Made by a program: the position numbers and the translations under genes
The notes under the pieces: model-generated
What the model was told of the DNA's origin: nothing
The model's input: the letters and a program-made list of their open reading frames with translations, nothing else
Databases searched by the model: none
DNA from: an uncultured Alphaproteobacteria bacterium
GTDB lineage: Bacteria > Pseudomonadota > Alphaproteobacteria > UBA8366 > JADFVY01
NCBI GenBank assembly: GCA_947259795.1
Contig: CAMYNJ010000145.1
Coordinates: forward strand, 1 to 41,275
Direction: 5' to 3'
DNA length: 41,275 nucleotides
Shown: positions 1 to 41,275 of the stretch, in pieces
Layout: each line of letters begins with the position of its first letter
How positions within the stretch are numbered: position 1 is the stretch's first letter

Positions 1-369
1 ATCCAGCTTGTCCACGCCGACACGGGCGAGGCCGACGCGGGCATCGGCCAGGCAGAACTCGGCGATGCGCTCGGCCAGGGTTTCGACCAGGTTGATATGG
101 CCGCTGGCGATGATCGCCTTGATGCCGTTGATAATATTCTCGTAGGACAGGACCTTCGTAATATCGTCGCCGATCGGCACGCCGTCTTCGCGAACTTTCA
201 ATTCGACATTGATGCAGACCCGCTGCGGTGCCTGTTTTTCGTGGTCGTAGATTCCTATAGAAACCGGCAGCACCAGGTCGCGAACCCGGACCAGGCGCCA
301 GCGGCTAGCCTCGTCCGTCTCGCGCGCCGCCGGCGTGAACGGTGTCACGGAATTGGGATTCACTGTCAT
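1..369 (-). CDS. folB: Dihydroneopterin aldolase, C-terminus cut by window edge
   Basis: Minus-strand reading MTVNPNSVTPFTPAARETDEASRWRLVRVRDLVLPVSIGIYDHEKQAPQRVCINVELKVRE...NLVETLAERIAEFCLADARVGLARVGVDKLD: FolB-like IGIYDHEK...V and NLVETLAERIA motifs. Confidence 0.85.
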   Translation of the reverse strand, partial: MTVNPNSVTPFTPAARETDEASRWRLVRVRDLVLPVSIGIYDHEKQAPQRVCINVELKVREDGVPIGDDITKVLSYENIINGIKAIIASGHINLVETLAERIAEFCLADARVGLARVGVDKLD

Positions 370-625
370 CGATAACAAGCCTGCATGCAAAGCGGATATC
401 GCGCCCGACTATGCCCGAACCGGACTTCAACGGCAAGAAGTGCGCGCCTCTTTCCCTTGGAATTTCCGCGAATCGGCGGCAGGTTTCGGCGTTGTTCCGG
501 TTGCCTTGCGGCTTATCAGCGCATATGTAGGTACGATCATTCCGCCGGTCCCCATGGGCGCCAGGTGCGGCAATTCGGATTATCGAAGCAAAATATTAAA
601 TATATAAAGATATCGTACAAAAATC

Positions 626-1306
626 ATGCATGCCATACGGGCGCTTTCCTGGAAGAGATTGTCGAGCATAGGGTGGGACGGTTTGGCCACCTTCGCTTTA
701 TGTATGGTTGTGATAACGGCGTCGGGCGGGCTGACGTTCCTTGTTTGCTGGACAATTGTGATCAAGTTCTCCCGATTGCCGGCGGCAAACATGCCGCGGG
801 CCGATGTGATACTGGTCATGGGCGCCCGGCTCGACCGCGGCAAAGCGACGCGTGAATTCCGTGCGCGCCTGGACGAAGCGGCGCGGTTGGCGGCGCCGCT
901 TCCGGTGATCGTACTTGGCGGCATGGCAACGCGAGGCGGCCCGACGGAAGCGGCCGCGGGACAAGTCTGGCTGGTCCGGCGCGGGCTCGACGAAGACCGG
1001 GTCTTACTGGAGGAGACGTCACGCAATACGCTGGAAAACCTGGTCCATGCGCGCGAACTCATGCGCCACCACGATTTCCGCCGGCCGCTGCTCGTGACCA
1101 GCCGCTACCATCTGGCCCGCAGTTCGATCCTCGCCAATGGCCTCGGCATTTCCCATGGCCTGTCGCCGACCGACTACCCCGCCATGCATCATCCCGCCGC
1201 CCTGACACGCAGCCTGATCGAAGCCTTGATTATCAACTGGTATTATGTGGGCCGCGCGCTGGCCCGGATGACCGGTCACAGAGGCCTGCTCGCGCGCATT
1301 AGCTGA
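626..1306 (+). CDS. YdcF/SanA-like DUF218 membrane-anchored protein
   Basis: ADVILVMGARLDRGKATREFRARLDEAARL...VIVLGGMATRGGPTEAAAGQVWLVRRGLDEDRVLLEETSRNTLENL: DUF218 signature after an N-terminal TM segment. Confidence 0.85.
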   Translation: MHAIRALSWKRLSSIGWDGLATFALCMVVITASGGLTFLVCWTIVIKFSRLPAANMPRADVILVMGARLDRGKATREFRARLDEAARLAAPLPVIVLGGMATRGGPTEAAAGQVWLVRRGLDEDRVLLEETSRNTLENLVHARELMRHHDFRRPLLVTSRYHLARSSILANGLGISHGLSPTDYPAMHHPAALTRSLIEALIINWYYVGRALARMTGHRGLLARIS

Positions 1307-1382
1307 AACCACCCGGCAGCGACAATGCCTGTTATCGGCGATGACGGAACAACAGCATTATAATTTCGCCGTAAGCACCTGT

Positions 1383-2111
1383 TTATCCTTTTAATACCCG
1401 CCACAGCCCCCGCGGATGGAAGCCGCGCGAAATCAGCTTCCAGGCCACCATACGGATGATCCGCGATACGTCGCGCACGGGATGGAGATGGCTGGGGCGC
1501 ACCAGGGTTCCCGCGTAGAGCGCCGGAATCGGCGTTGAAATACTGCGCACACCCACCCTCGCGGCCTCGATCAGGATTTCGCTTTCGAAAACGAAGCCGC
1601 GCTCCGGCCCGTGCGGCACGTCGACCCGGCCAATCAGGCCGGCGGGATACAGCCTGAAGCCGCTCTGGCTGTCTTCGACACGGTAGCCGCAGGCCCAGGA
1701 AATCCAGAAATCGGCGATCCGGTTGCCGATATAACGCTCGCGCGGGAAGGCATCGCGGTCGCCGAGCCGGGATCCGATGACGATGGCCCCGGGATTGTCG
1801 CGTGCGCAGGCCAGAAGCAGCGCAAGGTCTTCCGGCCGGTGCTGTCCGTCGCCATCCATTGTTGCGACGATGTCGGCGCCAAGTTCGACGGCGCGCCGCA
1901 AGCCTCTCGCAAGGCTCGCAGCCTTGCCGGCATTTGCCTCGTTGCGCAGCAGTTCGACGGGATACCGCCGCACGATCGCCGCCGTATCGTCCGTGGACCC
2001 GTCGTCGATTACGATCACTTCGCCGTCCACCTGCAGACAACGCTCGATCACATCGCCGATGGTCGCAGCCTCGTTATAGGCGGGAATGACAATAATGACC
2101 TTGGGCGTCAT
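1383..2111 (-). CDS. Glycosyltransferase family 2 (polyprenyl-phosphate glycosyltransferase-like)
   Basis: KVIIVIPAYNEAATIGDVIERCL...VIVIDDGSTDDTAAIVRR...DIVATMDGDGQHRPEDL: GT2 motifs. Confidence 0.9.
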   Translation of the reverse strand: MTPKVIIVIPAYNEAATIGDVIERCLQVDGEVIVIDDGSTDDTAAIVRRYPVELLRNEANAGKAASLARGLRRAVELGADIVATMDGDGQHRPEDLALLLACARDNPGAIVIGSRLGDRDAFPRERYIGNRIADFWISWACGYRVEDSQSGFRLYPAGLIGRVDVPHGPERGFVFESEILIEAARVGVRSISTPIPALYAGTLVRPSHLHPVRDVSRIIRMVAWKLISRGFHPRGLWRVLKG

Positions 2112-2306
2112 GAAGTTTTCTGTATTTCCCTATTCCTGCGATCACCGCCCCTTCGGCGAGGTTGGCAGCATAACCGATATCGGCCGGCCGTGACCCGGAA
2201 AATACCCGGTTTTCAGGCTGCGCGGCCTAATGGTAATATGTTCTTTACCCGGTCTGTCCTAAACTTTCGCCATGCTCGAGTCGACGCCGGAATTTGGGAG
2301 CGTTTC

Positions 2307-2900
2307 ATGAGACGGAAATACACGGTTTCCCTATGGATCGCGTCCGCCATCCTGGCCCTGGCCGCCTGTTCGTCACCTTCGGTGGAACAATCGGTCAGAC
2401 CGCCGCCGCCGGCCTGGTCCGGTGACACGGCCTATGCCGGTTCCGGCGCGTCAACCCCGCGGCAACCGGTCAAACCCGCCAACCCGCGCATCGTCCGGGG
2501 ATCGCCGGGCCTGCAATGCGTTCCCTATGCGCGAGAGCAATCCGGCATCCCGATCCGCGGCGACGCCTGGACCTGGTGGCATAAGGCCAAGGGCAAATAC
2601 AGCCGTTCGCAACGGCCCGCCGTGGGTGCGGTCCTGGTTGTGGGCAAGACGGCGAAAAACAAATACGGCCATCTCGCGGTGGTGACCCGCATCGTCAGCG
2701 ACCGCGAGATCGTGGTCAACCACGCCAACTGGCTGAACAAGGGCCGAATCCATCTGGATACACCAGTGCGCGACGTTTCGCGCCGCAACGACTGGTCGGC
2801 GGTGCGGTTCTGGTATACGCCCGGCAATGTGCTGGGCAAGAGCACCTACCCGGTCGACGGATTCATTTACCCCAGGGGCACCGTCGCCACGAGCGGTTAA
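2307..2900 (+). CDS. CHAP-domain lipoprotein (putative amidase/endopeptidase)
   Basis: Lipobox LALAACSS; QCVPYAREQSGIPIRGDAWTWWHKAKGKYSRSQRPAVGAVLVVGKTAKNKYGHLAVVTRI...NHANW matches the CHAP Cys/His layout. Confidence 0.8.
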   Translation: MRRKYTVSLWIASAILALAACSSPSVEQSVRPPPPAWSGDTAYAGSGASTPRQPVKPANPRIVRGSPGLQCVPYAREQSGIPIRGDAWTWWHKAKGKYSRSQRPAVGAVLVVGKTAKNKYGHLAVVTRIVSDREIVVNHANWLNKGRIHLDTPVRDVSRRNDWSAVRFWYTPGNVLGKSTYPVDGFIYPRGTVATSG

Positions 2901-3247
2901 TCCGGATCAGGGGAAGGCGCCGCCGCGGCACGGTATAGCTTGCACAACTCTACCAGCAGCTTGCGTGTTCTTTCACAGCAAAGCGAGTAGTGGATCGCCT
3001 TGCCGTCGCGCCGGGACTCGACGATGCCGTCGGCACGCAGCCGCGCCAGTTGCTGCGACACCGTAGGCTGGCGCGTTCCCGTGAGTGTTTCGATCTCGCC
3101 GACCGATTTTTCACCTTCCGCCAAAAGACAAAGTATCATAAGGCGGTTTTCATTCGCCATGGAACGAAGCAGGGTATTGGCCTCGCCGGCATTATTCCAC
3201 AACACGCCGAACCCCGACTTGCCATCGCATTCATATATGCTACTCAT
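2897..3247 (-). CDS. ArsR-family transcriptional regulator (sox-locus, BigR/SqrR-like)
   Basis: LLRSMANENRLMILCLLAEGEKSVGEIETLTGTRQPTVSQQLARLRADGIVESRRDGKAIHYSL: ArsR winged HTH. Start chosen at MSSIYE. Confidence 0.88.
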   Translation of the reverse strand: MSSIYECDGKSGFGVLWNNAGEANTLLRSMANENRLMILCLLAEGEKSVGEIETLTGTRQPTVSQQLARLRADGIVESRRDGKAIHYSLCCERTRKLLVELCKLYRAAAAPSPDPD

Positions 3248-3497
3248 TGTGCCCGTTTTCCGGCGGGTGGGACCCGCGAGCAAGTTTGCTGCAGAATCAA
3301 GCCGCCTGTCGCCCAGTAAGACATACCCGGCAACCGAAGCTGCCCGTAATCCTGCGGTATCCGCAACTCGTTTCGGTTATAATTCAACGCTCCACGCCCT
3401 CTGCGGTCTGACATCAAACGCGCAGATCGGTTTCGCTCTTATATTCATTACATATTATGTGAACGAGCCGGCAAGGTAAACCTCAGTTGCGGAAAAA

Positions 3498-3998
3498 TCA
3501 GAAATCCAGATCGTCCTGGATCGCCTCAATACCGACTTTCGCACATTCGTCGTCGGCCGGCCCACCCGGTGCGCCGGACACGCCGACGCCGCCAACGATC
3601 GATCCGGCTGCCTGCACAACGACCCCGCCGCCAACCATCATGGCCTCATCCACGAAACGCACGCCCGAGGCCTCCTTGCCGGCCTCCGTAAGCTCTGCCA
3701 TCGCCAATGTATCGGTTCGGAAACTCACGGCCGTCCAGGCCTTGCGGCGCGCTGTTTCGACGGTGTGCGCGCCGGCGTAACGGTCACGCAACATGACCTG
3801 CATGTTCCCGGACCGGTCGACCACGGCGACGGTAACCTGGTAGCCCCTGGCGCGGCAGTCCGCCAGCGCTGCCCGGGCCAGAACCAACGCGGTTTCCGGC
3901 GACAGGGTTTTATAGGAGACCAACGCCTCTTCCTCGGCCCTGGCGCCCCCGGTCATGATGCCGCTAGCAAGCAGCAATGCTATCGCCATTCTTTTCAT
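3498..3998 (-). CDS. GlcG/HbpS family heme-binding-like protein, secreted
   Basis: Signal peptide, then LVLARAALADCRARGYQVTVAVVDRSGNMQVMLRDRYAGAHTVETARRKAWTAVSFRTDT...GGGVVVQAAGSIVGGVGVSGAPGG: HbpS/GlcG fold signature. Confidence 0.85.
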   Translation of the reverse strand: MKRMAIALLLASGIMTGGARAEEEALVSYKTLSPETALVLARAALADCRARGYQVTVAVVDRSGNMQVMLRDRYAGAHTVETARRKAWTAVSFRTDTLAMAELTEAGKEASGVRFVDEAMMVGGGVVVQAAGSIVGGVGVSGAPGGPADDECAKVGIEAIQDDLDF

Positions 3999-4425
3999 CT
4001 GATGTCTCCTTGTCTGATCTTTCCGCGCATCCCGGTGCGCCAGCCTGCGTCTGACTGCCTGTCAGGTCTGTTTGGAGTTTGTCGAGCTCTATGGCCAGCA
4101 ATCCCCAGAAGAAGTCTTCACCCGGATAACCCAGGATCCGGCCCACCTCCTTGCCGTCTTCCAAGAGCACGAAGGTTGGCGTGTAATGGATACCGCGAAT
4201 ATGCGTGAGGTCTTCGGGAACGGTGTCATCCACGTCCACGCGGCGCAACGGCGCTATCCTCGCCTCTTCGGTTTTACAGTAAACGACACCGACTTCATCG
4301 TGCCAGGCCTCGCACCACTCGCAACTGTCGGATTCGAACATCACCAGTTCCGCAGACATGCTGACGCCACCACTGACTTGAACGAGCAGAATTGAAATCG
4401 CTGCCAAAAAGACTCGTTTAGACAT
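3964..4425 (-). CDS. SoxS-like periplasmic thioredoxin family protein
   Basis: Signal peptide; ELVMFESDSCEWCEAWHDEVGVVY...HIRGIHYTPTFVLLEDGKEVGRILGYPGEDFFWGLL: CxxC thioredoxin plus cis-Pro TPTF, at the sox locus. Confidence 0.8.
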   Translation of the reverse strand: MSKRVFLAAISILLVQVSGGVSMSAELVMFESDSCEWCEAWHDEVGVVYCKTEEARIAPLRRVDVDDTVPEDLTHIRGIHYTPTFVLLEDGKEVGRILGYPGEDFFWGLLAIELDKLQTDLTGSQTQAGAPGCAERSDKETSDEKNGDSIAAC

Positions 4426-4555
4426 TTTCCGGTAAATCATCCCGTTGCCGTTTGAGGACCAACATTGCGGTGCATTTCGCCCTGCCTATTGAACTATAGC
4501 CTGAAATATTGTTCCCTCACTATATATGCCTAGTGTCGCGGTGTCGGCAAAACGG

Positions 4556-4609
4556 CATATTCAACCCTATCATATTCGATCTTGATAAATCATCAAACTC
4601 GAATATGAT
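4556..4609. promoter_or_regulatory. Candidate sox operator: 41-bp near-perfect palindrome plus an extra half-site
   Basis: ATCATATTCGATCTTGATAAATCATCAAACTCGAATATGAT (4569-4609) with perfect 11-bp outer arms and TTGAT/ATCAA inner arms about one centre; additional CATATTCAA at 4556-4564. Confidence 0.65.
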
Positions 4610-4719
4610 TGATCGGATCAAGACCATAAATTGAGCGGGGATACCAGCCGGGGTGGCTGTCCCCGGCAACCGAAACAAAAGAACCCGGAGCAGACGCTGT
4701 GGGTCTATGGGAGGAAATA

Positions 4720-5193
4720 TTGAAGATCGAGAGATATGTCTTGCCCTTGCTGGGTGCAGTGGTGCTGGCGGCTGCCGGCATGTCGGTACCGGCGAATGCG
4801 GCGGCCGAAGAGCTGGTGAAATTCAGCGTCGTCGACGGCCAGAGCATTCCCGCATCTCTGACGGGGAAGCCAGGTGACCCGGTCAAAGGGCGCGAAGTGG
4901 CCATCCACCGCAAAAAGGGCAATTGCCTGGCTTGTCACACATTGCCGGCGCCGGATCAGCCCTACCACGGCGAGGTCGGCCCCGGTCTGAACGGTGTCGC
5001 CAGCCGCCTGTCGGAAGGCGAAATCCGCCTGCGGATCGTCAATCCGAAATATGCGAATCCAGCCACCATCATGCCTGCCTTCTACCGCACCGAAGGGCTG
5101 CACAGGGTGGCCAAGAAATTCCAGGGCAAACCAATGCTGACCGCCGAAGAAGTCGAGGACGTCGTCGCCTATCTGATGACGCTCAAGGAATAG
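4720..5193 (+). CDS. soxX: Sulfur oxidation c-type cytochrome SoxX
   Basis: KGNCLACHTLPAPDQPYHGEVGPGLNGVASRLSEGEIRLRIVNPKYANPATIMPAFYRTEGLHRV: SoxX. In-frame TTG at 4720 follows GGGAGGAAATA; the upstream start at 4699 is also possible. Confidence 0.93.
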   Translation: MKIERYVLPLLGAVVLAAAGMSVPANAAAEELVKFSVVDGQSIPASLTGKPGDPVKGREVAIHRKKGNCLACHTLPAPDQPYHGEVGPGLNGVASRLSEGEIRLRIVNPKYANPATIMPAFYRTEGLHRVAKKFQGKPMLTAEEVEDVVAYLMTLKE

Positions 5194-5265
5194 CAGGCAA
5201 GACGGCAACCATCAGACGAACCCGGCACACCGGGATCAAACAGGACAATAACCGAGGAAACGAAG

Positions 5266-5686
5266 ATGAGTTCGAAGGAAATGCCAAGAGAAATCAGCCG
5301 CCGGCACGTGATCGTGCTGATCGGCGCGGCCGCCGCTGCGGCCGGCATGCTGCCGCGGGTATCGCTGGCCGACAAGGCCGCGACGGACGCCGCGGTCAAG
5401 GCCGCCGGCGGCGATGGCGCGGCGGCGGGCGGCATTACGCTGGACCTGCCGCAGATCGCGGAAAACGGCAATACCGTGCCGGTCGGGGTCGAAGTCGAAA
5501 GCCCGATACCCCAATCCTGAGGTTTGCTCCATGCATTTCACACCGGCCAGCGGGGTCGCCCAGGCGTCCACCCGCATCCGCCTCGCCAAGACGCAGAATA
5601 TCGTCGCACTCGCCGAGATGAGCGACGGCAGCTTCAGGCGCGAGACGGTCGAAGTGAAAGTAACTATCGGCGGCTGCGGCGGCTGA
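5266..5686 (+). pseudogene. soxY: SoxY, disrupted by an apparent out-of-frame internal deletion
   Basis: 5266-5520 encodes the Tat signal and N-terminal half (ISRRHVIVLIG...ITLDLPQIAENGNTVPVGVEVESPI, then stop). The C-terminal half NPEVCSMHFTPASGVAQASTRIRLAKTQNIVALAEMSDGSF...VKVTIGGCGG* continues in another frame to 5686. Confidence 0.85.
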
Positions 5687-5716
5687 CCCGGAACCGGAAA
5701 ACACGGAGAATTTGAA

Positions 5717-6043
5717 ATGGCAGTAGCAAAACCCCGCGTGAAGGTGCCGAAATCGGCTTCCAAGGGGGAAATCATCGAAATCAAGAGCCTGATCTCCCAC
5801 GCGATGGAGAGTGGGCAGCGGAAAGACAAGCAAGGCAAGCCTATTCCGCGACAGATTATTAACAAGTTCGTCGTCACGTTCAACGGCAAGGAGTTCTTCA
5901 GCGCGGACTGGGCGCCCGCCGTTGCCGCGAACCCTTATATGGCCTTCCATATGCGGGCGAGCGAAAGCGGCACCATGGAGTTCACCTGGGTCGACGACGA
6001 CGGCACCAAATACACCGAGAAAAAGGACCTCAAGGTCAGCTGA
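5717..6043 (+). CDS. soxZ: Thiosulfate oxidation carrier complex protein SoxZ
   Basis: PRVKVPKSASKGEIIEIKSLISHAMESGQRKDKQGKPIPRQIINKFVVTFNGKEFFSADW: SoxZ. Confidence 0.95.
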   Translation: MAVAKPRVKVPKSASKGEIIEIKSLISHAMESGQRKDKQGKPIPRQIINKFVVTFNGKEFFSADWAPAVAANPYMAFHMRASESGTMEFTWVDDDGTKYTEKKDLKVS

Positions 6044-6097
6044 CCGGGGCCGCCGTTGAAACGAAGCAAACCTGTGGATAGGGAGGAAATATCCGGG

Positions 6098-6877
6098 ATG
6101 CGAATAATCAGACTTACAAGCGTGATGGCGGGTGCGGCCGTGGCTGCGGTCTTTTCCGTCGCCACTGTCGCCACCGGCGAGCCGAAGAGCGGTTATGACT
6201 TTGCCGAGCCCGAAACCAGGGAGATGCAGGATGACGATTTTTCCAATCCTGGCATGCTGATAGCCGATTACGGCGGCGAGCTCTGGTCCACGGCCGACGG
6301 CGAGGCCAACAAGTCCTGCGCGGATTGCCACGGCGACGCCGCGGAGTCCATGAAGGGCGTTAAGACCCGCTATCCGGCTTATTATCAGCCCTGGAGCAAG
6401 ATGATCAATCTCGAGCTGCGGATCAATGAATGCCGGGTCAACAACCAGAAAGCCAAGGCATGGAAGTACGAGTCGAAGGAAATGATCGGCCTGGCTTCCT
6501 ACATCGGCTACCAGTCCCGCGGCATGCCGATGAATGTGGATATCGGCGGCAAGGCGACGCCGTTCTTCCAGAAGGGCAAGGAGTTCTTCTACGAACGGCG
6601 CGGCCAAATGGACTTGGCCTGTTCGAATTGCCACGAGGACAATGCCGGCAACATGATCCGCGCCAATCTGCTTTCGGAAGGGCCGAGCAACGGTTTCCCC
6701 ACCTATCGCCTGAAATGGCAGGGTGTGGGCACGCTGCATCGCCGCTTCAAGGGCTGTAACGACAATATCCGTGCGACGCCCTATGAGCGGGGCTCGGACG
6801 AGTATGTCAATCTTGAGCTCTACCTCGCCTGGCGGGGCCGGGGCCTGACCGTCGAAACACCGTCGGTCAGAAACTGA
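6098..6877 (+). CDS. soxA: Sulfur oxidation c-type cytochrome SoxA (two CxxCH)
   Basis: CADCH and CSNCH heme motifs, FKGCNDNIRA active-site Cys region, LELRINECR. Start ATG at 6098 after GGGAGGA; the longer ORF begins at 6056. Confidence 0.93.
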   Translation: MRIIRLTSVMAGAAVAAVFSVATVATGEPKSGYDFAEPETREMQDDDFSNPGMLIADYGGELWSTADGEANKSCADCHGDAAESMKGVKTRYPAYYQPWSKMINLELRINECRVNNQKAKAWKYESKEMIGLASYIGYQSRGMPMNVDIGGKATPFFQKGKEFFYERRGQMDLACSNCHEDNAGNMIRANLLSEGPSNGFPTYRLKWQGVGTLHRRFKGCNDNIRATPYERGSDEYVNLELYLAWRGRGLTVETPSVRN

Positions 6878-6896
6878 TAAGAGACTGTAGTTGCTG

Positions 6897-6930
6897 CGGG
6901 GGGTGCGGGCTTTACCGCATCCCCCGTTTT
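6897..6930 (+). terminator. Strong hairpin plus T4 in the soxA-soxB gap (attenuator or processing element)
   Basis: CGGGGGGTGCGG-GCTTTA-CCGCATCCCCCG-TTTT: 12-bp stem with one G.U, followed by TTTT. Confidence 0.6.
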
Positions 6931-6948
6931 GCTGGGAGTTGAGCGAAA

Positions 6949-8637
6949 ATGTTTACACGCCGTGATTTTTTCACCCTCGCCGCCGCGACCGCCACCCTCA
7001 TGGGGGGAGCCGGCGGGTTGGCGCGGGCCGCGGCGCAGCAAAAAATCACCCAGGACGACCTTCTCAAGTTCGACCCGGTCGGCCAGGTCACGCTGCTGCA
7101 TATTACCGATATCCACGCCCAGCTGGTCCCGATCTATTTCCGGGAACCTTCGGTCAATCTGGGCGTCGCAGAAGTCAAGGGCCTGCCGCCGCATATCACC
7201 GGCAAGGATTTCCTCAAGGAATTTTCCATTCCCGCCACGTCGCCCGAAGGCTATGCGCTGAGCAGCAATGATTTCACTGCGCTGGCGAAGAATTACGGCA
7301 AGGTTGGCGGACTCGACCGCCTGGCCACGCTGATCAAGGCGATTCGCGCGCAACGGCCGGCCAACACGCTGTTCCTCGACGGCGGCGATACCTGGCAGGG
7401 GTCCTACACCTCGCTGCAGGAAACAGGCGCCGATATGGTGCGCGCGATGAACGCCCTGGGCACGGACGCCATGACCGCCCATTGGGAATTCACGTACGGC
7501 ACCGACCGGGTCCAGGAACTGGTCGAAATGCTGGAGTTCCCCTTCCTTGCGGGCAATGTGCGCGATACCGAATGGGAGGAGCCGGTTTTCGACGGCGTCG
7601 CCTATTTCGAGCGCGGCGGTGTGAAGATCGGCGTGGTCGGCCAGGCCTTCCCCTACACGCCGGTCGCCAACCCGCGCTATATGATCCCGAGCTGGAGCTT
7701 CGGCATCCAGGAAAAGCGGGTCCAGGAACTCGTCGACGAGGCCCGCGCGGGCGGCGCCGAGCTTGTCGTCCTGCTGAGCCATAACGGCTTCGACGTCGAC
7801 CGCAAGATGGCCGGCCGTGTTACCGGAATCGACGTGATCCTGACCGGCCATACACACGACGCCCTGCCCGTGGTGCTGGAGGAAAAAGGCACGCTGCTGG
7901 TGGCTTCCGGTTCGCATGGCAAGTTCCTGTCCCGCCTCGATATCGAGGTCAAGGGCGGCAAGATGACGAATTACAATTACCGCCTGATTCCGGTCTTTTC
8001 CGACGTCATCGAACCGGATCCGGAGATCTCGGCAATCGTCAAGGGCATCCGCGAACCGCATGAGGCGGAACTGACCCGCGTGCTCGGCCGTACCGAGAGC
8101 CTGCTATACCGCCGCGGCAATTTCAACGGCACCTTCGATGATCTCATATGCCAGGCGCTGATGGAGCAACGCGACGCCCAGATCGCCCTGTCGCCCGGTT
8201 TCCGCTGGGGTGCGTCCCTGCTGCCCGGCCAGGACATCACGGTGGAAGACGTCTACAACATGACCTCGATCACCTATCCCGCCGCCTACCGCAACGAATT
8301 CACCGGCGAATTCCTGAAGGTCATTTTGGAGGACGTGGCGGACAATCTGTTCAATCCGGACCCCTATTACCAGCAGGGCGGCGACATGGTGCGCGTCGGC
8401 GGCATGTCCTATGCGATCAATCCGAACAATGCCATGGGCAGGCGCATCTCGGACATGAAGCTGATCGCCACCGGCGAGGCGATCGATCCGGCCAAGACCT
8501 ATACCGTGGCCGGCTGGGCCTCGGTCAATGAAGGCACCGAGGGCCCGCCGATCTGGGATGTGGTGAACGGCTATATCGAGGACAAGAAGGTCGTCAACGT
8601 GCCGGAGAACAAGAATATCAGAATCAGCGGCAGTTGA
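6949..8637 (+). CDS. soxB: Thiosulfohydrolase SoxB
   Basis: Tat signal TRRDFFTLAAA; LLHITDIHAQLVPIYFREPSVNLGV; FLDGGDTWQGSYTSLQETGADMVRAMNALGTDAMTAHWEFTYG; VILTGHTHDALP. Confidence 0.96.
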   Translation: MFTRRDFFTLAAATATLMGGAGGLARAAAQQKITQDDLLKFDPVGQVTLLHITDIHAQLVPIYFREPSVNLGVAEVKGLPPHITGKDFLKEFSIPATSPEGYALSSNDFTALAKNYGKVGGLDRLATLIKAIRAQRPANTLFLDGGDTWQGSYTSLQETGADMVRAMNALGTDAMTAHWEFTYGTDRVQELVEMLEFPFLAGNVRDTEWEEPVFDGVAYFERGGVKIGVVGQAFPYTPVANPRYMIPSWSFGIQEKRVQELVDEARAGGAELVVLLSHNGFDVDRKMAGRVTGIDVILTGHTHDALPVVLEEKGTLLVASGSHGKFLSRLDIEVKGGKMTNYNYRLIPVFSDVIEPDPEISAIVKGIREPHEAELTRVLGRTESLLYRRGNFNGTFDDLICQALMEQRDAQIALSPGFRWGASLLPGQDITVEDVYNMTSITYPAAYRNEFTGEFLKVILEDVADNLFNPDPYYQQGGDMVRVGGMSYAINPNNAMGRRISDMKLIATGEAIDPAKTYTVAGWASVNEGTEGPPIWDVVNGYIEDKKVVNVPENKNIRISGS

Positions 8638-8669
8638 TGGCCGGCAAGCGCGCAGAGAGAGGGCGGTAA

Positions 8670-9419
8670 ATGGTCGGTCTGGATGTTTCGTTCGGCGGCG
8701 CCTTCCTGGCCGGCCTGTTGAGTTTCCTGTCTCCCTGCATCTTGCCGCTGGTGCCGCCTTACCTTTGTTTCCTGGGCGGAGTCAGCCTGCAACAGCTGGA
8801 GGAAGGCGGGGAGGTCGACCGCGGCGCGATGCGCCGGGTTGTGCTGGCCTCGGTCGTTTTCGTCCTGGGCTTCGCCACCGTTTTCATCGCCTTCGGGGCG
8901 ACCGCCTCGTATCTCGGACAGATGCTGGCGGAAAATTTCGAAATCCTGTCCTGGATCGCCGGCGCCCTGATCGTTGTGCTTGGGCTGCATTTCCTCGGCG
9001 TTTTCCGGATCGCCCTGCTCTATCGCGAGGCCCGCTTCCATGTCGAAAGGAAGCCGGCCGGACTGATCGGCGCCTATGTCATCGGCCTGGCCTTCGCCTT
9101 CGGCTGGACTCCCTGCGTGGGACCGGTGCTGGCCGGCGTCCTGATGATCGCCGGGGCGGAGGATTCCGCCTTCCAGGGAGCCGCACTGCTGGCGGCCTAT
9201 GCGGGCGGCATCGGGGTACCCTTCATCGGCGCCGCCTTCTTCGCGCCCCTGTTCATGCGTTTCATGGCCCGTTTCCGCCGTTACCAGGGCTGGATCGAAC
9301 GCATCCTCGGCGCGCTGCTGGTGCTTACCGGTATCCTGTTCATTACGGGCGGCATCAACGATATCGGGAACTGGCTGCTGCTAACCTTCCCTGATCTGTT
9401 CGGCACCGTCATCAGATAA
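8670..9419 (+). CDS. CcdA/DsbD-type membrane thiol transporter (SoxV-like)
   Basis: FLAGLLSFLSPCILPLVPPYLCFLGG...AFAFGWTPCVGPVLAGVLMIAG: CcdA, in the sox cluster. Confidence 0.93.
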   Translation: MVGLDVSFGGAFLAGLLSFLSPCILPLVPPYLCFLGGVSLQQLEEGGEVDRGAMRRVVLASVVFVLGFATVFIAFGATASYLGQMLAENFEILSWIAGALIVVLGLHFLGVFRIALLYREARFHVERKPAGLIGAYVIGLAFAFGWTPCVGPVLAGVLMIAGAEDSAFQGAALLAAYAGGIGVPFIGAAFFAPLFMRFMARFRRYQGWIERILGALLVLTGILFITGGINDIGNWLLLTFPDLFGTVIR

Positions 9420-9425
9420 TGCCCC

Positions 9426-10172
9426 CTACCCGAACCGCAGGAACATGATCCGCTCGTAGGAGCGCAGTTCGCCGATCCCGATCCGGTAGAGCAGCAGGTC
9501 TTTCGTCTCCAGCGATTTCAGCAGTTTCCCCATGCTCTCGTTCGCGCCGTCGACCAACCGTTTGAATTCCGGGTCGGTGGCGACCTCGCGCGCTGCCTGA
9601 TCCCGGCATTTTTCGAATAGCGCCTCGACGATAGCCGCCTGCTCGCGCACCATGGCGACGGCCGAAGCGTCCCCCAGATCCCTGACTTCGCGGCGATATC
9701 GCGCCAGCACATCCATCGCCGCGCTGAGCGCATTCACGTGGTCGGAATATGTAACGACGTTGTTGCGCCGGCGCAGGTCTCCCAAAATGTCCCGTATCGG
9801 ATTGATCGCGCCCGTCGCGGCTTCCGGGTCGCCCGCATCCAGCGCGTCCAGGCCCGTCTCGGCGCGCGCAAGGACGTCCTGAAGCGTTTTCTTCCAGTCG
9901 GCATCCCCGGCATAGTCGGCCGGCGGGTGGTCTGCATACATCTCCACCAGCGCAGTCCATTTGACAATGAATTCATCGAGCGCCAGTCCCGCCACGGCCA
10001 CGTTGCCGGTTCGCGCGTAGAACGCGGCCTCGCGGTAATGGGCGTAAGCGTCCGCCTGTGCCAATACGAACCCAGGCGCATCGCCCGCCCGGCCCGGCGG
10101 CGCCAGAACGGCCAGGAAGACAAGCGCCAGGGCTGCTGCCCGGCCTTTAAGGAAAATACGCATTCTCACCAT
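9426..10172 (-). CDS. Secreted alpha-helical protein of unknown function
   Basis: Signal peptide then helix-rich sequence (YAHYREAAFYARTGNVAVAGLALDEFIVKWTALVEMYADHPPADYAGDADW...); no recognised motif, no CxxCH. Confidence 0.8.
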   Translation of the reverse strand: MVRMRIFLKGRAAALALVFLAVLAPPGRAGDAPGFVLAQADAYAHYREAAFYARTGNVAVAGLALDEFIVKWTALVEMYADHPPADYAGDADWKKTLQDVLARAETGLDALDAGDPEAATGAINPIRDILGDLRRRNNVVTYSDHVNALSAAMDVLARYRREVRDLGDASAVAMVREQAAIVEALFEKCRDQAAREVATDPEFKRLVDGANESMGKLLKSLETKDLLLYRIGIGELRSYERIMFLRFG

Positions 10173-11062
10173 CGCTCCTGCAGAAACTCGTCAACCGCGT
10201 CGGCCACGTCTTCCATGAACAAGTCCAGGAAGAAATGGTCGGCGCCGTCGACTTCCAGGAACTGAAGATTTTCGCCCGTCAGGGGCGTCACGAGATCCTT
10301 GAGTCCCTCCACGACCCTGTCCTCGCTGCCCGCGATCACGAGTGTCGGCTTGTCGATCTTCGGCAGCAATGTCGGCGTGTCGCGCCTCGGGTCAGCGGCG
10401 TAATAGCTGATAAAACTCGCCGCGCTCACGGTGGCGTTTTCGCACTGAAGGAAGGGCACGCCCTTAAGCTGCGCGTCGGGCGCCATACCCCCCGCCTTTT
10501 GCAGCAATGTCGAAAGATCCCTTCCGAAGCGGCGCTTGTAGCTGGCCGCCGTTGTATCATGGTCCGATGTCGCGGGCGCCAGCAGCAACACGGCGCGCAG
10601 CGCGGGGTCGTCGCGTTCCGCCGCGAACCAGGCGGTCTGGTTGCCGCCGCGCGAATGCCCCATCAATGCGATGCGGTCTGCCCCCTGCCCCTTCAGCCAG
10701 CCCATCCAGGCGTCGATCTCGTCCAGCGCATCGTCATGCCTGTGCCGGTTGACCCCAATCGCGCAGTCATAGAAACCAGTCCGGTTATCGATGCCAAATC
10801 CCAGATTGATTGCCAACGAGGCGATGCCCCGTTCGGCCAGCGCGTCGCGCAACAAGGTGATAGTCTCCATCCCGCTATGGGCCAGCGTTCCGTGGGTGAT
10901 CAGCACCACCCCTTCACCCAGCGAGCCGCCGTCGGGGACGGTCAGTTCGCCATTCAGCCGGACACCCTTGTAGGACAGTTGAACCGGTTCCGCCTGCACC
11001 GGCAAGTCGGCGAGCAGTATCGCCGCTGCGGCAACGATACCAATAACGAATCCCTTCACCAT
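10166..11062 (-). CDS. Secreted alpha/beta hydrolase (dienelactone-hydrolase-like)
   Basis: Signal peptide; VVLITHGTLAHSGMETI; IALMGHSRGGNQTAWFA (GHSRGG nucleophile elbow); TLVIAGSEDRVV; DGADHFFLD. Confidence 0.88.
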   Translation of the reverse strand: MVKGFVIGIVAAAAILLADLPVQAEPVQLSYKGVRLNGELTVPDGGSLGEGVVLITHGTLAHSGMETITLLRDALAERGIASLAINLGFGIDNRTGFYDCAIGVNRHRHDDALDEIDAWMGWLKGQGADRIALMGHSRGGNQTAWFAAERDDPALRAVLLLAPATSDHDTTAASYKRRFGRDLSTLLQKAGGMAPDAQLKGVPFLQCENATVSAASFISYYAADPRRDTPTLLPKIDKPTLVIAGSEDRVVEGLKDLVTPLTGENLQFLEVDGADHFFLDLFMEDVADAVDEFLQERW

Positions 11063-11140
11063 ATTCGCATCCTGCGATCAATTTATTGCCAGATCATGCC
11101 GCAATGTTTTGCTGCGCGCGTTATGCTAACATAGTAGAAA

Positions 11141-11160
11141 TTGAATATGAATGAATTCAA
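11141..11160. promoter_or_regulatory. Candidate operator half-site related to the soxX palindrome
   Basis: TTGAATATGAATGAATTCAA; shares YGAATATGA with the 4569-4609 palindrome and has TTGAAT/ATTCAA arms. Confidence 0.4.
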
Positions 11161-11169
11161 GCGGAGTCC

Positions 11170-11757
11170 ATGACGATGTCCCTTTGGCGCCTGATCTCCT
11201 TGTTGCTGGTCACGCTGTATGCGCCGTCGGCGCTTGCCGACGATGATTACACGGGTCCGATCGAGACCGAGGACGGGATGTATACCGAATCCTGGTTCCT
11301 GCAGAGTTTCCTGGACCTGGCGGAAGACCTGGAGGAAGCGAATTCGCAAGGCAAGCGCTTCGTGATCATGTGGGAACTGAAGGGCTGTCCCTACTGCAAA
11401 GAAACCCATTTCGTGAATCTCGCCGACGAGGAAATCCGCCATTTCGTGCGCGAGAACTTTGTCGTCCTGCAACTCAATGTCCAGGGCTCGCGCGCGATCA
11501 CCGATTTCGACGGCGAGGAACTGGAGGAACGGGCGCTGGCCCGCAAATACGGCATCCGTTACACGCCGACCTTTCAGTTCTTCGGCGAGGACGCCGCGGC
11601 AATGGCCGATCTGGAGCCGCGCCAGCGCGAAGCCACCCGCATGTTCAACTTGTTCAAGCCGGCCCTGTTCCTGGCGACGTTCCGCTACGTACAGGAACGG
11701 GCCTATGAAACGGAAAAACTGCGCAGCTACCTGAAGCGACAGCTCAAGGACAGCTGA
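11170..11757 (+). CDS. SoxW-like thioredoxin family protein, copy 1
   Basis: Signal peptide; FVIMWELKGCPYCKETHFVNLADEEIRHFVRENFVVLQLNVQGSRAITDFDGEELEERALARKYGIRYTPTFQFFGE. Confidence 0.88.
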   Translation: MTMSLWRLISLLLVTLYAPSALADDDYTGPIETEDGMYTESWFLQSFLDLAEDLEEANSQGKRFVIMWELKGCPYCKETHFVNLADEEIRHFVRENFVVLQLNVQGSRAITDFDGEELEERALARKYGIRYTPTFQFFGEDAAAMADLEPRQREATRMFNLFKPALFLATFRYVQERAYETEKLRSYLKRQLKDS

Positions 11758-11792
11758 AACGACAAGAAATAAAATCGATGGAGAGGTTTGAA

Positions 11793-12470
11793 ATGCCTGC
11801 AATAAAACTAATCGGTCGCATGGCCTTAGCGGTGGCGCTGCTGGCCGCGGGTCCCACCCTGGCCGCCGAAACCAAGGACGGCGCAGTCAGCCTGCCGATG
11901 CCGGCGCTGGGCGACGACAGCCTGCATAAGCAGGCCTGGTTCCAGGATACCTTCCTCGACCTGAAGGAAGATCTGGCCGAGGCCAAATCCCTGGGCAAAC
12001 GCCTGGTCATCATCTGGGAACAGCGCGGCTGCCCCTACTGCAAGAAAACCCATGATCTCAATTTCCGGATTCCGCGGATCGCCAATTACGTGAAGGACAA
12101 TTTCTTCGTCCTGCAGCTCAATCTGTGGGGCGACCGCGAGGTGACGGATTTCGACGGCGAGGTTTTGTCGGAGAAAGACTTTGCCCGCAAGAACCGGGTG
12201 CTGTTTACCCCGACCTTCCAGTTCTTCCCCGAAAAGCCGGAAGAAGCCGCGGGCCAGCCGGCATGGCGGGCCGAAATCCATCGCATGCCCGGCTTTTTCT
12301 GGCCGTTCCACTTCTACTACCAGTTCCGCTATGTGAAGGAGAACGGCTATATCGAACAGCCGAGCTTCCAGCGCTGGCTGGACGGCCAGGGCGACAAGCT
12401 GCGCGAGGCGGGCATAAATGTGGAAGAAGCCCTGCACGCGGAATCGCTACATCTGCCCGAGGGATTCTGA
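11793..12470 (+). CDS. SoxW-like thioredoxin family protein, copy 2
   Basis: Signal peptide; LVIIWEQRGCPYCKKTHDLNFRIPRIANYVKDNFFVLQLNLWGDREVTDFDGEVLSEKDFARKNRVLFTPTFQFFPE; clear paralogue of the preceding ORF. Confidence 0.88.
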   Translation: MPAIKLIGRMALAVALLAAGPTLAAETKDGAVSLPMPALGDDSLHKQAWFQDTFLDLKEDLAEAKSLGKRLVIIWEQRGCPYCKKTHDLNFRIPRIANYVKDNFFVLQLNLWGDREVTDFDGEVLSEKDFARKNRVLFTPTFQFFPEKPEEAAGQPAWRAEIHRMPGFFWPFHFYYQFRYVKENGYIEQPSFQRWLDGQGDKLREAGINVEEALHAESLHLPEGF

Positions 12471-12489
12471 CGCGCCCGCCGGCGGCGCC

Positions 12490-13302
12490 CTATAGCAGGG
12501 ACGCCACGCCGGCGGCTTCCGCCTTTTCTACGGCCGCGGACAGCCGGCTATATTCGCTTTCCGGCGGGAAATGCATCCCGACGATGCCGAACGCCTTTCG
12601 CGCATCGGCCAGTTCCGGGTCCGCCGCGGCGGCGGCCAGGCCTTCCCGCATGGCGGCGATATCGCGCGCCGTGGCCGCCCGCCCGGCGATCAGCGGCAGG
12701 CCGGGCATCGCGGGCGTCCGGCACAGAACGCGCGTAGCGGCGACCGCCGGCGGCCTGTGCCGGACCAGCGTCGCATGGGTGACGCAATCGATTGCGGCGA
12801 AATCCGCCTGCCCGCCGGCCACCGCTGCGATGCTAGCGGCATGGCTGCCCGTTGCCGTCGCTCGGCAAAAGGGACCGCCCTGCCCGCCTTCCAGCGCGAT
12901 GAGCAAACGGAGCGCATGATGTCCCGACCAGGAATCCATGCTGTTCACGGCGCAGCGACTACCGCGCAAATCCCGGAACGATCCCCGGGGCGCATCCTCA
13001 CGAACGATCACCAGACTGCAATAGTCGGGCCCGTCGCAGCCCGGCGCGTCGTAACAGGGCGTCGCCAGCAGCGAGACCTTGCCGGCAAGGCTGGCGACGA
13101 AGGGATAACCGCAGGTCTGGCTGAACAGTAAATCCGGCCTCAGCCAGAACGCCGTGCCTTTGCCCGGGCGGGCCAGCCCGGCCGGCGGATCGGTCAGACC
13201 AGCCGCGGCGAAATGCCCGGCGATCCCGGTCCACCAGGCGTCGGTCGCGGCAGCCGTCTCGGCTATTTCGTACATCGGCAGCGAGGCGACGCGTTCAGCC
13301 AT
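12490..13302 (-). CDS. PhnD-like substrate-binding family protein without obvious signal peptide
   Basis: ASLPMYEIAETAAATDAWWTGIA...LWLRPDLLFSQTCGYPF-type layout (FWLRPDLLFSQTCGYPFVASLAGKVSLLATPCYDAPGCDGPDYCSLVIVREDAPRGSFRDLRGSRCAVNSMDSWSGHHALR). Confidence 0.78.
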   Translation of the reverse strand: MAERVASLPMYEIAETAAATDAWWTGIAGHFAAAGLTDPPAGLARPGKGTAFWLRPDLLFSQTCGYPFVASLAGKVSLLATPCYDAPGCDGPDYCSLVIVREDAPRGSFRDLRGSRCAVNSMDSWSGHHALRLLIALEGGQGGPFCRATATGSHAASIAAVAGGQADFAAIDCVTHATLVRHRPPAVAATRVLCRTPAMPGLPLIAGRAATARDIAAMREGLAAAAADPELADARKAFGIVGMHFPPESEYSRLSAAVEKAEAAGVASLL

Positions 13303-14179
13303 CTCCGATTTCCGCCGACAGATCGCGCAGGAAAGTGGCGGTCTCGGTCGCCTGCACCGTCGCGGCCCGCACCAGCCCGTCGAAATGGCGCATCAGCACC
13401 CTGATATGCGGCGTCGTCGTGAAGACGAAATACATCTGTCCCACGTAGACCGCCGCGCGGACCGGCCCGAAGATGGTGTAGGGCGTCGAATAATGCGTCA
13501 TCGCGTCGAACAGGTTGACGCGCAGCGAGGGATAAAGCTCCTCCACGATCTCCGCCATTTCATCGAGCTGCGCCGCGCGTACCGCGGGCGCAAGACCCTG
13601 CCAGCGTTCCTCGCCCCGCGCAAAGGCCTCCAGCGTCTGGCGCGGCATGCAGATTTCCATGTCGGTATCCGGCAGCCGCGTATAGGCCAGCTGCCCGTGC
13701 GAGGCGACGATTGCCTGGTCGGCGGTTTTGGCGACATAATCGCGGTATTCGAACCGCATGACATCCTCGGTCTTGACCAGGTCCGGCAGCGTGGTGGGGA
13801 CATAGCGAATCCTGTAGCCCGCCGCCTCGACATGCCAGCGGGCCAGGTTTTCATCCACCGGCGTCTGGGCGCTGGGCGTGAATTGCAGCGATTCCTGTAA
13901 CACGTCCGCACCCAGCTTGGCCTCATGACTCAGCCCCAGAAGCCAATCCAGACTGACCCTCAGCGCAGAGGCGATGGCCGCGACCGTATCGGCGCGCGGC
14001 AGCCGGTCATTGTCGGGCGACAGCAGTTGCGACAGGGTCGAGCGATCAATCCCGGTCCGCCGGGCCAGCGCCGACCGGCTCAATCCCGCGCTCTCCAGCG
14101 CCTCGAGAAAACGGGTCCGGAATACAACAACTGTTTCGCGCCGGTCGAAGACCAGCCGTTCGTCTGGTTTATCCCGCAT
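13295..14179 (-). CDS. XRE-family HTH regulator with large uncharacterised C-terminal domain
   Basis: LSRSALARRTGIDRSTLSQLLSPDNDRLPRADTVAAIASALRVSLDWLLGLSHE: HTH_3; C-terminus of about 190 aa not recognised. Overlaps the downstream PhnD-like start by 8 bp. Confidence 0.85.
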   Translation of the reverse strand: MRDKPDERLVFDRRETVVVFRTRFLEALESAGLSRSALARRTGIDRSTLSQLLSPDNDRLPRADTVAAIASALRVSLDWLLGLSHEAKLGADVLQESLQFTPSAQTPVDENLARWHVEAAGYRIRYVPTTLPDLVKTEDVMRFEYRDYVAKTADQAIVASHGQLAYTRLPDTDMEICMPRQTLEAFARGEERWQGLAPAVRAAQLDEMAEIVEELYPSLRVNLFDAMTHYSTPYTIFGPVRAAVYVGQMYFVFTTTPHIRVLMRHFDGLVRAATVQATETATFLRDLSAEIGDG

Positions 14180-14315
14180 TGTCGCGTTTTATCATCAATA
14201 GTGTGACTCTACAACATATTTAACGTGTTTGTGACAACTAACTCATTGCTCGAGCTTTTATTAGTGAAGATACTGACAAATAATACTTTTCGCAGCCAAC
14301 AAAAACCGTGCGGCA

Positions 14316-15245
14316 ATGCCGAATCCTGCAAGTTCCATCCCACGCGCTGGCAGCGGCGACAGCGCCAGAGTCGGGGAGCTTCCGACCTGGCTACTCGTAC
14401 CGGCCATTTACGGCGGCTGGTTTTCAGTCACCTGGTTCTTCGAGTCACTGCCCTGGTGGGCGGTGCTGCCGGCGGGCGCATGGCTCGTCGCCTGGCATAA
14501 TTCCTTCCAGCACGAAGCCCTGCACGGCCATCCCAGCCGCCATGTCCGGCTGAACGAGCTATTGGCCTGGCCGCCGCTCTGCATCTGGATCCCCTACCCG
14601 GTCTATCGCGATTTCCATCGCGCCCATCACCAGACGCCGATGCTGACCGACCCGGTGGACGATCCGGAATCCTTTTACCTGACCCGCGCGCATTGGGAAC
14701 GGGCCGGCCTCGTCCGCCGCGCCCTGCTGGTTGCCAACAATACGCTGGCGGGCCGCATGGCGATTGGCCCCTGGCTGGCGGCAACCGCTTTTTGGAAAAG
14801 CCAATTTATTGCGATGGTAAGCGGTGATCGCCGTTATCTCGGCATCTGGGTACTGCACATCACATTATGCGGGTTGATGTTCGCCTGGCTGTGGCGGGCC
14901 TGCGGGATATCGCCGCTGGACTATGTCCTGATGTTCGCCTGGCCCGGACTATCGCTGTCGCTGATCCGTTCCTTTTACGAGCATCGCCCGGCGCCTGAGC
15001 AGAACGGCAGAACCGTAATCGTCGATGCTGGCCCCTTGATGAGCCTGTTATTCCTGAACAACAATCTGCACATAGTCCACCACGACCGTCCGGATCTGCC
15101 CTGGTTCGCCCTGCCCGCGATGTATCGCCGGGACCGCGACAAGATTTTGCGCCGCACTGGCGGCTTCCATTTTCCCGGCGGCTATCTGGAAATCGCGAAG
15201 CGTTTCGCGTTCCGGCCGAAGGACCTGCCGGTGCGGGCCGAGTGA
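14316..15245 (+). CDS. Fatty acid desaturase family protein
   Basis: His boxes HNSFQHEALHGH, HRAHHQTP, NNNLHIVHHDRP with TM segments. Confidence 0.9.
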   Translation: MPNPASSIPRAGSGDSARVGELPTWLLVPAIYGGWFSVTWFFESLPWWAVLPAGAWLVAWHNSFQHEALHGHPSRHVRLNELLAWPPLCIWIPYPVYRDFHRAHHQTPMLTDPVDDPESFYLTRAHWERAGLVRRALLVANNTLAGRMAIGPWLAATAFWKSQFIAMVSGDRRYLGIWVLHITLCGLMFAWLWRACGISPLDYVLMFAWPGLSLSLIRSFYEHRPAPEQNGRTVIVDAGPLMSLLFLNNNLHIVHHDRPDLPWFALPAMYRRDRDKILRRTGGFHFPGGYLEIAKRFAFRPKDLPVRAE

Positions 15246-15430
15246 ATACATAATTCGGCGTTATCGCATTGCCAACTGTGATTCCCTTGGCCGGGTCTCT
15301 ACGGCCTTTGACAATTTCTTCGGAAGACCGCCTGTTTTTTTACAAATATTTAGTCTTATTGGTCTCTAATCCCATTCCAATGACCGCACTGGGCCGGCGG
15401 GGCCCGCCAGGGTGAATGGAAATATCGGGA

Positions 15431-16078
15431 ATGAAGACCGTAATCAAAGCGACCCTACTGCTCGTGTTGACGGGACTGGCCTCAGCCTGTTCGACCGATC
15501 CCTTGATCGTCGACAAGAACTGGGTGCCCAAGCGCATGGTCGGCTACGTCTCGGAACTGGAGCCGGGATATTACGGCGCCAAGCTGACCCGGGTCGTTTT
15601 CCGCAATGGCAGGGAAATGAAAGCCGATCTCGTCGAACTGCAATTCATCGGCCAGCTATCGGCCCGCAACAAGCCGCCCTTCAACATCTTCGCCGGCCGG
15701 CGCTGTCATGACTGCGAGTCGAACCTGTCGATCTATATTCATTCCCCCGGCGACGGCCGGCTGAAGAAGAAAGCCAAGCGCTACCGTTATCCCGGCCGCG
15801 TATACAGCCATGTGAATGGCGCCCTGGTCGAGGACTCCCGGGCCTTCTTCGGCGACTGCCTGGCCGGTCGAAGCCCCGGAATCGTGGTCTGGTTCGTGCG
15901 CACCCGCCTGGACCTGCCCAACTGGGTGGAAAAGGTCGACATCGTTGAGTCGACGGGACGCAGCCTCGATGTTTCGGAAATCGAGGCGCCCGTGCCGCCG
16001 ATAGACGGCACATTGAAACTGGTCGAAGAAGGCCGCTGCCGGGAAATCCCGAAGCGCCTGATGAGCACCGAACCGTAA
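15431..16078 (+). CDS. Hypothetical lipoprotein
   Basis: Lipoprotein signal LLLVLTGLASACSTD; full-length ORF, CHDC pair in the body, no recognised domain. Confidence 0.7.
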   Translation: MKTVIKATLLLVLTGLASACSTDPLIVDKNWVPKRMVGYVSELEPGYYGAKLTRVVFRNGREMKADLVELQFIGQLSARNKPPFNIFAGRRCHDCESNLSIYIHSPGDGRLKKKAKRYRYPGRVYSHVNGALVEDSRAFFGDCLAGRSPGIVVWFVRTRLDLPNWVEKVDIVESTGRSLDVSEIEAPVPPIDGTLKLVEEGRCREIPKRLMSTEP

Positions 16079-16339
16079 GATATTTCCCACTTGCGTGGAG
16101 TCGGCTACAGCCCGCTCCCCCCACTCGGCCGCCCACGGCGCAACGCCCGGGACGTCTACTTCCAATGGGTTTCCGGCCATGGGAAGGGCGGTGAGCGCAA
16201 GTCCGGGTATAGCCAAGAACGGAAATGGAAATCTTTACCTACCGAAGTGCTCGGGTGTCGCTCGCCCCCGTGAAGCTCGACAGCTGCCACCTAGAAGAGT
16301 AATATAGCGCTCCCTGCCTTGGAGGCGGAGGCGTTTCTC

Positions 16340-16579
16340 ATGTTCGCGCAACCTCGGTCAAAATGCGTCGGTGGTGTTCTTCTAACGGGCCTGATCCTCT
16401 CAGCCTGCAGTGAGACGAGTTCACTCCGGTCAGAGGACGTCGAAGCAGGAGACCTAAGCGCAGCGTATGAGGCTAGCAGAGTAAATTCGCTGCGTATGAC
16501 GATTTCATTGCGACCTGCGTCTTCGGACTCTTCCAACATGATAATGTCTGTGTCGGTAGATGCGCAGTCCAGTTTTTGA
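16340..16579 (+). CDS. Short putative lipoprotein or truncated remnant
   Basis: MFAQPRSKCVGGVLLTGLILSACSETSS: lipobox LSAC; only about 80 aa. Confidence 0.35.
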   Translation: MFAQPRSKCVGGVLLTGLILSACSETSSLRSEDVEAGDLSAAYEASRVNSLRMTISLRPASSDSSNMIMSVSVDAQSSF

Positions 16580-16942
16580 CCCACAACTGGGTCACGATAC
16601 CTTCCACGCTGCCGACAATGCATTTGGACTGAGCCTTATATCTTCGCAATAGCCGACCATTGTGATCCACATTAGGGGCGACGTTTGCCACCATTTCGGC
16701 TGGCGTCGCGAGCAGTATCCCCTGTGATCTTTGGCCATGAAGACCGTAGGGCCAGCTTAAAGGCGCAAAGCGCACCACATGCAGCGCTTGGTCGAACATC
16801 GCTTCTTAGTCAAGAGGTGACATTGGGATTTATCCAGTACCCGTCCTTTGCCACGCCAGCATTCCGGTAATCCATGGACAACCAACTGATCCAATTCGGT
16901 GGTCAGTTCCACGCTGGCCGGACAGCATTGGCGGACGCAACC

Positions 16943-17779
16943 TCAGAAACATCCCTTGTAGTTTTTCTCGACGCAGTCGCGTGCCAAATGCTGGGCCCGC
17001 AGAATGTCCGCTGATGGCATTCGCTCGGCTACAAGATCCCTATATTTCGCCCCTTTCTTATCGCCTTGCGCCGCCGCGATATCGAACAGCATATGCGCCA
17101 TTACATAGTCCCGCTCGACACCTCCAGCATCGCGATACATCTGCCCAAGTGCGACACCGCGCCCAAGGCTGTACATCAGCCCCAGATTGCGCTGCGCTGG
17201 CAAGTACCCCTGCTCCGCCGAACTGCGGAACCAGGCAACCGCCTCCGCATCGTTCTGCTTAACGCCTTTCCCGTCGCGGAACTTTATCCCGAGACTGAAC
17301 TGCGCTGCGGCATGGCCCTGCTCCGCCGCCTTGCGATACCATTTTACCGCTTCCGTATTGTTCTTTTTGACACCCCGCCCAAGGCTATACATCAGCCCCA
17401 AGTTGTTCTGTGCCCACATGTAGTCTTGTTCCGCCGATCTGCGGAACCAGGCAACCGCCTCCGCATCGTTCTGCTTGACGCCTTTCTCGTCGCGGTACAT
17501 CAGCCCGAGATTGTTCTGCGCCGCCGCGCTCCCCTGCTTAGCCGCCTTTCGGAACCAGTTGACCGCTTCCTTGTTGTCGTGCGCGACACCCTGACCAAGA
17601 GAGTACATGACGCCGAGATTGTTCTGCGCGGCTGCCAGTCCCTGTTCTGCCGCGGCGGAACAGACCGCGCGCGCGTGTGTGTAATCTCGCCGATTGAAGG
17701 CATCCCAGCAGCCATAATCCGGCCCCATATCCACACAAGCGCTAACGACAAGAACAGACAGAACAACAAAATACCGCAT
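16943..17779 (-). CDS. Sel1-repeat (SLR/TPR-like) lipoprotein
   Basis: Tandem 36-aa units such as AEQGLAAAQNNLGVMYSLGQGVAHDNKEAVNWFRKA and KQGSAAAQNNLGLMYRDEKGVKQNDAEAVAWFRRS; lipobox VVSAC. Confidence 0.92.
   Translation of the reverse strand: MRYFVVLSVLVVSACVDMGPDYGCWDAFNRRDYTHARAVCSAAAEQGLAAAQNNLGVMYSLGQGVAHDNKEAVNWFRKAAKQGSAAAQNNLGLMYRDEKGVKQNDAEAVAWFRRSAEQDYMWAQNNLGLMYSLGRGVKKNNTEAVKWYRKAAEQGHAAAQFSLGIKFRDGKGVKQNDAEAVAWFRSSAEQGYLPAQRNLGLMYSLGRGVALGQMYRDAGGVERDYVMAHMLFDIAAAQGDKKGAKYRDLVAERMPSADILRAQHLARDCVEKNYKGCF
17224..17500 (-). repeat. Near-identical nucleotide repeat units within the Sel1 gene
   Basis: TGCGGAACCAGGCAACCGCCTCCGCATCGTTCTGCTT at 17224 recurs identically at 17440, spacing 216 bp (two 108-bp units). 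Confidence 0.85.
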
Positions 17780-18614
17780 CGCCTTCTCCTCTCGGGGAAA
17801 TGATAACCCGATTTCAATTCGGAGGTCGCTCCTCAATCGTTGTTGATGCTGCAGCCCTTACTATCGCCGTTGTCTCCGGGGCGAATCCAGGTTGTCACCA
17901 CCGAGGGCGTTGACGTGCGCGCCGCGCCCGAAGACCGAATTGCCGGGGCCGTTGTCGGCCATCTGAACGCCGCCGGCCACCTGATTTCCGCCGCTGGACG
18001 AATCGCCGTTTCGCCGACCACGCCCCCACCGCCACCCGGCAGGTGCCCGCCAATACCCGGATGCCCATCGTCCCGCTCGAAATCGCCATTGCCGAATGCC
18101 GTTGCCGGGCCCGGCGGGTAATCGTCGATGGGTTTGTTGGTGCCCAGGCTGCAGCCGGAAGTCGTCAGCGTCACGCCCTCTAAGGCAATTTTCACCCGGC
18201 TTTTGCAGCGGTTCTCGTATTTTCCCATCTACGGCCGTCATTTTGGGATTTGCCGCCCGGCGAGACCGCTCTATCCAAGGTTTGCTTTGCTCAACACGAC
18301 CCCAACCGAGCCGGGTCAAACTGACTAACAATTCGTAAACAAAACGAATGCTCGACTGATTTATTCCACCTTATTCAGAAATTTTGCGTAGTTCCGCCGC
18401 AGTCGCACGAGACGCATGGCCTGCTAGCATCAGTTGGACAAAAGCCGTCAAAGGACCTTGCTTTGGGTATACGGTCGACAGGCTTAGACGACGAAAAGGA
18501 TATTCACAGTCGGCTTCGGGTCAATTCCGCTCCTTCGTGGCGGAGCTGGCGATTGACCGGTTTGCACAAACAAGCGGAAGCCGGAACAAGCGGCTTCATT
18601 CATGAGTCCATGAT

Positions 18615-19793
18615 CTAGACCAACCGGCGCTTTTCCAGCTTTGCCTCGTCGAGGACAATCCCCAGCCCCGGCGCATCGGGCAGCGTGATGCATCCCTTCT
18701 TGTCGGCCTTGATCGGCTCGGCCAGCATGAAGTCGCGCCGCGCCGGCGTCCATTCCGGCGGGTCGATCGGAAATTCCAGCCAAGGCCTGCCCTTGCAGCC
18801 GGCGAACAGATGCGCATTGGCCAGCAATCCGATACCGTTGCCCCATGTATGCGGCGTGAAGGCTACGCCTGCAGCGGCAGCGATCTTCGCCAGCCGCGCC
18901 ACCCCGGCGATGCCGCAGGTCTGGGTCGCGTCGGGCTGCAGCACATCGACGCAGCGGCGCTCGATCAGATCCTCCAGCAAATGCGCCTCGCGGGTCAGCT
19001 CGCCGCCGGCGATCCGTACCGACACGGCGTTATTCAGCACCGCCATGCCGCGCCAGTCGCTGCGATGCAGCGGCTCTTCCATCCAGTAGACGCCGAGCCG
19101 ATCCAGCTCTCGCGCGACGACGAGGGCCTGGTGATAGGTCCAGGCCGGCGCGGTATCCCACGGCATGCGCCAGCCCTGATTGCAGTCGACCAGAATTTCG
19201 ATCTTGTCACCGACCGCGCGGCGGACAGCTACAAGCGCGCTGATATCGTCGCGCCAGTCGCCCCGGTGGAAGCGGATCTTGACCGCCGGAAAGCCCTTGT
19301 CGCGCAGCGCGCAGACCTTCTCCACCATCTCGCCGCCGTCGCACGACACGCCCATCGAGGCGTAACAGGGCACCGTCGCCGACGATCCGCCCAGCATGCG
19401 CCAGACCGGTTGTCCCTTGATCTTGCCCGTCAGATCCCACAGCGCCAGATCCAGCGCCCAGGGACGCCCGCCATGGAAGTCGATATTGCTCAGCACCGCA
19501 TGATGCCGGTCCAGGTCGAACGGGTCCGTGCCGATGAAGAGATCGAGATAGTCCTCGATTCCCTCCATGGCCGAGCCGGCCCCGATGCCGACCGCGCCGT
19601 CGGCGGTCGTCACCCTTACGATGGTGGCGTCGAAATGCGCGCGCGGCCGGCTGTCCCAGGCCGGCCGGAACGGCGGATTGAGCGGCAGGCGGTATCGCTC
19701 CAACGCGATCTTGTCTATCTTGCTCGCGCCGGGCGGCGCGGCCACCAGGCGGCGCGCCGGTGACGGTTTCGATTCTTTTTCGATTACAGCCAT
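18615..19793 (-). CDS. Mandelate racemase/muconate lactonizing enzyme family protein (enolase superfamily)
   Basis: GIGAGSAMEGIEDYLDLFIG; PWALDLALWDLTGKIKGQPVWRMLGG; PAVKIRFHRGDW; EEPLHRSDW; FTPHTWGNGIG. Start at MAVIEKESK. Confidence 0.88.
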   Translation of the reverse strand: MAVIEKESKPSPARRLVAAPPGASKIDKIALERYRLPLNPPFRPAWDSRPRAHFDATIVRVTTADGAVGIGAGSAMEGIEDYLDLFIGTDPFDLDRHHAVLSNIDFHGGRPWALDLALWDLTGKIKGQPVWRMLGGSSATVPCYASMGVSCDGGEMVEKVCALRDKGFPAVKIRFHRGDWRDDISALVAVRRAVGDKIEILVDCNQGWRMPWDTAPAWTYHQALVVARELDRLGVYWMEEPLHRSDWRGMAVLNNAVSVRIAGGELTREAHLLEDLIERRCVDVLQPDATQTCGIAGVARLAKIAAAAGVAFTPHTWGNGIGLLANAHLFAGCKGRPWLEFPIDPPEWTPARRDFMLAEPIKADKKGCITLPDAPGLGIVLDEAKLEKRRLV

Positions 19794-20032
19794 GTTCGGG
19801 AAATCCAGCGATCCTTGGTATTGGTCCGATGGATAACATTCGCAATAAAAAAAGGTAAAATTGTGATGACTCGTGACGATGTCGAGATTCTCGAAAGCGA
19901 ACCCTTCTGGCAGGGCTTTTCCGGGTGGGCCGGCTGTGACGTGAATGGCCGGCCGGGGATGCTTGATTCGCGCGTGGCCCAACGCTAGTTTGCGCCTGCC
20001 GGGCAGGCCCTATTTCACAGCACAGAGACATC

Positions 20033-21034
20033 ATGGACATTCGCGAAGGATTTACCGACGCCATCGGCAATACGCCGCTGATCAAGCTGCGCAAGGCGTC
20101 GGAACTGACGGGCTGTACGATCCTGGGCAAGGCCGAATTCATGAACCCGGGCGGCTCGGTCAAGGACCGCGCGGCGCTGGCCATCGTCGAGGACGCCGAA
20201 CGGCGGGGCAAGCTGCGGCCCGGCGGCGTCATCGTCGAGGGCACGGCGGGCAATACCGGCATCGGCCTGGCGCTGGTCGCCGATGCGCGAGGCTATCGTA
20301 CGATCATCGTCATCCCCGAGACCCAGAGCCAGGAAAAAAAGGACATGATCCGCCTGGCCGGCGCAGAACTGCGCGAGGTTCCCGCGGTGCCGTACAAGAA
20401 CCCCGACAACTACGTGAAGGTCTCCGGCCGGCTGGCCGAGGAACTGAGCAAGAGCGAACCGAACGGCGCGATCTGGGCCAACCAGTTCGACAATACGGCA
20501 AACCGCGACGGCCATTACCGCACCACCGGCCCGGAAATCTGGAACCAGACCGACGGAAAGGTCGATGGATTCATCTGTTCGGTCGGCAGCGGCGGCACGC
20601 TGGGCGGCGTTTCCATGGCGTTGAAGGAGCGCAACAAGGATGTCGTCGTCGGGCTGGCCGATCCGATGGGGTCCGCACTCTACAATTTCTACGATCATGG
20701 CGAATTGAAGTCGGAAGGATCGTCAATCACCGAAGGCATCGGCCAGGGCCGCATCACCGACAATCTGGAGGGCGTGCAGGTCGACGTTTCATTCCGGGTG
20801 CCCGACGCCGAGGCGCTGCCGGTGGTGTTCGACCTCGTGCTGGAGGAAGGGCTATGCCTGGGCGGGTCCAGCGGCATCAATGTCGCCGGGGCGATCCGGC
20901 TGGCGAAGCATATGGGCCCGGGCCACACCATCGTCACGCTGTTCTGCGATTCCGGGCAGCGCTATATGTCGAAACTGTTCAACCCGGCATTCCTTCGCGA
21001 GAAGGGCCTGCCGACGCCTTCATGGCTGGAGTGA
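20033..21034 (+). CDS. cysK: Cysteine synthase A
   Basis: AIGNTPLIKLRKASELTGCTILGKAEFMNPGGSVKDRAALAIVEDAE; GTAGNTGIGLALVADARGY; CSVGSGGTLGGVS; LGGSSGINVAGAIRLA. Confidence 0.92.
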   Translation: MDIREGFTDAIGNTPLIKLRKASELTGCTILGKAEFMNPGGSVKDRAALAIVEDAERRGKLRPGGVIVEGTAGNTGIGLALVADARGYRTIIVIPETQSQEKKDMIRLAGAELREVPAVPYKNPDNYVKVSGRLAEELSKSEPNGAIWANQFDNTANRDGHYRTTGPEIWNQTDGKVDGFICSVGSGGTLGGVSMALKERNKDVVVGLADPMGSALYNFYDHGELKSEGSSITEGIGQGRITDNLEGVQVDVSFRVPDAEALPVVFDLVLEEGLCLGGSSGINVAGAIRLAKHMGPGHTIVTLFCDSGQRYMSKLFNPAFLREKGLPTPSWLE

Positions 21035-21038
21035 CCTT

Positions 21039-21740
21039 ATGACCGAGGAGCTGTTCCGCGAGGATTCCTATCTGCGCGAGTGCGAGGCGACGGTGACCGC
21101 GGCAACGCCCGGCAAGGTGATCCTGGACCGCACCGTGTTTTACCCGACCGGTGGCGGCCAGCCCGGCGACAGTGGCGTTCTGGTTCTGCCCGACGGATCG
21201 GAACTGGCGATTATCAACACGGTGAAGGACGAGGCCGCCATCGCCCATCTCTGTGCCGAGGACGCCGCCCTGCCCGCCTCTGGTACGAAAGTGACGGCGC
21301 GCCTCGACTGGGACAGGCGTTATCGTCACATGCGCATGCATAGCTGCATGCATTTGTTGTGCGCGGCCGTGCCCTGCGGAGTCACCGGCGGGCAGATCGG
21401 CGCGGAGAAGAGCCGCATTGATTTCGACACCGGCGATCATGTGCTGGACAAGGAGCAGATCACCGCCGAGTTGAATCGGCTGATTGAGGAAGACAGGCCA
21501 CTGTCGCACCGATGGGTCGCCGATGGCGAACTGGACGCCAATCCGGATCTGGTGCGCACGATGTCGGTCCAGCCGCCGCGTGGCGGCGGCCGCATCCGGC
21601 TGATGGAGGTCGAGGGCGTCGACCTGCAACCCTGCGGCGGCACCCATGTAGCGCGCACCGGCGAGATCGGCAAGGTCGCGGTGTCCAAAATCGAAAACAA
21701 GGGCAAACGAAACCGCCGCGTGAACGTGGTTTTTGTTTGA
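21039..21740 (+). CDS. Alanyl-tRNA editing protein AlaX-like
   Basis: TVFYPTGGGQPGDSGVL; HMRMHSCMHLLCAAV; CGGTHVARTGEIGKVAV: AlaX zinc-site motifs. Confidence 0.9.
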   Translation: MTEELFREDSYLRECEATVTAATPGKVILDRTVFYPTGGGQPGDSGVLVLPDGSELAIINTVKDEAAIAHLCAEDAALPASGTKVTARLDWDRRYRHMRMHSCMHLLCAAVPCGVTGGQIGAEKSRIDFDTGDHVLDKEQITAELNRLIEEDRPLSHRWVADGELDANPDLVRTMSVQPPRGGGRIRLMEVEGVDLQPCGGTHVARTGEIGKVAVSKIENKGKRNRRVNVVFV

Positions 21741-21767
21741 ATTACTGAGCATTAAGGAAATTTTCTT

Positions 21768-22622
21768 ATGACTTACGCGAATCCAGAGGCGCTTGTCAGC
21801 ACGGAGTGGCTTGCGGCTCATTTGAATGCGCCGGATGTCCGCGTGGTCGACGGCAGTTGGCATATGCCGGCCGCCAACCGGGATCCGAGCGCCGAATATG
21901 ACGAGCAGCATATTCCCGGCGCCGTATTCTTCGACATTGACGACATCGCCGACAGCGACTCCACGCTGCCCCATATGCTGCCGAGTCCGGAGAAATTCGC
22001 CTCACGGGTTCGCAAGCTGGGGCTGGGCGACGGCAACCGCATCGTCGTTTACGACACCACCGGCGTCTCGGCCGCCGCACGGGTCTGGTGGATGTTCCGC
22101 GTGTTCGGCCATGAGGATGTCGCCGTGCTGGACGGCGGCCTGCATAAATGGCTAGCCGAGGGACATCCCGTCACTGCCGAAAAATCCACGCCGCAGGAGC
22201 GTCATTTCACGGCGCGCACCAACAGTTTCCTGATCCGCGACTACCACCAGGTGCTGGCCAACTGCAGGACCAACCGGGAACAGTTCCTTGACTCCCGCTC
22301 CGTCGGCCGTTTCAAGGGAACCGAGCCGGAACCGAGGGAGGGATTGCCCAGCGGCCACGCGCCGGGCGCGATCAACCTTCCCTACTCGCGGATGCTGGAC
22401 CTGGCAGACAAGACCATGCTGCCGGCCGACGAGATCATGGACGCCTTCGAGGACGCCGGCATCGATCTCGACAAGCCGATGCTGACCAGTTGCGGCTCCG
22501 GCGTCACCGCCTGCATCCTGTCGCTGGGGCTCTATCTGATCGGCAGGGAGGAAGTGCCGGTGTTCGACGGGTCCTGGACCGAATGGGCGAGCAATCCGGA
22601 CTCGCCAATCGAGACGTCCTGA
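21768..22622 (+). CDS. Thiosulfate/3-mercaptopyruvate sulfurtransferase
   Basis: Double rhodanese; VRVVDGSWHMP...HIPGAVFFDIDDIADSDSTLPHMLPSPEKFASRVRKLGLGDG; active site TSCGSGVTACIL. Confidence 0.93.
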   Translation: MTYANPEALVSTEWLAAHLNAPDVRVVDGSWHMPAANRDPSAEYDEQHIPGAVFFDIDDIADSDSTLPHMLPSPEKFASRVRKLGLGDGNRIVVYDTTGVSAAARVWWMFRVFGHEDVAVLDGGLHKWLAEGHPVTAEKSTPQERHFTARTNSFLIRDYHQVLANCRTNREQFLDSRSVGRFKGTEPEPREGLPSGHAPGAINLPYSRMLDLADKTMLPADEIMDAFEDAGIDLDKPMLTSCGSGVTACILSLGLYLIGREEVPVFDGSWTEWASNPDSPIETS

Positions 22623-22624
22623 TC

Positions 22625-23599
22625 ATGGACATCCGGCCCGTCGAGGATGGCGATATCGAAGCCGTCGTCGCGCTCTGGGAGTCCTGCGACCTGCTGCGGC
22701 CCTGGAACGACCCTCATGCCGACATCGCCCGCGCGCGCGCAGCGCCGCAATCGAAAATCTTCGTCATGGCCGACCAGGACGGGACGATTGTCGCCAGCAT
22801 CATGGCCGGCGACGACGGGCATCGCGGATGGCCCTACTATGTGGCGGTCTCGCCGGACCGGCGCGGCGAGGGGCTGGGCAAGGCAATCATGGAACATGCC
22901 GAGGTCTGGCTGAAGACCGGGGGCGTCACTAAAGTTAATCTGATGATCCGGGGCGGCAACCCGGTGCAGGCGTTCTACGAGGCGGTGGGTTACCAGGTCG
23001 AAGACCGTATCGTCATGGCCAAATGGCTGGCCGAGCCGCCGCTGCACGACGAACCACCCAAGCTTGACGTCACCATCACCTATCTGGAAATGCTGGAACA
23101 GCCGGTGCGCGGACCCGCCCGCCCGCCGCGCCTGACGGAAAAAATCGCCCTGATGCGGGCCGAGCGGCCAACGGTGGGTTTCTACCGGTATCTGTACAAT
23201 GCAGTCGGTGAGTCCTGGCTGTGGTACGAACGCAACCAGCTTTCCGATGAGGCGCTTACGGCGATTATCCAGGACGAAAAGGTCGAGGTTTGCGTGCTCT
23301 ATTACGGCGGCACGCCCGCGGGCTATGCGGAACTGGACCTTCGCCAGGACGGGGAAGTCGAACTCGCCTATTTCGGCCTGATCCCGGACTATATTGGCCT
23401 GGGGCTGGGCAGCTATTTACTCGACTGGGCGATCGATGCCGCCTGGTCCAGAAAACCATCGCGGCTATGGGTCCATACCTGTTCCCTGGACCATCCTGCC
23501 GCCCTGCCCGTTTACCAGAAGGCCGGGTTCACGCCTTATGATCAGGAAACGGTGAAAATTCCGGAATCCCGGTCGAACAGTGCCGGCCCGGTGCAATAG
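22625..23599 (+). CDS. Two-domain GNAT acetyltransferase
   Basis: N-terminal GNAT YYVAVSPDRRGEGLGKAIMEHAEVWL...NPVQAFYEAVGYQ; C-terminal GNAT YFGLIPDYIGLGLGSYLLDWAIDAAW...HPAALPVYQKAGFTPY. Confidence 0.87.
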   Translation: MDIRPVEDGDIEAVVALWESCDLLRPWNDPHADIARARAAPQSKIFVMADQDGTIVASIMAGDDGHRGWPYYVAVSPDRRGEGLGKAIMEHAEVWLKTGGVTKVNLMIRGGNPVQAFYEAVGYQVEDRIVMAKWLAEPPLHDEPPKLDVTITYLEMLEQPVRGPARPPRLTEKIALMRAERPTVGFYRYLYNAVGESWLWYERNQLSDEALTAIIQDEKVEVCVLYYGGTPAGYAELDLRQDGEVELAYFGLIPDYIGLGLGSYLLDWAIDAAWSRKPSRLWVHTCSLDHPAALPVYQKAGFTPYDQETVKIPESRSNSAGPVQ

Positions 23600-25324
23600 A
23601 TGCGTTCCGAGATCGAAAACCGGCTGAATGAGGCCAAGATCCTGCACCGACAGGGCAGGGCCGATCTGGCGGCTCCGGTCTACGAGGCCATCCTTGAAGA
23701 GCAGCCGGACCATCCCGAGGCCTTGCATCTTTCCGGAGTCGCGCTGCTTCAGTCGGGCGATGCGGCCGGCGCGGAAGCGATTCTTGTCCGCGCGGTCGAC
23801 CTCGCGCCCGAAAATCCGAAAGCGGTGAACAATTTGGGCGTTGCGCTGTCGCGGCAGGGACGTCACGAAGAGGCGGCCGTACGGTTCGAAAGGGCTATTG
23901 CGCTGGACGACTGTTTCACCGAAGCGCATTTCAATCTCGGTCAGGCATTGCAGGCCCAGTCGCGATGGGCGGGTGCCGCGGCTAGTTATCAGCGCGCGAT
24001 CGAACTCGACCCGCACCATGCCGGTGCGCACAACAATCTCGGCACTGTTCTTCTTATCAACGGGCATTTCACGCGGGCCGCCGAAATTTACCGGGCCGCC
24101 ACCCGCCTGCAACCGGATTTGCCGGAACCGCTGGGCAACCTGGTTTCAGCCCTCGAACTGATGAACAGGATCGACGAGGCGACCGCCGTGGGCGAACGCC
24201 TGGCCAAACTGGCCCCCGACATGCCGGCCGTCCGCGTGCTGCGCGCCAGGGTCGCCCGCCGAGAGGGCCGGTTCGAGGACGCGAGGGATGAACTCCTCTC
24301 GGTTCTTACTGAAGCAGTAAAGACGGGCGTTCGCTATCCAGCCTTGCACGAACTGGCGCTGGTTCTCGACCGGCTGGGCGACTATTCCGGCGCATTCGCC
24401 GCAGCCAGGGACTCGAACGAACTGCAGCAAACGCTCCCCGACGCTATACGCTGGGAAATGAATGAGATTCCGGCGCAGATCGCGAAATACCGCAAATGGT
24501 TCACCGCCGAACGCTTGGCTTCTGCGCCGCCGGCGCCATCCGGCGGGGTTGGTGCACCGGTATTTTTCGTCGGCTTCCCGCGTTCGGGCACGACCCTGAT
24601 GGAGCAAATCCTCGCCTCTCATCCGGCGCTGGTGACAACCGGGGAAAACTCTCCGCTAAGCTCGCTCTTCACGGAGGCAAAGGAAGCTATCGGCCGGCAG
24701 GCGCAGTGGCCCGAAGACCTTCCGGCACTCACCTCCGACGAAACCGCCGTTCTGCGAGAACTGTTCATGGAAAAGGCGCGTGCGGTCACCGGTTCCGATC
24801 TGTCCAGCCAGCGGCTGGTCGACAAGATGCCGATGAACATCATACATCTCGGCCTCATCAACTGGATGTTTCCCGAATCGAAAACCGTCGTTGCGATCCG
24901 CGACCCGCGGGATGTCTGCCTGAGTTGCTACATGCAGCAATTCGCTCACAATGTCGGGATGGTCCAGTTCCTCGATCTCGAAAGAACCGGCCGGTTCTAT
25001 GCCGAAATCATGGGGTTGTGGCTGCAATATCGAAATGTCCTTGGCATCCCCTGGATCGAATATCGATACGAGGATCTGACCGGCGACTTCGATGGCACGG
25101 TGCGGCGTGTCCTCGATTTTATCGGCGTGGACTGGGACGATTCGGTCCAGCAATACGCCGATCATGCCCAGCAGCGAAACATTACCACCCCCAGTTACGA
25201 CTCGGTCACGCAGGCGATCAACAGAAAGGCCGTCGGGCGGTGGCGCAACTATGAAAGGGAACTGGCGCCGATCCTGCCGATTCTGGAGCCTTTCGTGAAG
25301 GAATTCGGTTACGAGCCGGGTTGA
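23600..25324 (+). CDS. TPR-repeat sulfotransferase family protein
   Basis: N-terminal TPRs ([32 protein letters not shown]...); [28 protein letters not shown]-loop; [14 protein letters not shown]. Confidence 0.92.
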
Positions 25325-26358
25325 AGCATGTTTGCGACATAATCGGCAATTGCCGGCGACGCGGTCAGGCCGGGCGATTCGATGCCGAACAGATTGACCA
25401 GACCGGCCACGCCATGCTGCACCGGCCCCTGGATCACGAAGTCCTGCGATTGCGAGCCTTTCGGGACGAGCTTGGGGCGGATGCCGGCATAGCCGGGTTC
25501 CAGTACACCGTCCGGCAGGTCGGGCCAGTATTTGCGGATGGCGGCGTAGAAGCGATCGCCCCTTGCGGGATCTACGGCGTAGTCCATCGCCTCGATCCAC
25601 TCCACATCGGGGCCGAAACGCGCCCGGCCCCCGAGATCCAGCGTCAGGTGAACGCCCAGCCCGCCGGGCTCCGGCACGGGATAGATCAGCCGGCTGAAGG
25701 GCGATACCGGGGTAAGCGTGAAATAATTGCCCTTGGCCAGCCATTGCCGGGGAACGTGGTCCGCCGGGAAACCCGCCAGCCTGGCCGCAACGGCTGGTGC
25801 GCCTAGCCCAGCGCTGTTGACGACTATCCGGCAGTCCAGCGCCATCGGCATGTCACCACCCACCACAAGCACGACTCCGCCCTCCCCTACCCGTCCGGCC
25901 TCGACCGGCGCATTGAAGGCGATCATCGCACCATGTTCCTCCGCCTCGCCCCGATAGGCGAGCATCAGGCCATGGCTGTCGATGATCCCGGTGGAGGGCG
26001 ACAGCAGCGCGGCCGTGCCATGCAGCGCCGGTTCCTCGGACTCGCTCGCCGCGACGATCAGCTTGCCGCAGCGGCGATATTCGACGCCGCGTTCGGCGCA
26101 GTAGCGGTACAGCGCGTCGCGCCCCGCCACGCAGAACCGGGCTTTCAGGCTGTTCAGCGGGTAATAGATGCCGGCGTGGATGACTTCGCTGTTGCGCGAA
26201 CTGGTGTGAACGCCGATCTCGCCTTCGGATTCCAGGACGATCACCTCGCGGCCCGCACGCGCCAGGCGAGCGGCGATGGCCAGCCCCACCACGCCCGCGC
26301 CGATCACCACGCAGTCGGCCTTTTCCCTTTGCACGCGTCCTTTTCCCCCGATCCTCAA
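25309..26358 (-). CDS. FAD-dependent oxidoreductase, L-2-hydroxyglutarate dehydrogenase-like
   Basis: [66 protein letters not shown]: LhgO/L2HGDH signature. Confidence 0.88.
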
Positions 26359-26440
26359 AAGCCGCTGGAATTGCCCCTGCCGGAATGCTTGAATGCAGCC
26401 CGACTAATAAACAAGCGGCGCAAACATAAGCGGAAAACAG

Positions 26441-27604
26441 ATGAAAGACGATACCCTGCTGGGCCATGCGGGCAACGCCCCGTTCGAAAATCACGGGGTG
26501 GTCAATCCTCCCGTCTATCACGCCTCTACCATCCTGTTCCCGACGCTGGAGGCGTTTCGGAACGTGGGCACGGCGAAGGTGCGTTACGGCCGCCGGGGAA
26601 CGCCGACCAGTTACGCGCTGGAAGAAGCCGTCACGGAACTGGAAGGCGGGCACGGCACAATATCCGTGTCGTCCGGAATGGCCGCAACGGCGTCTGCCTT
26701 GCTGGCCTGCCTGAAGGCGGGCGACCATCTGCTGGTTACCGACTCGGTCTATGCGCCGACCCGCCATTTCTGCGAGACCACGCTGAGGCGATATGGCGTG
26801 AAAACCGAATATTACGAGCCGCTGGTCGGTGGCGACATCGCGCGGCTCATCCGTCCGGAAACCGCGGTCGTCTTCGTCGAATCGCCGGGCACCGCCACTT
26901 TCGAGATCCAGGACGTCCCGGCCATTGCGACTGCGGCCCACAAGGCCGGCGCGCTGGTCATCGCCGACAACACCTGGGGCGCCGGTTATTACTTCAAGCC
27001 GCTGTCGAAGGGCGCCGATATCGTCGTACATGCGGGCACCAAATATGTCGTCGGCCATTCCGACACGATGATGGGGCTGGTCACCTGCGGCGACGCGGCG
27101 TTGTACAAGCAGATGCGCGACGACATCCAGTCGCTGGGCATGTGCGCCGGGCCGGACGACGCCTATCTCGCCCTGCGGGGCCTGCGGACCATGGGGGTCC
27201 GGCTGCCGCGTCATTACGAAAACGCAATGAAAGTGGCGCGCTGGCTGAAGGAGCGGCCCGAAGTCAAGCAGGTGATGTATCCGGCGCTGGAGGACGACCC
27301 CGGCCATGAGCTGTGGAAGCGGGATTTTACCGGCGCCTGCGGGCTGTTCGGCTTCGTGCTGCGTAATAGCGACCAGAAGGCGTTGGCCGCCATGATGGAC
27401 GGGCTGAAGCTACACGGCATGGGATTCAGTTGGGGCGGCTACGAGAGCCTGCTGATCCCGACCGCGCCCGCGAAGGCGCGCAGCGCAACGAAATGGGAGG
27501 TGGATGGCCAATGCATGCGCATCCATGTGGGGCTTGAAGATCCCGACGATCTGATCGCCGACCTTGAGGCCGGGCTGGAGCGTATGGAAAAGGCTGGAAA
27601 ATGA
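26441..27604 (+). CDS. metC: Cystathionine beta-lyase (PLP, Cys/Met metabolism)
   Basis: [75 protein letters not shown]. Confidence 0.9.
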
Positions 27605-27966
27605 CGACATCCGACATCACAAGCGCCATCGCCTTCAACGCCGACGGACTGGTACCCGCGATCGCCCAGCAGCATGACACCGGCGAGGTGCTGATGATGG
27701 CCTGGATGAACGCGGAGTCGGTCGCCGAGACGCTGGCGACGGGACGCGTCTGCTATTGGTCGCGCTCGCGCGCCAAGCTGTGGCGCAAGGGCGAAAGCTC
27801 GGGCCATGAGCAGCATCTGGTGGAGATGCGCCTCGATTGCGACGGCGATACGCTGCTGCTGCTGGTCGACCAGACCGGCCCGGCCTGCCACACCAACCGC
27901 CGCAGCTGCTTCTACCGCGCGGTGCGCGACGGCAAACTGGTGACGATTGCGGAGCCGGTGGCGTAG
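27601..27966 (+). CDS. hisI: Phosphoribosyl-AMP cyclohydrolase
   Basis: [90 protein letters not shown]. Confidence 0.95.
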
Positions 27967-28007
27967 ATTGTAGCCATGTTGAAAGTCGTCATCGCCATCA
28001 TGCCGGC

Positions 28008-28562
28008 ATGCGCCAGGCGTTAAGCCTTCATCCGGACTGGCGTTGCACGGCGGCCACCAAAATCGAAGTGGAGATCGCGCGTCCACGTCCCGGCAATCTG
28101 GCGCTGCGCTATGTCGTGACCGGCAATTTGGCCGATCTGCGCATGCCACCCGTGACCGCATCTGAGCGCGCCGACGGGCTTTGGCGGCATAGCTGCTTCG
28201 AGGCGTTCGTCCGCGCGGGGCCGGGCCCCGCCTATTACGAATTCAACTTCGCACCTTCGACGCAATGGGCGGCATACCGGTTCAGCGGCTACCGGAGGGG
28301 GATGAGCGTTGCGGACGAAATCGTCGCGCCACGCGTCGAGGTGCGGTCGAACGGCGGGTCTTATGAATTGCAGGCCTCGCTGGAACTGGACCGGTTGCCG
28401 AATTTGCCAGGCGATAGCGTATGGCGGCTCGGTCTCTCGGCGGTGATCGAGGAAACGAGCGGCGGCATGTCCTACTGGGCGCTGGTGCATCCACCGGGCA
28501 AGGCAGATTTTCATCATTCCAATTGCTTTACGCTGGAACTTCCAGCAGCTTGGCGCCCATGA
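28008..28562 (+). CDS. DOMON-like domain protein
   Basis: LWRHSCFEAFVRAGPGPAYYEFNFAPSTQWAAYRFSGYR...YWALVHPPGKADFHHSNCFTLEL; upstream of and overlapping the DUF1343 start. Confidence 0.78.
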   Translation: MRQALSLHPDWRCTAATKIEVEIARPRPGNLALRYVVTGNLADLRMPPVTASERADGLWRHSCFEAFVRAGPGPAYYEFNFAPSTQWAAYRFSGYRRGMSVADEIVAPRVEVRSNGGSYELQASLELDRLPNLPGDSVWRLGLSAVIEETSGGMSYWALVHPPGKADFHHSNCFTLELPAAWRP

Positions 28563-29761
28563 AAACGGGCCTCGACCGACTCCTCGCCGAACCTGCCCTG
28601 CGCGCGCCGCTTGAAGGCAAGCGCGTGGCGTTGCTTGCGCACCCCGCTTCGGTCACGCAGGACCTGACGCATACGCTCGACGCGCTGGCCGCATGCGTTG
28701 ACATAAGGCTCACCGCCGCTTTCGGGCCACAGCATGGCCTGCGCGGCGACAAGCAGGACAACATGATCGAGTCGCCCGACTTCGACGATCCGGTGCATGG
28801 TATCCCGGTCTTCAGCCTGTATGGTGAAGTGCGCAGGCCGACGGACGCGATGATGGAGACGTTCGACGTCCTGCTGGTCGACCTGCAGGACCTGGGCTGC
28901 CGCATCTATACCTTCGTTACGACGCTGCGCTACGTGCTGGAAGCAGCGGCGGTGCATAGCAAGGCCGTGTGGGTGCTGGACCGCCCCAATCCCGTCGGCC
29001 GGCCCGTCGAAGGCCTGCTTCTGCGCGCGGGCTGGGAGAGCTTCGTCGGCGCCGGGCCCTTGCCGATGCGCCACGGGCTCACGCTCGGTGAATTGGGCTT
29101 GTGGTTTATCGAAACGCTCAAGCTCGATGTCGAGTATCGCGTCATCGAGATGCAGGGCTGGCAACCCGATGACGCGCCGGGGTTCGGCTGGCCGCTCGGC
29201 GAACGCATCTGGATCAATCCCAGCCCCAACGCGCCGAACCTGTCGATGGCGCGCGCCTATGCGGGCACGGTGATGCTCGAGGGCGCGACGCTTTCCGAGG
29301 GCCGCGGAACCACTCGGCCACTGGAACTGTTCGGCGCGCCCGACATCGACGCAAGGCGCGTCACGGGCGAGATGCGGGCGCTCGCGCCGGATTGGCTGCG
29401 TGGCTGCATCCTGCGCGATTGCTGGTTCGAACCCACCTTTCACAAACATGCGAGCGCGTTGTGCAATGGCGTGCAGATCCACTGCGAGGACCCCGGCTAC
29501 GATCACCCGGCATTCAAGCCCTGGCGGATACAGGCCCTCGCCTTCAAGGCGATCCGCCGTCTGTATCCGGACTATCCGCTATGGCGCGATTTCCCCTACG
29601 AATACGAGCAAGGCAAGCTCGCCATCGACGTCATCAACGGCGGCCCCCTGTTGCGCGAATGGGTGGACGACACGGCCGCGACGCCGCCGGACCTGGATGC
29701 GCTGGCCGTCCCGGACGAGCAGGCCTGGCTGGACGAGCGCGGGGCGCATTTGCGGTATTGA
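28559..29761 (+). CDS. DUF1343/NamZ-like exo-beta-N-acetylmuramidase
   Basis: GKRVALLAHPASVTQDLTHTLDAL...FGPQHGLRGDKQDNM...IPVFSLYGEVRRPTDAMMETFDVLLVDLQDLGCRIYTFVTTL...EGRGTTRPLELFGAP. Confidence 0.92.
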   Translation: MKTGLDRLLAEPALRAPLEGKRVALLAHPASVTQDLTHTLDALAACVDIRLTAAFGPQHGLRGDKQDNMIESPDFDDPVHGIPVFSLYGEVRRPTDAMMETFDVLLVDLQDLGCRIYTFVTTLRYVLEAAAVHSKAVWVLDRPNPVGRPVEGLLLRAGWESFVGAGPLPMRHGLTLGELGLWFIETLKLDVEYRVIEMQGWQPDDAPGFGWPLGERIWINPSPNAPNLSMARAYAGTVMLEGATLSEGRGTTRPLELFGAPDIDARRVTGEMRALAPDWLRGCILRDCWFEPTFHKHASALCNGVQIHCEDPGYDHPAFKPWRIQALAFKAIRRLYPDYPLWRDFPYEYEQGKLAIDVINGGPLLREWVDDTAATPPDLDALAVPDEQAWLDERGAHLRY

Positions 29762-29832
29762 AGGACGGAAACAGACAGGTCTGCCGTCGCCCCGATTGAC
29801 GAAACGGCTGCGTCGTGCGTTAGTCTGGTTTC

Positions 29833-30594
29833 ATGAAGGTTTTGCGTAGCATAGCGGTCGCCATTGTTGTTCTGGTCGCCCTTTCCGAACCGGCGCCGGC
29901 GGCTGAACTGCCGCCGTTGACGGTGTTCGCGGCGGCGAGCACCTACAGTGCTTTGACCGAGATCGCAGCGCTTTATGAAACCGAGGGCGGGGTTAAGATC
30001 AGGCTCGTATTCGCCAGCAGCGGCGTGCTTGCCCGCCAAATCGCAAATGGCGCGCCCGCCGATCTGTTTATCTCGGCCAACCGGCATTGGATGGGCTGGC
30101 TCATTGACCGCGGGCTTGTTGACTTCGGGCCACCGTCAGTACTGGGCAACCGCCTCGTGCTGATCCAGCCAGCCGACTCGGATACGGTCCTCGGTCTCGA
30201 TGATACTCTCCCGGGGAAGCTGGGAGGAGCCAAGCTGGCGATGGGTGATCCAGGGCATGTGCCTGCCGGCATTTACGCAAAAGAGGCGCTCGGCTCACTC
30301 GGCCTGTGGCAGTCGCTGCAAGGCTCGGTAGTCTTTTTGCCGAACGTGCGCGCGGCGCTTCAACTGGTCGGACGCGGGGAAGCGGCTGCCGGCATCGTCT
30401 ACGCCAGTGACGTCGTTATCACCGACGAGGTCCGTATCGCGGCGGTCTTCCCGCCCGAAAGTCATGTGCCGATCGTCTATCCGGCCGGGGTGGTCACCGG
30501 CGGGCAAACTCCTGCGGCCGGGGACTTTCGCCGCTATCTCCAGAAACCCGGCATCAGGGCAATCTTCCGGCGGCACGGCTTCGACGCGCCATGA
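29833..30594 (+). CDS. modA: Molybdate ABC transporter substrate-binding protein
   Basis: LTVFAAASTYSALTEIAALYETEGGVKIRLVFASSGVLARQIANGAPADLFISANRHWMGWL. Confidence 0.93.
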   Translation: MKVLRSIAVAIVVLVALSEPAPAAELPPLTVFAAASTYSALTEIAALYETEGGVKIRLVFASSGVLARQIANGAPADLFISANRHWMGWLIDRGLVDFGPPSVLGNRLVLIQPADSDTVLGLDDTLPGKLGGAKLAMGDPGHVPAGIYAKEALGSLGLWQSLQGSVVFLPNVRAALQLVGRGEAAAGIVYASDVVITDEVRIAAVFPPESHVPIVYPAGVVTGGQTPAAGDFRRYLQKPGIRAIFRRHGFDAP

Positions 30595-31289
30595 GCTGGC
30601 TGACCCCGCTCGAAGCCGAGGCGCTGGGCCTCAGCCTGAAGGTCGCCGTCGCCAGTGTCGTCGGCTCCCTGCCCTTCGGGCTGGCTGCGGCCTGGCTGCT
30701 GGCGCGGCGCAACTTCCCCGGCAAAGCGTTGGTCGACGGGGTCATCCATCTGCCGCTGGTGGTGCCGCCGGTAGTTGTCGGCTATCTGCTGCTGGTGGCG
30801 CTGGGCCGGCGCGGGCCGGTCGGTGGCTGGCTGTATGACAGCTTCGGCATCACCATCGCTTTCACCTGGAAAGGCGCGGCCGTCGCCGCCGCCGTCATGG
30901 CCTTCCCGCTTATGGTGCGCGCCATGCGCCTGTCGCTGGAAGCGGTGGACCGGCGGCTGGAAGCCGCGGCCCGCACACTCGGCGCCGGGCGGGCGCGGGT
31001 TTTTATGACCATCACCCTGCCGTTGATGGCGCCGGGCGTTCTGGCCGGAACCATACTGGCCTTCGCCCGAGCGCTGGGCGAGTTCGGGGCGACGATCACC
31101 TTCGTCTCCAATATCCCGGGCGAAACCCGCACCCTGCCCATCGCGCTCTATACCCTGACCCAGACGCCCGAGGGGGAAGCGGCGGCGGCGCGCCTGGCCC
31201 TGATATCGGTCGGCCTGGCGCTGGCCGCGATCGTCGCGTCGGAATGGATCGCGCGCCGCATGGCGCGGCGGCTGGAGGGCGGAACATGA
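30591..31289 (+). CDS. modB: Molybdate ABC transporter permease
   Basis: Membrane permease with RARVFMTITLPLMAPGVLAGTILAFARALGEFGATITFVSNIPGETRTLPIALYT; ATGA overlap with modA. Confidence 0.94.
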   Translation: MSWLTPLEAEALGLSLKVAVASVVGSLPFGLAAAWLLARRNFPGKALVDGVIHLPLVVPPVVVGYLLLVALGRRGPVGGWLYDSFGITIAFTWKGAAVAAAVMAFPLMVRAMRLSLEAVDRRLEAAARTLGAGRARVFMTITLPLMAPGVLAGTILAFARALGEFGATITFVSNIPGETRTLPIALYTLTQTPEGEAAAARLALISVGLALAAIVASEWIARRMARRLEGGT

Positions 31290-32401
31290 TCGAGGTCGAT
31301 GTCCGCCGCAGGCTCGGCGATTTTGCCCTGCAGGCCGCCTTCAACAGCCCGCCGGGCGGCATCACCGCCCTGTTCGGCCGCTCCGGCGCGGGCAAGACCG
31401 CGCTGGTCAATCTGCTGGCGGGACTGGACCGTCCCGACGAGGGCCGCATTGCGGTGGACGACGCGGTGCTGTTCGATTCCGAGGCCGGCATCGATTTGGC
31501 CCCCGAAATGCGCCGGCTGGGCTATGTCTTCCAGGAAGGCCGCCTGTTCCCCCATATGTCGGTGCGCCGCAACCTGGCCTACGGCATGAAGGGCAAGGAT
31601 GGCGCGGCCAATTTTGACCGCATCGTCGAACTGCTGGATATCGGCGCCTTGCTGGACCGCACACCCCATGCCCTGTCCGGCGGCGAGAAACAGCGCGTGG
31701 CGATCGGCCGCGCCCTGCTGGCGAGCCCGCGGCTGTTGTTGATGGACGAACCGCTGGCCTCGCTGGACATGGGGCGAAAGGCAGAAATCCTGCCTTTCAT
31801 CGAACGGCTGCGCGACGAGCTGGCCATCCCTATCGTCTATGTCACCCACGCGATGGAGGAAATCGTGCGCCTGGCCGACATGCTGGTTATCATGTCAGAC
31901 GGCAAGGTGGCCGCCGTGGGACCGGTCGAGGACCTCATGAGCCGCCTCGATTTGCGCCCGCTGACCGGGCGATACGAGGCCGGTGCGGTGCTGACGGTGA
32001 CGGTCGACGGGCACGACGCGAGGCGGGCCGTCACGCGCCTTGCCTTCGACGGAATGACCCTGCTGGTCCCCTATTTCGATATTCCGGTCGGCGAGGAACT
32101 GCGCATCCGCATCCGTGCGCGCGACGTCTCGCTGGCCCTGACGGCACCAACGGATATCAGTATCCTGAACATCTTCCCCGGCCGCGTCGTCGAGATCAGC
32201 GACCGCAAGGACGGCCAGATGGACGTCATCGTCGATGTCGGCGCCAGGATCTGGGCCCGCGTCACCCGCCTGGCGATGGACCGCCTGGCCCTGCAGCCGG
32301 GCAGCGAAGTCCACGCCCTGGTCAAGGCGGTCGCGATAGACCGGCAGAGTCTGGGGAGACGGACAGGTTCCAACTTCCGGGGCGACAAGGGGATACCCTG
32401 A
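31286..32401 (+). CDS. modC: Molybdenum ABC transporter ATP-binding protein
   Basis: GRSGAGKTALVN Walker A; LSGGEKQRVAIGRALL; LLLMDEPLASLD; C-terminal Mop-like domain; ATGA overlap with modB. Confidence 0.94.
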   Translation: MIEVDVRRRLGDFALQAAFNSPPGGITALFGRSGAGKTALVNLLAGLDRPDEGRIAVDDAVLFDSEAGIDLAPEMRRLGYVFQEGRLFPHMSVRRNLAYGMKGKDGAANFDRIVELLDIGALLDRTPHALSGGEKQRVAIGRALLASPRLLLMDEPLASLDMGRKAEILPFIERLRDELAIPIVYVTHAMEEIVRLADMLVIMSDGKVAAVGPVEDLMSRLDLRPLTGRYEAGAVLTVTVDGHDARRAVTRLAFDGMTLLVPYFDIPVGEELRIRIRARDVSLALTAPTDISILNIFPGRVVEISDRKDGQMDVIVDVGARIWARVTRLAMDRLALQPGSEVHALVKAVAIDRQSLGRRTGSNFRGDKGIP

Positions 32402-32478
32402 GCGTTGGTCTACCGCTCATTGGCTGCGACATCCCGCCGCGGTCAAACATCGGAAATACAACAAAAAATACTGTGAAA

Positions 32479-32492
32479 TTGATCTAGATCAA
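32479..32492. promoter_or_regulatory. Perfect FNR/Anr-type box
   Basis: TTGATCTAGATCAA matches TTGAT-N4-ATCAA exactly and is fully palindromic. Confidence 0.75.
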
Positions 32493-32526
32493 AGCTGTGC
32501 CTTAGGGGGTGGGGTAAAAGGAAATC

Positions 32527-32597
32527 CTCTAACCCTCTCTTACCCGCCAAAACTGACCGGGGAATGGTGCAAACCGTTCCCCGGGCGTTTTTTTTGT
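32527..32597 (+). ncRNA. Candidate FNR-dependent small RNA (about 70 nt)
   Basis: FNR box centred at 32485.5 predicts a class II TSS at 32527 with TAAAAG at -12..-7; C/U-rich 5' segment and a strong 3' terminator; lies between convergent modC and gcvP. Confidence 0.5.
32557..32595 (+). terminator. Strong intrinsic terminator
   Basis: CCGGGGAATGGT-GCAA-ACCGTTCCCCGG stem (12 bp incl. one wobble, GNRA-type GCAA loop) followed by GCG then T8. Confidence 0.9.
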
Positions 32598-32640
32598 GGG
32601 GATGGGAAAGGCGTCGCGGGCGATGCCTGCGCGACCTCCC

Positions 32641-35562
<2,922 letters not shown>

Positions 35563-35586
35563 CTCCAGATTCAGGTCTGTGGCGGT

Positions 35587-36717
35587 TCAGCCGCGATAGT
35601 AACGCTGCTCGACGAAGGGCATTCGGGCGACGCTCAAAGGCAGGGGCTTGCCGCGCACGACGGCGTTCAGCGGCGTGCCGATGGCGGCGAGATCGGCCTC
35701 GACATAGCCCATGGCCACCGGCGCCTCCAGGGTTGGGCCAAAACCGCCGCTGGTCACATGGCCGACCGTCCTGCCCCCGCTGTCCTGCAATTCCGCGCCT
35801 TCGCGCACCGGCGCGCGGCCTTGCGCCAACAGCCCGACACGCTTGCGGGCAGGGCCGGTGGCGATCTGTTCTTCTATGATTTCCGCGCCCGGATAGCCGA
35901 GCGCACGTTCGCCGCCCTTACGGCGCGCCTTGCCGATGGCCCAGACCAGCCGCGCCTCGACCGGCGTCGTCCCGGTATCGATATCGTGCCCGTAGAGGCA
36001 CAACCCGGCTTCCAGGCGCAGCGAATCGCGCGCGCCCAGCCCGACCGGCGCCACCTCCTCCTCTGCCAGCAGGCGGCGGGCCAGTTCCCCGGCCCTATCC
36101 GCGGGCACCGAAATCTCGAATCCGTCCTCGCCGGTATAGCCCGACCGTGTGACGAAGCAGTCGGCGCCATGGATATCCATCGCCTTCGCCGTCATGAAAA
36201 CCATATCCGACGTCGCCGGCGCGAGGCGCGCCATCACCGCGCCGGCCGCCGGGCCCTGCAGGGCCAGCAGCGCGCGGTCGGCAAGTTCCACCACGTCGCA
36301 CTGGCCGCCGATATGCTTGCGCATATGGGCAATATCCTGCGCCTTGCAGCCGGCATTGACCACGACGAACAGATGATCGCCCGCGTTGGTGACCATCAGA
36401 TCGTCGAGAATGCCGCCCCCGGCGTTGGTGAACAGCGCGTAACGCTGCCGCCCGACGCCAAGGCCGACAATATCGGCGGGCACCAGGCTTTCGATCGCCG
36501 CGGCCGCGCCGGCGCCCGCGAGCCGCACCTGGCCCATATGCGAGACGTCGAAAAGCCCGGCCGCATTCCGCGTATGGCGATGCTCGTCCAATATGCCCTT
36601 ATACTGCACCGGCATTTCGTATCCGGCGAAGGGAACCATGCGCGCGCCCAACTCCAGATGCAGGTCGAACAGCGGGGTTCGCGCAAGGGATTCCTGCGAA
36701 CCGGTGTCATCTGCCAT
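35587..36717 (-). CDS. gcvT: Glycine cleavage system aminomethyltransferase
   Basis: RTPLFDLHLELGARMVPFAGYEMPVQYKGILDEHRHTRNAAGLFDVSHMGQVRLAG; DCFVTRSGYTGEDGFEISV; ARDSLRLEAGLCLYGHDI. Confidence 0.96.
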   Translation of the reverse strand: MADDTGSQESLARTPLFDLHLELGARMVPFAGYEMPVQYKGILDEHRHTRNAAGLFDVSHMGQVRLAGAGAAAAIESLVPADIVGLGVGRQRYALFTNAGGGILDDLMVTNAGDHLFVVVNAGCKAQDIAHMRKHIGGQCDVVELADRALLALQGPAAGAVMARLAPATSDMVFMTAKAMDIHGADCFVTRSGYTGEDGFEISVPADRAGELARRLLAEEEVAPVGLGARDSLRLEAGLCLYGHDIDTGTTPVEARLVWAIGKARRKGGERALGYPGAEIIEEQIATGPARKRVGLLAQGRAPVREGAELQDSGGRTVGHVTSGGFGPTLEAPVAMGYVEADLAAIGTPLNAVVRGKPLPLSVARMPFVEQRYYRG

Positions 36718-36781
36718 CGGTGTTTCCTTCTTCACTCGTGCCGGCCCGGCGGGACTGCGGGCCATGGGAATCGGCATTCGT

Positions 36782-36797
36782 GTTTCTTATACGAAAC
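36782..36797. promoter_or_regulatory. Candidate operator upstream of gcvT (motif shared with the sdaA upstream region)
   Basis: GTTTCTTATACGAAAC; 12/16 identity to ATTTCCTATCGGAAAC at 37613-37628; overlaps a TATAAG -10-like element on the minus strand. Confidence 0.5.
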
Positions 36798-36906
36798 TAG
36801 CTGTGGGAGCAAGGCGGCATCACCTTGAATCCCACTGAAAAGTGTTGTTTGGTTCCCACTCTTCCGGGGATTGCCAGCACCGGCCATCATATCGGACGCT
36901 GGCCCG

Positions 36907-37527
36907 TCAGCCGGTGGAAACCCAAAGGATCGTCGCGTCCTCATCGCTGACCGAGACACAGGCATGGCCCATGTCGCTATCGTAATAGACTGAGTCGCCG
37001 GTGGCGAGGGTTACGGGCTCATAAAACTCGGTATAGAAGACGATGTTTCCATCGAGCACATATAGGAATTCCTCGCCCGGATGACGCACCCAACTGGCAA
37101 ACTCGTCGAACGACCGCGCGCGTACCTTCGTACGGAACGGAATCATCTTGCGCTGCGCCAGTTCGACGCTCAACAGTTCATGCTCGTAGGTGGCTGTAAC
37201 CCGCGGCCTGCCTTCACCCGCGCGGGTAATGGCGCGGCGGCCCGAGGCCTGATGGGATTCCGTCGCCACGAAAAGCTGCGGCAATTCGATCTCCATCCCC
37301 GCAGCCAATTTTTGCACCACGTCGAAGGTCGGCGACATCTGCTCGTTTTCGATTTTGGACAGGGTCGAGCGTGCCAGGCCGGTCCGTTTGGCCGCGTCTT
37401 CCAGCGTCCAGTGATTGCGCCGCCTGATTTCGCGAACCCGCTGTCCCAGCTTCAGGGGCTGCAGCTTCAGCGGCGACCCGCCCGCGGTGCCGCGCATGGA
37501 TGTCGGCGGCGTGTTCCGGTTGCTCAT
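36907..37527 (-). CDS. XRE-family regulator with cupin domain
   Basis: LGQRVREIRRRNHWTLEDAAKRTGLARSTLSKIENEQMSPTFDVVQKLAAGMEIELPQLF plus C-terminal cupin (HPGEEFLYVLDGNIVFYTEFYEPVTLATGDSVYYDSDMGHACVSV). Confidence 0.92.
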   Translation of the reverse strand: MSNRNTPPTSMRGTAGGSPLKLQPLKLGQRVREIRRRNHWTLEDAAKRTGLARSTLSKIENEQMSPTFDVVQKLAAGMEIELPQLFVATESHQASGRRAITRAGEGRPRVTATYEHELLSVELAQRKMIPFRTKVRARSFDEFASWVRHPGEEFLYVLDGNIVFYTEFYEPVTLATGDSVYYDSDMGHACVSVSDEDATILWVSTG

Positions 37528-37612
37528 TTATTCTCGCGCCTTCCTGGCAGGAGCGTTCGATCCGAGTTTATGATAATGGACAAGAACGAGATCTTACGCA
37601 ATAATCAACAAA

Positions 37613-37628
37613 ATTTCCTATCGGAAAC
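37613..37628. promoter_or_regulatory. Candidate operator in the XRE-cupin/sdaA divergent gap
   Basis: ATTTCCTATCGGAAAC; inverted repeat TTTCC-N4-GGAAA; 12/16 match to the site upstream of gcvT. Confidence 0.5.
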
Positions 37629-37661
37629 TTCATTTAACCTTGCGAGCCCGGATAAAACGAC

Positions 37662-39044
37662 ATGAGCCTCAGCATCTTCGAGCTGTTCAAGATCGGCATT
37701 GGACCGTCCAGTTCGCACACGGTCGGACCGATGTGGGCGGCCCACCGCTTCATCCTCGAGCTGGAATCGCGCAACCTGATCAACGCAACGGACAGCGTGG
37801 AGGTGGGGCTTTACGGCTCACTGGCGTTGACAGGACATGGCCATGCCACCGACAAGGCCATTATACTCGGGCTGACGGGCGAGACACCGGACAAGGTCGA
37901 CCCGGACGGCGCGGACCGGATGCACGCCGATGTACTGGAAACCGGCGCGTTGCGGCTGATGGGCCGGAAATCCGTTCCCTTCCGGGAAAACGAGCAGTTG
38001 ATCTTCCATTACGACGAACTGCTGCCCAAGCATTCCAACGGCATGCGGTTTCTGGCTTACGACAGTAGTAGGCAGGTGCTGCATGAGGGGATTTATTACT
38101 CGGTCGGCGGCGGTTTCGTGGTCAGCGACGAGGAGACCGAAGCGGCCGGCGGCGAATCCGGCAGCAATGTCGCCGTGAAATACCCCTTCAACTCCGCCGC
38201 GGAACTGCTTGAAATCGGCCGCAAGACGGGTCTCTCGATCGCCAGCATCGTGACCGAGAACGAACTGGCCTGGCGTGGCGAGGACGAAATCTATGACGGT
38301 CTGCGCGACATCTGGGGCGCCATGGAGTCTTCGATCCGCCGCGGCTGCCAGCAGGGCGGCTGCCTGCCCGGCGGGCTGGAGGTCAAGCGCAGGGCCAGTA
38401 CGCTCTATCGCGAGATGACCGAACGCCCCGAGGCGTCGCTGAAAGACCATCTGGCGGTGCTGGACTGGGTCAACCTCTATGCGCTTGCGGTAAACGAGGA
38501 GAATGCGGCAGGCGGGCGCGTCGTCACCGCACCGACCAACGGCGCCGCCGGGGTCATCCCCGCAGTCATCGCCTACTACGACCGCTGCGTTTCCGGCGCC
38601 AACGAGGACGGGATTTTCACCTTGCTGACCACGGCGGCGGCAATCGGCATGCTGTACAAGACAAACGCCTCGATTTCAGCGGCCGAAGTCGGCTGCCAGG
38701 GCGAGGTCGGGGTCGCTTGCTCGATGGCGGCCGGGGGGCTGACCGCCGCCCTGGGCGGCAGCAACGAGCAGATCGAAAACGCGGCTGAGATCGGCATGGA
38801 GCACAATCTTGGCCTGACCTGCGACCCGATCGGCGGGCTGGTGCAGATTCCCTGCATCGAGCGCAACACCATGGGCGCGGTGAAGGCGATCAACGCGGCT
38901 CGGCTGGCGCTGAAGGGCGACGGCACGCATTTCGTCTCGCTCGACAAGGTGATCGAGACCATGCACCAGACCGGCAAGGACATGCAGGCGAAGTACAAGG
39001 AGACCTCGCAAGGCGGGCTCGCGGTCAATATCGTCGAGTGCTGA
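37662..39044 (+). CDS. sdaA: L-serine ammonia-lyase
   Basis: [94 protein letters not shown]. Confidence 0.96.
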
Positions 39045-39078
39045 ATGGCGGCCTGGTGCCGTCGTCCGGTGATTATGT

Positions 39079-41097
39079 TCAGGAGTGTCTGCGTGTCGCC
39101 ACGGGCAAATCGGCGACGGTCCGTTCGGGGGGAAAGCGTATGACGGCCACTGTTCCACTGCCCGCCACGCTTGTCAGTTCCAGCGCCGCCCCATGCAGCT
39201 CGCTCAGCGATTTTGCCAGCGGCAGACCCAACCCGGTTCCCTCGTGGCGTCGGGTCATTGCGCCCTCGACCTGACAGAACGGCGCCAGCGCCAAGGGGAT
39301 TTCCTCGACCGTCATGCCGATCCCGTCATCCTGAACCTCCAACACAATACCGCCCTGCGCATCGACGGAGACCACGACCGTAACGGCGCCGCCGCATTCC
39401 GTGAACTTCACGGCGTTCGACAGGAGATTGATGAGAATCTGTTTCAGCTTCAGCCGATCCGCCCGTAGCAGCGGCAACGGCTGCACATACTCCGCCGACA
39501 GCGTCACCCCCGCAGCCCGCGCCCGCTCCCGCAGCAGGCGGAAGCAGACGGCCACGACCTGCCGCATGTCCACATCCTTTTCGTCGATCGTTATCCGGCC
39601 GGCGTCCGCTTTTGCCAGGTCCAGGATATCGTCAATAATGCCCAACAGATGTTCGCCGCTTACCACTATGTCCTCGGCATATTCCCGATATTTCCTGTTA
39701 TCGACCTGCCCCATCGACCCGTCGCGGATCATCTGCGAAAACCCCAGAATCGCGTTAAGCGGCGTCCGCAGTTCATGGCTCATATTGGCGAGAAATTCCG
39801 ATTTTGCCCGGTTGGCGACCTCGGCCTCCTCCTTGGCCGCTATGAGCGCTTCCTCGGTCCGCTTGCTGTCGGTAATATCCAGGGCAACGATCAAAAGGTG
39901 CAGTTTGCCGTCGAGCGGCGCCGCCACACCGGAGATAAGACAGTCGCGAAGGCTGCCGGATCTGGTTCGCAGGCGAGCTTCGAAATCGGAAACGCGGCCA
40001 TGCTGATTCAATAGCCGGATGAATTGCATGCGGTCGCTGGGACGGGCCCATATGTCCATTTCGAAGGCCGTCTTGCCGATCGCTTCCTCGCGGGGCCATT
40101 CCAGCGTTTCGACCCATTTCTCGTTGACGTGGAGATGCCGTCCCGTTTCGATGTCCGTAATTGCCGTTATCCCGGGATTGTACTGGAACGCTGCCTCAAA
40201 CCGGCGCTCCAACTGGCGCAACGCCTCCTCACGCTTTCTGATCTCGGTGATGTCGGCATGAACGCTGATGGTTTCGCCGTCCGCAGTCTTGCGATCGCTG
40301 GTCAGAACCCATCGCCCGCCGGGCAGGCGGCGTTCGACATCCTTGCGCTCCCGCCGCCGGGCCCGCAATTGCTCACGGAGCCAATCCTCGACCCGGCCTT
40401 CGGCTTCGGCGACCAGGCCGGCTTCTGCTATCGCGCGGGCATGATCCACGAAACGCATCCCGGGGACCATCCGACAAGCGATCTGCGGGAACAATTGCTT
40501 GTACGCCGCGTTGCAGAGGACAAGCCGTTCATCGGCATCGTAATGCGAGAAACCGACCGGCAGGCTCTCGACCGCATCGGTCAACCGTTGTTCGGCGACC
40601 GCCGCCTGCTGTCTGGCGAGTATCTCGGACGTGACCAGTGCGCCGATCCCTCGATAGCCTTGAAAACCGCCCGCGGCGTTAAATACCGGATTGCCGCTGA
40701 TCCGTATAAAATGCAATTCGGTCGGCGTATCCGTCGAATAGACAAAATCGCGAAACGGCTGTCTCTCCCGCAGCGCCGCCAGATAGCCGGCGAGGGCATC
40801 GGGATCGGTTGCATCCCCTATATGGTCGGTGCAGCGCTTGCCGATAAGGGAGTCGGGATCGACGCCGACAATGGCGCGCAGGCGCCCGGAGAGATAGCAC
40901 AGGCGATGCTCGTCATCGGTTTCCCACACCCAACCGGCCGCCTGACCGGCGATCTCCGCGTAGCGTCGATCCCACTCATGGTCGATATCCAGTTCCACCG
41001 ACCGGTCTCGGGATTCCAGCAATTTCTCAACCACCCAATAATTCCCAGTTGCGCGGCCTGCGGACGCGTCCGCCAAAAGCATAACCGCGCTTCGCAT
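39079..41097 (-). CDS. PAS-domain hybrid-type sensor histidine kinase (no receiver seen)
   Basis: Several PAS-like segments; [26 protein letters not shown] (HisKA); [38 protein letters not shown] (HATPase). Confidence 0.92.
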
Positions 41098-41207
41098 CAG
41101 CGCGTCATTCTACACCAATATGATATGGAATGATACTTTAGAGTGACAAGCTCTGGTTGCATCATAAATTGTCTTTATTTCAACCGATTCGGAAATCTTT
41201 GAAAATA

Positions 41208-41275
41208 TGGCGATCCCGGCAGGACTCGAATCTGCAACCTGCGGATTAAAAGTCCGCTCCCACATCTCTAATATC
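41208..41275 (-). tRNA. tRNA-Lys(TTT)-like 3' portion (partial; possibly truncated/att remnant)
   Basis: Minus strand GCGGA-CTTTTAA-TCCGC anticodon arm, AGGTT variable loop, GCAGATTCGAGTCCTGC T-arm, CGGGATC-G-CCA 3' end; the visible 5' flank does not form a normal D-arm. Confidence 0.6.

Follow-up and report, generated by a model that had tools for sequence, protein, structure and literature searches.

A soxY gene split by 47 missing nucleotides in a metagenome-type draft genome, very probably through an assembly error

Canonical SoxY, as represented by the TIGR04488 and PF13501 models and by the Paracoccus pantotrophus protein (PDB 2ox5/2oxg), is encoded in the order soxXYZAB, starts with a twin-arginine signal and ends in GGCGG. 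A further type, SoxY-S3, is encoded next to an octaheme tetrathionate reductase and soxZ in lucinid symbionts, and a role outside classical thiosulfate oxidation has been suggested for it (PMC11237559). The soxY gene considered here shares the gene order, the start and the C-terminus of canonical SoxY but differs from it in lacking 47 nt, so that it lies in two frames.

The window (the whole stretch of DNA analysed, 41,275 nt) is the entire contig C145 of a metagenome-type draft of 3.04 Mb in 164 contigs, with an estimated completeness of 65.8% and contamination of 1.15%. The soxXYZAB genes are followed by a gene for a CcdA-type membrane protein and, further on, by two thioredoxin-like genes. 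The features of the cluster, with the evidence for each, are as follows.

4699..5193, plus strand: soxX, c-type cytochrome subunit, intact (TIGR04485, 85.4 bits, cut-off 61)
5266..5520, plus strand: 5' part of soxY, 84 aa, with the Tat-type signal and the first SoxY strands (ORF; PF13501; five-relative alignment)
5507..5508, plus strand: soxY junction, 47 nt missing compared with every relative (alignments; repeat search)
5508..5686, plus strand: 3' part of soxY, from NPEV to the GGCGG C-terminus, in the other frame (PF13501; TIGR04488)
5717..6043, plus strand: soxZ, intact (TIGR04490, 112 bits, cut-off 76)
6098..6877, plus strand: soxA, intact (TIGR04484, 250 bits, cut-off 110)
6949..8637, plus strand: soxB, intact (TIGR04486, 848 bits, cut-off 550)
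8670..9419, plus strand: CcdA/DsbD-type transmembrane protein of the sox cluster, intact (PF02683; same neighbour in the same-family genomes G005 and G006)

All of soxX, soxZ, soxA and soxB, which the preliminary description had taken to be intact, indeed score above their NCBIfam cut-offs; soxY does not. A soxC gene was not found, a negative result of little weight in a draft that is 66% complete. The adjacent thioredoxin-like genes (11170-12470; PF13098; 195 and 230 aa) probably form a tandem pair, and are also found in G005 and G006.

The two parts of soxY

The reading frame of soxY (5266-5686) is broken into two parts. The first begins at ATG 5266 with a Tat-type start (ISRRHVIVLIG), is out of frame beyond codon 81 and terminates at 5518-5520 as an ORF of 84 residues. 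The second reads NPEVCSMHFTP...VKVTIGGCGG up to the stop at 5684-5686. On the Pfam SoxY model PF13501, the 5' half covers positions 11-41 and the 3' half positions 57-112 (64.5 bits), the middle being absent. The 3' half matches positions 93-149 of TIGR04488, and the scores of the two halves with this model are 44.7 and 72.1 bits at a cut-off of 125. The location between soxX and soxZ, the twin-arginine signal EISRRHVIVLIGAAAAAAG in the 5' half (RR is invariant among seven SoxY) and, in the 3' half, the arm VKVTIGGCGG, whose cysteine binds sulfur, are those expected of SoxY; the signal, the complete domain and the arm are, however, not on a single polypeptide. The preliminary description had placed the signal and the cysteine arm on separate polypeptides, in two frames with a segment missing between them, and the ORFs, the PF13501 halves and the alignment with five relatives agree with it.

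These relatives were three genomes of the same genus (G001, G002 and G003) and two of the same family (G005 and G006). The closest genome examined, G001, has 82% DNA identity and belongs to a different species. Each of the five has a single open soxY (468 nt in G001). Alignment with these genes, a check that had been called for at the outset, shows that the window is short of exactly 47 nt between 5507 and 5508, the other gaps being only small differences in leader length. The earlier expectation that the missing length is congruent to 2 modulo 3 thus holds, but the estimate of 53 or 56 nt was slightly high. In a 5.4-kb DNA alignment of window positions 1336-6689 with G001, this is the only gap in the window longer than 7 nt.

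In the codon numbering of the G001 gene, the missing piece starts at base 3 of codon 81 and ends at base 1 of codon 97. It encodes about 15 residues (TAGNYVKTVHLFAEG), namely 82-96 of the G001 protein, and takes with it parts of 81 and 97. Since it holds a predicted strand (87-94; the model is of modest confidence, with mean pLDDT 65 and about 75 in the domain) as well as positions that are invariant among seven SoxY, a normal domain could not be regained by a shift of frame alone. The solved SoxY 2ox5, to chain Y of which the intact G001 ortholog is matched with E = 8e-27, has residues corresponding to the lost segment.

Neither the window nor G001 has a direct repeat of at least 8 nt on the two sides of the missing piece, and slippage between direct repeats was therefore rejected. 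A fold that stalls sequencing or replication was rejected as well, given that shuffled versions of the G001 segment fold at least as well. Relative to G001, dN/dS equals 0.12 for the 5' part and 0.18 for the 3' part of soxY, 0.17 for soxX and 0.12 for soxZ. As the soxY parts resemble soxX and soxZ, nothing indicates that constraint has been relaxed, although relaxation after a very recent event would escape notice. The values exclude an old pseudogene; they are compatible with an artefact and also with an event that is very recent.

Silent deletions in other genes of the draft

The first hint that soxY is not a single case came from the octaheme cytochrome gene adjoining the only other SoxY-like gene of the draft, which has a frameshifting loss compared with G005 and G006. 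A genome-wide comparison then addressed whether the same kind of break occurs in other draft genes: 853 kb of the draft and 1.22 Mb of the same-family genome G005 were compared gene by gene in both directions. Many apparent frame changes stemmed from stop-to-stop ORFs extending into neighbours or from antisense ORFs, and were dropped where the half was better accounted for by a different reference ORF. Almost all internal stops in the aligned genes lie in such ORF extensions, and we claim no nonsense-mutation rate. An unflagged frame change of 4 nt on contig C12 (7190-7202) was left out of the count.

Silent frameshifting deletions, 47-169 nt long and unmarked by N, were found in 5 of 320 conserved draft genes (303 kb aligned), each on a different contig.

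C145: soxY, 47 nt
C149, L047:11268-11277: octaheme cytochrome (TIGR04315), 169 nt; whole in G005 and G006
C5, L069:9817-9835: O-acetylhomoserine sulfhydrylase, 94 nt; intact in G003 and G004
C12, L076:5201-5210: rlmN, 115 nt; intact in G002, G003, G007 and G008
C57, L161:16521-16524: presumably an SDR-type oxidoreductase (our own reading of the sequence), 130 nt compared with G005

In the reverse direction, none of 333 genes of G005 has a silent frameshifting deletion relative to the draft; G005 is likewise a draft, and the stretches of it that entered the comparison include 93 N runs. Statistical support for the difference is modest (Fisher p = 0.028). The five broken genes belong to unrelated functions; one of them, rlmN, is a nearly universal housekeeping gene. 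Hence the draft silently breaks about one conserved gene in 64 by losses of 47-169 nt, and claims of gene loss or pathway completeness made from this genome need read support.

Visible joins in the draft point to the same weakness. The 853 kb contain eight N runs of 16-80 positions, two of which lie inside comparable genes. Measured against G005, the run of 23 N (L078:4911-4933) is 19 nt too short, and that of 65 N (L153:9925-9989) is 62 nt too short. Since the measurable runs are too short, the lengths of joins in this draft are unreliable. Joins of the same sort lacking N would explain all five deletions; the soxY junction, in contrast to the visible joins, contains no N. A literature search for a described case of scaffold losses without N yielded nothing directly usable.

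Explanations of the gap

We consider it highly probable that the 47 nt of soxY were lost in the draft assembly and not in the organism. Two sequence pieces would have been joined with a loss of bases, the join being left unmarked by N, whereas the organism itself would most likely have an ordinary intact soxY in its soxXYZAB cluster. The product of such a gene would be exported by the Tat system, carrying SoxZ and the sulfur intermediate, the latter on the cysteine of the C-terminal GGCGG. The gap, its absence from all relatives examined and deletions of the same class in four unrelated draft genes are observed directly. An assembly error was only one of several options in the preliminary description; it is singled out here because of the relatives and of the genome-wide comparison, with its four unrelated genes including rlmN. 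Read literally, the contig would describe a sulfur oxidizer without its sulfur carrier; a broken soxY is most likely not a real feature of the organism.

A real recent deletion is unlikely. The lineage or a subpopulation would then have lost 47 nt of soxY and hence its sulfur carrier in the periplasm. SoxZ, which lacks a signal peptide and relies on SoxY to be exported, would be stranded too, and soxX, soxZ, soxA and soxB would be leftovers yet to decay. The contig shows the gap unambiguously and without N, and a real 47-nt deletion in a population would look identical in this single contig. The low dN/dS in both halves is also compatible with a very recent event. The earlier suggestion of a recent loss of function retains a low probability, below that of an assembly error. 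However, such an explanation needs four more real frameshifting deletions of similar size, in unrelated genes including rlmN, within the sampled part of the genome. Moreover, it finds no flanking repeat at the junction, and the other genes of the sox cluster are whole and evolve under normal constraint.

The preliminary description also proposed a second soxY elsewhere. The draft does contain a divergent paralog on contig C149, in a row of genes (L047:10072-13511) for an octaheme cytochrome, a SoxY-like protein, a SoxZ-like protein and a protein with three rhodanese domains. The row, including the SoxY-like protein, is conserved in G005. This protein was rejected as a spare canonical SoxY: it ends in GGGGCG and scores 87 bits, below the true-SoxY cut-off of 125, and a 'SoxY-related' model scores better. 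A second GGCGG SoxY was not found in the 66% complete draft, an observation that in itself would suit a real deletion. It is very doubtful that the only GGCGG SoxY has really been broken with soxXZAB intact, the divergent SoxYZ of C149 serving SoxAX and SoxB as the carrier. In two same-genus genomes a fused SoxYZ-like protein is encoded (G001, L045:855-1640; G002, L046:1195-1809); none was found in the draft.

Equally improbable is a mixture of strains, in which the contig joins two slightly different haplotypes and the gap is a chimera rather than a simple loss at a scaffold join. The source of the draft is of the metagenome type, and a chimera could likewise produce a blunt join, but in practice its meaning would be that of the assembly error, namely an artefact.

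That the split gene is functional is scarcely conceivable, whether as two polypeptides, the second starting at ATG 5531, or through a +1 shift at ATA CCC C before the stop to give one shortened SoxY. Both are formal possibilities only: CCC-C is a run at which +1 slippage is known in principle, and such a step would carry the reading into the downstream frame as ...ESPIP-NPEV... Against this, no relative has such an arrangement, and the frameshifted product would still lack residues 82-96, with the predicted strand 87-94 of the modest-confidence model and the invariant positions. Expression from ATG 5531, as suggested earlier, finds no support: the same-genus relatives have a codon for Ile or Leu, not Met, at this position, the GAGG preceding it, remarked on before, is ordinary coding sequence of the Pro-Glu-Val stretch, and the product would have no Tat signal and could not bring the cysteine arm to the periplasm.

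Comparison with described systems

The SoxY-like protein of C149 has a gene setting similar to that of SoxY-S3 (PMC11237559). The strand affected in the window gene is missing from no relative and from no solved SoxY. Compared with silent deletions at joins in draft assemblies, the soxY site, a probable join, differs in carrying no N mark; it resembles them in the blunt loss of tens to hundreds of bases, in the unrelated genes affected and in the misjudged N gaps of the same draft.

What the first reader, a model, noticed from the sequence alone, without database searches (positions are those of the whole stretch)
32479..32597. Candidate FNR-controlled small RNA between modC and gcvP
A perfect FNR box TTGATCTAGATCAA sits in a gap flanked by two convergent 3' ends, so it has no protein gene to control. 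A match to the 10 fixed bases is expected about 0.04 times in 41 kb at uniform composition (41275/4^10). Class II geometry (-41.5) places +1 at 32527 and a -10 hexamer exactly at TAAAAG 32515-32520. About 30 nt further is a 12-bp hairpin with GCAA loop and T8. The predicted RNA (about 70 nt) is a C/U-rich 5' arm, UCUAACCCUCUCUUACCCGCC, plus a terminator. That is the architecture of anaerobically induced FnrS-type trans-acting sRNAs, and the C/U arm could pair with Shine-Dalgarno-like purine tracts.
Basis: partly seen in the sequence, partly recalled or inferred. Interest (0 to 1): 0.75.

Follow-up and report, generated by a model that had tools for sequence, protein, structure and literature searches.

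The report
Conserved oxygen-responsive small RNA gene
Between two ordinary metabolic genes of an uncultured bacterium lies a small RNA gene of about 70 bases that appears to be switched on when oxygen is low, and its on-switch and its 25-base pairing arm have been kept almost letter for letter in all seven genomes held of that bacterial family.

Summary
A perfect FNR box (32479-32492) is followed by a class-II-spaced -10 (32515-32520), a C/U-rich arm and a 12-bp hairpin with T8 (32557-32595), in the gap between the convergent genes modC and gcvP. Comparative genomics strongly supports an sRNA gene. All seven genomes held of this family (3 genera) carry it; an exact 19-mer occurs nowhere else in 85,462 species. 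The box is exactly 47 bp upstream of the arm in every one. The 25-nt arm is 100% invariant, while the 22-bp spacer is 45% identical. Upstream neighbours differ, so it is not a modC 3' end. New here: in 5 of 7 genomes a RegA/RegR-type palindrome (window 32426-32440) is centred 52.5 bp (53.5 in one) upstream of the FNR box, suggesting joint control by two redox regulators. Rfam has no match. Hfq is present in 7/7, and a four-cysteine FNR was recovered in 5/7. The likely role is Hfq-dependent pairing with mRNA starts at low oxygen. Conserved pairing candidates (sulfide:quinone reductase, thiosulfate transporter) exceed shuffled arms only modestly. No transcript has been seen; expression and targets remain predictions. 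It works like FnrS/PcrZ but is not homologous to FnrS: a new sRNA family of a known kind.

The parts
32426..32440 (.). GCGACATCCCGCCGC, RegA/PrrA/RegR-type inverted repeat (GCGNC-N5-GNCGC), centred 52.5 bp upstream of the FNR box centre (about -94)
   Evidence: Same motif at the same place in G000, G001, G002 and G006 and 1 bp off in G003; absent in G004 and G005. 15-bp RegA ChIP sites of the same form are in PMC5359404; one mismatch to the RegR consensus GNGRCRTTNNGNCGC (PMC5506826). Background for GCGRCRTN3GNCGC is 0.03 per kb.
32479..32492 (+). FNR/FixK box TTGATCTAGATCAA
   Evidence: 13 of 14 columns invariant in 7 genomes
32515..32520 (+). -10 element TAAAAG (TANAAA-like in most relatives), 29.5 bp from the box centre
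32527..32595 (+). predicted sRNA of about 70 nt (start 32525-32527, end 32595)
   Evidence: class II geometry, conservation and terminator
32525..32549 (+). 5' single-stranded arm UCCUCUAACCCUCUCUUACCCGCCA, proposed seed
   Evidence: 25 of 25 columns invariant in 7 genomes and 3 genera; unpaired in the MFE fold apart from its last A at 32549
32557..32584 (+). terminator hairpin, 12 bp, GCAA loop
   Evidence: 97.6% of cells paired, two pairs with changes on both sides
32588..32595 (+). T8 tail (U-run for termination, possible Hfq site)
31244..32401 (+). modC, upstream neighbour (not part of the element)
   Evidence: TIGR02142 455 bits
32641..35562 (-). gcvP, convergent downstream neighbour (kept in 6 of 7 genomes)
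   Evidence: TIGR00461 1486 bits

Best explanation
This is an independent sRNA gene. Under oxygen limitation an FNR-family activator binds the class II site centred at -41.5 and recruits RNA polymerase to the TAAAAG -10; in most family members a RegA/RegR-type response regulator probably adds input from -94. The transcript of about 70 nt ends at the intrinsic terminator. Its invariant unpaired C/U arm pairs, probably with Hfq, with purine-rich translation-initiation regions of several mRNAs and represses them. Shown here by sequence: the gene's anatomy, its conservation, its independence of neighbours, and the presence of Hfq and FNR genes in the family. Inferred: transcription, oxygen control, RegA input, Hfq binding, and repression of aerobic or sulfur-oxidation mRNAs.
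For: Found in 7/7 family genomes held. Box-to-arm distance is exactly 47 bp in all. Identity is box 0.96, spacer 0.45, arm 1.00, 5' stem 0.91, loop 0.63, a pattern of selection on regulatory sites plus seed. The hairpin keeps pairing with two double-sided changes. Fold z is -4.2. Upstream neighbours vary: modC in G000 and G004; a PAP2-family gene in G002 and G003; divergent genes in G001, G005 and G006. No plausible ORF: no start codon in the arm, and the hairpin ATG is lost in G002 and G004. Hfq in 7/7. Four-Cys FNR with an ETVSR recognition helix in 5/7. RegA-like palindrome in 5/7 at fixed phase. Conserved arm pairing at orthologous start regions: 6 of 197 pairs at or below -22 kcal/mol against 1.15 for shuffled arms, 1/120 shuffles as extreme.
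Against: No RNA data. No single target was proven; the pairing excess is modest, shuffles were mononucleotide, gene starts were crude, and part of the effect may be general Shine-Dalgarno affinity (mean shift reached by 15/120 shuffles). Four-Cys FNR was not recovered in G000 (66% complete) or G001. A RegA protein was not found in the partial sequence searched. The RegA-like motif is absent in G004 and G005. Covariation is slight (2 pairs; 56/500 column shuffles reach it).
Confidence: 0.8

Rival explanations
1. The hairpin is only the transcription terminator of modC (and, on the other strand, of gcvP), and the FNR box is incidental.
For: The gap is convergent, and the AAAA-UUUU flanks of the hairpin could let it terminate in both directions; 3' ends facing gcvP are kept in 6 of 7 genomes.
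Against: Box, spacing and arm are conserved where modC is not the upstream gene, and where the upstream gene is divergent (G001, G005, G006); an invariant 25-nt arm is not needed for termination.
Confidence: 0.05
2. Same sRNA gene, but the box is read mainly by another Crp/Fnr-family protein (FixK-, Dnr- or NnrR-like, responding to NO or a FixL-type signal) rather than by an oxygen-sensing four-Cys FNR.
For: Several Crp/Fnr proteins without the Cys set but with ETVSR or ESLSR helices are present; the TTGATC-N2-GATCAA form is typical of such sites (own knowledge); four-Cys FNR was not recovered in G000 or G001.
Against: Four-Cys FNR is present in 5 of 7 genomes and the missing two are fragmented assemblies.
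Confidence: 0.3
3. The RNA does not pair with mRNAs but acts by sponging a protein or another sRNA through the C-rich arm.
For: Target evidence is weak and no single conserved target was found.
Against: Hfq is present, the arm-plus-terminator layout is typical of pairing sRNAs, and there is a modest excess of conserved pairing.
Confidence: 0.12

Closest known systems
FnrS of Enterobacteriaceae
   Same: Class II FNR site at -41.5, short Hfq-type sRNA with intrinsic terminator; FnrS represses functions dispensable without oxygen (PMC3032703; PMC8139620)
   Different: No Rfam match at E up to 5, different locus and arm, different bacterial class; targets unknown here
Gonococcal FnrS
   Same: FNR-activated class II sRNA with intrinsic terminator, described as a likely functional equivalent of enterobacterial FnrS (PMC3032703)
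   Different: Not in the same class of bacteria; no sequence comparison was made here
PcrZ of Rhodobacter sphaeroides
   Same: Alphaproteobacterial low-oxygen sRNA dependent on PrrA (RegA homologue) and FnrL (PMC8139620)
   Different: PcrZ has a PrrA site and possibly only indirect FnrL control, and represses photosynthesis genes; here a perfect FNR box lies at the promoter
RSs0019 and RSs2461 of R. sphaeroides
   Same: sRNAs with FnrL bound in their putative promoter regions by ChIP-seq (PMC4263372)
SicX of Pseudomonas aeruginosa
   Same: Anr-dependent, oxygen-limitation-induced sRNA (PMC10247376)
   Different: Activates ubiUVT by 5'-UTR pairing; unrelated host group

Membership tests
FnrS (enterobacterial sRNA) | sequence/structure match to a known Rfam family such as FnrS | tested here: not met
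   cmscan of 32300-32750 at E up to 5 gave no bacterial sRNA hit; the whole window at gathering gave none
FnrS (enterobacterial sRNA) | class II FNR site centred at -41.5 | tested here: met
   geometry by sequence; the start site itself is not measured
FnrS (enterobacterial sRNA) | FNR-dependent anaerobic induction | not testable with these tools
   no transcriptome
FNR-family-activated, Hfq-dependent trans-acting sRNA (general kind) | free-standing gene with its own promoter and intrinsic terminator | tested here: met
   by sequence only:
FNR-family-activated, Hfq-dependent trans-acting sRNA (general kind) | conserved single-stranded seed | tested here: met
   25-nt invariant arm, unpaired in the fold apart from its last base
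FNR-family-activated, Hfq-dependent trans-acting sRNA (general kind) | Hfq encoded in the genome | tested here: met
   PF17209 in 7/7; binding not tested
FNR-family-activated, Hfq-dependent trans-acting sRNA (general kind) | oxygen-sensing FNR encoded in the genome | tested here: inconclusive
   four-Cys FNR in G002-G006; not recovered in G000 or G001
FNR-family-activated, Hfq-dependent trans-acting sRNA (general kind) | mRNA targets | tested here: inconclusive
   modest excess of conserved pairing; no target confirmed
PcrZ-type (PrrA/RegA plus FnrL dependent) | RegA/PrrA site in the promoter | tested here: met
   motif in 5/7 including the window; binding not tested
PcrZ-type (PrrA/RegA plus FnrL dependent) | sequence homology to PcrZ | not tested
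   PcrZ sequence not in hand

The most novel reading that the evidence does not exclude
A RegA-plus-FNR-gated sRNA that, at low oxygen, shuts down lithotrophic sulfur oxidation (type III sulfide:quinone reductase, TsuA-like thiosulfate transporter, sHdr/DsrE2 genes) in an uncultured Rhodospirillales family, i.e. riboregulation of sulfur oxidation by oxygen supply.
Probability: 0.12. Interest if true: 0.7.

Novelty: new member of a known kind. Interest (0 to 1): 0.5.

Why it matters
No Rfam family or paper found here describes this RNA. In the held papers that I read, direct FNR-type control of alphaproteobacterial sRNAs rests on two uncharacterised ChIP hits in R. sphaeroides (PMC4263372). A hyperconserved arm, and in most members two redox-regulator sites on one promoter, make this a compact and testable case of oxygen-controlled riboregulation in a lineage known here from metagenome-assembled genomes.

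Tried and rejected
(1) Rfam at permissive and gathering thresholds: nothing. (2) Wider homologues: exact 14-mer in 44 genomes of the order, hits only in the family; RNA model R1 in 385 class genomes, one weak extra hit in G355 (E 6.8e-4 per genome, about 0.26 over the sample). That hit has a GTGATTGCGATCAC box with TAAAAG at the same 29.5-bp offset, so it is a possible distant relative or analogue, not counted. Other R2 hits in the order lack a convincing box plus terminator. (3) BjrC68 and mmgR matches of the G355 element are below threshold and driven by the terminator. (4) Simple seed-complement patterns before ATG: GGGTTAGAGG none; TAAGAGAGGG and GGGTRRGRGRGG gave scattered hits (cytochrome oxidase subunit I in G006, molybdenum-hydroxylase small subunit in G000 with 13 contiguous pairs, a TRAP-like small permease in G004) that were not seen as the same site in relatives. 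(5) The fnr mRNA as a feedback target: a good site in G005 only. (6) The TctC-linked hit L063 is not at a gene start. (7) Single-genome target ranking does not beat shuffled arms (10/60).

Full report
OBSERVATION. The reported features are present at the stated coordinates. In the 41-kb window a perfect TTGATN4ATCAA is expected 0.02 times in dinucleotide shuffles. The whole 3.04-Mb assembly, 66% complete, has five. The gap lies between the 3' ends of modC and gcvP. With the box centre at -41.5 the start is 32527, and TAAAAG occupies -12 to -7. The RNA folds as a free 5' arm plus terminator, z = -4.2.

CONSERVATION. A DNA search of 60 relatives found the element in all seven genomes of the window's family (three genera) and in none of 53 others. 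An exact 19-mer from the arm, scanned over 85,462 species genomes, found six records, all MAGs and matching the same relatives, among them the chromosome CP070634.1. Correctly oriented alignment shows the box TTGATCTRGATCAA exactly 47 bp before CCTCTAACCCTCTC in all seven. Region by region, mean pairwise identity is 0.96 for the box, 0.45 for the spacer, 0.79 for the -10, 1.00 for the 25-nt arm, 0.75 for the linker, 0.91 and 0.88 for the stem arms and 0.63 for the loop. The hairpin is 97.6% paired with two pairs changed on both sides; sliding the register destroys it, although column shuffles reach the covariation in 56/500. This is what a promoter plus a seed plus a terminator should look like.

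INDEPENDENCE. Upstream neighbours are modC (G000, G004), a PAP2-family gene (G002, G003), or divergent genes (G001; and G005 and G006 with a lipocalin-like gene), while gcvP remains the convergent neighbour in six of seven and a LuxR-type gene takes its place in G001. The element is therefore not a 3' end of modC. No plausible reading frame exists: the arm has no start codon and the ATG in the stem is lost in G002 and G004.

SECOND REGULATOR SITE. At 32426-32440 lies GCGACATCCCGCCGC. The form GCGNC-N5-GNCGC recurs in five genomes, its centre 52.5 bp (53.5 in one) from the box centre, which is five helical turns; it is missing in G004 and G005. The 15-bp RegA ChIP sites of Rhodobacter capsulatus include GCGACAGGACGCCGC and GCGTCAAAGCGCCGC (PMC5359404), and the Bradyrhizobium RegR consensus GNGRCRTTNNGNCGC differs at one position (PMC5506826). 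GCGRCRTN3GNCGC occurs 0.03 times per kb in 2.4 Mb of family DNA, though the looser GCGNC-N5-GNCGC is common (11 in the window), so the argument rests on conservation and phase. A RegA protein was not seen in the fraction of sequence available, which is no test of absence.

TRANS FACTORS. Hfq is encoded in 7/7. An FNR with the CxxC...C...C set and the ETVSR recognition helix was recovered in G002-G006; in G000 and G001 it was not. Other Crp/Fnr proteins without cysteines are present, so the sensor could also be FixK-, Dnr- or NnrR-like.

TARGETS. Pattern searches gave no site shared by the family. I then compared translation starts between parts of G000, G005 and G006. For G000-G005, 3 of 91 orthologous pairs had both starts at or below -22 kcal/mol with the arm, against 0.43 for shuffled arms. 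Over 197 pairs the count was 6 against 1.15, with 1/120 shuffles as extreme. The three G000-G005 pairs are a type III sulfide:quinone reductase, a TsuA/YeeE-like thiosulfate transporter and a GltD-like oxidoreductase; the best single start in the own-genome sample is HdrB of an sHdr-like locus that also holds HdrC, a second HdrB and a DsrE2-like gene. This is suggestive of repression of sulfur oxidation at low oxygen, but gene starts were predicted crudely, shuffles were mononucleotide, and the general affinity of a C/U arm for Shine-Dalgarno sequences explains part of it.

COMPARISON. FnrS has a class II site at -41.5 and represses functions dispensable without oxygen; gonococci have an FNR-controlled sRNA described as its likely functional equivalent (PMC3032703; PMC8139620). 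In R. sphaeroides PcrZ depends on PrrA and, perhaps indirectly, FnrL (PMC8139620), and FnrL binds at two uncharacterised sRNAs (PMC4263372). The present RNA works like these by architecture. It is not a member of FnrS (no Rfam match). I rate it a new family of a known kind.

A DISTANT LEAD. G355, in another family of the class, carries a GTGATTGCGATCAC box with TAAAAG at the same 29.5-bp offset, a CCUCUCCCC stretch and a strong terminator. The box and offset were not part of model R1, which found it, but its significance over the sample is only about 0.26.

VERDICT. Existence as an sRNA gene is about 0.9 likely, FNR-family control about 0.85, and trans-acting repression about 0.7 (my estimates). 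Expression, oxygen dependence and targets are untested.

Noticed in passing
window 32426-32440 and upstream of the element in L007, L008, L009, L010: RegA/RegR-like palindrome GCGNC-N5-GNCGC at fixed helical phase upstream of the FNR box in 5 of 7 genomes.
   Followed up: yes
L135 6540-13816: sHdr-like sulfur-oxidation locus in the same genome: DsrE2-like, HdrC, HdrB, a second HdrB and a possible lipoate-binding protein, with a TsuA/YeeE-like transporter beside it; several starts pair well with the sRNA arm.
   Followed up: partly
L139 9690-17975 (G000:C162): One of the five perfect FNR boxes of the own genome lies close to a type III sulfide:quinone reductase and a GltD-like gene, both candidate targets.
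   Followed up: partly
L082 1504-1625: G355, another family: Crp/Fnr-type box, TAAAAG at the same offset, C/U stretch and terminator; possible distant relative or analogue.
   Followed up: partly
L069 1501-1525: Molybdenum-hydroxylase small subunit start GGGTAAGAGAGGG gives 13 contiguous pairs with the arm in the own genome; the nearest homologues in five relatives have GGYGGGTA near the start instead.
   Followed up: partly
L003 1501-1514: Perfect FNR box about 80 bp upstream of a small protein of 103 aa of unidentified family.
   Followed up: no
window 32549-32553 with 32587-32591: A-run before and T-run after the hairpin would let it terminate gcvP transcripts on the other strand too.
   Followed up: no
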